A model generated the notes under the pieces. It saw only the letters and a program-made list of their open reading frames with translations, ran no database searches and was not told the DNA's origin. Shown here one piece after another: positions 1-47,939 of a stretch of 47,939 nt of DNA. The DNA comes from a virus: positions 1 to 47,939 of IMG/VR virus record IMGVR_UViG_3300006026_000023. One strand, 5' to 3'. The position numbers were made by a program, and so were the translations under genes. The first letter of the stretch is position 1. Each line of letters starts with the position of its first letter.

Positions 1-111
1 AGGGTCTTCATTGTAAGTCATAAAGAAAAGTAGTTCATGAACATGGGCGTGCAAAGGAGCATCCCCGTCCCTAACATACCAAGCACTTTTCAATATGGTT
101 TTCCAACTCAT
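1..111 (-). CDS. N-terminus of a tagged virion-type protein, cut by window edge
   Basis: Only the first 37 residues are inside the window. The protein opens with MSWKTILK, the same octapeptide found on most upstream genes of this operon, followed by a histidine-containing stretch (HAHVHELLFF). The ATG at 111-109 overlaps the TGA of the preceding gene by 4 nt, so the two are translationally coupled. The function of the body cannot be judged. The shared tag suggests it belongs to the same set of co-targeted proteins. Confidence 0.75.
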   Translation of the reverse strand, partial: MSWKTILKSAWYVRDGDAPLHAHVHELLFFMTYNEDP

Positions 112-761
112 TGTAATCTCTCCTGCATCTTCTGTTTAATATCAAGCCAAATCTCAGGATTGTTCTGTGCTAGCACTTCTTGAACAACTTGCATCTGTGC
201 AACAATAATTGTATCTTGTCGCTTGTGGACAAGTTTTCCTTTGAACTCCATCATGTATTTCAAAGACTCACGAACTTCTCTAGCCAACTTCACTAGAGCG
301 TCTAATTCCTTAGCATCTAAATCATCTCTAGATGCTATCTCGGTGATTTTATCATCGAGCAATTGAATGTTATTTGATAGCATATCCACCTCATTCAAAT
401 CCTTCTTGGCAATAATAGCCGCCGCAGACTTTTGAACAACGGGCTGTAAATGGTGCTTAACATGGCGATGGACTTGAGCCTTAGAAATTCCAAGCCCTAC
501 ACTGACCTCCTCGGCTGTGATAAGACCCTCATGTAATTGTCTCTCGTATTCCGACCTCATTGGGTCTACACAAATGGCACACTTTGGATTACTACTTTGC
601 ACATATTCTCCCATGTGATTCCTTTGATGCTGTGCGGAAGTACCGCTTCTCCAGTTCATCTTTTCATCTAATTCATCGGGAGTAATAGTAAGAGATTCTA
701 AATCGGCCTCCATAGAATCAACATCACTGTGTTGACAAAAGGCACAACTCTTTCTTCTCAT
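108..761 (-). CDS. Zinc/HTH protein, possible small terminase subunit
   Basis: This 217-residue protein starts with a CAFC pair near residues 6-9. A second CAIC pair opens a region reading about CVDPMRSEYERQLHEG, then ISKAQVHRHVKHHL. That pattern (CxxC, a helix, then a helix-turn-helix ending in HxxxHL) is familiar from phage DNA-binding proteins of the small-terminase type. The C-terminal half is predicted helical, with charged heptad-like stretches. Unlike most neighbours it lacks the SWK tag. Terminase small subunit is an inference from fold pattern and late-operon context; another DNA-binding structural regulator is possible. Confidence 0.45.
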   Translation of the reverse strand: MRRKSCAFCQHSDVDSMEADLESLTITPDELDEKMNWRSGTSAQHQRNHMGEYVQSSNPKCAICVDPMRSEYERQLHEGLITAEEVSVGLGISKAQVHRHVKHHLQPVVQKSAAAIIAKKDLNEVDMLSNNIQLLDDKITEIASRDDLDAKELDALVKLAREVRESLKYMMEFKGKLVHKRQDTIIVAQMQVVQEVLAQNNPEIWLDIKQKMQERLQ

Positions 762-770
762 AATAATTCC

Positions 771-1151
771 TCAAAGATATTTTAGTCCTTTCTGTATTCT
801 TCTCAACATTTCAAGGCTATGTTTTTTGTCTAAATCATTTTCAACAACTTTATACCCATCATTGTATGTGTATTCTGCTAAGGCAAAATCTCCAGCATCG
901 TCTTTGAATTCTATAGTATAGTACCCTTCATCCATCTCAAAAATTTCTTCTTCTGTTAAATCTTCCTCGCCTTCATACATGTCTTGAAAATCAATTATGG
1001 TTTCAACTACTCCAGATTCAAAATAACCATCTTCATAATCTTCTCGCATTTTATCTTCACCGAATCTTTCTAATTCGGTGGCAATCATCTCTAGTAAATC
1101 TTCTTTTAAATCGCTTTCTAAATCGTTCTTTAATATTTTTTTCCAATTCAT
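771..1151 (-). CDS. Acidic tagged protein (MNWKKILK)
   Basis: This 126-residue, very acidic protein has many D/E runs, such as the EEDLTEEEIFEMDE region. The start is placed at the ATG of MNWKKILK, 9 nt after an AGGTGATT Shine-Dalgarno-like sequence; an upstream in-frame start at 1175 would hide the tag. After the tag comes a helical acidic segment and a YTIEFKDDAG-like strand pattern. No family was recognised. The N-terminal motif places it with the other tagged proteins of this operon, perhaps as an internal virion protein. Confidence 0.75.
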   Translation of the reverse strand: MNWKKILKNDLESDLKEDLLEMIATELERFGEDKMREDYEDGYFESGVVETIIDFQDMYEGEEDLTEEEIFEMDEGYYTIEFKDDAGDFALAEYTYNDGYKVVENDLDKKHSLEMLRRIQKGLKYL

Positions 1152-1161
1152 AATAATCACC

Positions 1162-1929
1162 TTATGGTAGTCCACCTAAAGTTTCCGAAACAATCAACAT
1201 AGCAGTAGGGAATTTTCTTTTCAAATCACCTTCATTCCATGAAGTTTCCTTATTTGTTCTCAAGTATTCTAGAAGTTTGTAAAACTCTTGAGCCGTTCCT
1301 ATAGACGATTCATCATCTCTAGAATAAGACTGTTCAAAATTTTGACTAGCATAATCTTCTGCATCTTCTAGCCAGTTATCAACTTCTTTACTGTGACTGA
1401 CTTTGGGAAGTTTCATCATTTTATCTTCGATGTGGCTAATCTCTTCCCATTTGTTAGTTTCTTTTAGATAGCCAACTAGTTTATTATAGTCGGCTCCCTC
1501 AAACATTCTACTTATTTTTTCATGCTCAAAATCGGGCACTAACATTTGTTCTTCTATTGTTTGAATATCTAAATCCCCTGTTATTTCGAGTACATCTTTC
1601 ACAGACTCATCTCCTCTAAAACCTCCAAAATAATAACTTTCTTTTTTATTCCTTTTATTTCTAATAAAAACATCAACATTTGTAATTAAAAACATTTCAT
1701 CTAGTTGCATACTTCCAATGGCAAATAATTCAAAATAGTCGGGGAACCCCATATCCAATTCTTTTATCGAACTAGTGGCTGATTCATCATAAATAGGGAA
1801 ATCCCCAAAAAAGTCATTTAGGGTAGGTTCAAGATAATCTCTTCCTATCAAGGAATATTTTATTTCCTGTTTAGATTTATCATCTAAATCGTTATAATCA
1901 ACTCTTTTCAATATATGTTTCCAACTCAT
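1162..1929 (-). CDS. Tagged protein of unknown function (MSWKHILK)
   Basis: This 255-residue acidic protein begins with MSWKHILKR. The ATG at 1929 overlaps the TGA of the upstream gene by 4 nt, which favours this start over an in-frame one 18 nt upstream. The remainder is a mix of charged helices and short strands with aromatic-rich patches (FDYF, YYFGGF-like). No domain was recognised. Tight coupling to the genes on either side and the shared tag argue for a role in the particle or its assembly. Confidence 0.75.
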   Translation of the reverse strand: MSWKHILKRVDYNDLDDKSKQEIKYSLIGRDYLEPTLNDFFGDFPIYDESATSSIKELDMGFPDYFELFAIGSMQLDEMFLITNVDVFIRNKRNKKESYYFGGFRGDESVKDVLEITGDLDIQTIEEQMLVPDFEHEKISRMFEGADYNKLVGYLKETNKWEEISHIEDKMMKLPKVSHSKEVDNWLEDAEDYASQNFEQSYSRDDESSIGTAQEFYKLLEYLRTNKETSWNEGDLKRKFPTAMLIVSETLGGLP

Positions 1930-2900
1930 AGCAACACTTCCTTCCAACTTTTAATAACTGGACTAACCTTTACTCTCATGTTCGACTTCATGTAATCTTT
2001 AATCAATTTACGAGTCTTAGCCGGAGTCAACTCGATTGTGAATTCAGTAATAGTTCCTCCCAAGTCGGGAACTTTCATGTATCTAGATAGCATCTTTTGT
2101 GCCTTACCTGTAGGTGGAACCTTGAATGATTTACCGGACAGTAGCCTCATAACTCTCCCTGTACTTACTCCTTCTTCTGTTCTTGAAGTAGAAATAGCAC
2201 GACCCAATCTCTTTTTAAAATCGGGAATGGTTTGGAGAGTTGCGGCAGGTTTAGAAGTTGTAATCGTAGCGATGTAGTTTTGGTCGTCAATATCTTCAAT
2301 TGCTTTATTCAAAACATCAACCAATCCAACAGGAACTAAATCTCCTCCATAAAGGGCTTGGTAAATTGGCGGAGTAGCGGTATTTACTTTATCACTAACC
2401 CACCCATCTTTTTGTCTATCGGCAGTACCGTGTTTCTTAGCGTAGAATGTAGAAAGGTAGTGTCCATAGACTTTCTCCATTTCTACACCTCTAGCGTAAG
2501 CCCCTGTCTGTCGGTTATACTTCTTAGGAATTGAGAATACGATATTTTGAGGATTCAAACTAGCATCGTCTTTTAGCCCTTCGAGGTCATTAACAATTGC
2601 TTCTAGAGTTTCAGCATCCTCTTCAAAGAAAATTCCGTTAGCCCTGTCAACTAACATCTTCCTAATTCTTCTAAGCATGGTATGTGCGCCGGAATTTCCA
2701 TCATTAGGAGAACCCTTTCTAGGACTAGTGACATGGTTTTCAACTGCGTACAGTAAAGAACCTTTCTTCATGCCGGAGTTTGCACCTCTGCATTTTTTCT
2801 CCCAATCCTCAAAATCTTTCTTGAATTTGATAACTCCACCAACGGTTTCGATAACAGCGTCACCGATGCTGGCAGTATTCTTATTCACATCTTTAGGCAT
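1926..2900 (-). CDS. Virion-type protein carrying the SWK motif at its C-terminus
   Basis: This 324-residue protein was not recognised. It starts MPKDVNKN and has a basic N-terminal third (KKGSLLYAVENH, RRIRKMLVDRANG). Its last ten residues end in IKSWKEVLL, a close copy of the octapeptide that starts its neighbours, here at the opposite terminus. The ATG shares one base with the preceding TAA. A terminus-independent tag would be expected of a docking peptide. The body could be a structural or DNA-binding virion protein. Confidence 0.7.
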   Translation of the reverse strand: MPKDVNKNTASIGDAVIETVGGVIKFKKDFEDWEKKCRGANSGMKKGSLLYAVENHVTSPRKGSPNDGNSGAHTMLRRIRKMLVDRANGIFFEEDAETLEAIVNDLEGLKDDASLNPQNIVFSIPKKYNRQTGAYARGVEMEKVYGHYLSTFYAKKHGTADRQKDGWVSDKVNTATPPIYQALYGGDLVPVGLVDVLNKAIEDIDDQNYIATITTSKPAATLQTIPDFKKRLGRAISTSRTEEGVSTGRVMRLLSGKSFKVPPTGKAQKMLSRYMKVPDLGGTITEFTIELTPAKTRKLIKDYMKSNMRVKVSPVIKSWKEVLL

Positions 2901-3646
2901 TACTCATCCTTCCTTTTCTTTCTTCTGCCATAAGTAGGTTTGAATAATTTAGCATGTGCTGGAGCAGTAGTAGTCACGGCTCCTGCCATTCTCTCAAGGT
3001 TTTCACTATTAACATCTTCCTTAGAATTCTCTTCCTTTTTACGCCTATATTCTCTAACTGGCCCTTTTTTTCTTTCAGCATACCTTTCTCTGCTTCGCTG
3101 ATTTTTCCTTTCTCTATATTCGGGGTCATTCCGGTTTTCTCTTTTTCTTTCCCTTTCCAGCCTTTGCCGGTTTTCTCTATATTCGGGGTCATTAGCATAT
3201 TTCCTTTTCAATGCTTCCCTGTTATACTGTAATATTCTTTTCCTATATTCGGGGTCATTAGCATATCTTTCTTTTCTTCTTTCATATGTTCTTTTATTAG
3301 TTTGTTCCAGATATTCTGAATTTATTTGCTCCAATTTTGTTATAAATGCTTCATATTGTTTTGATTCTGCTAAATCTATAAGTGCTTTAAATTGATTTTC
3401 AGTAATCGCTTCTGTTAATTTGTTATTAAGAGCATTAGTTAAACTTCTGGAAGGGGATAATTTTTTAGAATCTGCTATTGGAATACCAAATACCTCTACA
3501 AGAAACCTTTGGAAATCATTCGGTCTCTTTAAAATTTCCCAAGCCTTTTTCATAGCAGGGTCTTCGAGACTATTAGGAACCCACACGCCATATGTTGTAG
3601 CATCTCTACGACTCAGTTTTATTTTTAATATATCTTGCCAACTCAT
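2900..3646 (-). CDS. Tagged basic protein with NDPEYR repeats
   Basis: This 248-residue protein opens with MSWQDILK. The middle (about residues 120-200) is extremely rich in R, K and E and contains three copies of a unit centred on NDPEYR, spaced about 22 residues apart. It looks like a long charged helix or coiled coil. The tail is basic (YGRRKKRKDE). Basic repeat proteins with a targeting peptide would suit DNA condensation inside the capsid, but that is inference. The ATG overlaps the upstream TGA by 4 nt. Confidence 0.75.
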   Translation of the reverse strand: MSWQDILKIKLSRRDATTYGVWVPNSLEDPAMKKAWEILKRPNDFQRFLVEVFGIPIADSKKLSPSRSLTNALNNKLTEAITENQFKALIDLAESKQYEAFITKLEQINSEYLEQTNKRTYERRKERYANDPEYRKRILQYNREALKRKYANDPEYRENRQRLERERKRENRNDPEYRERKNQRSRERYAERKKGPVREYRRKKEENSKEDVNSENLERMAGAVTTTAPAHAKLFKPTYGRRKKRKDE

Positions 3647-3909
3647 TTCTTTCGACCTCTTTGTGGCTTAGGAGGTAGTCTTCCTTTCTTTGGTTTCTTT
3701 CTTCTTTTGGTAGGTGTTTTATCAGTTTCTAAATCACGAATTAAGTTAGCATCTGCTTCTCTTCTTGCTATCTTTGCACCCATATCTCGACGAAATTCTT
3801 CCCGACGCTTTTCTTCCCTTTTTAGGTACTCATTACGCCTTTGAATTTTTTCTCTCTTGGCATCCATCTTATCGGGGTCATATGCCTTTAGTGTATCTTT
3901 CCAACTCAT
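3643..3909 (-). CDS. Small, highly basic tagged protein
   Basis: The 88 residues begin MSWKDTLKAYDPDK and continue with an Arg/Lys/Glu-rich helix. The end is a Lys/Arg/Pro tail (about residues 66-88, with TKRRKKPKKG and PKPQRGRKK) resembling histone-like or protamine-like tails. It probably binds nucleic acid. With the N-terminal tag, it is a good candidate for a packaged internal DNA-binding protein, comparable in layout to T4 internal proteins. An AGGTGAT-like ribosome site (CCGGTGATTT) precedes the ATG. Confidence 0.72.
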   Translation of the reverse strand: MSWKDTLKAYDPDKMDAKREKIQRRNEYLKREEKRREEFRRDMGAKIARREADANLIRDLETDKTPTKRRKKPKKGRLPPKPQRGRKK

Positions 3910-3910
3910 T

Positions 3911-4369
3911 TCAAATCACCGGATACCTAAACATCGGCAATTTACTAAGTTCAGCATACATAGGCTTGTTCATTATATCCTGTACTTGAGAATAAGAAGT
4001 CACCTTATCCCCTAGCCTAGCCGCCACCCTTTCTACCTTTTTCCTAGACTCTTCATCTAGAGGATTCAATAATGTAATTCTAGGCTTACCTCTAGTATGC
4101 TTATTCCTCTCTTGTAATAACTTTCCATAAATTCCCTGTCCTGTGTGGTTGGGGCTAACATAGGAGTTTCCTACGAAAAAGAATGCTCCCATGTCCTTAT
4201 AGGAAGTAAAGCCCAAAACTTCACCCTCATCATTTACTTCACTAACGAGGTTTAGTGGGCTTACCTTAGTTGGATAGCCTTTATCACTAGCAGTTCTAAA
4301 ATTTGGCATATTCTCCGAAACCGCAGATTCAGTTAGAACCTTGACTTCCTTGAGAATATCTTGCCACAT
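3911..4369 (-). CDS. Tagged GNAT-family acetyltransferase-like protein
   Basis: This 152-residue protein starts MWQDILKE, a version of the tag lacking the Ser. The central segment YVSPNHTGQGIYGKLL fits GNAT motif A: a beta-strand, then the acetyl-CoA pyrophosphate loop written as Q/R-x-x-G-x-G/A, then a helix. The strand before it (GAFFFVGN) and the later PRITLLNP strand also suit a GNAT fold. It would transfer an acetyl group from acetyl-CoA to an unknown substrate. If the tag directs packaging, it might be an enzyme delivered with the DNA. The GNAT call is moderate; the substrate is unknown. Confidence 0.6.
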   Translation of the reverse strand: MWQDILKEVKVLTESAVSENMPNFRTASDKGYPTKVSPLNLVSEVNDEGEVLGFTSYKDMGAFFFVGNSYVSPNHTGQGIYGKLLQERNKHTRGKPRITLLNPLDEESRKKVERVAARLGDKVTSYSQVQDIMNKPMYAELSKLPMFRYPVI

Positions 4370-4370
4370 T

Positions 4371-4613
4371 TCAATCCCTCTTTAATGAATAGTAATAGGT
4401 AGGAGATAGATAGGGTTGTCTTTTGTTAATCCAATCGGCATTGTTCAAGAATTTCCTTAAAGTAGCGTCTTTGAATCTACCAATTCCTCTTTGTGCCAAT
4501 GAAGACTTAATTCCTCCCAAAGCAATTTCATCTACATTCTCTAAAGTGTCAGCGACGGCTTTCACTATGCTAGTGCGAATGCCCTCATGTGTTAGAGTGT
4601 CTTTCCAAGACAT
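4371..4613 (-). CDS. Small tagged protein (MSWKDTLT)
   Basis: The 80 residues start MSWKDTLTHEGIRT, followed by two predicted helices and a basic region ending in YLSPTYYYSLKRD. No family was recognised. It is separated from its neighbours by 1-2 nt. The repeated start motif is the main reason to regard it as part of the tagged set. Confidence 0.7.
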   Translation of the reverse strand: MSWKDTLTHEGIRTSIVKAVADTLENVDEIALGGIKSSLAQRGIGRFKDATLRKFLNNADWINKRQPYLSPTYYYSLKRD

Positions 4614-4615
4614 AA

Positions 4616-5383
4616 CTACAACCTCAAATTTCTTTCAATGATGGGAACCAATTCTTTTAATGATGGGCTAGATGCAATGACAGCATTTCTTTTGCTGATA
4701 TGATATTGTCCACCATGCGATTTAACTTTCAAGAAATCCTTACCATAGTCTAATTTTAATTCGGGATTACCCTTTGCCCGACTAGATGTATGGCTAGAAT
4801 AAATCTCTCCTCCTAGTTTTTCTTGGAAGTGTTCTAGGAATGCTCTAGGTCCGAAGAATTTCAAAATAGATTTTCTTAGCATAGGAAACTTATCTCGGTT
4901 TCTTTTAGAAAGTTGAGTATCGACATAGTACCCTGCCGTACTTATGGAATATATTTCCCTATCAAGTTCTCTAAGAGCCGGAACATAATTCACCTTGTTT
5001 AAATATTTATCAATTCTCAAAATAATAGAGGACATTTCATTTTTCATCTCTTCTGTCACTCCTTCGTAATTTTCCATCATCTCTTGAGCGGCTTCGGGAT
5101 ATTGTTCCTTTATATCTTCAGCATCTTGTTTTTGCTGTTCTCGAAACTGTGCTTCTCCAACAAGAGATTCTAGAGCCTTAAGTTCTTTGAGTACTGCCTC
5201 TTTATTTTCCCTCGTTCTTTTTCGGTCTGCCTTACCTTTTTCTCCACCTGTTTCTTGACTGCGCTGACTTGTTCTTTGTTCAGCAGTTCTAGTATCTACT
5301 GCTGGCCGTGACATTGGCCTTGGTGCTTCCCTCTTATGAGGTGTCCAATTCTTATCTCTCTTGAGGATAGTTCTCCAAGACAT
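4616..5383 (-). CDS. Tagged protein with charged coiled-coil region
   Basis: The start is set at the ATG of MSWRTILKRD; a TTG six bases upstream overlaps the previous stop codon. The product is 255 residues. Residues about 15-60 are basic and low in complexity (Arg, Thr, Gln, Lys-rich), probably disordered, then comes a helical stretch rich in Glu and Lys. The C-terminal third contains a compact segment that includes FLKVKSHGGQYHIS. No family was recognised. The layout (tag, basic linker, small domain) suits a packaged accessory protein. Confidence 0.7.
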   Translation of the reverse strand: MSWRTILKRDKNWTPHKREAPRPMSRPAVDTRTAEQRTSQRSQETGGEKGKADRKRTRENKEAVLKELKALESLVGEAQFREQQKQDAEDIKEQYPEAAQEMMENYEGVTEEMKNEMSSIILRIDKYLNKVNYVPALRELDREIYSISTAGYYVDTQLSKRNRDKFPMLRKSILKFFGPRAFLEHFQEKLGGEIYSSHTSSRAKGNPELKLDYGKDFLKVKSHGGQYHISKRNAVIASSPSLKELVPIIERNLRL

Positions 5384-5385
5384 AA

Positions 5386-5604
5386 TCAAACCTCCGCATA
5401 AAACGATTCGCTGTTTGGCATATTAACCTGCCTAGCAATAACTTTCAAAGAGCCGCCCATCATTTGTAGGGCGTTCTTGAATAGGGAAATTTCCCTATCT
5501 ACAATTTCCTTTTCTTCTTGTGATAGTTTGGAAGTATTGACAGAATTCATAGTCTTCTCCATTTCTCTTAGGAGGGACAGTACTCTCTTTACTTCTGCTT
5601 CCAT
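5386..5604 (-). CDS. Small helical protein without tag
   Basis: The 72 residues, starting MEAEVKRVLSLLRE, are predicted to form two or three amphipathic helices. The ATG follows an AGGTGATT Shine-Dalgarno-like sequence that matches the 3' end of archaeal 16S rRNA, which is why it is preferred over the in-frame upstream start. No function is recognised. It is one of three genes in the leftward virion block that lack the SWK tag. Confidence 0.6.
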   Translation of the reverse strand: MEAEVKRVLSLLREMEKTMNSVNTSKLSQEEKEIVDREISLFKNALQMMGGSLKVIARQVNMPNSESFYAEV

Positions 5605-5619
5605 AGTAATCACCTAATT

Positions 5620-5904
5620 TTAAACAGGTTCTGCTTCACTCATAATTAAACGCAAAGCATACAAAGGCCCAATCCTTTTCTTACCGGCGAGTTCCATTGC
5701 GCTTTGTAGTTGTTCTTCACTGGCGTTAAATGCTTGAATTTTTTCTACTGCCATCTCAATTACATCTTGTGTAATGTCGTATTCATGGAATAGTGTTGCC
5801 GTGATAAAATCCATTGGTCCCATCGTCATTAGACCTTTCTTTATTTCAGCCTCTTTCAAGAGTTTCTTTGCTTCACGAATATTTCTAAAATCTTTGCTGT
5901 TCAT
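5620..5904 (-). CDS. Small alpha-helical protein
   Basis: The 94 residues start MNSKDFRNIREAKKLLKEAE and look wholly helical. The N-terminus has a hydrophobic-plus-charged pattern that might play the same role as the SWK tag, but it shares no identical residues with it. A GGTGATTATTG ribosome-binding region precedes the ATG. Not recognised. Confidence 0.6.
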   Translation of the reverse strand: MNSKDFRNIREAKKLLKEAEIKKGLMTMGPMDFITATLFHEYDITQDVIEMAVEKIQAFNASEEQLQSAMELAGKKRIGPLYALRLIMSEAEPV

Positions 5905-5910
5905 CAATAA

Positions 5911-6243
5911 TCACCGTAATTGTTCTTCTGCTTCAATCCATTCTTCGCCCAAGTCATACAACTCATCCAAAGCATCTTCGCTTATTTTCAATAACTTACG
6001 ACCCAGTTCGGGCATTTCCTTTAGAGAATTTTCTAACTCTCTACCATAGTAGGCATAATCCGATACTGCCTTAATGAAACCTTCAATGTTCTTTTTATCT
6101 ACTTTCATAGCCATCTCTAAACTATCTTTAGAACCCCTTCTCTCTTCAGCCTCTCTCTTCATCCGAGGACTGACATTCATAAAACTCGTCATGTCTTCGG
6201 GGTCTTCGCCAAGTATCTTTCTTAATTCATCTTTCCAAGTCAT
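5911..6243 (-). CDS. First gene of the leftward virion operon, tagged (MTWKDELRK)
   Basis: This 110-residue acidic helical protein starts MTWKDELRKILGEDPED, a diverged copy of the tag in which Ser is replaced by Thr. It is the promoter-proximal gene of the block running to the left window edge. The upstream side is AT-rich, with a GGAG ahead of the ATG. It could be a small scaffold or internal protein. No family was recognised. Confidence 0.68.
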   Translation of the reverse strand: MTWKDELRKILGEDPEDMTSFMNVSPRMKREAEERRGSKDSLEMAMKVDKKNIEGFIKAVSDYAYYGRELENSLKEMPELGRKLLKISEDALDELYDLGEEWIEAEEQLR

Positions 6244-6672
6244 GCCAATTTCTCCAAAAAAAATTTCTCAAAATTTTTGGCGGAATTTGTTCGGGACTAC
6301 GCAAAATTTTATTTTAATAGTAAATGTATTCCCAGAATAAGAATAATACTATTTTTGTAAATGCTATTTGGGACATTAGTAATAGCCCCGCAGTACTGTA
6401 CTAATTAGGTAAGCCTTAGCACAATACTATAGTGTCTTGGTAGTTTTCGCCCCCCTTCTGCCTATTCATGGCTAAGAGTATCGTACTAATAGTAATTTCG
6501 CTACCGTTTAATGCGCTAAACTTTGCATATTTAGTAATGTGCCAACTACTAAAAACGCAGTACTGCAAGCCTGTTAGTAGTGCGCCGAATAGTACTCTAT
6601 TTAACAGGAATTCTAATAGTAATAGTGGAAAAACAGCACTATTACTGTTAAAATAATAAAAAAAATTTGAAA
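6244..6672. other. AT-rich noncoding region with TAGTA/TACTA repeats
   Basis: No convincing gene is seen in about 430 bp. The stretch is rich in TAGTAAT and ATTACTA words in both orientations, and in CAGTACTG palindromes (one near 6391, another near 6559). It lies between the double palindrome at 6673-6726 and the first virion gene at 6243. It may be a late promoter with a long leader, an untranslated RNA, or a replication element. A 97-codon open frame on the minus strand (6416-6709) looks spurious: it is hydrophobic and Phe/Tyr-rich and runs through the repeats. Confidence 0.45.
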
Positions 6673-6726
6673 CAAAGCCATATGGTTGTGTAAAAATAGT
6701 GTTATACAACCATATGGTATGCTTTG
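6673..6726 (-). promoter_or_regulatory. Double ACCATATGGT palindrome (cassette element 1)
   Basis: Two CCATATGG cores (6678-6685 and 6710-6717) sit in a 12-base inverted repeat, CCATATGGTTGT against ACAACCATATGG. CAAAG lies on the left outer edge and CTTTG on the right. It is the fifth member of a family of elements at 8021, 8538, 9177 and 9688. Unlike the others it has two cores and no ACCCT(T/A)AT box on its left side. Confidence 0.6.
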
Positions 6727-6744
6727 ACTACCCCGCAAAGGAAG

Positions 6745-6768
6745 AGAGGGGCCGTTAAGCCCCCCTCT
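6745..6768 (-). terminator. Stem-loop after the 6808-7982 operon
   Basis: AGAGGGG at 6745-6751 pairs with CCCCTCT at 6762-6768. It lies about 40 nt beyond the stop codon at 6808 and just before the palindrome at 6673-6726 in the direction of transcription. The following minus-strand sequence is pyrimidine-rich. Similar stem-loops occupy the same place in the other cassettes. Confidence 0.5.
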
Positions 6769-6807
6769 ATCTTTCTTAATACTCCTCTATGTGGAGTTGT
6801 TTCCGGC

Positions 6808-7020
6808 TCAGTCCCATGCTGAAGCCAATTGGTCTGCCTTTAGTGCCTCAAGTTCGTTGTGGCAATCATCGCAAATGTATTGCTCCGAATCGTGATAATC
6901 ATCAAGTTCGCAGATAGCACACTTCTCCGGCACACTCAACCAATCTTCGCAAGTCTTACAAATGTCCTTGCCGTCGTTATCGTCAAATTCACCGTTATGT
7001 TCAACGCAAATTTTAGTCAT
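6808..7020 (-). CDS. Small multi-cysteine zinc-finger protein
   Basis: The 70 residues carry paired cysteines: C5..H8, then CKTC, then CAIC, then CDDC. This suits two interleaved zinc sites of a treble-clef or ribbon type. It is very acidic between the pairs. The ATG overlaps the TGA of the gene before it by 4 nt, and it is the last gene of a six-gene operon. Protein or nucleic-acid binding is plausible; the role is unknown. Confidence 0.65.
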   Translation of the reverse strand: MTKICVEHNGEFDDNDGKDICKTCEDWLSVPEKCAICELDDYHDSEQYICDDCHNELEALKADQLASAWD

Positions 7021-7136
7021 TCTTGTTCACCTCTAATGATGCCAAGGTAAAGGTCCACATCGAACTCAAGGACATTCGATATTGGATTCAGTAAGGCTCG
7101 TTGTGTTGCTTCTTCAATCATTTCTTCTTCGTTCAT
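7017..7136 (-). CDS. 39-residue acidic protein
   Basis: Reads MNEEEMIEEATQRALLNP at the start and ends GEQE. The ATG (7136-7134) and stop (7019-7017) both overlap neighbouring genes by 4 nt (ATGA junctions), which is the main support for its being translated. No function is recognised. Confidence 0.55.
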   Translation of the reverse strand: MNEEEMIEEATQRALLNPISNVLEFDVDLYLGIIRGEQE

Positions 7137-7258
7137 TCTTCTTCCTCCATTACGGTACAAAACTCTTGATGGGCATAAAGTAAATCCCAATCAATGTCTT
7201 CTTGCCATTCAACAAGTGGTGTTTGGTAACCACAAATACATTCAGCACTAAATCTCAT
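7133..7258 (-). CDS. 41-residue protein with one CxC pair
   Basis: Starts MRFSAECICGYQTPLVEW and ends MEEEE. A purine-rich GAGGGAGA region precedes the ATG and a 4-nt ATGA overlap joins it to the next gene. The CIC and a later lone Cys could form a metal site. No family was recognised. Confidence 0.55.
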   Translation of the reverse strand: MRFSAECICGYQTPLVEWQEDIDWDLLYAHQEFCTVMEEEE

Positions 7259-7267
7259 TCTTCTCCC

Positions 7268-7621
7268 TCATATGCTGGCACTAAAATCATTCAAATGAAT
7301 GGGAGTACCATCCCACTGTTGAAAGGTATCGTTGTTCACTAAATACCATAGCCAATTCTTTTGCACTAACCTAACGCTAGTATTGGAACGCCAAAGAACA
7401 CCATTAAGGCGTTCCTTTGTTGTGTGGCTAGTCCAACCACCTGCACTAATCATAATGTTGTTAGTGCATCCTGTAGGCTTCCAAGCGATTCGGTTTCCGT
7501 GAAGTACTAGTTCAGTTATCACCAAATGTCCCGAAGGAACTTGTCTAACTTCTGTGTTTCCTATCTTCATAGTGCGGTCTGTAAAAAAGGCTCTAGTGCT
7601 TACTTCTGTTATCTTTCTCAT
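7268..7621 (-). CDS. Conserved phage-type protein with LHGN and GW motifs
   Basis: The 117 residues include ELVLHGNRIAWK, ISAGGWTSHTTKERLNG and a C-terminal hydrophobic region. The pattern 'LHGN-I.. / GW.. TT. RLN' recurs in many uncharacterised phage proteins, as I remember them. Its biochemical role is unknown to me. It overlaps the upstream gene by 4 nt. Confidence 0.65.
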   Translation of the reverse strand: MRKITEVSTRAFFTDRTMKIGNTEVRQVPSGHLVITELVLHGNRIAWKPTGCTNNIMISAGGWTSHTTKERLNGVLWRSNTSVRLVQKNWLWYLVNNDTFQQWDGTPIHLNDFSASI

Positions 7622-7860
7622 TCATCTTCCTCCATAGTGAAAATGTCTGTATAGCCGTTAGCCAAAAACCAACCTGTGATTAATTCCAACTTATCGCTAG
7701 AACAAGTCCAAAGAAAATAGAGTGGACTATCTTGAAAGTGCTTCCACTTAGCGTCAAGATAATCTTCTGTAGCGTCGGGGAATAAAAGCATCTTGAAGGA
7801 AAATTTGTTTAGTCTTCCTAGATATTTTAGTTCGTCTGCAAATTCTCTTAGTGTAGTCAT
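7618..7860 (-). CDS. Small protein of unknown function
   Basis: The 80 residues start MTTLREFADELKYLGRL and end MEEDE. Aromatic-rich (YFLWTCSS, WFLANGY), probably a compact alpha/beta domain. ATGA overlaps join it on both sides. Not recognised. Confidence 0.6.
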   Translation of the reverse strand: MTTLREFADELKYLGRLNKFSFKMLLFPDATEDYLDAKWKHFQDSPLYFLWTCSSDKLELITGWFLANGYTDIFTMEEDE

Positions 7861-7982
7861 TCTCCTCCCTCCCTCGCTAATAGAATATGAATATGAATCA
7901 AACGCTTGTTAATCTGCATAATCTCCCTAGTCTGTTCTTTTAGTTCCATCATTAATTCTATAAATTGCTTTTCTGTTAGCAT
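7857..7982 (-). CDS. 41-residue helical protein, first gene of the cassette-2 operon
   Basis: Starts MLTEKQFIELMMELKEQ and is a single amphipathic helix ending EGGE. The ATG lies about 20-25 nt after a TTATAAAAAA box next to the palindrome at 8021-8052, so its message may be leaderless. Its stop overlaps the next ATG by 4 nt, which supports translation. Confidence 0.6.
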   Translation of the reverse strand: MLTEKQFIELMMELKEQTREIMQINKRLIHIHILLAREGGE

Positions 7983-8000
7983 AACCTAGGCCCTGCTCTT

Positions 8001-8052
8001 TTTTTATAAGGGTTGTAGAGCAAAGTCACAACCATATGGCGGTGTTCTTTTG
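8001..8052 (-). promoter_or_regulatory. Palindrome plus TATA-like box (cassette element 2)
   Basis: CAAAG (8021-8025), ACCATATGG (8031-8039) and CTTTTG (8047-8052) form the operator-like palindrome. Reading leftward it is followed by ACCCTTATAAAAAAAG, a good archaeal TATA candidate about 20-25 nt ahead of the ATG at 7982. It drives the operon 7982 to 6808 by inference. Confidence 0.6.
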
Positions 8053-8064
8053 TGGTGTGCCTCG

Positions 8065-8101
8065 CCCCACCCTATCGGGGATAGGAACCGATAGAGTGGG
8101 G
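8065..8101 (-). terminator. Long stem-loop after the 8118-8501 gene
   Basis: CCCCACCCTATCGG (8065-8078) pairs with CCGATAGAGTGGGG (8088-8101), 13 of 14 positions, with a 9-nt loop. It lies directly after the stop codon at 8118 in transcription direction and immediately before palindrome element 2. A role in ending transcription or protecting the 3' end is likely. Confidence 0.6.
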
Positions 8102-8117
8102 GTCATAAGCGGGGATT

Positions 8118-8501
8118 TCAAAGGTCTTTTAGCCTGTTGTGGTACATGTAAAGCAACATTCTAATGTCCGATTCCTTCCTTGACACGGTGTAGTCTTTAC
8201 CATCATCAAAACCATACTCATTGAGGGTGACGGTTCGGGTAGCCATGTCATAAGTGTCATTCCTTGCGATTGCGTGAGTTTCCATAAGGCGGCGGCTTTT
8301 CTGCTCGTATTCTTCTTGAGTGAAATCCATTCCTTCAACCATTTCAATCCATGCTTGGTAAGGCCCCATCATAGCGGGTCCAACTGGACCAACTCGGTTC
8401 AATACATCTCTCATCCATCCCAATACGGTTGGGATTTCGCTGGTAAGGTTGGGAACCTTTACTTCAATTTCATGCCATGTTATTCCTGCTGGTATTTGCA
8501 T
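8118..8501 (-). CDS. Protein of unknown function in cassette 3
   Basis: This 127-residue acidic protein starts MQIPAGITWHEIEVKVP at the ATG 8501-8499. A GTG seven codons upstream is in frame, but the ATG lies about 20 nt after the ACCCTAATTA box and so fits a leaderless transcript. The second half (YDMATRTVTLNEYGFDDG) has beta-strand character. No family was recognised. It is monocistronic, flanked by element 3 and a stem-loop. Confidence 0.6.
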   Translation of the reverse strand: MQIPAGITWHEIEVKVPNLTSEIPTVLGWMRDVLNRVGPVGPAMMGPYQAWIEMVEGMDFTQEEYEQKSRRLMETHAIARNDTYDMATRTVTLNEYGFDDGKDYTVSRKESDIRMLLYMYHNRLKDL

Positions 8502-8518
8502 ACCAAAACCACCACACT

Positions 8519-8566
8519 GCACTAATTAGGGTTATTCCAAAGAACACAACCATATGGTATGCTTTG
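8519..8566 (-). promoter_or_regulatory. Palindrome plus TATA-like box (cassette element 3)
   Basis: CAAAG (8538-8542), ACCATATGGT (8549-8558) and CTTTG (8562-8566). Reading leftward the sequence continues GGAATAACCCTAATTAG. The AT box ends about 20 nt before the ATG at 8501. Confidence 0.6.
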
Positions 8567-8570
8567 CAGA

Positions 8571-8584
8571 CCCCCATAAGGGGG
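8571..8584 (-). terminator. Short GC stem-loop after the 8610-9110 gene
   Basis: CCCCC (8571-8575) and GGGGG (8580-8584) pair across a 4-nt loop. Same position in the cassette as the stem-loops at 6745, 8065 and 9741: after a stop codon and just before the next palindrome. Confidence 0.45.
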
Positions 8585-8609
8585 CCGCTCAAGACCTTAT
8601 TTTGCCTAA

Positions 8610-9110
8610 TCAGGCATCCTCCTGTAGAGTAGTACCTGTTCTGTAGGCTTGCATACCTACAATACTACCGTCCCAAGAGCCTTTGTTGTAGGCTTCGAGA
8701 TGCCATCGCTTGGATTGGCTACTCAAAGTCTTTCGTAGAGTTTCGGGAGTGTAAGCAATAATGCCTTCCTTGTTTTTCTTTCGTCGTAGTACATCGTAGA
8801 TTGGATGAGTTGGGTCTTCGGGAACAATCATGGCCACCGCAGTATCAATGAATTGATATGCGTCCACTAGTTCATCGGGAACTGTAGGAATGGAACCTTG
8901 TGAAAGATATTGTCCATAGCCAAATCGCTTCGCTTGTTTTCGTGCATAGGTGTAGTACATCGTGAGTTCTTTGTCAGTTGCTTCTGTGTCAACAGCGTCT
9001 TCAATTGCGTTAATCAATCGGTTCTGTATCTTTGCGTCGGGGTTAGGGTTGTGTTCTAAGTGCGTAGACAACCGGTTTAGTTTGTTTTCGTTTTCTTCTG
9101 CTTTGGTCAT
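8610..9110 (-). CDS. Hypothetical helical protein in cassette 4
   Basis: The 166 residues start MTKAEENENKLNRLSTHLE. Helical N-terminal half with charged residues; the C-terminal half contains RWHLEAYNKGSWDGSIVG. The ATG follows GGAGATGATATT, so here a leader with a ribosome site is present. Not recognised. A single-gene cassette between palindromes 4 and 3. Confidence 0.65.
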   Translation of the reverse strand: MTKAEENENKLNRLSTHLEHNPNPDAKIQNRLINAIEDAVDTEATDKELTMYYTYARKQAKRFGYGQYLSQGSIPTVPDELVDAYQFIDTAVAMIVPEDPTHPIYDVLRRKKNKEGIIAYTPETLRKTLSSQSKRWHLEAYNKGSWDGSIVGMQAYRTGTTLQEDA

Positions 9111-9154
9111 AATATCATCTCCATTAAGGTCTTGAGCGACACCTAAACCCCCAC

Positions 9155-9205
9155 CTTATTTTTATTAGGGTCTTTCCAAAGTTAATACCATATGGTTGTA
9201 CTTTG
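9155..9205 (-). promoter_or_regulatory. Palindrome plus TATA-like box (cassette element 4)
   Basis: CAAAG (9177-9181), ACCATATGGT (9187-9196) and CTTTG (9201-9205): the most symmetrical copy. Reading leftward it continues GAAAGACCCTAATAAAAA. The AT box would place the start of transcription near 9135, about 25 nt before the ATG at 9110. Confidence 0.62.
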
Positions 9206-9386
9206 CTAGACCCTAGAGGGATAGGAGGGGAGGCCGACTCGGATACAAGGCACTAAGGTCTATTCGCTAGGTTGAAAAACATCATGTCTAGAATTGTGTC
9301 AGTCAACAGTATCTTTTTACTTCAGTCCGTACGCTCGTCTGCGCCATTCCCCCCCTATCCATTGTAAGGTCTGCCCTAGGGTCTTT

Positions 9387-9494
9387 TTAAGAAACCTTGT
9401 CGGCAGGGAGTGTTTTAGCAGTAGTACTTTTCTTGGGTGGTAGTTCTACTACTAGGAAATCCCATACATCAGCGTATGGGGGTGTTCTTGTCAT
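9387..9494 (-). CDS. 35-residue protein coupled to the 9491-9676 gene
   Basis: Starts MTRTPPYADVWDFLVVELPP and ends ADKVS. Its ATG overlaps the TGA of the previous small gene by 4 nt, the junction type used throughout this genome. Between its stop and 9220 (about 170 bp) I see only very short frames and a weak CCCTAGAGGG stem-loop at 9211-9220. Function unknown. Confidence 0.45.
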   Translation of the reverse strand: MTRTPPYADVWDFLVVELPPKKSTTAKTLPADKVS

Positions 9495-9676
9495 GCTCGG
9501 TCATGGGAAGGAGGGGTAGTGGGGCCACCATCCCCACTACTCCCATCCAACTCAATCCGTTTAGGAATAGGATTTATTGAAATTGTTTCTAGGATAGCGT
9601 CTAGAGTCTTAGTCATTGCCTTCATTGCTGTTATGTCGTATCGTGTCATACACCCTAGCACCTCTATTATTTTCAT
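9491..9676 (-). CDS. Small protein next to palindrome 5
   Basis: Up to 61 residues from MKIIEVLGCMTRYDITAMK. The first ATG lies only about 12 nt beyond the palindrome and inside the expected AT box, so if that box is a TATA element the true start is probably the Met at 9649. The C-terminus is Gly/Pro-rich (SSGDGGPTTPPSHDRA). The overlap with the next small gene supports the reading frame. Not recognised. Confidence 0.45.
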   Translation of the reverse strand: MKIIEVLGCMTRYDITAMKAMTKTLDAILETISINPIPKRIELDGSSGDGGPTTPPSHDRA

Positions 9677-9687
9677 AAGGGTATCTC

Positions 9688-9724
9688 CAAAGTTAATACC
9701 ATATGGTTGTGAATTGTTCTTTCG
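9688..9724 (-). promoter_or_regulatory. Palindrome (cassette element 5)
   Basis: CAAAG (9688-9692), ACCATATGGT (9698-9707), then CTTTCG (9719-9724). The right flank TGTTCTTTCGTGGTGT is nearly identical to that of element 2. Reading leftward it continues GGAGATACCCTTATGAAA, matching the ACCCT(T/A)AT pattern. Confidence 0.58.
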
Positions 9725-9740
9725 TGGTGTAAAACCCCGA

Positions 9741-9754
9741 CCCCCCAAGGGGGG
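9741..9754 (-). terminator. GC stem-loop after the 9788-10297 gene
   Basis: CCCCCC (9741-9746) and GGGGGG (9749-9754) lie about 35 nt past the stop codon and adjacent to palindrome 5, repeating the cassette layout. The 2-nt loop means the inner pairs would open. Confidence 0.42.
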
Positions 9755-9787
9755 CCGAGGAGTAGAGCGGCGGGCTTCCGGAGTGGC

Positions 9788-10297
9788 TCACTCGTCTTGA
9801 GTGGCCTCCTCGTTGTCGTCTTCAGCAGGGCTGTAGTCGGTGTTTTTGTCGTAGTCGGCAATCCATTTGCCGCACACGAAATCGACAAGGGCGGTCATTG
9901 AAAGGTGGGCATCGCCACCCTTCGTTTTGCGGATTGGGTTGAAATTTGTAGCACCTTCGCCGGTAGCAATGAAATGCTTTGCTTTGGATTCAACCATGTT
10001 GTCGTAGTGTTGTCGGTTGGGGTCGTTGGAGCGCATGCGCTGAACCATCAAGTGGTCGGCGTTGTATCGCTTCAAGAGAGACTTCAAGTGGGACGCATCG
10101 GCCTTACGGTAAGCGTCTTGTTGTGTGTCGTCTTTGAGTCCTTCAAGGGCGTCGGTGATTTGTCCTTGTGCTCGTTCTGTTAGAGAAGTCCAATCTTCCG
10201 ATGGACTCTCAATGGCTTCTTCAAGTGGTGCGAAGCGGTTAATTTCCGCTTGTGCGTCCCACTGTTTCTTCTCTGTGTCTGTTGCTGTTTTTGGCAT
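9788..10297 (-). CDS. GC-richer hypothetical acidic protein
   Basis: The 169 residues start MPKTATDTEKKQWDAQAE and end in a long acidic tail (AEDDNEEATQDE). Third codon positions are visibly richer in G and C than in the rest of the window, which suggests a different history or strong selection on codon use. No domain was recognised. Helical overall, with a hydrophobic motif LSMTALVDFVCGKW near the C-terminus. It is the first leftward gene beside the noncoding region 10380-11035. Confidence 0.65.
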   Translation of the reverse strand: MPKTATDTEKKQWDAQAEINRFAPLEEAIESPSEDWTSLTERAQGQITDALEGLKDDTQQDAYRKADASHLKSLLKRYNADHLMVQRMRSNDPNRQHYDNMVESKAKHFIATGEGATNFNPIRKTKGGDAHLSMTALVDFVCGKWIADYDKNTDYSPAEDDNEEATQDE

Positions 10298-10379
10298 GTT
10301 TTTTCACTTCCTTTGGTCGGTTGCTCTACTCCTCGACTGCTTTAACGGCTCCATTTCGGTTATAGGGCCTCTAACAAAG

Positions 10380-11030
10380 CACACGACCTAATTTAAACAC
10401 GCCTCAACCCTATTTTTTAGGTAGTGATAACACTAGTAAAGTAATTATTGATTTAATACTAGAGTACTTCAATTGGCCTTATATTACATATACTATAGAT
10501 GATAAGTTTGAACTTTCCAGCGTGATTCCAACTTGAATTAGAATCGAAAAGTGGCCTGAAAGGGTTAAAAACCCTGTTTTTATACATTATTCTAATATTC
10601 TAATTATTCTAATATCTATTCTATCTATGAGAGTGTGAATCTATCTATCACACTCTCTATAAGTATCTAGGGGTTAGAAACTTAGAAAGTTGGAAACTTG
10701 GGCGCAGTATAGCGTTTGGGATTTGGAAACGAAAATTAGAATTAGAATAATGGGATTTCGAGGAGGTCGAATGCTGTTGACGGATTTGAAGGGTCGAATG
10801 CTATGTGTGAAATGCTATTTTCAAAACACTAATTTCATTTTAGTATTTTCAAATATAAACAAAGTCACATAGGACTGTTTGACGGCCCCTTTTAAATAAA
10901 TCACAGGTGTTAGAGCATCTCGATGAGATAACCGGCGGGGCCTTCTGCTTGAGTAGGGGGCCTAACGACAACGATTGATTCTTCAATCATTACTCGCAAG
11001 GGCCTCGCCACACAAAATATAAATGAGGAA
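10380..11030. other. AT-rich noncoding region, candidate origin and divergent control region
   Basis: About 650 bp between the leftward genes and the long rightward block. It holds six copies of TTAGAAT in both orientations (10538, 10589, 10597, 10606, 10736, 10742). Between the third and fourth groups lies a perfect inverted repeat GAGAGTGTGA (10629-10638) and TCACACTCTC (10648-10657) with a 9-nt loop. AGGGTT/AACCCT forms another small hairpin near 10561. TTTTAAATAA near 10890 is a possible TATA box. The only open frames (for example 10690-10872) look non-coding. Confidence 0.5.
10629..10657. repeat. Perfect 10-bp inverted repeat
   Basis: GAGAGTGTGA and TCACACTCTC, 9-nt AT-rich spacer, embedded among the TTAGAAT repeats. 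Could be an initiator-protein site, an operator or a hairpin. Confidence 0.6.
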
Positions 11031-11035
11031 TACAA

Positions 11036-11203
11036 ATGAAAATAATTGAATTTATGAGAAAGCACTACAAAGGATATAACGGAATGAGTAAAGACATTGG
11101 TTGGTACATGTGTGTACCAATGAATGTCATTGCCGAGCAATTGGGAATGACAATGGATGAACTTGGAGAACAGACTTGGTACTGGAAAGGTGAGGAAGAA
11201 TGA
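11036..11203 (+). CDS. 55-residue protein, first rightward gene
   Basis: Starts MKIIEFMRKHYKGYNGMSKD and includes CVPMNVIAEQLGMTMDELG, which resembles a helix-turn-helix. A GAGG lies 8 nt before the ATG. Its stop overlaps the next ATG by 4 nt. A small DNA-binding regulator is a guess. Confidence 0.55.
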   Translation: MKIIEFMRKHYKGYNGMSKDIGWYMCVPMNVIAEQLGMTMDELGEQTWYWKGEEE

Positions 11204-11391
11204 AGAGAGTCACTAAGCATATCAAAACTCTCGCAAGCCTAATCATCGAAGAAGGAATGAACCGTGAAACTCCTTATCTTCTCGAAGTGGTCAACTTTGA
11301 GTGGGAAATGTACGCATACCGACCCTTTACTAGTGAAGACATTTATGCGGCTAGAGCATGGGTCTACAAAACATTGGGGATGGTTTCTTGA
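11200..11391 (+). CDS. Small protein upstream of the helicase
   Basis: The 63 residues start MKRVTKHIKTLASLIIEEG. Joined to its neighbours by an ATGA overlap upstream and a TTGA overlap with the helicase downstream. Not recognised. Confidence 0.55.
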   Translation: MKRVTKHIKTLASLIIEEGMNRETPYLLEVVNFEWEMYAYRPFTSEDIYAARAWVYKTLGMVS

Positions 11392-12839
11392 TTCAAGGAA
11401 CTGCTCAACAAGAAGCAATTTGGGATGAAATGCAAAACGGTAGTGGAGACATTATGGTTGACGCTGGTGCTGGCACTGGTAAGACTTTCACAATCGTAGA
11501 AGGTGCAAATCGAATGTCCGGTAATATGGCGTTCTTTGCCTTCAATAAATCCATTGCTACTGAACTAGGTAAGAGATTGCCAGACAATGTTTATACTGCT
11601 ACCTTTCACTCTATGGGTAATTCTGCAATTCGTGAGAATCTAGGATACCGTAAGATGGATAAGTGGAAGAGTTCCAATATTATCCGTGAAGTGATTGGAG
11701 AGAACTACTACGCTTTACCGTTAGTTAAACTAATTAGTTTGATGAAGGGTGGGCTAGTAGAAGCCACTGATAGGAAATCAATTAAGCGATTGATTGATGT
11801 TCACCACATTCAATTTAATACAGACAGTGATGAGGTGATGGCTTTGAAGAATCTACCAATGATTATGCAGAAGATTAAGTCTTCCAATGTCATTGATTTC
11901 GATGATATGATTTGGCTACCAATTACATTGAATCTTCCATTGAAGAAATATGATGTTGTCTTTGTAGACGAAGCACAAGACTTCAATCAAGTCCAACGAA
12001 TGCTCATACTAAAATGCCTAGATGAAAACGCTCGATGCGTTATTGTTGGCGACCCAAATCAAGCAATTTACGGATTCCGAGGAGCAGACTCTTCTTCTAT
12101 GTCTTTGTTTGAAAACAGTCTAAAACAACTGGGCCGTACAGTAAGTAAGTATCCCCTTTCTTTAACATGGCGTTGTCCAACTAGTGTGGTCGAAGAAGCC
12201 AACCGATTTGTTGTAGACTTCCATGCTGTAGAGGGGGCTAAGAAAGGCAATGTAATGACCCATGCTGACTTTGAACCTGTCAAGGGTGATATGGTGCTAT
12301 GCCGGTACAATGCTCCCCTTGTCGGTGCTTTCTACCGATTGATTGGTAAGGGCAAATCGGCCTATATTCTAGGTCGTGACTTAGGGAAGGGACTTGTTCA
12401 AAGTGTGAAGAAAATCACAAAGGACATGAACATGACAACTCAAATGTTTGCTGAAAAGTTAGACGAAGAATACGAAAGACAACGAAACAAGTTGATGGAA
12501 CAAGAGAAGTTAGCACAACTTAATACTCTTGAAGACCGACACGAATGTATTTGTCTATTCGTTTATAGGACGAATACTGTAAGAGAACTCATTGCTGAAA
12601 TCGAAAGGGTCTTTCCTTACAAAGACGGTAAGGGAGATATTATGCTCTCTACTGTTCACAAGGCAAAGGGACTAGAAGCAGACAATGTGTATATTCTTGC
12701 TACTGAAAGAATGCCACACCCAAGGGCAATTAACATGCGTGAAGAAATGAACATCTGCTATGTTGCTATTACAAGGGCTAAAAAGAATCTTTACTATGTT
12801 GGCCCTAAGCCAGCCGAAGGAGTTGTGCAAAATGGCTAG
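11388..12839 (+). CDS. Superfamily 1 (UvrD/PcrA-like) DNA helicase
   Basis: About 483 residues with the SF1A motifs in order: QGTAQQEAI (Q motif), AGAGTGKT (Walker A), VFVDEAQDFN (Walker B), GDPNQAIYGFRGAD (motif III), STVHKAKGLEADNVYI (motif V) and AITRAKKNLYY (motif VI). It would unwind DNA 3'-5' using ATP in replication, repair or recombination. The protein is shorter than bacterial UvrD (about 720), so the accessory 1B/2B domains are reduced. The start is set at TTG 11388, which makes the TTGA overlap seen elsewhere here. ATG 11358 is an alternative. Confidence 0.9.
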   Translation: MIQGTAQQEAIWDEMQNGSGDIMVDAGAGTGKTFTIVEGANRMSGNMAFFAFNKSIATELGKRLPDNVYTATFHSMGNSAIRENLGYRKMDKWKSSNIIREVIGENYYALPLVKLISLMKGGLVEATDRKSIKRLIDVHHIQFNTDSDEVMALKNLPMIMQKIKSSNVIDFDDMIWLPITLNLPLKKYDVVFVDEAQDFNQVQRMLILKCLDENARCVIVGDPNQAIYGFRGADSSSMSLFENSLKQLGRTVSKYPLSLTWRCPTSVVEEANRFVVDFHAVEGAKKGNVMTHADFEPVKGDMVLCRYNAPLVGAFYRLIGKGKSAYILGRDLGKGLVQSVKKITKDMNMTTQMFAEKLDEEYERQRNKLMEQEKLAQLNTLEDRHECICLFVYRTNTVRELIAEIERVFPYKDGKGDIMLSTVHKAKGLEADNVYILATERMPHPRAINMREEMNICYVAITRAKKNLYYVGPKPAEGVVQNG

Positions 12840-13125
12840 ATATACTACAGTGACACACAGAAGAAACCGAAGCCAGTTTAGAGGTAAGAATTGCTATGCC
12901 CTTTCTGCTATGGATGAGTGCTTCGATAAGAAAGAAGAATGGTATGCCAGCGAACTATTCATGGAAATTAAGAATATGATTCACCCTAACCACATGCCAA
13001 GAAATGTTCATGCAGTAGGTTCACTATTGAAAAAACACTACGCTAAGTCTAACATACAAGATGGAACAATCCCCCACAGACAATCAGCAGACTATCGTGC
13101 TAGATGGAAGAGGCGAGAAGAATGA
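12832..13125 (+). CDS. Hypothetical protein, possibly winged-helix
   Basis: The 97 residues start MARYTTVTHRRNRSQFRG. The section DECFDKKEEWYASELFMEI then VGSLLKKHYAKS resembles the small winged-helix proteins found elsewhere in this window (14043, 28345, 28530, 28775). The ATG overlaps the helicase stop by 8 nt. Moderate support for the gene, low for the fold. Confidence 0.6.
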   Translation: MARYTTVTHRRNRSQFRGKNCYALSAMDECFDKKEEWYASELFMEIKNMIHPNHMPRNVHAVGSLLKKHYAKSNIQDGTIPHRQSADYRARWKRREE

Positions 13126-13301
13126 AAGATAAGAGAAAGTGGAATAAAGACCCCGAATACTTGGTTAGACTAATCAAAGAATATTATCAATGGATGATTA
13201 CTGCTTCTACACATAACTACAACAATACCAAGGTATTAGTTGATGCCTACGAAACTTTCTTTTCTGGACAGTTGAGTGATTCCGATGATAAATTGGATTA
13301 A
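13122..13301 (+). CDS. 59-residue basic-then-acidic protein
   Basis: Starts MKDKRKWNKDPEYLVRLIKEYY. KDPEYL recalls the NDPEYR units of the protein at 2900-3646, perhaps by chance. ATGA overlap upstream; ends DSDDKLD. Not recognised. Confidence 0.55.
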   Translation: MKDKRKWNKDPEYLVRLIKEYYQWMITASTHNYNNTKVLVDAYETFFSGQLSDSDDKLD

Positions 13302-13524
13302 ATCATTCTTTGTTAGCGATGAAAGGATTGGCGGGAAAATAAAGTGCAACAAGTGTGGGCTTGGTGCTTCCGTCAATATGCTAATTGAATTTCAAACTCT
13401 AGATATGGAGGAGATTGAACAGAAAATACTAACTCGACTATGCTACGGGTGCATGGAAGATATTCATATACTATACAATCCGGAATGGATACCCGAACCA
13501 ATAACGAGGAATAAAAATGAATGA
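13285..13524 (+). CDS. Small zinc-ribbon protein
   Basis: The 79 residues start MINWIKSFFVSDERIG. CNKCG and CYGC about 40 residues apart make a zinc ribbon likely. A GTG three codons upstream is also possible. Ends RNKNE within a GAGGAATAAAAATG ribosome-binding junction. Confidence 0.6.
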   Translation: MINWIKSFFVSDERIGGKIKCNKCGLGASVNMLIEFQTLDMEEIEQKILTRLCYGCMEDIHILYNPEWIPEPITRNKNE

Positions 13525-13735
13525 AGTAATTATGAAAGAATACTACGATGAAATGCTTGATGAAATACATGGCACAATTGATGTGTGCGGTATTGAATGC
13601 AGTTCTTCATTAGCATTGTATAGAATGGACCCAATTGCATACCAAGTTGGAATGCGAGACTATGAAAGTATATTGCGTGAAGCACATGCAGAAGACGGCT
13701 CTTATGCTGATGTATTTGGAGATGAGGAAGAATGA
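13517..13735 (+). CDS. Small acidic protein
   Basis: The 72 residues start MNEVIMKEYYDEMLDEIHG and end FGDEEE. Preceded by GAGGAATAAAA. No motif beyond a CGIEC pair. Not recognised. Confidence 0.6.
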   Translation: MNEVIMKEYYDEMLDEIHGTIDVCGIECSSSLALYRMDPIAYQVGMRDYESILREAHAEDGSYADVFGDEEE

Positions 13736-14028
13736 GCGAATGTGCTGAATGTAATGGAACCGGAGAACGAATCGTAGAATGTTATACCCACGATGTTCTC
13801 TATAAGGAACCCTGCTACTGTTTATTGTGGGAGGAGCGTTTGAAAGAAGAACTAGCAATTAAGATTGCTAATGTACTAGCCGAGAAACTTTCTAAAGAGA
13901 GGCTAAGTCTTTGTCTTGCTTCTATTATAGTGGAAAGGAACCACCACGAAGAAGAATCCGTTAGAGCCTTAGAATATAGTGTTGCTAATGGCAACGCCGA
14001 ATATCTTTTGAATTGGAGCATCATGTGA
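13732..14028 (+). CDS. Zinc-finger protein with a DnaJ-type CxxCxGxG unit
   Basis: The 98 residues start MSECAECNGTGERIVECYTH. CAECNGTG is one repeat of the DnaJ cysteine-rich zinc domain; a later CYC may complete a site. The rest is helical. It may bind unfolded protein or act as a small adaptor. The chaperonin genes further along make this attractive but not proven. Confidence 0.6.
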   Translation: MSECAECNGTGERIVECYTHDVLYKEPCYCLLWEERLKEELAIKIANVLAEKLSKERLSLCLASIIVERNHHEEESVRALEYSVANGNAEYLLNWSIM

Positions 14029-14042
14029 AGCATGGTGACACT

Positions 14043-14291
14043 ATGGCAAACAAGAGGACTATCGAAAGATTAGAAAAAATACTAAAAAATGGAAGCAAAA
14101 ACACAGCAGAGATACTAGACGAGTATCGAACACGCTGGCCGAAGGAGGCTTCGGGGGGTAGCAAGATTGGTAATCTACTATCTAGTCACAAACAATTTGA
14201 AAAGATTGGAACCGAAAAAGTGACTGCTGATTTTAGTCAGTACAGTTATTCTGTCAATGTATGGAAATTGACAAATGAGCGCATGGTGTAA
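14043..14291 (+). CDS. Small winged-helix-type protein overlapping a tRNA
   Basis: The 82 residues start MANKRTIERLEKILKNGSKN. The layout 'K.L..G.K.T.EI ... IGNLLSS...F.KIG ... VWKL' matches the winged-helix proteins at 28345-29065. Its last five codons (NERMV-stop) lie inside the 5' half of the tRNA-Arg gene at 14277. Probably a DNA-binding regulator. Confidence 0.65.
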   Translation: MANKRTIERLEKILKNGSKNTAEILDEYRTRWPKEASGGSKIGNLLSSHKQFEKIGTEKVTADFSQYSYSVNVWKLTNERMV

Positions 14292-14351
14292 TGGATAGCA
14301 TACCGGCCTTCTAAGCCGGTGATACGGGTTCGATTCCTGTTGCGCTCGCCA
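14277..14351 (+). tRNA. tRNA-Arg (UCU)
   Basis: Acceptor GAGCGCA pairs with TGCGCTC. The anticodon stem CCGGC/GCCGG encloses CTTCTAA with anticodon TCT. The T-arm ACGGG-TTCGATT-CCTGT is intact. Discriminator G is followed by an encoded CCA (14349-14351). Reads AGA codons, which are very common in the viral genes. The 5' end overlaps the coding region 14043-14291. Confidence 0.9.
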
Positions 14352-14353
14352 AT

Positions 14354-14436
14354 GTCGAAGTGGTGGAGTAGGTCAAACACGCAGGGCTTAAACTCCTGTC
14401 CTAAATGGTTCGCAGGTTCAAATCCTGCCTTCGACA
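14354..14436 (+). tRNA. tRNA-Leu (UAA)
   Basis: Acceptor GTCGAAG pairs with CTTCGAC, discriminator A. The anticodon loop CTTAAAC has anticodon TAA. A long variable arm (TCCTAAATGGTTC region) is typical of leucine tRNAs. T-arm GCAGG-TTCAAAT-CCTGC. CCA is not fully encoded (CCT follows). Reads TTA codons. It begins 3 nt after the tRNA-Arg CCA. Confidence 0.9.
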
Positions 14437-14441
14437 CCTAC

Positions 14442-14516
14442 GGAACAATAGCATAGTTTGGTTAATGCTCTCGGCTCATAACCGAGTGACCACAGGTTCA
14501 AATCCTGTTTGTTCCA
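14442..14516 (+). tRNA. tRNA with CAU anticodon (Met, or Ile2)
   Basis: Acceptor GGAACAA pairs with TTGTTCC, discriminator A. Anticodon stem CTCGG/CCGAG with loop CTCATAA (anticodon CAT). T-arm ACAGG-TTCAAAT-CCTGT. No encoded CCA. It is either elongator Met or an Ile tRNA whose C34 is modified to read AUA; ATA codons are frequent here, so the second option deserves a check. Confidence 0.88.
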
Positions 14517-14588
14517 CTCATTCAAATAGTGTAGTAGTGCTATCAATGACTACCGAGAGGGTGCAATGCCCGATAATGAGGAATAAAT

Positions 14589-14834
14589 ATGAAAAATAAA
14601 ATAACGAACGAAGCAAAAAGAGTAATTGGAAATGGTGCTTTTTGCGATTGTGGCGAACACTTGTCACTTTTAGCAAAAGTAGATTATCATGAAACTCAAT
14701 TGAAAATGAAAGGCATTATCCTAGCAAGTTATTCTGTTTGGTGCGATTGTGGAGAATGGGCAGAAGTTATCGAAGGCCGCAGTGATGGAAGAACAATCAC
14801 TATGGAAATTGAATGTGATACTATCGGGGAATGA
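14589..14834 (+). CDS. Small protein with two CxCGE zinc motifs
   Basis: The 81 residues start MKNKITNEAKRVIGNGAF. CDCGEH and CDCGEW about 38 residues apart suggest a zinc-bound beta-rich fold. Preceded by TGAGGAATAAAT. Its TGA overlaps the next ATG by 4 nt. Confidence 0.6.
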   Translation: MKNKITNEAKRVIGNGAFCDCGEHLSLLAKVDYHETQLKMKGIILASYSVWCDCGEWAEVIEGRSDGRTITMEIECDTIGE

Positions 14835-15193
14835 ATATGAACATACCACAAATTGAACAACGAATATTGTTAAACGAACTAGTGAACCGCCAATCTGTAA
14901 GTAGACAAATGCTAGTAGATGCTTTGATTGCTAACGGACATTGTGGATTAGACCCACTACCGGCGAAGAATTCAGTTAGAGCAGGAATGATTGCTTTGAA
15001 GATTAAATGCAAGCATTTGGGCTTTGAACTATACACAATCAACATTGGCGGTCCTGCTGGCACTGACTACGGAATTACTGAAGAAGCCTACGAATTCTTA
15101 TTGGATAACTATTCGGAACCCGAATATGATGAAAATGGTGCTATGGTCGGTTTGACTATACTCTATCCTCCCTTCTCAACACAGGAAGAATGA
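14831..15193 (+). CDS. Possible winged-helix regulator
   Basis: The 120 residues start MNMNIPQIEQRILLNELV. A helical segment with SRQMLVDALIANGH, then ARxxMIALKIKCKHLGFEL, looks like a helix-turn-helix followed by a wing. The C-terminal third is acidic. ATGA overlaps on both sides. Function not recognised. Confidence 0.55.
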   Translation: MNMNIPQIEQRILLNELVNRQSVSRQMLVDALIANGHCGLDPLPAKNSVRAGMIALKIKCKHLGFELYTINIGGPAGTDYGITEEAYEFLLDNYSEPEYDENGAMVGLTILYPPFSTQEE

Positions 15194-15549
15194 CTATGGG
15201 AAGGGGAGCAGTAAAGAGAATCAATTGGCCTTTGATGAAGGAAAGTATTGAATTGACCTTCGATTCTTTAGACGAAAACAAGGAATATGATAAGACAGAA
15301 TTCTATGACATTATTATACACCACTATCGGAGACTAGGTAGAGAGAGAATAGGATACCGAGGAGAAGTCCGTCAATTCGCTAGGAAGGGTGGAAAAGATA
15401 CTTACAGAAGAGTGGCGCAGTGCGTCAAAGAAAGTAGGATTAACCGCTATGGATGGAAAACCTACTACAAGAAAACCTACTTCTTCTCTGCCGATGGAAA
15501 TAAACATACAAAAGAAAAAGCAAAAATAAAGAGGAATAAAAATGAATAA
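15190..15549 (+). CDS. Basic protein, possibly DNA-binding
   Basis: The 119 residues start MTMGRGAVKRINWPLMKES and are strongly basic toward the end (YFFSADGNKHTKEKAKIK). The pattern of helices and the basic C-terminus suggest nucleic-acid binding. Not recognised. Confidence 0.55.
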   Translation: MTMGRGAVKRINWPLMKESIELTFDSLDENKEYDKTEFYDIIIHHYRRLGRERIGYRGEVRQFARKGGKDTYRRVAQCVKESRINRYGWKTYYKKTYFFSADGNKHTKEKAKIKRNKNE

Positions 15550-15790
15550 AACACAAGTAGAATTTAAATTGATTGATAATGAACACATGCCGCCTATGGT
15601 AATTAGCATGAATGAGAACGATGAACCAAAGGTGGTATTGAATACCCACCATAGGATTTGGATTAGTCTTAACCGTCGAGTTATTGCAGGTATTATTGAT
15701 AACCTACAAGACAAAATGGACGAGATTCTTACTGGATTCTTATTGGAACAACGACAGAATGAAAAGATGGATACGGAGGAATGGGCTTGA
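15542..15790 (+). CDS. Small protein of unknown function
   Basis: The 82 residues start MNKTQVEFKLIDNEHMPPM; strands first, then a helix with WISLNRRVIAGIIDNLQDK. Preceded by GAGGAATAAAA. Not recognised. Confidence 0.55.
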   Translation: MNKTQVEFKLIDNEHMPPMVISMNENDEPKVVLNTHHRIWISLNRRVIAGIIDNLQDKMDEILTGFLLEQRQNEKMDTEEWA

Positions 15791-16863
15791 AGTTCAAGAG
15801 AGAACTAGGTAATGGTCGATGGGACCAAACACTAAAGAGAGAACTTACTTTCTTATCCGAGGCTGATAACTACGATGATGCTAAACTAGAGTGGGAGGCC
15901 ACTGGTGAGTGTTGGTGGTGGAATGGTGAAGATGATACTGAAATACCCGAATGGGTTAGAGATTATGGCTACTGTCTTTGTGGTCACAGCATTGTTTATC
16001 ATTTCGCTATTCGCAATACTATCACTGGACTTACTATGGCTGTTGGTTCCGACCACATCAACTCATATCTTATCTTGAAAGAGATTGAAAAGAGTACGGG
16101 AATTGATAGAGAACTTATTACAGACGCTATGATTGAAGAATGGATTTCTGTTCGTATTGAGGGAATGAAGAATGAAGCATGGTGGTCTAAACACGGTGAG
16201 GACTTTGTTGAGAAGTTCACAGCAGTACGAGAATTGGACTTAAGGCTGAATGTGACTAATAATTGGAAAGGTTCTAAATTACGAAAGAGGGCCAATAGTG
16301 AAGGTATGGCTTCTATTGTATGGAGATGGAACCATCCCAATAATCGTAGAGCGCAGATAAACGGAAGGGGTTATCCTAACAAGTCATTATTAGCCGACCT
16401 AGATTACTTTTACAGATTTGTTGGAGGAGCGACTATCAATGGCCGCTCTTTTACAGAAGAAGAATATGCTGACTATAGGAAGTCACTAGAAGATAAAAGA
16501 ACTAAGTGGACTACTAGCGAAATGTTAGAATGGTATGGTTTTTCTAATAAAGGATATTTACAAAATTGGGAATTCCTAACTCCATCCGAAAAAGATTTCA
16601 TTAGGAAGTTGCATCAAAATTATGTGATGGCACATAGAAACTCTTCTTTTATGTCATTGACTGCAAATGACATTATTACTATCAAGCGTTTTATTGAATC
16701 TCCTTCACAGGAGCAAATCGAAAAGGCGCAAGAGTTGAACATGGAGAACAGCGACATAGAAAGATTCTCCAAACTACAACTAGGACGGGCTATTGCTCTA
16801 GAGCAAGGCAAACAAGCAAGGGAAAGTGACCGCTTAAATAGTGGTAGGACATGGGAGAAATAA
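15781..16863 (+). CDS. Phage-type protein with CxCGH/VGSDHI motif
   Basis: This 360-residue Trp-rich protein starts MGLKFKRELGNGRWDQ. Around residues 60-85 it reads YCLCGHSIVYHFAIRN, then TMAVGSDHI. A similar 'C.CGH.I.. N..TG....VG..CI' zinc-binding segment appears in several uncharacterised phage and eukaryotic proteins, as I recall. The C-terminal half (SEKDFIRKLHQN) is helical. Its role is unknown; DNA binding is possible. Confidence 0.6.
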   Translation: MGLKFKRELGNGRWDQTLKRELTFLSEADNYDDAKLEWEATGECWWWNGEDDTEIPEWVRDYGYCLCGHSIVYHFAIRNTITGLTMAVGSDHINSYLILKEIEKSTGIDRELITDAMIEEWISVRIEGMKNEAWWSKHGEDFVEKFTAVRELDLRLNVTNNWKGSKLRKRANSEGMASIVWRWNHPNNRRAQINGRGYPNKSLLADLDYFYRFVGGATINGRSFTEEEYADYRKSLEDKRTKWTTSEMLEWYGFSNKGYLQNWEFLTPSEKDFIRKLHQNYVMAHRNSSFMSLTANDIITIKRFIESPSQEQIEKAQELNMENSDIERFSKLQLGRAIALEQGKQARESDRLNSGRTWEK

Positions 16864-16875
16864 GAAGGTGATATT

Positions 16876-17082
16876 ATGATTACACTACGAATTTTAAATG
16901 AAACAGGACACACACAAGTTGAGATGGCTTTTTCGGAAGTCATTGAACAGATTGACAATCACCCTACGCATTGGGTCTTTGTCAATGGAGAAATGGTTAG
17001 CCGAGAAGGAATTAACAGTATCAATTGGGACACTGTTCAATCTGTTGACCTAACCCCCGCTATCGTCGGAGGCTCTCTTTGA
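16876..17082 (+). CDS. Ubiquitin-like (MoaD/ThiS-type) beta-grasp protein ending in GG-SL
   Basis: The 68 residues start MITLRILNETGHTQVEMAFS. The order of a beta-hairpin, a helix (EVIEQIDNHP), strands (THWVFVNGEMV) and a C-terminal VDLTPAIVGG suits a beta-grasp fold. The end resembles the P-x-x-GG tail of MoaD, ThiS and ubiquitin-like proteins. Two extra residues (Ser-Leu) follow the diglycine and would have to be removed to expose it. An E1/ThiF-like protein (19756) and a JAB/MPN protease (20588) lie downstream in the same gene chain. AAGGTGATATT precedes the ATG. The fold call rests on pattern alone. Confidence 0.6.
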   Translation: MITLRILNETGHTQVEMAFSEVIEQIDNHPTHWVFVNGEMVSREGINSINWDTVQSVDLTPAIVGGSL

Positions 17083-17127
17083 GGTTGTCCTCTCTCCCAT
17101 AACTACAACTTTCCCAAAAGTGAAACT

Positions 17128-17418
17128 ATGGCTCTCTTCCGAGATTTCGATGAGTGTAAGAAACTCGCTGTTCTTATTCTTGACGATTTCTTGGAAGAGA
17201 GTCACCCCGATTACATAGGAGTAGTCGAAAAAATCCGCTACGAAGAGACAAGCGGAAGAGAAAGTAGAGGTAAGTGCTACATGGTTGTTTCTAGACTGAA
17301 ACAAGCCCTGTGGCAAAGCCCTATGGCAGTAGACATAGGGTTCCACGCCTACCTAGAAAGAAAGGTAGTCGAAAAGCGATTCATTATTGGATATAAGGAG
17401 GTGAACGAAGATGAGTAA
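17128..17418 (+). CDS. Hypothetical protein after the ubiquitin-like gene
   Basis: The 96 residues start MALFRDFDECKKLAVLILDD and end EVNEDE. Helical first half, then CYMVVSRLKQALWQSP. It contains no E2-like catalytic pattern that I can see. 45 nt separate it from the ubiquitin-like gene, with no clear ribosome site. Confidence 0.55.
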   Translation: MALFRDFDECKKLAVLILDDFLEESHPDYIGVVEKIRYEETSGRESRGKCYMVVSRLKQALWQSPMAVDIGFHAYLERKVVEKRFIIGYKEVNEDE

Positions 17419-17569
17419 AAACCCCGACTATACCAAGAACAACCGAGGTCGCCCAATAGCGACTAAATGTAGAGTATGTGGTGGCTCTTTAATGACACCA
17501 CAAGACATGAAATTAGAGGCGCATGAAAACTGCCTCAAACAATACAAATCAAAAACATATATGATGTGA
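17411..17569 (+). CDS. 52-residue zinc-finger protein
   Basis: Starts MSKNPDYTKNNRGRPIAT. CRVCGG, then H38 and C41 in the AHENC segment, suggest a CCHC-type zinc site after a basic, AT-hook-like GRP. Overlaps the previous gene by 8 nt. Probably nucleic-acid binding. Confidence 0.6.
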   Translation: MSKNPDYTKNNRGRPIATKCRVCGGSLMTPQDMKLEAHENCLKQYKSKTYMM

Positions 17570-17574
17570 TTACG

Positions 17575-18942
17575 ATGAGAAGAATAAATTTTGAAATATA
17601 TACACAAGAGAATACGAAAACCCTAAGATGCAGTGTGCATTTTGAAAAGGATGGAAGAGAAGTTGTGTTCAGAGAACATATTTGCCCCAACAGACACCGA
17701 ATAGATTCTAGGGTATTGTATTCAGCAGACCCTATTTTAGAAAAAACTTCCGAGGCATTTAATGAAATCCTAAAGGGGGCATATAATAGACATCAATACT
17801 ATAGAATGAATATTGTCGATGAGAACGGCACTACACACACGGAATATCCGGAAAGCGATAATTTGTTTTTCGTAATTACTTTTACTTCCAAATGCGATGC
17901 TGGCTTGGATAGTGAGGCTTCTAGGGAAGTAGAAGTCGTTATTTCTAAGAAGGGCAGTTCCTATTCAATTAACGGCATGGCCACCCCTAGAAAACACATC
18001 GCCCCTATTCTCGCTAGAATTCTTTTGGATATTGATGCTAAAACAAAAAGAAAAGAGGTTCCGCTATCTAGGAAAGAGTTGAGGGATATTGTGGCTAGTT
18101 CTATTCTAGTTCCGGAAGACATTAGATATGTTCTTACTACTAGACTACCTTTTCAATATATGAAAGAGGGTCGAACAATCAATGTTAGATTACAAGTAAT
18201 GCAAATTTCCGATGACGACTATGCAATAGAAATCAGTTCAAATGTTTGGGGTAAAATATCCCAAAAAGACCTAATGACTATGATTGGTTTTTATCGTCAT
18301 GGTAAGCGAGTAGGGAACTGGAAGTTCCTTAGTCCTAAAACCCTCTTTACTCGTTTAATGAATAAGGAACCTACGGAAGCAGAAACTAAATTGATGATGG
18401 CCTTCTTAGAACAGAATCGCTCGGAGAAGTTAGTGCAAGAAAGAGCCATGACGCTTCTTGATGATTTATTGGTTCAATATCCGGACAGGGTAAAAAGAAA
18501 GGATAGTGAAGAAGCAATACGAATCATTGTTTCCGGACAAACCTCCGATTGGCTACTCTGTGGCTCTAAGTCTAATCTCAAAAGAGAAAGCATAGGAGTT
18601 CAAGCAGTTAGTACTCAAATGCTTAGAGTTAAGAGTGAAGATACCGGAGATATAATGTACTGGGGTCATAGTATTTGCATAAACACTGGAGGAAAGAACC
18701 CCTCCCTTGGCGACCAATTTGCCTCAAGGATTCTCTCCCTATTGAATGACAGAATGACTATGAGTAGAGTCAGCACTTTAGGAAGTGAAGTGACGGCATC
18801 TAAACCTAGATTGGTTATGAGTTCTAAGATATTCACTCGTACTAAGATTGATGTAAATAATCCATTCAGTTCTAAATTTGAATTAATGTGTAATAAAGGT
18901 GAAAAAAATGAAATGCTTAGAATGCCAATCATTGAAGAATAA
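17575..18942 (+). CDS. Large protein of unknown function upstream of TFB
   Basis: About 455 residues from MRRINFEIYTQENTKT (a GTG three codons upstream is an alternative). Beta-rich N-terminal half (VVFREHICPNRHRID, FFVITFTSKCD) and a helical centre with RKELRDIVASSILV. No conserved catalytic pattern was recognised. Position directly before the transcription factor may imply a role in gene expression or replication, but this is a guess. Confidence 0.6.
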   Translation: MRRINFEIYTQENTKTLRCSVHFEKDGREVVFREHICPNRHRIDSRVLYSADPILEKTSEAFNEILKGAYNRHQYYRMNIVDENGTTHTEYPESDNLFFVITFTSKCDAGLDSEASREVEVVISKKGSSYSINGMATPRKHIAPILARILLDIDAKTKRKEVPLSRKELRDIVASSILVPEDIRYVLTTRLPFQYMKEGRTINVRLQVMQISDDDYAIEISSNVWGKISQKDLMTMIGFYRHGKRVGNWKFLSPKTLFTRLMNKEPTEAETKLMMAFLEQNRSEKLVQERAMTLLDDLLVQYPDRVKRKDSEEAIRIIVSGQTSDWLLCGSKSNLKRESIGVQAVSTQMLRVKSEDTGDIMYWGHSICINTGGKNPSLGDQFASRILSLLNDRMTMSRVSTLGSEVTASKPRLVMSSKIFTRTKIDVNNPFSSKFELMCNKGEKNEMLRMPIIEE

Positions 18943-19774
18943 ATTCGATGAAGTCTTAGGAGAACTAATTTGTGAAGAGTGTGGTTTAGTTCTAGTGACT
19001 GAACCCTTTGAGCAAGGGACTTATCTACAGGACAGCCAAGGCTCAATTATTAGAGAGCGTTGGTCTTCCAATTTACATGAAATGGGATTACAGACGATAA
19101 AACCTAAATCCCTGTCCTTCGCTCAAATTGAAAATAAGGCAGTGTATAAAGGAGTTTCAATGTGTAGACTACTGATGGCATCACTAAAGATACCAAGAAC
19201 TTCTACAATCTTTACTACTGTAGAGGAATTGTATTTGATGCTCTACAGAAAGCACACATTTTCTACTGCCCCTCTTGAAAATAGAGCGGCGGCACTTGTC
19301 TACTACTGTTTGAAAAATGAGTCACTTCCCTTCACACTGAAAGAAGTTTGTGCTGAATACGAATGCAACAAGAAGTCTGTGTTTAGGTTGGCTAGGAAGA
19401 TAGCAAAGGAAGAGAACAATACCGGAGTTTTTCTAATAAAGGAATGTAGACCATTCGCTGAAAAATATGCTATGTTATTAGCAGACGAACTAGAACACTA
19501 CCCTTCTTACTTAGGAAAGGTTTCCCTGCTATCAATTCACTTTGATAATATTCTCTCGAAATCTAACGAGAATATCAAGCCAAGTACTCCAGCCGCATAT
19601 TGTTCTATTGTGGCTACTATGGAGAACATGAACATAACGAACAAGAAAATAGAATCGGTTAGTGGTATTGGGTATGATGCCATTGGTCGAGAAGTCAAGA
19701 GGCTTTTGAAAATAATTAATACCAATAAAAAACAAATAAAAGGAAGAGGAATAGAATGCCTAGAAAAATATTGA
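18908..19774 (+). CDS. TFIIB-type transcription initiation factor (TFB)
   Basis: The 288 residues start MKCLECQSLK. The N-terminal zinc ribbon uses C3, C6, C22 and C25 (CLEC...CEECG). A linker with SIIRERWS takes the place of the B-reader. Two cyclin-like helical repeats follow (about residues 90-180 and 195-280), the second with AAYCSIVATMENMNITNKKIE matching the TFIIB core pattern. It would recruit archaeal RNA polymerase to TATA/TBP-bound promoters, allowing the virus to direct transcription. The start at ATG 18908 brings the ribbon right to the N-terminus, as in host TFBs. Confidence 0.88.
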   Translation: MKCLECQSLKNKFDEVLGELICEECGLVLVTEPFEQGTYLQDSQGSIIRERWSSNLHEMGLQTIKPKSLSFAQIENKAVYKGVSMCRLLMASLKIPRTSTIFTTVEELYLMLYRKHTFSTAPLENRAAALVYYCLKNESLPFTLKEVCAEYECNKKSVFRLARKIAKEENNTGVFLIKECRPFAEKYAMLLADELEHYPSYLGKVSLLSIHFDNILSKSNENIKPSTPAAYCSIVATMENMNITNKKIESVSGIGYDAIGREVKRLLKIINTNKKQIKGRGIECLEKY

Positions 19775-20349
19775 TAATCGGAGCCGGTGGAATTGGGAGT
19801 TATCTCATTGACACCTTGAACAACCTAACAGGGAACGGAAGTTATGAGCGGGAACTCTACGAGATTACCGTAAGTGACCCCGATACTATTGAAGAAAAGA
19901 ATGTGACATACCAGCGTTTCACTACAGATAGTGTTGGGCAAAATAAAGCGTTCTTTATGAAGAAGAACTATGAGCAGGTAGTAGTTGGAAACAAGTATCC
20001 AATTCTAGTTGACGACCAACTGAAAGGATATGACTTAGTAGTTTGTTGTGTTGATAATTTAAACACACGACGAATGTTATACAAGGCCAATGTAGAAGAA
20101 GTAAAGTGGCTAGACCTTCGCTCTCAAGGAAGGAATGCCGCACTTGTTTCTTATCAAGCAGAGCCTTCTTCCTATGATACGCTACTAGCAGGTCCGGATG
20201 GTTCCTTCTCATGTCAAGGAGATTCTTGGGATGGTAGCAAGGAAGGTATCCATTTCATGCACTCTGTAATCGCTAGTATTGGGGCACAGTGGATGCAACG
20301 ATGGTTTGCTGGAGAGAGCGTTAATCCGTTTATGGTGGTGAATGTATGA
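19756..20349 (+). CDS. E1/ThiF/MoeB-like adenylating protein
   Basis: The 197 residues start MPRKILIIGAGGIGS with the Rossmann GxGGxG at residues 9-15. Then come VSDPDTIEEKN (residues 39-49, the D-x-D-x-V-x-x-x-N element), R54, K64 in VGQNKA, and CCVDNLNTRR (97-106), all matching the ATP-binding set of E1-like enzymes. C153 (FSCQGD) is the best candidate for the thiol acceptor. The CxxC zinc pairs of MoeB are missing and the protein is shorter than typical family members (about 240-250). It would adenylate the C-terminal glycine of a ubiquitin-like partner. It overlaps TFB by 19 nt. Confidence 0.82.
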   Translation: MPRKILIIGAGGIGSYLIDTLNNLTGNGSYERELYEITVSDPDTIEEKNVTYQRFTTDSVGQNKAFFMKKNYEQVVVGNKYPILVDDQLKGYDLVVCCVDNLNTRRMLYKANVEEVKWLDLRSQGRNAALVSYQAEPSSYDTLLAGPDGSFSCQGDSWDGSKEGIHFMHSVIASIGAQWMQRWFAGESVNPFMVVNV

Positions 20350-20591
20350 AGTGCTGTATTTGTAAAGGCGAAATACAAGCGCATAGTCACAACGGTAAAG
20401 TCTATTGGAGCGAAGGACATAACGCACAACCTTTGGTAGATGGCCGTTGTTGTGACACTTGTAATGGTTATGTTGTTGGTTTTAGAATATTCTGTATTAG
20501 TGGCCCAACTTTAGATTTTGAAGAACAAAGGCTGATAACTATAGAAATGGCTAGAACAAGTAATAAAAAAAACGGAGAGGAAGAAGAATGA
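20346..20591 (+). CDS. Small phage zinc-finger protein (CCICKGEI ... CCDTCN)
   Basis: The 81 residues start MKCCICKGEIQAHSHNGK. The pairs CCIC and CCDTC flank SEGHNAQPLVDGR. This spacing is familiar from a widespread family of uncharacterised phage proteins. The treble-clef-like cysteine layout and its place between the E1 and JAB genes (ATGA overlaps on both sides) make an adaptor or E3-like role conceivable, with no direct evidence. Confidence 0.65.
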   Translation: MKCCICKGEIQAHSHNGKVYWSEGHNAQPLVDGRCCDTCNGYVVGFRIFCISGPTLDFEEQRLITIEMARTSNKKNGEEEE

Positions 20592-21178
20592 GCAAAACTG
20601 GAGATTGGTACATTAGAGTACATGGAGAAGACGACGATAGACATGATTGGGGCGAAGCAGAAGCAGACCACGAAGCACACTGTCAAGGTCTAATAGAGAA
20701 CTTGATTCGCCCTAGTTTCAATGGAGTTTGGTCCGAGACAGAGTTTCTCAATGCCATTTGGAAGGCATCTACTGAAATCCTTAATGGATTAGAAGTACAA
20801 GTCGTTGTGGATGGTAAGGATAATCTACACATTTCCTTTGGCACGGCTGGCTTTGTTTCCTTCAAAGTTGACCCTGTTGGAATGACTCTACCAATTAAGT
20901 GTTGGATTCACACCCATCCTTTCGGCTCTGCTTACTTTAGTGGTACTGATTGGAATACTGTTGGTAAGTGGGAGCCTTTGATGCACAACGCTATTGTTCT
21001 AGGCGGCATAGGCCACTATGGTATTTGGAATAATAAGCACCCCGAACAACTACACATCTATCGTGACTTTGAGTGGGAGCGAAAGCAGATTAAGCGAGCC
21101 TACGCACCTAAAGAGATTAAGACTAGTATTAATGAGATGTTACTAGAGAAGAATTGGGATAGAGGCGAAGAAGAATGA
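20588..21178 (+). CDS. JAB/MPN (JAMM) metalloprotease-like protein
   Basis: The 196 residues start MSKTGDWYIRVHGEDD. Residues 106-122 read WIHTHPFGSAYFSGTDW, giving the JAMM zinc signature H108-x-H110-P ... S118-x-x-D121. The preceding helix (about 50-70) supplies candidate catalytic glutamates (E63, E69). JAMM enzymes cleave isopeptide or peptide bonds after the diglycine of ubiquitin-like proteins. Here it could remove the Ser-Leu tail from the protein at 16876 and reverse conjugation. The N-terminal 45 acidic residues are extra. Overlaps the zinc-finger gene before it by 4 nt. Confidence 0.82.
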   Translation: MSKTGDWYIRVHGEDDDRHDWGEAEADHEAHCQGLIENLIRPSFNGVWSETEFLNAIWKASTEILNGLEVQVVVDGKDNLHISFGTAGFVSFKVDPVGMTLPIKCWIHTHPFGSAYFSGTDWNTVGKWEPLMHNAIVLGGIGHYGIWNNKHPEQLHIYRDFEWERKQIKRAYAPKEIKTSINEMLLEKNWDRGEEE

Positions 21179-21372
21179 TTGACACAGACAAATACGAACG
21201 AAGACTTCGAGAGGCGCAACCATTCAATCACTTAGCATGGGAACTGATACAAGAAGTCAAGCGGTTGCGTGAAGAAATCGAGAGGATAGCAGGGATAACC
21301 AACGGTTATGTCGGACCAACTAAAGCATGGGCTGAACACATAACAAAAGACCTATTGGCGGTGATTGAATGA
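21175..21372 (+). CDS. Small helical protein, tandem copy 1 (MIDTDKYE)
   Basis: The 65 residues start MIDTDKYERRLREAQPFN and contain a coiled-coil-like EVKRLREEIERI. The next gene begins with the same eight residues and the same 20 or so bases, so the two arose by duplication. Joined to JAB by an ATGA overlap. Function unknown. Confidence 0.6.
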   Translation: MIDTDKYERRLREAQPFNHLAWELIQEVKRLREEIERIAGITNGYVGPTKAWAEHITKDLLAVIE

Positions 21373-21590
21373 TTGACACAGACAAATACGAAAAAGCCTA
21401 TGAAGAATGGATTTTGATGGAAGAACCAATGGGTTCTTTTCAAGAATTCCTATTTGTAGAATATCAAAAGGCACACGCAGAAGTCAAGCGTTTGCGTAAA
21501 GAACTAAACAAATACAAAAACAGATACATCAAGATGACTGAATTAGTAAGTGATGAGGAACTCGCAGAATGGTGGAGTGATGAAGAATGA
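21369..21590 (+). CDS. Small helical protein, tandem copy 2 (MIDTDKYE)
   Basis: The 73 residues start MIDTDKYEKAYEEWILME; EVKRLRKELNKYKNRY matches the helix of copy 1. Ends WWSDEE. ATGA overlaps on both sides. Confidence 0.6.
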   Translation: MIDTDKYEKAYEEWILMEEPMGSFQEFLFVEYQKAHAEVKRLRKELNKYKNRYIKMTELVSDEELAEWWSDEE

Positions 21591-22177
21591 ATATATTTGC
21601 ACTAACTAAAGACCCAGTACTATCAGCACAGCAAATGCTGGACAAGCATGTAGTAAAAATGCCAACAGAAAGTTGTCAAATGTTGCACACCAATACTCTT
21701 TACTTCCACTATGTAAGTATCTATGGTGTTAAGCCAACTCTTGCAGAGTTGAAGAAGTTTCATGCACACCTCAATTCTAAGTTGATGAAACCTGCTATGT
21801 TAAATCACCCTAGTACTATTTGGGCTAGACAGAACAAAGCAAATTACATGTGGCTATACAATCATGCTGTTGCGCTTTGTAAAGAATATACATTTAGGTA
21901 TGGTAAGATTCACGGAGCAGAAAAAAGAATTGGAGATAGTTTTACTTTCTCTTATGACGAAGAAGACTTGACTCCTGTATCTATTGCTATGGCTGATATT
22001 TACCGCTTACCTAAAGAAAAACACAGTTGGGACTTTGTTATCAAGTCATATCGCCACTACTACCTACAAGGTAAGTGGGACTTCGCCACTTGGAAAAAGA
22101 ATAGAAGGCCGGAATGGTGGCCTGAAAACCACTACCATAACATGATAAAAAACAGAAAGCCCTTTGGAGGCAATTGA
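21587..22177 (+). CDS. Conserved phage protein with DKHVVKM motif
   Basis: The 196 residues start MNIFALTKDPVLSAQQML, then DKHVVKMPTESCQML, HPSTIWARQNKANYMWLY and SYRHYYLQGKWDFATW. This series of motifs marks a family common in marine phages. I have seen it annotated both as a hypothetical protein and as a pyrimidine-dimer glycosylase, and the second label is not certain. The conserved His/Lys cluster hints at an enzyme. Confidence 0.7.
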   Translation: MNIFALTKDPVLSAQQMLDKHVVKMPTESCQMLHTNTLYFHYVSIYGVKPTLAELKKFHAHLNSKLMKPAMLNHPSTIWARQNKANYMWLYNHAVALCKEYTFRYGKIHGAEKRIGDSFTFSYDEEDLTPVSIAMADIYRLPKEKHSWDFVIKSYRHYYLQGKWDFATWKKNRRPEWWPENHYHNMIKNRKPFGGN

Positions 22178-22178
22178 A

Positions 22179-22397
22179 ATGAAATACACACATGAAGATA
22201 TTGGAAAGATTGTAGAAATAAAAACAGAAAACGGACATTACATTGATGAGAGAATAGTCACTACTTACTGTAGTGTTTGTGGTGCTTCTTTCATAGGAAC
22301 TATTAGAGAAGCAGGTGGGTTTATTGCTGGCCATGCTTCATTTCACACTTGGGAATTTCAAATGGAAATGGAAGCCGACAATGGAATGACTGCTTAA
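22179..22397 (+). CDS. Small C2H2-type zinc-finger protein
   Basis: The 72 residues start MKYTHEDIGKIVEIKTEN. CSVCGASF, then GHASFH, fits a CCHH zinc site. Ends with an acidic, Met-rich tail. Starts one base after the previous stop codon. Confidence 0.58.
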   Translation: MKYTHEDIGKIVEIKTENGHYIDERIVTTYCSVCGASFIGTIREAGGFIAGHASFHTWEFQMEMEADNGMTA

Positions 22398-22434
22398 TAT
22401 TGTAGGTTAAATACTGATTGGAGATGAGATAATT

Positions 22435-22653
22435 ATGAGAGCAATTGGAGAATGGGTTATACTGAAAACAGAAGAAGTTCTTAGCGAAAGTGGCATTGTT
22501 TCTATCAATGACAACATTGCATTGGTACATGACTGCCAAAAAGACGGTAGCCTAATTGGAAAGAAAGCGATTTACAATGCAGAAAATAAGCATTTTACTT
22601 ACAATGAATTTACTATCGTTAGGATGGAAGATATTATGGCGGTGATTGAGTGA
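22435..22653 (+). CDS. GroES-like co-chaperonin
   Basis: The 72 residues start MRAIGEWVILKTEEV. SESGIVSIND resembles the mobile loop (GGIVL) and FTIVRMEDIMAVIE matches the closing strand of GroES (E-DI-A-IE). It is shorter than GroES (about 97), having lost part of the roof. It lies directly before and overlaps (GTGA) the GroEL-like gene, the usual groES-groEL order. It would cap the chaperonin ring and enclose substrate. Confidence 0.75.
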   Translation: MRAIGEWVILKTEEVLSESGIVSINDNIALVHDCQKDGSLIGKKAIYNAENKHFTYNEFTIVRMEDIMAVIE

Positions 22654-24188
22654 TTCTAAACGGAAATGAAGTAGGGGAGAAACTACTGGAGGGTATTAGT
22701 TTAGTCGCTGATACTGTAGCCCCAACATTTGGGCCACAAGCGAAGACAGTTATTCTACAAGGCAACCCTCCGGTTGTCATAAATGACGGAGTGACTATCA
22801 CTAAATATGTTCGTTCCGAGGACCCCTATGTTCAATTGGGGGTACAACTAGTTCAAGACCTAGCATCGAAAGCCCAATCAAAGGCGGGTGATGGTACTAC
22901 TACCGCCTGTATTTTGGCTAGAGCATTGTGTAAGTCTCTACATAGATTTAGAGATGCTAGAAGTATTCACGAATGGAGAAACTACCTAACAGAGGTTAGA
23001 GATGGTCTTCTTGGTTATTTGGATAGTAGAAGTATCCCCGTCGCTGATGATGATATTCAAAAGATTGCTACTATTGCGGCCAACAACGATGAAAAACTGG
23101 GCGAACTTATTGCCGAGGTTTTCAAAGCAGTTGGCAGAAACGGAGTAGTTTCTGTCGAAGAAAGTTTAGACTTGAATACTTCTTTTGAAATTAAAGAAGG
23201 ATTAGAATTAGAGAGCGGCTACATTAGTCACTTGTTTGCTAATCGAGATAATGGAGATTGTGTTCTAGAGAATCCACTCATCTTATCCACTAACAAAATC
23301 ATTAGAAAGTTCCAAGACATTTTACCTGCTTGTGAATATGCTTCACAGAAAGGAAGGCCTCTACTATTAGTCTGTAGAGGATTGCAGAACCTAGCACTAC
23401 AAAATGTACTATTGAATGTAGCACAAGGTAGGCTCGATGTAGGAGTAATTGAAACTCCAAACTATGGTGACGCCCAACTAGACGAACTAAAGGATTTGAT
23501 TGCAGTAGTGGGTGGTAAAGCCTATGCAGAAGAAGCAGACGACGACCTAAGAATAGTCAATGAGAATACTCTAGGTAGTTGCACTAAAGTTGTGATTGAT
23601 AAAGTCAAGACTACTATCATTGGTGGGGACGGAGGAGAGGCAGTTGTTGAAAGAATAGAAGCCTTGAGAAAACTTCACGAATTGGGTACGAATGACTTTG
23701 TGAAAGAAAGCATCTCTAAAAGAATCTCTAGACTTAGTGGGGGTATCGCAGTAATCCGTGTAGGTGCTGGTTCTTCTGTTGAAATGAGAGATACTAAGGA
23801 GAGGCTTGACGATGCGCTTAACGCAACCAAGGCCGCACTAGACGGCGGTTATATTGTGGGCGGTGGACTCACTATCCTAAGGTTCCAACAACATTGGCCT
23901 CAAGAAAAAAATATTGACCATGAAATGTCAATGGCAACACTCCTATCTCCAATAGATACCCTCATGGGTAATAGTGAGTTTCCTCTAGCCAATTATGACA
24001 TTGTAATAAATCGTTGGATTGAAGGTAAGCAAGGTTGGCAAGGATTCAATGCCAAGAAAGTTGCTGTTAGTGATTTATTGGTCGATGGAATTATTGACCC
24101 AACTCTTGTCACAAAGAGTAGCATTTCTGCGGCCTTCTCTATTGCGATGATGTTTTTAACAACCGATGTAGCAGTACTTCTTGAGTGA
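22650..24188 (+). CDS. Group I chaperonin (GroEL/HSP60-like)
   Basis: The 512 residues start at GTG 22650. Motifs match group I rather than the archaeal thermosome: PTFGP (25-29), NDGVTITK, GDGTTT (80-85), IAANNDEKLGELIAE, DKVKTTIIGG, and LSGGIAVIRVGAGSSVEM with ERLDDALNATKAALDGG and VGGG near the C-terminus. The Gly/Met-rich tail of GroEL is absent. As an ATP-driven folding ring it may help fold abundant viral proteins such as the capsid protein. Pairing with its own GroES-like gene supports a functional system. Confidence 0.92.
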   Translation: MILNGNEVGEKLLEGISLVADTVAPTFGPQAKTVILQGNPPVVINDGVTITKYVRSEDPYVQLGVQLVQDLASKAQSKAGDGTTTACILARALCKSLHRFRDARSIHEWRNYLTEVRDGLLGYLDSRSIPVADDDIQKIATIAANNDEKLGELIAEVFKAVGRNGVVSVEESLDLNTSFEIKEGLELESGYISHLFANRDNGDCVLENPLILSTNKIIRKFQDILPACEYASQKGRPLLLVCRGLQNLALQNVLLNVAQGRLDVGVIETPNYGDAQLDELKDLIAVVGGKAYAEEADDDLRIVNENTLGSCTKVVIDKVKTTIIGGDGGEAVVERIEALRKLHELGTNDFVKESISKRISRLSGGIAVIRVGAGSSVEMRDTKERLDDALNATKAALDGGYIVGGGLTILRFQQHWPQEKNIDHEMSMATLLSPIDTLMGNSEFPLANYDIVINRWIEGKQGWQGFNAKKVAVSDLLVDGIIDPTLVTKSSISAAFSIAMMFLTTDVAVLLE

Positions 24189-24192
24189 TACT

Positions 24193-24591
24193 ATGAAGAG
24201 AGCCGTGACCGTGACCTTACCTGCCCCTTATGCGGCAGAAATAGCCTGTCCTATATGTGAGGGGAACAAGTGCCTTGTCTGTAAAATGACAGGGACAATG
24301 AAGATTAAGGTCGCACCAAAGATACCAATACAAAGAGCGCACATCATCAAGTATGTGGTTGATAACTTAGTAGAGGTATCCGCAGAAGTCACAAGAATGT
24401 ACGGTTTAGTTCCGGAGATAAACACTACTGAAATGGTTGAGGTCAATGGAGAGCAATACGAGATTGTTCAAATTTCAAGTATGGGTGGGGCTTGTTGGAT
24501 TGCCAACTGCCTATCTAATTTAGAATCCCCTCAATACTTCACTAGTAGAAAGGCCCTTACTACCTTCAAGGAGGGAATGCAAATTGAGTGA
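24193..24591 (+). CDS. Zinc-motif protein after the chaperonin
   Basis: The 132 residues start MKRAVTVTLPAPYAAEI. CPICEGNKCLVCKMTG (about residues 18-33) is a compact four-cysteine site of the DnaJ/zinc-ribbon kind. The rest has a helical HIIKYVVDNLVEVSAEV followed by strands. It may serve as a chaperonin adaptor, which is inference from position only. The start is set at ATG 24193; an upstream TTG overlaps the chaperonin stop. Confidence 0.6.
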   Translation: MKRAVTVTLPAPYAAEIACPICEGNKCLVCKMTGTMKIKVAPKIPIQRAHIIKYVVDNLVEVSAEVTRMYGLVPEINTTEMVEVNGEQYEIVQISSMGGACWIANCLSNLESPQYFTSRKALTTFKEGMQIE

Positions 24592-24787
24592 ACTAGCATT
24601 CGTAGGAGAGATACCTAGAAACAGCGAAGACTCGATAAGAGTCTACCAAGGAAACTATTGGAAGATTGATGTAATAGATTTTCGTTGGTATAAAAATGAT
24701 AAGCCTACTAAGAAAGGGATACGAATGAACAAAGAGGAAGCCTTACTTCTATATCATATGCTAGGAGAAATATTGGAGGAAGACTAA
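24584..24787 (+). CDS. Small protein with TTG start
   Basis: The 67 residues start at TTG 24584, overlapping the previous stop codon. Strands (RVYQGNYWKIDVIDFRWY), then an acidic helix with NKEEALLLYHMLGEILEED, a shape seen in small phage proteins. Not recognised. Confidence 0.55.
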   Translation: MSELAFVGEIPRNSEDSIRVYQGNYWKIDVIDFRWYKNDKPTKKGIRMNKEEALLLYHMLGEILEED

Positions 24788-25146
24788 TGAGGACATTGAG
24801 AAACAGAACTAAGCAGAAGAACTTTGTAAGTTGGTGTAAGACTGTAGAAGTATCAGCAGAATTACCACATAAGGAAAGAATGGCCTTCACTGAATCTTGG
24901 CCAGTGGTTGCCAATTCAAATGATTTGATAAGAGGAGCGTTTGTTTCCCATTGGAGTCTAATTCTAGGTGGAGAAATAAATCACATAGCATTGCCTGTGA
25001 CTATTGGAACTCTAACCTTTATGCAGTACGCCGCAGAACAACAAGGTCTTAATGACCTATCGAATACAATCAATACTATGATTGCTAACATACCTAGAAT
25101 ACATAATGAGATTCTTTCGGATGGGGAAGAAAATGAAGAAGAGTGA
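24787..25146 (+). CDS. Hypothetical protein
   Basis: The 119 residues start MRTLRNRTKQKNFVSWCK and end ENEEE. Mostly helical. Shares one base with the previous stop codon (TAATG). Not recognised. Confidence 0.55.
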   Translation: MRTLRNRTKQKNFVSWCKTVEVSAELPHKERMAFTESWPVVANSNDLIRGAFVSHWSLILGGEINHIALPVTIGTLTFMQYAAEQQGLNDLSNTINTMIANIPRIHNEILSDGEENEEE

Positions 25147-25378
25147 ATGGATTGAACTAGCGAGTTATCTTTGGTTTCTTAAAAAAATGAAGCAAGGCAA
25201 ATACGAACACATAGAAGAACTGATTAGACTTGTCAATGCTAAAATATTTACTGCTGGAATAGAAGAAGCAAAGGTGGAAGACAATGACGATGAGCCACTT
25301 AGCAAGACTTTGCGAAACTATGCAGAAGAAAACATCAGCACAACAGACTCGTCTAATTCTGCAAGCATTTGGAAATAA
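25133..25378 (+). CDS. Small helical protein overlapping the ligase homologue
   Basis: The 81 residues start MKKSEWIELASYLWFLKK. Its final third overlaps the ligase-like gene by about 95 nt in another frame and becomes Ser/Asn-rich, so the true end of one of the genes may differ. Not recognised. Confidence 0.5.
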   Translation: MKKSEWIELASYLWFLKKMKQGKYEHIEELIRLVNAKIFTAGIEEAKVEDNDDEPLSKTLRNYAEENISTTDSSNSASIWK

Positions 25379-26789
25379 GCATATTCAACCTTTACAATTA
25401 CTAAAGATTCTAACTCTAGACTTGGATAGTTCCCATATTGGTAAGCATAAAACAAAGAAGTGGATTTGTGAACACTTTGGTATATTTCTAGAAGAGTTAG
25501 AGATATACGGCGATGACTTAGGAAAGGGTGTATTCAATCTAGAAAGAGATAAACAGAAGACAGCCGACTATAGCCTAAACATGGTCATGCGACTTCTAGA
25601 ATTAGATTGCAGACAGAAAGGTTCCTTTGAATTATTCTCCGAAGTACTAGAAAGTCTTTCTTCACTTGAGAGAAAATGGTTCATTTCTTTTTGGTTAAGA
25701 GAACCTAGATTGAAGATGGACAAAAATAGAATTGTAATTAATTGCCTAAGCAAATATTTCAACTTAGAACGGGCTTCTGTTGAAAAGGATTCTAAAATGC
25801 ACGAACTAGATACTATGTACCATGCTTATTCTAATAAAAGAAAACTTAGGAATGTTTCTACTCATGGATTATTTATTCCACCTATGTTAGCAAAGTCTAA
25901 TACTAAATGGAGCGTGTATAAACAACCTACTAATTCTATTTGTGAATATAGATATGGTGGAATAAGAATACAGATTCACAAGAAAAAAGATAACACTATC
26001 TTCTTCAACAGAAAAGGCAAAATACTCACCTTACCATTGAAAATGAAAAACTACATATGCGATTCATCATCCGACTTTATTTTGGACGCAGAACTCTATT
26101 GCGTAGACTCGGACGAAAAACCAATGGACTACTATGAAGTCTTGAAGGTGCTTCACAACAACCATACTCAAACACAGGACAATCTAAGGTGTGTAATTTT
26201 AGACTGCCTATCAAAGGATGGGAGATGTATGCTGAATTTGCCCTTTGTGGATAGGCTCAAGGCAATGGAAGACCTACCCTCCCCTCCCACTAGGTCGGAT
26301 GAAAACGAAGACTCTAAGGCATTCTACAACCAAGCAATTAGTGAAGGGTTTGATGGCATCATCATTAGGGACTTAGATGCTAAGTATCTTCCTAATGAAA
26401 AGAGCGTATCAGTGGTGATACATTCCCCACCTAGAATAGATTTAAACTTGGTAGTCATAGGAGCGAAAATAAATTCTAAGAATGACTTTTCGAGTTTTGA
26501 AATAGCATGTAGAAAGGAAAGTGGATATGTTTCTCTTGGATTTGTTTCTGGGCTTTCAGCGATAAATCATAAACTTCTTTCTAATATGCTGAGAAAACTA
26601 GTTTCTTCATTTAAGAATGAAAAATATTCTTTCCTACCTAGAGTAGTCCTGCATGTGAAAGCAGAAATGATAATGAAAAGGGACGACAAATATTCTCTAA
26701 GATTGCCTAGGATACACGCAATACGAAGTGATAAGTATGCAATAGACGCTACTACAATACAAGAAGTCGATGCAATAGGGGGCTTTTAA
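25284..26789 (+). CDS. ATP-dependent DNA ligase homologue lacking the catalytic lysine
   Basis: The 501 residues follow the archaeal/eukaryotic ligase plan: a helical DNA-binding N-terminal half, then nucleotidyltransferase and OB domains. Motif I, normally E-x-K-x-D-G-x-R, reads EYRYGGIRIQIH here, so the AMP-accepting Lys is Arg and the Asp is Gly. Motif III (FILDAELYCVD) and motif IV (EGFDGIIIRDLDAKY) are recognisable. Motif V, usually with two lysines, reads VIHSPPRIDLNLVVIGA. A C-terminal RLPRIHAIRSDK matches motif VI. It is probably inactive as a ligase, perhaps retaining nick or clamp binding. Confidence 0.82.
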   Translation: MTMSHLARLCETMQKKTSAQQTRLILQAFGNKHIQPLQLLKILTLDLDSSHIGKHKTKKWICEHFGIFLEELEIYGDDLGKGVFNLERDKQKTADYSLNMVMRLLELDCRQKGSFELFSEVLESLSSLERKWFISFWLREPRLKMDKNRIVINCLSKYFNLERASVEKDSKMHELDTMYHAYSNKRKLRNVSTHGLFIPPMLAKSNTKWSVYKQPTNSICEYRYGGIRIQIHKKKDNTIFFNRKGKILTLPLKMKNYICDSSSDFILDAELYCVDSDEKPMDYYEVLKVLHNNHTQTQDNLRCVILDCLSKDGRCMLNLPFVDRLKAMEDLPSPPTRSDENEDSKAFYNQAISEGFDGIIIRDLDAKYLPNEKSVSVVIHSPPRIDLNLVVIGAKINSKNDFSSFEIACRKESGYVSLGFVSGLSAINHKLLSNMLRKLVSSFKNEKYSFLPRVVLHVKAEMIMKRDDKYSLRLPRIHAIRSDKYAIDATTIQEVDAIGGF

Positions 26790-26864
26790 ATTAACTGTAG
26801 CGCAGAAGATTTAATTCGTGAATTTGGTGAGGCAACTCAATTTGTCTTTAGTTTAGATAGAGAA

Positions 26865-27113
26865 ATGAAGACTAAGGATGCCTTTCTAATAGGGCAAGTC
26901 AATAAAGAAATGATGGGAAGAAGAGAAATGGCAGTCAAGAGTACTATCCATCTAGAAGAGATAAGTGGCAAATATGGCTCTTATGAAGGATACATGGTGG
27001 TCACAATATCCGGAAATCAACTAGATGCAGAAGCCTTTATCCTAGCCAATATTGTCTCTACAATACAACAGAAATACGAATACATAGGGGCAGTGGTTCG
27101 TAGTGCTGAATAA
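26865..27113 (+). CDS. Small protein in frame with the ligase homologue
   Basis: The 82 residues start at ATG 26865 (MKTKDAFLIGQVNKEM). The frame is the same as the ligase homologue and stays open back to its TAA at 26787. The intervening 25 codons read like protein (AEDLIREFGEATQFVFSLD). Either it starts upstream at a non-standard codon, or the TAA is read through, or a stop arose in a longer gene. The beta-rich C-terminal half ends IQQKYEYIGAVVRSAE. Not recognised. Confidence 0.5.
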   Translation: MKTKDAFLIGQVNKEMMGRREMAVKSTIHLEEISGKYGSYEGYMVVTISGNQLDAEAFILANIVSTIQQKYEYIGAVVRSAE

Positions 27114-27519
27114 GAATATCTTGGTGGGTATTCTTTTGTGCAAGCCAGCATATAACATAGAATTGTTTAGAAGTCCAAATTCTAGACTAGGCTATAGTGT
27201 TAGACCTCTCATAATAATAAGAGGTAATTTGCCTCTTCTTCATCAAATCAATAGAACTCTTTCTCTCTACGGAATAGTCAATTCTGTAAAAGAAGTCGAA
27301 AACAAAAAAAGACCAAAACCAATATTGGTAATTAGGGGCATTGAAAACAATGCAAAGACGATGGCTCTTATTCCCGAACACCTATTACAACTACAAAATC
27401 ATATTCAAGAACACAATGATGTTGTTCAAATGCTAGTTAGAAAGGAACACCTAACGCTAAATGGGATAGAAAACATAATGAAAATTAGAGGAATTATAGA
27501 TGGCACTGACTACGATTGA
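27103..27519 (+). CDS. Protein with LAGLIDADG-like fold pattern
   Basis: The 138 residues start at GTG 27103. The order VRPLIIIRGNLPLLHQINRTLSL, then PILVIRGIENNAKTMALI is the strand-helix pattern of one LAGLIDADG repeat ('P.I.I.....LL..I...L..G.V'). The acidic catalytic helix is absent or replaced by LVGILLCKPAYN. It could be a former homing endonuclease half turned DNA-binding protein. Low certainty. Confidence 0.4.
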   Translation: MLNKNILVGILLCKPAYNIELFRSPNSRLGYSVRPLIIIRGNLPLLHQINRTLSLYGIVNSVKEVENKKRPKPILVIRGIENNAKTMALIPEHLLQLQNHIQEHNDVVQMLVRKEHLTLNGIENIMKIRGIIDGTDYD

Positions 27520-28345
27520 AAAGAAGAAACCGATAATAATTGTCGGGAAGACAGGAACAGGAAAAAGCACACAGGCAAAGGAAATGTTGCCTAATGCTAT
27601 GGTGTTGTATGCTGATGAAATGAAAATACGAGATGTACTTTCCTTTCCATTAGAACTAGGAATTATAATTGAAGATGTTCATTACAAACCAAAGACTGAT
27701 GAAATTCTAAATGTCTTGAGAAAGTACCGAGGTACTATCATACTAACAAGTATAAATCAAAAATCAATACCTAATGAAATTAAAAATATGGTTAAGATAA
27801 AAAGAGCGGGTAATATAAATTACAGACAAGAGCAATTTGCAGAACTCGCTCCTAGAAGTCAAGAACCTAATAATTTAGAACGAGATGTATTCTCTTTAGT
27901 ATTGGACTATCTAAGAGAAAGCGATAGAGAGAAAGTATTAGAACTAATCAAATTCAACAAACCTTCCGATGTTCAATTCATAAGTTGGCTGGCTGAAAAC
28001 ATTCATCCTAATCGACTACTCTTCATAGATACTATTGTGAAGAGAAGATGGTCACTCGCTTATTTTCAAGAGATGTTAGCCTACTCTCATAGTGGTAAAT
28101 CATTCACTAGACCTCGAATGCCACAGCGTAGAGCCTACTCCAAAGTACCTAGTTTCTGTAGAAGATTAGGATTGAAAGGTGGAGATGAACGCTTACTTAG
28201 GCAGTTGCTCAAAGATGAAGACTTTGCCAAGTTCGCTAAGACCAAGTTGAATAATGCAGAATGCAGAATACTAGGTCTTGGTGAGAAAAAGAAAAGAAAG
28301 ACAAAAAAGAAAACAGTAAAGCCAATGGCTTTGGGGGAATTCTAA
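27500..28345 (+). CDS. AAA+/P-loop ATPase, clamp-loader-like
   Basis: The 281 residues start MALTTIEKKKPIIIVGKTG, with the Walker A GKTGTGKST at 16-24. A sensor-like strand TIILTSINQKSIPNEI follows, then a helical C-terminal half and a very basic tail (KKKRKTKKKTVK). The short ATPase core and proximity to RFC (29052) fit a clamp-loader large-subunit or helicase-loader-like protein. A classic Walker B DExx is not obvious (FPLELGIIIEDVHY may serve). Confidence 0.65.
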   Translation: MALTTIEKKKPIIIVGKTGTGKSTQAKEMLPNAMVLYADEMKIRDVLSFPLELGIIIEDVHYKPKTDEILNVLRKYRGTIILTSINQKSIPNEIKNMVKIKRAGNINYRQEQFAELAPRSQEPNNLERDVFSLVLDYLRESDREKVLELIKFNKPSDVQFISWLAENIHPNRLLFIDTIVKRRWSLAYFQEMLAYSHSGKSFTRPRMPQRRAYSKVPSFCRRLGLKGGDERLLRQLLKDEDFAKFAKTKLNNAECRILGLGEKKKRKTKKKTVKPMALGEF

Positions 28346-28533
28346 TGGCAAATGTTGTAGCCATTAGGCACTTGAAAAAATACTTGAAGAGTGGCCCTAA
28401 GACAACAGATGAGATTTACAATCATCTTAATTCTAAACTCAAGTGGGGCATTACTATGTCCGAACTCAGTAAGATATTACCTAGATATGCTAGTTTAATT
28501 TCAATCGAAGAAGGTTGGAGGAATATGAATTGA
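28345..28533 (+). CDS. Small winged-helix protein 1
   Basis: The 62 residues start MANVVAIRHLKKYLKSGPKT. 'L..GPKTTDEIY ... LSKILPRYASLISI' is the helix-turn-helix pattern shared with the next two genes. Shares a base with the previous stop codon (TAATG). Probably DNA binding. Confidence 0.6.
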   Translation: MANVVAIRHLKKYLKSGPKTTDEIYNHLNSKLKWGITMSELSKILPRYASLISIEEGWRNMN

Positions 28534-28778
28534 AACACAAAAGATTAACAGAGAGAATAAGAAAATATTTGATAGAGAGCGGCCCTAAAGATACTAGAGA
28601 AATACACGACTATTGTAATAATTTTAAGAATAATAGGACCGGCTCTAAGTCTAACCATTTCTACATTCAAAGTATAAATGTTATTGGAAACCTAATGCGA
28701 AGAAAATACTTCGTAAAGGTTGGACACAATAAAAAAGCCGCTTTAGATATTTGGGAAGTAAAGGAGGAATACAAATGA
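28530..28778 (+). CDS. Small winged-helix protein 2 (TTG start)
   Basis: The 82 residues start at TTG 28530, giving MKHKRLTERIRKYLIES, which aligns exactly with MKHKRL of the next gene. This supports TTG over the upstream in-frame TTG at 28515. Pattern 'SGPKDTREIHDY ... VIGNLMRRKYFVKVG ... IWEV' as in the family. Likely DNA binding. Confidence 0.62.
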   Translation: MKHKRLTERIRKYLIESGPKDTREIHDYCNNFKNNRTGSKSNHFYIQSINVIGNLMRRKYFVKVGHNKKAALDIWEVKEEYK

Positions 28779-29065
28779 AACACAAAAGACTACAAAATAA
28801 AATAATTAAACTATTAGAAAACGAAGGAAGGCCATTGAACACAAAACAAATCGTAGACCATTTATCTACCTTGAAAACAACTCAAGTTGTTAAGAGTGAC
28901 ATAGGTACTATTTATCAATACGAATCGGAAACTACTTTTTGGCAACAGAACAAAAGGGTTGTGAGTCAAATTATGAAAAGAAAACAATTTAACAAGTTAG
29001 GTTTCGATGGTGAAACTAAAACTACAGTTTGGGGATTGCGAGGTGTAGCGTATGCTATGGACTGA
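28775..29065 (+). CDS. Small winged-helix protein 3
   Basis: The 96 residues start MKHKRLQNKIIKLLENEG; then LNTKQIVDHLSTL, VVSQIMKRKQFNKLGFDG and TVWGLRG. A paralogue of the preceding gene with a longer loop between the helices. ATGA overlap upstream; 14-nt overlap with RFC downstream. Confidence 0.62.
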   Translation: MKHKRLQNKIIKLLENEGRPLNTKQIVDHLSTLKTTQVVKSDIGTIYQYESETTFWQQNKRVVSQIMKRKQFNKLGFDGETKTTVWGLRGVAYAMD

Positions 29066-29957
29066 AAAGTACAGACCAAGTAAATTATCCGATGTACTAG
29101 GTCAAGAACATTTTGTTATGGATGCTGAACATTGGGTTTTGAATAAAGAATGCCCTAACCTTTTGCTTTATGGTAATTCGGGAACTGGTAAAACAGGAGC
29201 CGCAGTTGCCCTAGCAAATGCTATTCTAGGAAAGGATGCGCTCTCAAATTTCTTTGAGATAAACGCTTCCGATGATAGAAGGCTAGAAACAGTTAGGACT
29301 AAAATCAAAAACATTGCACAGGAGTCTTCTATTGGAGATGTACCCTTTAGAATAGTCTTACTAGATGAGATGGATGGTATGACTAATGATGCACAAAACG
29401 CACTTAAGAGATTGATGGAGCGTTATGAATCAAACATAAGATTCATCATTACCTGTAATAATCGAAACAAAATTATCTATGCTCTACAATCTCGTTGTGC
29501 TAATTACTTCTTCAAAAATCTCACCTTTGAAGTAATTGAAGAAGCAATTGTCAAAATCCTAGGGGCAGAAAAGTATCCGGTCCCCGAAGAAATTAGGTCG
29601 TTTATATATGCCTTCAACGGTGATATGAGAAGGACACTTACCGAACTGCAAGCATCCGTCGCATCCGGCATACGACTGACGACTCAAATCGAAAAAGGAC
29701 TCAAAAAGTACGAACAGATTACAATGAACATATTGAATAACAATCCAAACGAAGCACTGAAAAATCTACACAATCTAATCTATGAAGGAATCTCCACTAA
29801 GGAGATTTGCATAGGGTTGCACGATTATATCGTTTCTTCGGAAATGGATAGCAACAAAAAACTGAAATTCCTACGAGTAATTGGTGAAGGAGAATGGCGT
29901 TCCCACAACATGACCCCTAAATTACTCGTATCATGGATGGTGGGAAACCTACAATAG
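29052..29957 (+). CDS. Replication factor C small-subunit-like clamp loader
   Basis: The 301 residues start MLWTEKYRPSKLSDVLGQE, the standard RFC opening. Walker A is GNSGTGKT at 41-48; VLLDEMDGMTNDAQNALKRLMERY is the Walker B/DExx region; sensor 1 is FIITCNNRNKI; the arginine finger lies in QSRC. A helical C-terminal collar follows. It would load the PCNA-like clamp (33253) at primer ends using ATP. Slightly shorter than host RFC small subunits (about 325). Confidence 0.92.
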   Translation: MLWTEKYRPSKLSDVLGQEHFVMDAEHWVLNKECPNLLLYGNSGTGKTGAAVALANAILGKDALSNFFEINASDDRRLETVRTKIKNIAQESSIGDVPFRIVLLDEMDGMTNDAQNALKRLMERYESNIRFIITCNNRNKIIYALQSRCANYFFKNLTFEVIEEAIVKILGAEKYPVPEEIRSFIYAFNGDMRRTLTELQASVASGIRLTTQIEKGLKKYEQITMNILNNNPNEALKNLHNLIYEGISTKEICIGLHDYIVSSEMDSNKKLKFLRVIGEGEWRSHNMTPKLLVSWMVGNLQ

Positions 29958-29969
29958 GAGGTAAAAAAA

Positions 29970-31169
29970 ATGCAAAACGAAATAAATAAAGCGGCAGAGA
30001 AGTTAGGCATCTCGGAAGAAGATGCACAACTGAAATTTGAAGAGATATGCAAGACGAATGGTGTTGGAACCGACTCGACCCTAGCAAAGGGTCTATGGCG
30101 AGCCTACGCTAGTCAACAACTTAGCATGAAAAAGCGAACGAACAATACGGAGCGTAAATCCTTTGGTGACAGTGCCTTTGGTTTCTTTGTTTCTCTAGAG
30201 GAACCAAGAGATATGATGGCTTACAACCGACGACGAGCGATTGAAGAATGGAAGCGTGATGCTTACAAGGCTTACCAAGAAGGCTTTGTTGCTACAGTTG
30301 AAGAAACAGAAGACGGACACTACACAGTTAGTCGTGTATTTGATGGTGAAGAACAAACGAGAACCCTAAGTGTTCTAGCAGACGGAGCAGAAACATTGGA
30401 AGACGGCACTATTGTTATTCCTCTAGATGTGACAAAGCGATACACTAACGGAGGAGAGAATAAGAACTACGGTAAGCCATTGGCTAAGGAACTAATGCGC
30501 CGAAGCGGAGTATTCGTTGGTAAGGTTGGCGATGATGCCGACTACCAAATGTACCACTTCTCTTACAAGAACCAAAACGGCGTTGACTTCTTACCAAGAA
30601 CCTTTGAATTTATCCACATGCCGGTCATTAAGGATAGTAATAGAGAAGGCTACATTTACGGCTACACTAAGAAGACTCTAGAGGGTTGGGAATACAACGC
30701 AGAACTAGACCCCGAAGGAGATACTCATCGGGACACACCAATGACCCCTTACAACTTGGCCAGCAGTATTCTAGCAGACAAGGTAGTATCACTATCTCTT
30801 CTTGATGATAGACACATGGAACAGCGTGACCTACCAGCAGTTGAACGATTTGTGATTACTATGGGTACAGTTTGTAATATGAACATGACTCCTACTTCCA
30901 ATGGAAATAGAATCTTGAACATTACTGACCTTAATGCAGACTTTGACTACGATACTGACGGCATGACTACTTGTTGGGTTCCACAACATATCGAAGTTGA
31001 CTTTGGTATTGGTTCCGAAGTGGTTGTTGTTGGTCGTACTTCTATGCGAGAGGGTGATGATGGTATGGAGCCATCTACAATCAACCTGTCCGGCCTTTTA
31101 GTGACTGAAAGAAAGGGTCAAGTCGTTGAGATTGCTGACGACGAAGAAGAAAACCTTGATTGGTTTTGA
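29970..31169 (+). CDS. Putative single-stranded DNA-binding protein (RPA/SSB-like)
   Basis: The 399 residues start MQNEINKAAEKLGISEEDAQ. The middle and C-terminal regions are beta-rich with repeated FVGKVGDDADYQMYHF- and VVVVGRTSMREG-like strands, as in OB folds. The very acidic end (DDEEENLDWF) resembles the protein-interaction tip of SSBs. A strong GGAGG ribosome site precedes the ATG and codons look optimised, so it is probably abundant. Assignment is by architecture and position among replication genes. Confidence 0.6.
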   Translation: MQNEINKAAEKLGISEEDAQLKFEEICKTNGVGTDSTLAKGLWRAYASQQLSMKKRTNNTERKSFGDSAFGFFVSLEEPRDMMAYNRRRAIEEWKRDAYKAYQEGFVATVEETEDGHYTVSRVFDGEEQTRTLSVLADGAETLEDGTIVIPLDVTKRYTNGGENKNYGKPLAKELMRRSGVFVGKVGDDADYQMYHFSYKNQNGVDFLPRTFEFIHMPVIKDSNREGYIYGYTKKTLEGWEYNAELDPEGDTHRDTPMTPYNLASSILADKVVSLSLLDDRHMEQRDLPAVERFVITMGTVCNMNMTPTSNGNRILNITDLNADFDYDTDGMTTCWVPQHIEVDFGIGSEVVVVGRTSMREGDDGMEPSTINLSGLLVTERKGQVVEIADDEEENLDWF

Positions 31170-31200
31170 GTCGGCTGATTAACTCTAATGTGCGTGTGCA

Positions 31201-31245
31201 AGCAAGTTACCATATAATGTTGCTCAAGTGGGTGCAAAGCCCACT
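31201..31245 (+). other. Pair of RNA stem-loops between genes
   Basis: AGCAA/TTGCT (31201-31224, 14-nt loop) is followed by AGTGGG/CCCACT (31227-31245, 7-nt loop). They fill the 90-nt gap after the SSB-like gene. The second hairpin has the geometry of a tRNA T-arm, but no acceptor stem can be drawn. It may be an RNA processing or stability element. Confidence 0.35.
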
Positions 31246-31260
31246 AACTCGGTGAAAACT

Positions 31261-31488
31261 ATGAATAAACTAACGATAACTAAAACGATGATTAAAACAC
31301 ATAGGGCTATTATTTCATATAGAAATATTGCTCATATGTCTTGGAAAGCAGATAGAATAGACAATGGCGAAATATTCTACTCTGTTAAAATTTACTCCAA
31401 TGCTAACCTTATTCAACAGCATATGAGCGAAGAAGAATTTATCAAACTAACGACAAACTATATCAAATGGGTTGATGCTAATGAGTGA
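31261..31488 (+). CDS. Small protein, tandem paralogue 1
   Basis: The 75 residues start MNKLTITKTMIKTHRAII. The core IAHMSWKADRIDNGEIFYSVKI (shown in part) aligns with the FITWKENYENGSYFVKL core of the next gene. The internal MSWK here is part of that fold and not the virion tag. Function unknown. Confidence 0.55.
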   Translation: MNKLTITKTMIKTHRAIISYRNIAHMSWKADRIDNGEIFYSVKIYSNANLIQQHMSEEEFIKLTTNYIKWVDANE

Positions 31489-31702
31489 TACTATTACTTT
31501 TGAAGACGGCTTCCTTACCAAGGCTAATACTTGGACTGTGTGCCTAACTGATATTCAGTTTATTACATGGAAGGAAAACTATGAGAATGGCAGTTATTTC
31601 GTTAAACTCCATATCGGAGATAAGGAAACAAGACTACAATTAGATACAGAAGAAGAAGTGGAAGAACTAGTCCAAGAATGGACAAGAACAAAAGGTGAAT
31701 AG
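31481..31702 (+). CDS. Small protein, tandem paralogue 2
   Basis: The 73 residues start MSDTITFEDGFLTKANTW, with beta strands, then an acidic helix (DTEEEVEELVQEW). It shares the WK-x(4)-NG-x(2)-F-x-VK pattern with its neighbour. Overlaps it by 8 nt. Confidence 0.55.
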   Translation: MSDTITFEDGFLTKANTWTVCLTDIQFITWKENYENGSYFVKLHIGDKETRLQLDTEEEVEELVQEWTRTKGE

Positions 31703-31704
31703 AT

Positions 31705-32451
31705 ATGAAAACAGTAAAGAATATGAAATGTGGGTTTTGTGGTGTTATAGGACACACTGCTAGAACCTGTGAAGACAAAAAGAAAAGTGTGATTAAGGAA
31801 GAAAGAAAGGCTAGGAGAAAACAAGCAAAGAGATTCTACTATAGTAATTCTAAAAAACTTTCGGGGTTTATGAATAAATTAACAGAAGAAGGCAAAGTAT
31901 TGCTAATGAATAATGGTTTTATGAGAAGTCAGCATTTCCTAGTTCAAACTAAACCCGAAACTGCTATTCAAGAAAACTTAGTTGAGCCTATGTTTGAAAC
32001 TCTTTCTACTAGGGCTAAAAGCGAATCTTGTAAAACTAACTTTAGCAGAGAACCTCACTTTAAAACAGTAGATAATAGAAACAAATATCTAGATTATCTA
32101 TTGACAGTTTCGTTCAAGGGGCATAAATCTCCTGTTAAGTGGTTGGTTGAAGCAGAAGCACCAAATCAAACGCATAAGGGAATTGAACAAGTTGAAGATT
32201 TTTTAGCGGAAGTCCCTAATGTAAATGAGTACAGGTTTATCGTGACTGATGGATATTGGTATCATTTTTGCCTACCTACTGTAGATAGTGTTTTAGAATG
32301 GAATAGTTTTACAATTGACGACCAAAGTTTCCTTATGGATAATTTAGTCACAGGAACGATGTTAGATTTAGACCCAATGAAGAATCTAAAGAAGTTTGGC
32401 ATAACAATAGGCGTTTTGGTAATTGGCCTTATAATCAATTATCTTATTTGA
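31705..32451 (+). CDS. Zinc-knuckle protein with C-terminal membrane helix
   Basis: The 248 residues start MKTVKNMKCGFCG. C9-x2-C12-x4-H17-x4-C22 is a CCHC zinc knuckle of the nucleic-acid-binding kind. A Lys/Arg-rich helix follows, then an alpha/beta domain (KWLVEAEAPNQTHKGIEQV resembles a restriction-like VEaK segment, weakly). Residues about 231-248 (FGITIGVLVIGLIINYLI) form one membrane helix at the extreme C-terminus. It may anchor nucleic acid at the membrane. Confidence 0.62.
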   Translation: MKTVKNMKCGFCGVIGHTARTCEDKKKSVIKEERKARRKQAKRFYYSNSKKLSGFMNKLTEEGKVLLMNNGFMRSQHFLVQTKPETAIQENLVEPMFETLSTRAKSESCKTNFSREPHFKTVDNRNKYLDYLLTVSFKGHKSPVKWLVEAEAPNQTHKGIEQVEDFLAEVPNVNEYRFIVTDGYWYHFCLPTVDSVLEWNSFTIDDQSFLMDNLVTGTMLDLDPMKNLKKFGITIGVLVIGLIINYLI

Positions 32452-32464
32452 AAGGTGAATAAAA

Positions 32465-33253
32465 ATGCAAAAAAGAAAAGAAGAACAAACGGAGATTGAC
32501 ATTGATAGCATGAGGGCTAAGATTCTAGCGCAGACTAAGATGGCCAAGGATGCTCCTAGGAGAATGCGACTAGGAATAGAAGGCGATGCTAAGACCGGCA
32601 AGAGCGGAATAGCAATGGATACTGATAAGCGAACTTTCTACTTAGATGTAGATGATGGTGGAGTACCTACATGGAAAGCAAACCATGATTCTACTGATAG
32701 AATTACTATCTACAATCCAGCAGAATACGGAGAAGATGGAGAACTACTACCTTACCAAACACAAGGAAACATTAGGTCTTTCATTGCTCTAGCAAGAGAA
32801 GCGGCTAAGACAGAAGAGATTCTCTTTGTTTGGGATGGAATTGATACATGGCTTGAGTACTGTACTCTTTACATGACTGGAATGGAGAACGCAAGAATGC
32901 GACCAATGAAGACAGCAAAGCAACAAGATTGGTGGCAAAGAAACAATCCATTTAGGCAAGTTCTAAAGGAAGCGAAAGCGATTGACTGTGACCAAATTTA
33001 CATCACTCACACTAAGCCTCCCTTTAGAGATGAAGACCCCCAACCAATTTGGAATAAGTGGGACTCTCATCTTTGGAGTGTAATACGAACTACCCAAAGA
33101 AGTACTGTCAAAGGTATGGAATACGAAGCCTATGTTAAGAGCAGTAAGTACTTCCCTAGTCTTTTGAATAAGAGATTCAATGTCTTAACTGTTAGCCGAG
33201 AGGGTGAAGTGACATGGAAGGGATTGGACTGCGTTAAGAGTGGTGATATTTGA
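32465..33253 (+). CDS. RecA-like ATPase (Sak4/RadA-like)
   Basis: The 262 residues start MQKRKEEQTEIDIDSMRA. Walker A is GDAKTGKSG (40-48). ILFVWDGIDTW is the Walker B strand, and QIYITHTKPPF is the next strand as in phage Sak4/AAA_24 ATPases. These single-domain RecA relatives help single-strand annealing with an SSB. GGTGAATAAAA precedes the ATG. Confidence 0.75.
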   Translation: MQKRKEEQTEIDIDSMRAKILAQTKMAKDAPRRMRLGIEGDAKTGKSGIAMDTDKRTFYLDVDDGGVPTWKANHDSTDRITIYNPAEYGEDGELLPYQTQGNIRSFIALAREAAKTEEILFVWDGIDTWLEYCTLYMTGMENARMRPMKTAKQQDWWQRNNPFRQVLKEAKAIDCDQIYITHTKPPFRDEDPQPIWNKWDSHLWSVIRTTQRSTVKGMEYEAYVKSSKYFPSLLNKRFNVLTVSREGEVTWKGLDCVKSGDI

Positions 33254-34083
33254 TGCAACTTAGAGTTGAATCAAAAGAACTTCTAGATGCAATTACAAGT
33301 GTAAAGGGTGCTGGTAAGTACTCTGTTGCTAGTGGCCTTAAGGGCGATAGCATTGGTGACTTTACTTTCTTAGTACAACTAAATGATTCGTTAGAAGTTT
33401 GGAATGCTGATGCTGGTTTCATCCTTAGAGTTTCTATTCCTCTAGTTGAGGTTTCTCAAGAAGATGCAAACACAGTTTGGACACAAACTAAAGATTTGGG
33501 CGTTAATGCAACGCTAAGAATATCAGAGATAATTCCAATCTTGAAGAAATTCAAAGGGCAGATTACTATTGAAGGTGGTACTAGACTAACAATTACAGAC
33601 ACTAGTTCTAACCAATTTACTCTAAATACAGTACAGGCTCATCCTAGTTTAGATGTAATTCATAGGGTTTCTGCAATGAATCGCCTAATCGTAGAAGAAG
33701 GAATGCCATACTTTAACACTACACAATATGAGGGTCACATTTCTATGGACTCTAAAGTGTTCACTAGGACAATGGACTTTTGTGAATTGGTAGGTACGGG
33801 AATTTATGAAATAGACTTCATGGCTGTTTCCGATACACCTACATTAGAATCTCCTTCTGTTCGTTTTTCATCTACTGATAGAGGCCGAAAGTCTTACTCA
33901 CATGAATTAACCACAGAAGAACTACTACACTCAACAGGACAGTCTGCTACTGTTCTTTTCAGTGGACCTATCCATAAATTCTTCAAAAGCGGAACTATTG
34001 AGTTCTATTTGAAAGATGCCTTCCCACTTCTTTTGGTGGGAGAAGACCGACTATTGATTAAAACACCAAGACTAGAAGAGTGA
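33253..34083 (+). CDS. PCNA-like sliding clamp
   Basis: The 276 residues start MQLRVESKELLDAITSVK. Two similar halves with strands such as FTFLVQLNDSLEVWNAD, SIEIIPILKKFK-like and, near the end, GTIEFYLKDAFPLLLVGEDRLLIKTPR, the PCNA C-terminal pattern. It forms a ring around DNA to tether PolB. ATGA-type overlap with the RecA-like gene; followed directly by PolB. Confidence 0.85.
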   Translation: MQLRVESKELLDAITSVKGAGKYSVASGLKGDSIGDFTFLVQLNDSLEVWNADAGFILRVSIPLVEVSQEDANTVWTQTKDLGVNATLRISEIIPILKKFKGQITIEGGTRLTITDTSSNQFTLNTVQAHPSLDVIHRVSAMNRLIVEEGMPYFNTTQYEGHISMDSKVFTRTMDFCELVGTGIYEIDFMAVSDTPTLESPSVRFSSTDRGRKSYSHELTTEELLHSTGQSATVLFSGPIHKFFKSGTIEFYLKDAFPLLLVGEDRLLIKTPRLEE

Positions 34084-34087
34084 TTAA

Positions 34088-35812
34088 ATGATAATCTCAC
34101 ATAACAATTCAAATATTTATTTATCGTGGAGAGAAAATGGTACTAAGCACAGTTCTACTATTCCGTTTCGTCCATACTTTTTTGTGGAAGAGACTAGTAA
34201 GGAACCACCTACTTACCAGCCTAGTAAGTACATTACTAGGGAAATAGAATACGAGAGAGGCGATTGGGTTAATCTTGAAGGTACTCGATTGAAGAAAGTC
34301 TATGCAGAAATGCCGGAAGACTTGAGGAATTTGAAGAATACTTTTTCTAGAACTTACGAGGCTGATGTACCTTACACCTACAGATATTGTGTAGACCGAT
34401 TAGAAGAAATCAAAGAGTACGATATGCGTAAGTGGTATTGGGATATGGAATGGCAACAAGGCGGAGAACACCATGATGAGATTACTACTATTGTAATGTA
34501 TGATAATTACGATAGAGATTATATCCAATGGGCGTGGTTTCCCGAAGATAATATGATATGTGATTCAGCACATCAGTACTTTTTTAGGAATGAAAAAGAT
34601 ATGATAGAACATTTCTTAGCGACTATGGTAGACAAAGACCCCGACATGTTAATTGCGTGGTTTGGTAATTGGGCTGACCTTCCTAAGTTATTTTCTAGAT
34701 GCGCCTTCTACGATATTGACCCTAGTATTATTTCTCCTTTGGGAGTTGTTGATGGAATAAAGGTCAAAGATGGTAAGGTAAGATTTACGAAAGAAGAGAA
34801 TGGCTATCATGCTACTGCTCAACCTATCCGAGGTAGAATTACGCTAAACTTGGACATGGCCTTTGAAAGACAATGGAATGATGCACAGAAAGGCACACTA
34901 CCTAGTCTATCTCTAGAGTATGTTTCTACTGCTCTATTTGGTGAAGGTAAATCTAAGGAAACCAAATTTGAAGACGCTAACGAGTTCTATCGTAGAGGTT
35001 GGTTAGAAGATACTGAGGCGTACTTGAAGTATGCTTTGATAGATGTAGAACTACTAGTAAAGATTGATGAAACTAACTTCTGTAGTGAAGCCATTCTTTC
35101 TTTACAGCGATTACTAATTGCTCCTTTCGATGCTTGCTTCTTTGCTTCTAACATGGGTTCAATCTACTTTATGCGAAATGCTTGGTGGAAAGCCCCAACT
35201 GGAGAGAAGCCCAAGTTCAAGGTCTGCGATAAGTGTAGCCATAAGAACCCAAACGAGAAGACACTAAGAGAGTGTAAGAAGTGTGGAGCGAGCCTATCTT
35301 ATTCGGGTGCTATGATTTACAATCCTACTGACGAAGGTACTAACGGATTGCACTACAATGTAGCCGCCTTTGATTTTGCTGGTCTTTATCCTAGTATGAT
35401 TATTGCTAGGAATATCTCGTTTGAAACTCTTACAGAAGAACCAACACTATTCAGTGCTGACTTGAATACTCCACAGAATCTACAACCTGTAGCAGAAGAC
35501 TACGAGAAAGATATGCGCTATTTCAAGACTGACAAATTGGGATTATTGCCTCGCTCTCTTATCGACTTGAAAGAGTTGAGAGGCGAGTACAAGAAGTACA
35601 TGAAGGAGTCTAGGAAGGCTGGAGATAAGGAGGCTGTCGTTAAGTGGAACAACAACCAAATGGCTGTAAAGCGTTTGATGGCTTCCTTCTATGGTATCCT
35701 TGCCTTCAAGGGATTCGGTTGGGCGAATGTAGACCTAGCCGCTAGTATTACTGCTAGTGCAAGAGAGGCTATTCGTAAGGCCGCATTTACAGCAAGGGAG
35801 ATGGAAGGATGA
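34088..35812 (+). CDS. Family B DNA polymerase, N-terminal part (exonuclease, motifs A and B)
   Basis: The 574 residues carry Exo I (YWDMEW, about 117-122), Exo II (FGNWADLPKL, about 192-201), Exo III (YALIDVELL, about 314-322), motif A (DFAGLYPS, about 429-436) and motif B (KRLMASFYG, about 527-535). A four-cysteine zinc ribbon (CDKCSHKN ... CKKCG, about 379-398) is inserted just before motif A, which is unusual. The protein stops at EMEG, before motif C. The missing part is encoded at 36405. Proofreading polymerase, likely the viral replicase together with that second piece. Confidence 0.92.
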   Translation: MIISHNNSNIYLSWRENGTKHSSTIPFRPYFFVEETSKEPPTYQPSKYITREIEYERGDWVNLEGTRLKKVYAEMPEDLRNLKNTFSRTYEADVPYTYRYCVDRLEEIKEYDMRKWYWDMEWQQGGEHHDEITTIVMYDNYDRDYIQWAWFPEDNMICDSAHQYFFRNEKDMIEHFLATMVDKDPDMLIAWFGNWADLPKLFSRCAFYDIDPSIISPLGVVDGIKVKDGKVRFTKEENGYHATAQPIRGRITLNLDMAFERQWNDAQKGTLPSLSLEYVSTALFGEGKSKETKFEDANEFYRRGWLEDTEAYLKYALIDVELLVKIDETNFCSEAILSLQRLLIAPFDACFFASNMGSIYFMRNAWWKAPTGEKPKFKVCDKCSHKNPNEKTLRECKKCGASLSYSGAMIYNPTDEGTNGLHYNVAAFDFAGLYPSMIIARNISFETLTEEPTLFSADLNTPQNLQPVAEDYEKDMRYFKTDKLGLLPRSLIDLKELRGEYKKYMKESRKAGDKEAVVKWNNNQMAVKRLMASFYGILAFKGFGWANVDLAASITASAREAIRKAAFTAREMEG

Positions 35813-35919
35813 ATTGCATAAAACCAATGATACACAGGCCCGAATTTGAAAGCAAGCATCACTGCAAGTTATGTGAAGCAGAACGAATCATCAAGGAAAT
35901 AACAGGTGAAGAAGAATGA
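35809..35919 (+). CDS. 36-residue protein inside the PolB split
   Basis: Starts MNCIKPMIHRPEFESKHH; HHCKLC plus other His and Cys could bind zinc. ATGA overlap with PolB N. A 17-codon frame (35916-35969) follows with another ATGA overlap and may be a leader rather than a gene. Function unknown. Confidence 0.5.
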   Translation: MNCIKPMIHRPEFESKHHCKLCEAERIIKEITGEEE

Positions 35920-35965
35920 TTAAAATAGTAAAAACTTTCGCCCTAGAAATATCAAAGGTGATAAT

Positions 35966-36100
35966 ATGAGTAGATGTGTTAGGTGTCATAGGCTTGTTAG
36001 GGTGATTCACCCTTCCAAGAACTATTGCTTTTCATGTTATGTTAAATACTATAGGGCAACTGTAGTAGATAAAAATAAAAGAGGAATGAAAAATGTTTAA
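35966..36100 (+). CDS. 44-residue zinc-ribbon protein inside the PolB split
   Basis: Starts MSRCVRCHRLVRVIHPSK. CVRC and CFSC 17 residues apart form a zinc ribbon; the rest is basic. Probably nucleic-acid binding. Confidence 0.55.
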   Translation: MSRCVRCHRLVRVIHPSKNYCFSCYVKYYRATVVDKNKRGMKNV

Positions 36101-36248
36101 TTTAGATGAATTGATAGAAGTACAAAAAACAACAAACGGAACACTCAGCGAACTATTGGCCAATGTCAAGAGAAGCAATAAGATTTTGATGATGGTTAAT
36201 ATTGTCAACATTGCTACTATCGTCACCTTATTGGTGGTGGTACTTTGA
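36093..36248 (+). CDS. 51-residue membrane protein inside the PolB split
   Basis: Starts MFNLDELIEVQKTTNGTL. Residues about 32-51 (MMVNIVNIATIVTLLVVVL) form a C-terminal membrane helix. Overlaps both neighbours. Unknown. Confidence 0.55.
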   Translation: MFNLDELIEVQKTTNGTLSELLANVKRSNKILMMVNIVNIATIVTLLVVVL

Positions 36249-36403
36249 TGCTAACTCTTCTAGTATTTGCATTAATGTTCATTTGGCTAGTGACTCTCAT
36301 TTGGTTTTTTGATAAGTGCTATTGTGATGTTAAATGGGCCATGAAAACTTCCAAAGAAAACAATGCAGATTTTAGTTGGGAAGATGCTTTTGGAGGTGAA
36401 TGA
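36248..36403 (+). CDS. 51-residue membrane protein with N-terminal helix
   Basis: Starts MLTLLVFALMFIWLVTLIW: an immediate membrane helix, then a short Cys-containing soluble part ending FSWEDAFGGE. Shares one base with the preceding stop codon. Two adjacent one-helix membrane proteins could work as a pair. Confidence 0.55.
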   Translation: MLTLLVFALMFIWLVTLIWFFDKCYCDVKWAMKTSKENNADFSWEDAFGGE

Positions 36404-36404
36404 T

Positions 36405-37289
36405 ATGGAAGTAGTTTATGGACACACAGACTCAATCTATGTCAAGGTAGATTCTATAGAGTCGGCCTTTTCATCTCTTGAAAAAATAAATGAAGAAGTT
36501 AGAACTATCTTTCCTAATTTACTAGGACTAGAAGAACACCCTGTTATTCTAGAGTTTGAAAAATACTTTGAATCGTTGGGTGTAGGAATTACAAAGAATA
36601 GAAACGCTGGATTGATTTCTTGGGAAGATGGAGTTTGGTTAGATGAGCCTAAATTTACCCTAACAGGATTTACTTCTAAGAGAATTTCCGAAACAACAAT
36701 GGCAAAGGAAGTTCAAACAGTGGCACTCAATATGTGGGTTTCCGGTAAATCGGAAAAAGAAATAGTCGATTATGCTAAGTCTGTCTACATGAAAGTACTG
36801 AATGGTGAACTTGATTACCAAGAAGTGGCAAAAAGAACTAGACTAAAGAAAGAGAGATTTCTAGTCAAGTGTACCTGTAATAAGAAGTACGACATTAGGG
36901 AAATTTCTTGGACTGATGGTGAGTTCTATTGTAGCAAGTGTGCCAAGCACCCATCTACTTTCTTAACAACTAAGGGAAAGAAACCAACAATTAGCGAAGG
37001 AATTGTAGGAGTGTTGTACTCTATGCAAGAAAGAAATATTACCTTTGAAGATTCTTATGTCTTCCTAAGAATAAGACCAAGCGGTTTCTTTACTGACCCA
37101 CTAAGCGGGGTTCGTAAGGAAGCAACTTATGTTTCCGGAAATACTTTTTCCGAGATAGAGGGTTTTGAACCCGATTGGCCCCACTACGCCGAACAAGTAG
37201 TGAGTAAAGTCCAGCCCATTTTCGATGCTATGGGTTGGAATACTAAACAAATAAAAGTACAGCATAGAAACTTTGACGAGTGGTGGTAA
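36405..37289 (+). CDS. Family B DNA polymerase, C-terminal part (motif C, thumb)
   Basis: The 294 residues start MEVVYGHTDSIYVKV. This is motif C right at the N-terminus, with His in place of the first Asp of Y-x-D-T-D-S. The KKRT-like TRLKKERFL region and thumb follow. A second zinc ribbon (CTCNKKYD ... CSKC, near residues 160-185) is present. The ATG lies 1 nt after the previous stop codon. It must pair with the product of 34088-35812 to make a full polymerase. Confidence 0.88.
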   Translation: MEVVYGHTDSIYVKVDSIESAFSSLEKINEEVRTIFPNLLGLEEHPVILEFEKYFESLGVGITKNRNAGLISWEDGVWLDEPKFTLTGFTSKRISETTMAKEVQTVALNMWVSGKSEKEIVDYAKSVYMKVLNGELDYQEVAKRTRLKKERFLVKCTCNKKYDIREISWTDGEFYCSKCAKHPSTFLTTKGKKPTISEGIVGVLYSMQERNITFEDSYVFLRIRPSGFFTDPLSGVRKEATYVSGNTFSEIEGFEPDWPHYAEQVVSKVQPIFDAMGWNTKQIKVQHRNFDEWW

Positions 37290-37291
37290 TT

Positions 37292-38209
37292 ATGACCGAA
37301 AAAACAGAATACGAAATAGAAATAGAAGCGATGGCAGAATACACTTATCAGTTTTTGCCGGAAAACTCCGACGACCCAACCGAACCTATCTTGAAGATAA
37401 GTAAGTCTTCTCTTGGAACATTCGATTGGTGTCCAAAGAAGTACGAATTCAGTTATGTCAAGAGGCTACCTCAAGACCAAACAGAAGCAATGAGAAAGGG
37501 TACTGTCATGCACAATGCTAGAGAGGACTTCTTTAACGACTTCGACATTAAGAAGGCAGAAGATATGTCCCATAGTGAAGTGCTAGACTACTGCGCTACT
37601 CTCTTCCCTGTAGATGATTACTTTGACGACTACCAAACTATTATTGCATTTGAAGCACAGCGATTTGTAGATGCTAGAAGTGACGAAAAACTAAACGAAT
37701 TTTTACCTGCTTGTAATGAAGGTAAATTCGATTGTGAGATTGTAATTCGTGCAGACCAAAACCCCGACTACCTACTTAGTAGAGATTATGTTGTCCATCT
37801 ACAAGGTATTATTGATAGGATATTTTTGGAAGACGGCGGCTACATTCCTATGGAATTCAAGACCGGACCTTGGAAGGATTACAAAGCGACCTCTATGAGA
37901 AAGGAAATGGCATTCTACAAGATTCTAATTGAAAACTCTAGTGACTTGGTTTTGAAAAATGCTGGATTAGAACCTAACATTCCCGTTAGTCATTGGGCTT
38001 GGTATTATCCAATCTCCAATCATTTCCATTGCGAAGACGCTACTAGTAGATACCGTGTGAATAATGTAAATGGAGTTATGAAAAACATTGCTAAGTTGAT
38101 TCACGCTTACGAGCAAAAAATATTTGAGACTAAGTTTTACTACAAGACTTGCACACACTGTTCCTTCTTTGGTCTTTGTGATGCGGCACAAGATAGTGGG
38201 TGGCTATGA
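37292..38209 (+). CDS. Cas4/RecB-type PD-(D/E)XK nuclease
   Basis: The 305 residues start MTEKTEYEIEIEAMAEYT. SKSSLGTFDWCPKKYEFSYVK, KGTVMHNARED, GYIPMEFKTG (catalytic E-x-K) and a closing CTHCSFFGLC are the marks of PDDEXK_1. Only three cysteines in the C-terminal cluster plus C at about 50 could ligate an Fe-S centre, as in Cas4. Resects DNA ends in repair or recombination. Confidence 0.85.
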   Translation: MTEKTEYEIEIEAMAEYTYQFLPENSDDPTEPILKISKSSLGTFDWCPKKYEFSYVKRLPQDQTEAMRKGTVMHNAREDFFNDFDIKKAEDMSHSEVLDYCATLFPVDDYFDDYQTIIAFEAQRFVDARSDEKLNEFLPACNEGKFDCEIVIRADQNPDYLLSRDYVVHLQGIIDRIFLEDGGYIPMEFKTGPWKDYKATSMRKEMAFYKILIENSSDLVLKNAGLEPNIPVSHWAWYYPISNHFHCEDATSRYRVNNVNGVMKNIAKLIHAYEQKIFETKFYYKTCTHCSFFGLCDAAQDSGWL

Positions 38210-38322
38210 TGAACGATAATGTGAAGAAGGTTGCTTTAGATGCAATTACTATTTTGCATTCGTTAGGATATACGCAATACGCAATGCCATTACTAAACCG
38301 TTTGGAGAGATTAGATGAATGA
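38206..38322 (+). CDS. 38-residue helical protein
   Basis: Starts MMNDNVKKVALDAITILH; helical, ends RLERLDE. ATGA overlap upstream and an 8-nt overlap downstream. Unknown. Confidence 0.5.
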   Translation: MMNDNVKKVALDAITILHSLGYTQYAMPLLNRLERLDE

Positions 38323-38680
38323 AGAAGATATAGAAATTATTGTTAGAAATAGAGATTGGTCGTTCTCGGAACTCTCTAATTTAAGAAGTACTATTTCTGC
38401 ACTAGGTGACGAAATTTACCATGAAATGAATTTAATGGAAAGGTTTTCTTTAGTTAGAGATGCGGAAGTTTATCCTTCTAAAACCTATGAAGAGAGTATG
38501 AAGAAAGCAGTTAAAATAGAATTGACTGGAATGATTGCAGAAGTTTTTACTAAAATGCTAGAAACAGCAAAGATTGATTTTGGAGGAAATAAAAATGAAA
38601 TATCCGAGAGAAGTGTGGGCGGGAAGTCACATCAAGAACGCCCCACAGATGAAGAGAAGAGTAGTACAGAAGAAGAGTGA
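38315..38680 (+). CDS. Helical protein overlapping the primase gene
   Basis: The 121 residues start MNEEDIEIIVRNRDWSFS. Helical until about residue 90, then a polar tail (GGKSHQERPTDEEKS) where it overlaps the primase start by 86 nt in another frame. Unknown. Confidence 0.55.
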   Translation: MNEEDIEIIVRNRDWSFSELSNLRSTISALGDEIYHEMNLMERFSLVRDAEVYPSKTYEESMKKAVKIELTGMIAEVFTKMLETAKIDFGGNKNEISERSVGGKSHQERPTDEEKSSTEEE

Positions 38681-39644
38681 CTACATTGAATTTGTGAGAA
38701 GTCACAATAATAGAACCAATGTCTACACTACAGTCTACGACTTTGCTAAGTTCGCAGAAACAGCAAAGGTGGAATCTTCTGTTATCTTAGATAGAGTATT
38801 CTTTGACTTTGATGCTCATGGAGAAGATGGTATTTGGTATGCTTATGCAGATTTAAAAGATACTTTGAGGTACATTGGCGACACCAAACACACTATCTTC
38901 TTTTCCGGAAGAGGGTTCCACTTGTTTGTCTTTGGAGAAGTGACCGATGAACCAAGAAACCTACAGTTTTATTTTAGAGAAGTAAGAGATTACTTACAAA
39001 AACAAAAACCTTATTCACTAACCTTAGATGAAAGAGTAGGTCAAACTACTAGACTAAGAAGAGTACCAAATACTGTAAATCTAGCCAGCGACAATGGACA
39101 CGGCATACCCTACTATTGCATTCCAATTTTTGAAGAAGATATAGAGAAGGGAATCGACCACATACTAGATTTGGCTATGGCCCCTCGTCTTGTCCCTATG
39201 AAGTTCTCCGGTAGCAAGTTAGCAGTATGGCCTTCCGCACCCCCCATTGATGAAGTCGAAGGGGAAATTGAGCCTGTAGTCGTTGAGGGTTCGCTCCCTG
39301 TTCTCCCCTGCATTTACAATGCCATAATGGTTGAGAACCCTTCGCACATGGCTAGAGTTTATTTGGTATCTTGGTTCCGAGATTTACTAACAGGAAGACA
39401 AGATTTGAAAGACCAAAAACAAAAAGAATCAATACTCAATACTATTGTAGATGAGATAGAAAAGATTGCTACTAGTTCCGATGAAGTTTGGCTTGATTGG
39501 GATAAGGCGACAACAAGAAAACATGCAAAATTTACCGTATATGGTAATTACAATACTCCCAACTGTAAAACCAAGTTAATACCCGAAGGGTATTGTGCTG
39601 GTAAATGTTGGAGATACCCCGACTATTTGGAGGAAAAGAAATGA
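38595..39644 (+). CDS. Archaeo-eukaryotic primase, PriS-like core fused to PriL-like C-terminus
   Basis: The 349 residues start MKYPREVWAGSHIKNAP. FFDFDAH supplies the metal-binding D71 and D73. SGRGFHLFV (104-112) is the S-x-H nucleotide-binding motif of PrimPol/PriS. After about residue 230, PCIYNAIMVENPSHMARVYL and PNCKTKLIPEGYCAGKC match the four-cysteine Fe-S domain of PriL. It makes RNA or DNA primers for PolB. Host primases use two separate subunits, so this is a compact fusion. Preceded by GGAGGAAATAAAA. Confidence 0.87.
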   Translation: MKYPREVWAGSHIKNAPQMKRRVVQKKSDYIEFVRSHNNRTNVYTTVYDFAKFAETAKVESSVILDRVFFDFDAHGEDGIWYAYADLKDTLRYIGDTKHTIFFSGRGFHLFVFGEVTDEPRNLQFYFREVRDYLQKQKPYSLTLDERVGQTTRLRRVPNTVNLASDNGHGIPYYCIPIFEEDIEKGIDHILDLAMAPRLVPMKFSGSKLAVWPSAPPIDEVEGEIEPVVVEGSLPVLPCIYNAIMVENPSHMARVYLVSWFRDLLTGRQDLKDQKQKESILNTIVDEIEKIATSSDEVWLDWDKATTRKHAKFTVYGNYNTPNCKTKLIPEGYCAGKCWRYPDYLEEKK

Positions 39645-39985
39645 AATACGATGATGTAAAATGGAATCAAATGATATATGGCCCTGCTTATTACGATGAA
39701 GGAGAACAGGAAGAACCTGCTCCACTTATTTTATCTGCTTGGAGATGGGAAGTTAGAATGGAAGGAAGACAAGTCTTTTGGAGATTTAAAAGTAGGATGA
39801 TGGGGTCTTTTGAGTTCTCTCCTAAGAAGTGGAATGATGAAGGAAATGAATATCCCAAAGAGTGGCCGGATTGGTTGCTCTTTGATTTCATAGACTATGT
39901 TTGGGGATACTCGGATAAAGAAACTAAAGTTCTCACCACATCTATAAACGAAGACTCTAAGCAACAAAAGTTGGAGTTGGAATGA
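39641..39985 (+). CDS. Trp-rich protein of unknown function
   Basis: The 114 residues start MKYDDVKWNQMIYGPAYY. Contains many Trp (WRWEVRMEGRQVFWRFK) in a beta-rich layout, then an acidic tail. ATGA overlaps on both sides between primase and nuclease. Not recognised. Confidence 0.6.
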   Translation: MKYDDVKWNQMIYGPAYYDEGEQEEPAPLILSAWRWEVRMEGRQVFWRFKSRMMGSFEFSPKKWNDEGNEYPKEWPDWLLFDFIDYVWGYSDKETKVLTTSINEDSKQQKLELE

Positions 39986-40677
39986 TGTTGACAATTGATA
40001 GTAGGGAAAGAAAGGGTTCTAAATTAGTCGATTTAGTTATCAAGAAAGCCGAGGCCCTAGGAATATCAAATGAGAAAAAGTGGATAGAAGTAGGGGACTA
40101 TGTATTTGACGATGTTTGTTTTGAAGCAAAATCTTGTCTAGACTTTATTCAGTCTATTCTAAACAAAAGAATTTGGACTCAAATAGATAATATGGACCGC
40201 CATTACAAACATAACATAGTAATTATTTATGGTGATTTAGAAAAAGATATTCAATCCCTAATAGATAACTCTAAGAATACTAATTTTGTATTCAGCAAAC
40301 ACAATCTAAGAAGGCGATTCTTAGGAGCAATAGGTAGGATTACCTTAGATACAGACACAAGAGCCTTTTGGGTTCCTAGTGAAATAGAAGCATCTTTGAT
40401 AATCACAACTATTTGTAAAATGAAGCCAATAGAAAGACCCTCGTTGAATCCTCAGTTGATAAAAAGGATAGCAACTGATGATATGAGAGTCGATGTACTG
40501 ACTTCGATTAAAGGAATTTCAGTCAAGAAAGCCAAAGCCCTTTTGAAGAAATTTGGCTCTGTTGTTGAAATTTCCTATGCCAAACTATCCGAGATAAAAG
40601 CAGTAGAGGGATTTGGGACTACCCTTGCTGAAAGAGTACTTGAAGTCCTAAACACAGAAGATAAGGTGACAATATGA
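39982..40677 (+). CDS. XPF/ERCC4-type nuclease with helix-hairpin-helix
   Basis: The 231 residues include IDSRER (5-10), GDYVFDDVCFEAKSCLDF and QSILNKRIWTQI: the ERCC4 nuclease set. The usual V/E-R-K is present as E-A-K. From about residue 165, two HhH motifs (LTSIKGISVKKAKALLKKFG and IKAVEGFGTTLAERVLEVL) bind DNA. It would cut flaps or forks during viral replication or repair. Confidence 0.9.
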   Translation: MMLTIDSRERKGSKLVDLVIKKAEALGISNEKKWIEVGDYVFDDVCFEAKSCLDFIQSILNKRIWTQIDNMDRHYKHNIVIIYGDLEKDIQSLIDNSKNTNFVFSKHNLRRRFLGAIGRITLDTDTRAFWVPSEIEASLIITTICKMKPIERPSLNPQLIKRIATDDMRVDVLTSIKGISVKKAKALLKKFGSVVEISYAKLSEIKAVEGFGTTLAERVLEVLNTEDKVTI

Positions 40678-42257
40678 ATGATGAAGATTGGGTGACAACA
40701 CCCGAATACGAAGACGAAGAATTACACGCCCTTCCTACGGAAGAAGCGAGAGAACAGCCGGATAGAATTATAGGAGATACTAAATTACCTAAATTCTTAG
40801 AAGGATGGGTAAAAGAAGCAACCAATGTTTCTCACTACAATGAAATACCTGCGGCCATGACTGCCTTAGTTCTAGTCGGGCAAATGTGCAAAGGCTTTGT
40901 TAGGATACCAATTAAATCCTCTATCATAGATTCTAGAGTACATTTCATTTGGATTCAAACCTCCGGTACGGGAAAGAGTGAATTGATGAATTTTGTAATT
41001 CCTGTTTCAAAGGGGCTATGGGATAAGATTAACGCACATCATAATTACAGGGAACACAAGTACATAGGACCGCACGATAAACTAGAGCAATTTGATAACT
41101 TTGAAGTTGTTGAGTACACTGATGCGGCTTTGATTGGATACCAAAAAATAGTAATTGCTAACGAAACCTTTGCAGAAGAAAATGTAGATGTTGAAGTTGG
41201 AGATGAAGTATGGGAACCTGTCAAGGGTTCTTTAGATGGACACGGTTTAGCCCGATGGGATGAGTTCACTAATTCCGGAGTTTTCAGTAAGACACAACAC
41301 AAGAATTCAATTGTCACTTATTTGAACACTCTAATGAATTCTATTGGTGGCTCCTCTCAAGTAATTACTAAGAAGTTGAAGGAAGGTCCAGTAGTAGAAT
41401 GCCATTCCGAGCGTTCTATTATGGCAACTACTTTCCCACCCGATGAACTAGATAAAGCAATTACAGAAACCGGACTATTCCAAAGAGCGACGGTCTATAT
41501 TTGGAAAGTACCCGAATATATTAAGGATGAAATTGATGAGATGATTGTTGATAACTTCGGAACATTTGAAGATGTGAACCTTCCTATTGAGAAATACACA
41601 GAAGAACTATTCGAGATTTACAAATTAACTCAAGCCCGTTATCTCTCAACTGCTAAGTACGACGAACAAGGGAATGAAATAGAAGCCCCCAACCCTACTA
41701 AGGTAATTAGAAGAGGAGCAGACTTTAGAGATGCTATGCGGCTAAGAATGCACGACTTGAGAAGAATGGTAAAGGCAGAAGAAGGGTTGACTAGAGAGGC
41801 CGCTAGAACCTTCTTAACAAGGATGAACATAATGATGGGTAGGATTGCCTACCTATGTTCTGTAGTGGAGGCTAAGGACATAAAAGACCCTAAGAAACAG
41901 TTTATAGTCACTGCTAGAAATGTTAATCAATCTGCTTTTATTATCCGCAACTGCTATAAATCATTGATTTCGTGGTTTGCTCAAAGCCTACGGGTCACTA
42001 AGTCCGGTATGGCAAAAACGATTGGAGCGGGATATTTAGAAGTCTATGAAAATTTGAAGAAAACTCAAGTTCGTAGAATCAATGATGTAGACGGTTGGGT
42101 TCCAAAGAAATCTATGATGGAGAACTACCGAACTACAAAAAATGTAAGTCCAGCAACAGGGTACAATCATTGGGATAAAGTCGAAGGATATTTTGAGGAA
42201 ACAAAAGACAACCGAGCAGTATTCGTTAGATTAAAAAAAGAAGGTGAAAGAAAATGA
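40674..42257 (+). CDS. Replicative helicase-like P-loop ATPase (DUF3987-like)
   Basis: The 527 residues have a Walker A IQTSGTGKSELMNF near residues 103-116. The preceding EIPAAMTALVLVGQMCKG helix and later FPPDELDKAITETGLFQRATVY match DUF3987/primase-associated helicase proteins (the 'lG.l.R' sensor region). It sits beside the primase, so it is the best candidate for the viral fork helicase. A relation to MCM cannot be excluded. Confidence 0.72.
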   Translation: MNDEDWVTTPEYEDEELHALPTEEAREQPDRIIGDTKLPKFLEGWVKEATNVSHYNEIPAAMTALVLVGQMCKGFVRIPIKSSIIDSRVHFIWIQTSGTGKSELMNFVIPVSKGLWDKINAHHNYREHKYIGPHDKLEQFDNFEVVEYTDAALIGYQKIVIANETFAEENVDVEVGDEVWEPVKGSLDGHGLARWDEFTNSGVFSKTQHKNSIVTYLNTLMNSIGGSSQVITKKLKEGPVVECHSERSIMATTFPPDELDKAITETGLFQRATVYIWKVPEYIKDEIDEMIVDNFGTFEDVNLPIEKYTEELFEIYKLTQARYLSTAKYDEQGNEIEAPNPTKVIRRGADFRDAMRLRMHDLRRMVKAEEGLTREAARTFLTRMNIMMGRIAYLCSVVEAKDIKDPKKQFIVTARNVNQSAFIIRNCYKSLISWFAQSLRVTKSGMAKTIGAGYLEVYENLKKTQVRRINDVDGWVPKKSMMENYRTTKNVSPATGYNHWDKVEGYFEETKDNRAVFVRLKKEGERK

Positions 42258-42487
42258 AAAAATACGAAAATACATTCATCGTTTTCGATGTGACAAAGGG
42301 ACCGAAAGTTATTATTGAAGCGTTGAACACATACGGCGAAGAAGGATGGGAATGCTCTACAATGATTACTGTAGGGAATATGAACATTGTTGCTTTCCTA
42401 AAGAGAAGCATTGGTGAAGAAGAAACTAAGGCTGACCCTACTACGGAAAAAATCAACAAACTTTGGGCTACTGATGGCGGTAAGTGA
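42254..42487 (+). CDS. Small phage-type protein
   Basis: The 77 residues start MKKYENTFIVFDVTKGPK. 'IIEALNTYGEEGWECSTMITVGN' (in part) is like the DUF4177 pattern of two strands and one helix ('LN..G.EGW....'). ATGA overlap with the helicase. Role unknown. Confidence 0.6.
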   Translation: MKKYENTFIVFDVTKGPKVIIEALNTYGEEGWECSTMITVGNMNIVAFLKRSIGEEETKADPTTEKINKLWATDGGK

Positions 42488-42491
42488 TTCC

Positions 42492-43103
42492 ATGTCTAGT
42501 GTGCTAGCGTTGGACATAGAAACTAAGAATATGTCCCATGAGATAGGTGGGTTTGGTAATACTCACATGTTCCAAGTGTCTACTGTAGCGACTTGGGACG
42601 GGTCAAATGGTACAGTCTATCTCTCTAAAGAAGAAGTAGGAGAGAGCGTAGACACACTAACTAAGTCTGGATTTAGCGTGAAGGATATGTCCGAGTTAAA
42701 GTATGACTTAGAAAGCCATTTAGAAAAAGGTGGTCGTTTGTTGGGTCATAATATTGGGGCTTTCGATTTGCCTATTTTGAAGAACTCTTTGGACATATAC
42801 TGTGTTAGAAAGTATTTGGATAATAAGCAGTATATTGATACCAGCCGATACTTGACTAGCAGTTTTGGAGAGAGATTCAAGTTACAGAACTTGGCGGAAA
42901 ATACTCTAAAACAAGATAAGTTGATGGAGAGTGCAGAAGCACCTAAACTTTGGAAGATGGGTAGATATGAAGAGGTTGTAGAGTACTGTATGAAAGATAC
43001 TCAAATCGTATATGACCTTTGGAAGTATGGTCAAGAGAACGGTTTAGTCAAAGCGTTCTCAATAGAGAAAGAAGAATTTTTAGATATGGAGGTTGATTGG
43101 TGA
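42492..43103 (+). CDS. DEDD-type 3'-5' exonuclease (RNase H fold)
   Basis: The 203 residues start MSSVLALDIETKN with Exo I D-x-E. LLGHNIGAFDLPIL is Exo II with its Asp. YCMKDTQIVYDLW holds the final Y-x(3)-D. It is a stand-alone proofreading or processing exonuclease of the DnaQ/WRN class. ATG 42474 is an alternative start that overlaps the previous gene. Confidence 0.85.
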   Translation: MSSVLALDIETKNMSHEIGGFGNTHMFQVSTVATWDGSNGTVYLSKEEVGESVDTLTKSGFSVKDMSELKYDLESHLEKGGRLLGHNIGAFDLPILKNSLDIYCVRKYLDNKQYIDTSRYLTSSFGERFKLQNLAENTLKQDKLMESAEAPKLWKMGRYEEVVEYCMKDTQIVYDLWKYGQENGLVKAFSIEKEEFLDMEVDW

Positions 43104-43255
43104 TGGATACATGGGAATGGATTGGTTTGTTTGCCTTCCTTATCGTTGTAATTCTGTTGTTCTTTGCCGCTTTTGGTGGCTCGAACTTAACAGAACAAAG
43201 CGTTGAGGAATACATGCAACGGCTGATGAAAGACAGTGTAGAAGAAAAGAAATGA
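43103..43255 (+). CDS. 50-residue membrane protein
   Basis: Starts MDTWEWIGLFAFLIVVILLF: one N-terminal membrane helix, then a charged tail. Shares one base with the exonuclease stop codon. Unknown; size suits a small accessory membrane protein. Confidence 0.55.
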   Translation: MDTWEWIGLFAFLIVVILLFFAAFGGSNLTEQSVEEYMQRLMKDSVEEKK

Positions 43256-43383
43256 CGCTAAAGCAGAAGTGTTCTAAATGTGGTGAATCCACTATTGCAC
43301 TTAGGCTACAGGGTTTCTATCTAGGCTCGGACAAGAAGGTAAAGTTGTGGGAATGTCGCTCATGCGGCTACATTTGGAAATAA
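43252..43383 (+). CDS. 43-residue zinc ribbon resembling TFS/TFIIS C-terminus
   Basis: Starts MTLKQKCSKCGESTIALR. CSKCG ... WECRSCGYIWK has the spacing and aromatic ending of the zinc ribbon in archaeal TFS and RPB9-like proteins. The acidic D-E pair at the hairpin tip needed for transcript cleavage is not visible (GSDKK instead). It might bind RNA polymerase. Last gene of the rightward chain. Confidence 0.58.
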   Translation: MTLKQKCSKCGESTIALRLQGFYLGSDKKVKLWECRSCGYIWK

Positions 43384-43386
43384 TTT

Positions 43387-43435
43387 GGCCACTCGGCTCG
43401 CTCTATTTTGGGCGAATCGAGTGGTCATTTTTTTT
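43387..43435 (+). terminator. Stem-loop and T-tract at the end of the rightward block
   Basis: GGCCACTCG (43387-43395) pairs with CGAGTGGTC (43418-43426), with inner TCGC/GCGA pairing, followed by CATTTTTTTT. It lies 3 nt after the last rightward stop codon and separates it from the convergent tail operon. Confidence 0.75.
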
Positions 43436-43483
43436 ATGAATTTTTCTGGTATCCGAAAACGATTTGGAAAAAATACTATTTTT

Positions 43484-43591
43484 TTAAGAATAGCGATTAC
43501 CTACTAGTGTAGGCCCTATCCAAAGAAAAAAGAAATAAGATAGTGCTATTATAAAAAGCAAAACTTTTACTATAGTTTCTTTAAATCTCAT
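43484..43591 (-). CDS. 35-residue membrane protein, last gene of the tail operon
   Basis: Starts MRFKETIVKVLLFIIALS; one membrane helix (about residues 8-30) flanked by basic residues. Its ATG overlaps the TGA of the fibre-tip gene by 4 nt. On the minus strand CTATT/AATAG followed by TATTTTTT just downstream (near 43463-43485) could be its terminator. A small holin-like or spanning role is possible. Confidence 0.5.
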   Translation of the reverse strand: MRFKETIVKVLLFIIALSYFFFLWIGPTLVGNRYS

Positions 43592-44598
43592 TGTACTCTA
43601 AACTCAATTATTGGCATAGTATTTGTTCTAGTTCCGCCTTCTCCTGTGACAGTTGAAGGATTAACCGTTCCACTAACTTTAGATTGTATTGTAGTCCCCC
43701 ATAAACTAATGACATATAATTTGCTTCCATCGTCATTCCAAGACAAACCTGAAATCCAAGGCGTACTACTACTACTACTTGCCGACCTCCAAGGAGTATT
43801 AGTAGAACTGCTACTATTGGTAAAGAAATTTCTTATGTCTAAAGTAGTGACTAATGTTTCTGTTGAAGTATCGTAAGGAGTAGACAAATCATATTCAAAA
43901 ACTTCGGCGGTTAGTGCGTCGGGAATATACATTTTACTCCCATCACTATTAAAAATTAAATCACTGGCCGCCCCTATTGATAGAGTTTGAGAAGTTCCAG
44001 CACTATCACCGGAAGCCACTATGTAGTTAGTTCCAGCAGTATATTGTTTAATTATACTGTTTCCACCCGATACACCATATCCAAAATAATACTTAGAACC
44101 GTCATTATTCCATCGAGCAAATCTTACTCCACCCCCCGCACTTAAAGCACTACCATTGAGAGTTATGGCTAAATTAACATCCATCGTTCCACTTCTTATT
44201 TGATTCCCATGAAAATCAGCAAGTATAATCTTGGTGGCATCATCATTAAGTCCAAATCCATCACAACTGTTTAGCCCTAAACCTGCGGCATTTTGGGCAA
44301 CCGCATTTCCACTTCCGGTAGAACTTATTGCTATTTTCGTAATAAAAACATTAGTGCTATCAAAACTGTTGTTATTTCCTCTATTTGAAATATACATGTC
44401 AGTCCCTATTACTTGAACACCTGTCATCCAAGCCGAATCAGCCGCACCAGCATTAAAATTTATTCCAACGCCATCATTAGAGTTAGTCTGGTGAATGGAT
44501 TTTACAGAAGCCAAATTATAAAGATTAGCATTTACAGGGGTAGTCCTATTCGCATAAGACCCCATTCCCGATACTCTACTTATCCACATCTTAATCAC
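43588..44598 (-). CDS. Tail-tip/receptor-binding protein, beta-propeller-like
   Basis: The 336 residues start at GTG 44598 (GTGA overlap) or ATG 44589 (MWISRVSGMGSY). It is rich in Gly, Ser, Asn and Thr. Repeated 'FNSDGSKMYIPD', 'WNNDGSKYYFGY' and 'WNDDGSKLYVIS' units are the blades of a propeller. A poly-Ser stretch lies near residue 270. Such proteins form the distal part of fibres that contact the host. Composition and order after the fibre gene support this. Confidence 0.75.
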   Translation of the reverse strand: MIKMWISRVSGMGSYANRTTPVNANLYNLASVKSIHQTNSNDGVGINFNAGAADSAWMTGVQVIGTDMYISNRGNNNSFDSTNVFITKIAISSTGSGNAVAQNAAGLGLNSCDGFGLNDDATKIILADFHGNQIRSGTMDVNLAITLNGSALSAGGGVRFARWNNDGSKYYFGYGVSGGNSIIKQYTAGTNYIVASGDSAGTSQTLSIGAASDLIFNSDGSKMYIPDALTAEVFEYDLSTPYDTSTETLVTTLDIRNFFTNSSSSTNTPWRSASSSSSTPWISGLSWNDDGSKLYVISLWGTTIQSKVSGTVNPSTVTGEGGTRTNTMPIIEFRVQ

Positions 44599-46169
44599 GC
44601 ATCATTTAATCCATCAACAGTATATGTCATTTTAACGCCCATAAGCAAAGCATCACTAGCGAAATCATCATTACCATTATTAGCATCTCTTGATATTTGG
44701 AAAAAGCAAACATCTCCTGCCGCCGGAGAACCTGCAATAGTGAGAGCAGTATCGCTACTGATAATATGTAAATCCTTAGCGGTTAGTGCTGTATCTTGAT
44801 AATTAACAGCAGTTCCAAAAATAACCCCACCTATGGCTTCATCATTAGAAACAGAAGTTCCAGCAATAGTCCAAATTACATCATTACCTGCACTACCAGC
44901 ATGTGTCCAATAGAAAGTAAATAAAACTGTGCCTTCGTTCCACATTTTTGGCATAGCAATTGAAAACTGAGCAAATTCATCAGTACCTGCGTCGAATGCT
45001 AAGGTTCTAAAATCCGGTTGAGTAGCGTTAGCGTTAGCAGTTGTTGTTAAACTACCACAAGGATTTACTGATTGGGGGCTTATTGCTTCTGCTGGAATCC
45101 ACATACTAAACTGTCCCACTTGTAATTTAGTGTCTAATTGTGTTTGTGCGTTTGAAGTAAGCGTATTTATTCTTTGAAATTCTTCACTTGTAACCGTACC
45201 ATCAGCAATTTTAACTGCATCTATTCCTGTTGCCAAATGTATATTGTCAACAGAACCGTCTACATATTGGTCGGAATCGACAGAATTAGCGGCCATCTTT
45301 CCAACTGTCACTCCACCATCCTTTAATCTTAAAGCATTCGAATTAATTTCAATAGTAGAATCATCAACGCCAACATTTAGTGTAACATCTCCTGTTGTTC
45401 CTCCACCTGTCAAAGCACTACCAGCCACAACAGATGTAATATCTCCCTGTGGGGCTAATGCGGCAATAGAAGCGGCTGTGACTGATTTAATTACATTGGA
45501 AGCACTAGTATCTTGAATAATGACTTTATCGTCACTTGCTAATGAACTTGTATGGTCACCTATACCTGAAATAAATAAACCCGCACTTGTTCCAGTAATA
45601 GCACTTGTTTCTGTGTAGGTAGTACTTCCAGCATCATAACCAATACTCACTGAATTTTCACTCTTAGCCGTAGTCAAATACTGGATAGACCTACCATCTA
45701 CAGTTCCGCTTGCATCTAATTTGATTATAGCAACAGGAATATCACCCGCAGTTAGTTGTGGCACTACATCAGTATCGGCCTTATCTCCTCTAATGGCCAA
45801 TACATTTGTAGAGTCACTAGTCACCACTAAGACGAAGTATGCGTTTCCGGAGGCAGGTTCATCGAAGGTAGAAGGAGTTCCTTGAGTGAAAGTAGCAGTA
45901 GCGATTTCTGGCATTAGTTTTCCATCTCTAATGACTGTACCCGCCCTCACTACGAATTGCGTATTTCCACTGGAGTTTGTTTGTACGATACTAAAGTTCT
46001 TAGTTGCGTCTGCTGTAGTTCCATTTAGAATAGCATAACTGTTCTGCAACCCTACTGATAGTGCCTTAAGCAACCCACTGTGGGGAAAATCTACACCATC
46101 AACTAACCCGCTACCTGCTGGATTGGAATGGAATCTACTGTACTGTCCTATATTTCTGCTGTCTGTCAT
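44595..46169 (-). CDS. Tail fibre protein
   Basis: About 524 residues from ATG 46169 (a TTG three codons upstream is an alternative). Beta-rich, Thr/Ser/Ala/Gly-rich. QGDITSVVAGSALTGGGTTG and similar segments are typical of phage fibre shafts in marine metagenomes. The C-terminal about 200 residues look like a globular head domain. Probably trimeric. Confidence 0.82.
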   Translation of the reverse strand: MTDSRNIGQYSRFHSNPAGSGLVDGVDFPHSGLLKALSVGLQNSYAILNGTTADATKNFSIVQTNSSGNTQFVVRAGTVIRDGKLMPEIATATFTQGTPSTFDEPASGNAYFVLVVTSDSTNVLAIRGDKADTDVVPQLTAGDIPVAIIKLDASGTVDGRSIQYLTTAKSENSVSIGYDAGSTTYTETSAITGTSAGLFISGIGDHTSSLASDDKVIIQDTSASNVIKSVTAASIAALAPQGDITSVVAGSALTGGGTTGDVTLNVGVDDSTIEINSNALRLKDGGVTVGKMAANSVDSDQYVDGSVDNIHLATGIDAVKIADGTVTSEEFQRINTLTSNAQTQLDTKLQVGQFSMWIPAEAISPQSVNPCGSLTTTANANATQPDFRTLAFDAGTDEFAQFSIAMPKMWNEGTVLFTFYWTHAGSAGNDVIWTIAGTSVSNDEAIGGVIFGTAVNYQDTALTAKDLHIISSDTALTIAGSPAAGDVCFFQISRDANNGNDDFASDALLMGVKMTYTVDGLNDA

Positions 46170-46170
46170 A

Positions 46171-46542
46171 TCACTCAACCTCTATGGTAATGTAAAAATC
46201 AATTTCTTCTCCGGAGGCAAATGGCCCTATTCCATCGAATGTAATCCTAGATAGCATTTCAGTGTATTCTGCTATCGAAGTTTCCGCCACATTGTCATAT
46301 GCTTTATTAAAAATACCTATTTCTCTTATTGTGTACCCTGCGACAGAAGAACCCAAAAGAGTGAATTTGAAATCTATGACATTTCCTTCGCTAGTAGAAG
46401 AAGAAGCAGAAATACTGTAAATAGGTACATCTAAATTAGTTGCTGATGGGTCAGTAGCGTTGCCACCCACCCCCACCCTAGCCTTTGTAAATACAGTTTT
46501 CAAATGTAAGGCAAGACTTTCTCTAACGGAATCTACTATCAA
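46171..46542 (-). CDS. Tail-collar/fibre-attachment-like protein
   Basis: The 123 residues start at TTG 46542, overlapping the previous stop codon. LTIREIGIFNKAYDN-type wording (here YTIREIGIFN) and the strand-rich C-terminus (ASGEEIDFYITIEVE) match small baseplate or fibre-adapter proteins. Located between the baseplate-like and fibre genes. Confidence 0.68.
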   Translation of the reverse strand: MIVDSVRESLALHLKTVFTKARVGVGGNATDPSATNLDVPIYSISASSSTSEGNVIDFKFTLLGSSVAGYTIREIGIFNKAYDNVAETSIAEYTEMLSRITFDGIGPFASGEEIDFYITIEVE

Positions 46543-47924
46543 AATTCTTCCTCCAATATAGTCGTAAGCGTATTTCCACCTGTTGATAGGCCCAAATTTA
46601 GGGCGAAGCCTAGAGTCTGCTCAAACCCAAGATTGAAAGAGTTTGCGCTTGCGTTGGCTCTCTTCTTGACGATTAACTTTCTTTCAGTGATGCCTATTTT
46701 TCCAAAATAGTCCCTAGAAGTACGGACATTGTTGAAAGCCTCACTTCTTGCATTTGCCTCTATCTTTTTATTATTTTTCAAGATTTCAGCAAACCTATCA
46801 GTTAAGCCCTTAGTGAATTTACCAAGTTCTAATTTGATAGTACCTATTTGAGTATGTTCCATTTCTAAAATGACATATTTAGAAGAAGTAATACCTTCTT
46901 GTAATAGTTCGAGTTCAATAATATCCGAGGGCCTTATTTGCCCTAAACTCCTATGTCCTAGTTCTAAGGAAACCTTCTTGTTAGAACTAGAATGTAATTT
47001 TAATAGATTATATGCTCTACTATCTACCTCTTCTTGAGTAGACAAACTATCGTCGTTGACTTCTAGTACCTTTCTTCCTCTCTTACTAATACTAGTGCCG
47101 TTCTTCCTAATAGCAATCTTATCCTTAGAATAGACTCTTACTTCATTGTAAAAGTCAAAGAGAACATCGGATTGGCTAAAGTTGATGATTTGTAAATCAT
47201 TATTCATATCAGTAATTTTTATCTTTGGTGAAAAGGCTGAATCCTTTTGGTCCTTAATTGAGAATTTGTCATTATCATAAATCAATTGTTTATTCTTCTT
47301 TTCAATTAAGTAGTTGATTGCAGAGAATAAGTCTACTCCCTTTAGATTAGGTGCTACAACTAGTGGGTAGTCGTCGGTATAACCAGTAGTGAATTCTATG
47401 TCATTCTCTTCAAAGAGATTATTGATGAGGGTTTCTGTTTCTTCTCCAATAGTGACTCCCGAACCTATAACAGCACGAATAGGTTTTCCTTTTAAGTTCT
47501 TATTCGTAGTAATAGTAATCGTATCCGATACTGAAACTACACCCTTAGTCAACTTGTGTTCTCCAAAGGTAATAGTAAGTCCTCTTCCTATGGTTTCGCC
47601 ATCTCCTGTTCCTAGCCAATCTATTTCAGTTGAAGTTTTGAAGGTAGTATTACCATCGCTGACGCATAATGTTGAAGGTATTTCTGCCTTCTTAGTTGTC
47701 ATATCAGCGAATTGGTATAGGGCCAATAGTGGACTTCTAGACACGATATGTTCTGTAGTGCCAGATGCAATTTTTCCATCCAAATCTACAGTGCAATACA
47801 TAGATAACACTCCCTCATTGTGGCCTACATTTTCAAAAGAACCATTTAGCGACCTATCGTGAGAAGACTCCACCCTTATGTGATAGTCTTGGGTAGCCGA
47901 ATAAGTTTCATCTTTATATGGCAT
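46539..47924 (-). CDS. Baseplate/tail-hub-like protein, start may lie beyond the edge
   Basis: At least 461 residues from MPYKDETYSATQDYHI. The frame is open to the window end, so it may begin upstream. RGLTITFGEHKL, VDLFSAINYLIEKKNKQL, NEVRVYSKD and EMEHTQIGTIKLELGKF resemble late-control-D/hub proteins (phage tail domain with repeated beta layers). The C-terminal Asn/Ala/Phe-rich NSFNLGFEQTLGFALNLG may contact the fibre complex. No lysozyme domain is seen. Confidence 0.68.
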   Translation of the reverse strand: MPYKDETYSATQDYHIRVESSHDRSLNGSFENVGHNEGVLSMYCTVDLDGKIASGTTEHIVSRSPLLALYQFADMTTKKAEIPSTLCVSDGNTTFKTSTEIDWLGTGDGETIGRGLTITFGEHKLTKGVVSVSDTITITTNKNLKGKPIRAVIGSGVTIGEETETLINNLFEENDIEFTTGYTDDYPLVVAPNLKGVDLFSAINYLIEKKNKQLIYDNDKFSIKDQKDSAFSPKIKITDMNNDLQIINFSQSDVLFDFYNEVRVYSKDKIAIRKNGTSISKRGRKVLEVNDDSLSTQEEVDSRAYNLLKLHSSSNKKVSLELGHRSLGQIRPSDIIELELLQEGITSSKYVILEMEHTQIGTIKLELGKFTKGLTDRFAEILKNNKKIEANARSEAFNNVRTSRDYFGKIGITERKLIVKKRANASANSFNLGFEQTLGFALNLGLSTGGNTLTTILEEEF

Positions 47925-47939
47925 CTTAGTATATTCCGA

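Follow-up and report, generated by a model that had tools for sequence, protein, structure and literature searches.

A short tryptophan-centred peptide common to magrovirus late proteins and the prohead protease/scaffold, a probable head-targeting tag

Why would so many otherwise dissimilar proteins of a single viral operon carry the same few residues at one end? The question was raised by positions 1-6243 of the window, i.e. the whole 47,939-nucleotide stretch of viral DNA analysed here (IMGVR_UViG_3300006026_000023), for which a preliminary description had reported near-copies of one octapeptide at the N-termini of nine proteins. All nine were located on the minus strand of this operon, six of them matching a strict motif, M-x(0,1)-W-x-x-[ILV]-[ILV]-[KR], and three being degenerate. 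The leftmost tagged gene (1-111; ATG at 111, MSWKTILK) is represented by its 5′ end only (MSWKTILKSAWYVRDGD...), as it runs past the left end of the window, and its complete homologue in loci L003 and L007 is 105 aa in length. Further tagged genes encode acidic proteins at 771-1151 (ATG 1151, MNWKKILK) and 1162-1929 (255 aa; ATG 1929, MSWKHILK), a very basic repeat protein at 2900-3646 (ATG 3646, MSWQDILK), a small basic protein at 3643-3909 (ATG 3909, MSWKDTLK), a GNAT-like acetyltransferase at 3911-4369 (Acetyltransf_1, E 9e-4; ATG 4369), whose tag MWQDILKE has one residue fewer ahead of the tryptophan, and a 255-aa protein with a coiled-coil-like stretch at 4616-5383 (ATG 5383, MSWRTILK). 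Degenerate tags begin the 80-aa product of 4371-4613 (ATG 4613, MSWKDTLT) and the 110-aa product of 5911-6243 (ATG 6243, MTWKDELRK). A tenth carrier, overlooked in the preliminary description, is the 324-aa protein at 1926-2900, in which the tag is C-terminal, the last residues being ...VIKSWKEVLL before the stop codon (SWKEVLL, codons 1929-1949). The genes at 5386-5613 and 5620-5907 have no tag, nor does that at 108-761, which encodes a 217-aa Zn/HTH protein that was kept in all eight near-complete genomes examined and is likely to be TerS-like. The C-terminus of this protein (PEIWLDIKQKMQERLQ), of the form PEIWLDIKxKMQE(R/K)LQ, bears a faint likeness to the tag motif and is kept in most relatives. 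The basic protein at 2900-3646 contains short repeats (YxNDPEYRxxR...) with a weak match to Pfam GBP_repeat (1.5e-4).

The window is a fragment of a magrovirus, a tailed virus of marine archaea. It consists of two gene blocks of opposite transcription, with the late genes on the minus strand and a plus-strand block containing genes that we take, from their translations, to encode a chaperonin, a clamp loader, PolB and a TFB-like protein. A search with an operon protein recovered three close relatives, one of which is an 89.9-kb record with ends overlapping within the same gene. Products of these relatives include an S78 prohead protease, a portal, a terminase and a capsid protein like that of the haloarchaeal virus HCTV-1 (4e-21). 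The two opposed clusters, the archaeal replisome genes and the chaperonin, together with the HK97-type head module of the relatives, place the virus in the Magrovirales, tailed viruses of marine Poseidoniales of which the described family is uncultured (PMC10768690). Three clustered tRNA genes (Arg-TCT, Leu-TAA and Met-CAT) are present in the early block of the window at 14277-14517 (+).

The bodies behind the tags were described as unrelated, and the best pairwise BLAST match within the operon, E 0.010 over 48 residues, upholds this, with no clear similarity among them. The same was seen on a larger scale, as the 247 distinct tagged proteins from the fetched loci fell into 111 families by body similarity, and alignment of the tagged proteins left MxWxxILK alone as the common part, with conservation near background after the eighth residue, i.e. 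from W+6. The strict pattern presets W and W+3 to W+5; the preferences for K, E or Q at W+1 and for D, N or E at W+2, as well as the sharp end of the conserved segment, are independent of it. Annotation of 105 cargo representatives against Pfam and PHROGs placed nearly all of them in no recognised family, with single matches to PAP2, pentapeptide repeats, DUF5754 and GNAT among others. One tagged protein, at L115:12821-13060 (-), has two successive tags close to its N-terminus (MFWNLILRDCKMNEVKKMNWEDILKK), which may mark alternative starts.

Across eight near-complete magrovirus genomes the strict tag followed 106 of 2292 start-proximal methionines vs 3 of 5034 internal ones, well beyond what chance would give, and all 106 lay on the late strand. 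A count made independently of the motif gave the same picture: of 557 late-strand ORFs, 69 have tryptophan as residue 3, the mean for residues 4-31 being 6.1; on the other strand it was found at residue 3 in 15 of 507 ORFs. There are approximately 9-17 tag genes per genome, lying between and around the genes for TerS, TerL, portal, protease and capsid. They are concentrated on the upstream side of the capsid gene, where 102 of 360 late ORFs within 36 kb were tagged; on the downstream side, in the direction of the tail genes, the count was 4 of 195 (odds ratio 19, p=4e-17). The preliminary description had named absence from orthologous operons as a refuting outcome; instead, the motif is carried throughout the related viruses. 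Its DNA form was present in 23 of 24 related records, a reversed control pattern giving two matches in total; the whole-record DNA pattern gave no match in G018, a 43-kb fragment. Among at least 120 matches listed from a scan of IMG/VR with the DNA pattern, 110 loci encode magrovirus homologues and two further loci carry five tags each. No tag was found in the capsid regions of HCTV-1, the nearest cultured relative checked, and of Methanomassiliicoccales vir335. A cellular origin of the tag was ruled out, since 257 Gb of cellular genomes yielded merely 19 scattered and unrelated bacterial matches to the DNA pattern.

The tag is not confined to the start codon. Copies at C-termini numbered 29 vs 4.0 expected, and the rate of the motif on the late strand, per 1000 residues, was 5.6 at N-termini, 1.9 at C-termini and 0.17 in the middle of proteins. 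In the family of the 1926-2900 protein (29 members, 17-97% identity) the tryptophan of the C-terminal tag is invariant in all 29, being one of five invariant columns, and the typical end is K-S-W-x-x-x-L. A structure model of the window's member (pLDDT 86) shows a confident folded body with the tag as a separate, low-confidence end; a fold search with this model gave no PDB match with E <1, the best VIA Z being 4.3. GNAT acetyltransferases occur in both arrangements, N-tagged in the window, L115 and L061 and C-tagged in L239, L248, L182, L240 and L254. Two proteins, L139:283-1563 (-) and L193:6429-7679 (-), have tag-like motifs at both termini.

The motif also recurs at the C-terminus of the HK97-type prohead protease/scaffold, identified as S78 (Pfam 2e-10). 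In the main group this fusion protein ends in an invariant M-x-W-x-x-I-H-K (...MSWSDIHK... or ...MDWSDIHK...) in the same register as the tag; among 47 aligned homologues M388, W390, I393, H394, K395 and a later G are invariant, D392 is present in 89%, and the motif occurs in every full-length homologue listed. A second head-module protein, of 74-82 aa, has a C-terminal motif like that of the scaffold, and the two vary together in a comparison uncorrected for kinship; the N-terminal tags vary little between groups, too little for covariation with the scaffold to be assessed. When a PSSM built from N-terminal tags alone was used to score 194,431 non-N-terminal windows, both kinds of C-terminus came near the top, several from the 74-82-aa protein at ranks 9, 13, 18 and 19 and those of the scaffold from four genomes at ranks 20, 21, 33 and 34. 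The match between tag and scaffold covers the core M-x-W-x-[D/E]-I, with L or I at W+4 in tags where scaffolds have H; the K is missing from a few divergent scaffolds (MSWGDIHN, MTWDDVHS and MDWSDINA), while the tags in the same loci retain it. In a low-confidence model of the protease/scaffold (pLDDT 45), of which merely the C-terminal helices are usable, the motif lies on a helix that follows a long helix.

A head-targeting role for the tag is well supported by computation, namely by its restriction to the head and packaging part of the late strand, by the motif in common with the scaffold C-terminus and by its presence throughout related viruses. M-[ST]-W-[KEQ]-[DNE]-I-L-K is most probably the magrovirus capsid-targeting, or cargo-loading, peptide, for which the likeliest docking place would be the one that the protease/scaffold occupies with its C-terminal M-x-W-x-[D/E]-I-H-K helix. 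Under this reading the tag would dock accessory proteins into the growing procapsid during head assembly, the candidate sites being the scaffold core itself and the interior surface of the HK97-fold coat protein. If the tag and the scaffold C-terminus take the same place inside the procapsid, the tagged proteins would be co-assembled into heads and shut in alongside the DNA. Ejection into the next host would probably follow, delivering a varying repertoire of proteins that act early or protect the DNA. The same-register likeness to the scaffold C-terminus, including the methionine, has a single docking site as its simplest explanation; that scaffolds have H where tags have L at W+4, and that a few of them have lost the K, suggests that the site may differ in part. 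Those differences, at W+4 and W+5, leave room for two sites, and with them for a tag that binds the scaffold/protease core itself rather than the coat protein, as the T4 capsid-targeting sequence (CTS) does, the shared motif then reflecting self-association of the scaffold. T4 internal proteins go to the precursor core (PMC3012670, PMC9026906), and core binding is a real if less probable option; it is a sub-variant of head targeting, so that its probability overlaps with that of the preferred reading, and the one-site explanation of the shared register counts against it. A hub outside the head, such as host RNA polymerase, the proteasome or a viral chaperonin, on which the tagged proteins would dock to act late in the cell, would accommodate bodies that are diverse and mostly without a recognised family. 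However, neither restriction to the head and packaging module nor a motif in common with the prohead protease/scaffold would be expected of a host hub, and this reading is unlikely. A stronger form of head targeting, to which we would give an even chance, is a plug-in cargo system in which one procapsid docking site serves the scaffold/protease and the small head-module protein as well as over 100 interchangeable cargo families, such that an 8-residue peptide gained at either end would suffice for carriage into the next host.

Two further readings would deny the peptide any targeting role of its own, and the codons bear on one of them. The preliminary description had argued from differing serine codons that selection acts on the peptide; this holds with a reservation, in that leucine at W+4 is spread over five codons, but serine (84% AGT) and lysine at W+1 (96% AAA) are both more biased than in gene bodies and point to some shared ancestry or a 5′-end bias. 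Such bias would fit an element acting in the mRNA or in translation initiation, or a 5′ cassette of recent copying, with the encoded peptide having no role, yet isoleucine and lysine have their usual codons, the short M-W forms retain the peptide spacing while changing the distance to the start codon, and neither the in-frame C-terminal copies nor the invariant tryptophan of the 29-member family would be expected, so that this reading is scarcely credible. An RNA or translation element as such was ruled out by the codon diversity and the C-terminal copies. Somewhat less remote, although still improbable, is a substrate tag recognised or removed by the prohead protease, which is encoded in the same module and itself has the motif at the C-terminus. 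Against this, conservation falls to near background with no conserved scissile-site residues from W+6 on, and LxE/IxE sites of the T4 type are not enriched behind the tag (23 of 100 vs 85 of 457). The search behind the tag thus gave no sign of a T4-type LxE cleavage site, a result that leaves room for cleavage at a motif other than LxE/IxE.

Capsid targeting in which the tag shares the scaffold's docking motif can be set beside several known systems. In work on the HK97-type maturation protease by Duda, Oh and Hendrix in 2013, the C-terminal part of an S78-type protease reportedly carries fusions into proheads; unlike that encapsidation region, the magrovirus motif is also found on more than 100 unrelated protein families. 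The 2013 study is among the works cited in PMC12749128. Encapsulin cargo-loading peptides are terminal docking elements that bind an HK97-fold shell on its inner face; encapsulins differ in being cellular and usually having one cargo type. P22 scaffolding-protein cargo fusions likewise have a terminal docking element that binds the inner face of such a shell (PMC9962691), although they are engineered. In T4 the CTS of the internal proteins IPI-III and Alt is sufficient for targeting (PMC9026906, PMC3012670, PMC5694885), and the likeness that the preliminary description had drawn to it is borne out in part. As in T4, a short N-terminal peptide is common to diverse, fast-changing and unrelated proteins (111 body families, MxWxxILK), and its carriers are encoded with the head genes of a tailed virus having an icosahedral head and a prohead protease. 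Unlike the T4 CTS, the magrovirus tag is W-centred, spans eight residues, occurs in approximately 9-17 genes per genome, may stand at either terminus, is common to the protease/scaffold C-terminus and has no conserved cleavage site. The N-terminal region of P1 DarB sends DarB itself, which is ejected, as well as a reporter into the head, and the P1 Dar proteins have no consensus N-terminal sequence (PMC9024508), whereas the consensus of the magrovirus tag is near universal.

Capsid-targeting sequences are a known kind of element, with precedents in T4 and P1; the novelty lies in the use of either end, the motif in common with the scaffold, a very large range of exchangeable cargo and the lack of a cleavage site of the T4 type. 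No report of a capsid-targeting sequence in an archaeal virus was found in the openly accessible literature searched. Magroviruses are one of the most abundant virus groups of the ocean, and the motif is an almost unique marker of their late genes, with at least 110 magrovirus-like contigs among the at least 120 viral matches listed. If the proposed role is correct, capsid targeting would extend to archaeal viruses with cargo loading tied to the docking motif of the scaffold, approximately 9-17 virion-delivered proteins would be predicted per genome, and the tag would provide a simple experimental label for virion-carried, host-delivered products among the many unknown magrovirus genes, as well as a minimal peptide, of eight residues, with which proteins could be loaded into virus-derived cages.

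Two minor observations concern the genomes surveyed. An 828-aa protein with an ATP-dependent DNA ligase domain (L014:13179-15665 (-); Pfam 1e-27), with homologues in all eight genomes, is encoded in the head module between portal and prohead protease, an unusual site for a replication enzyme, and is possibly a head-associated ligase. The record G014 (IMGVR_UViG_3300021958_000021) is 184,733 bp long, approximately twice the usual magrovirus length, contains two separate tag clusters and may represent either a concatemer or a pair of genomes joined together.
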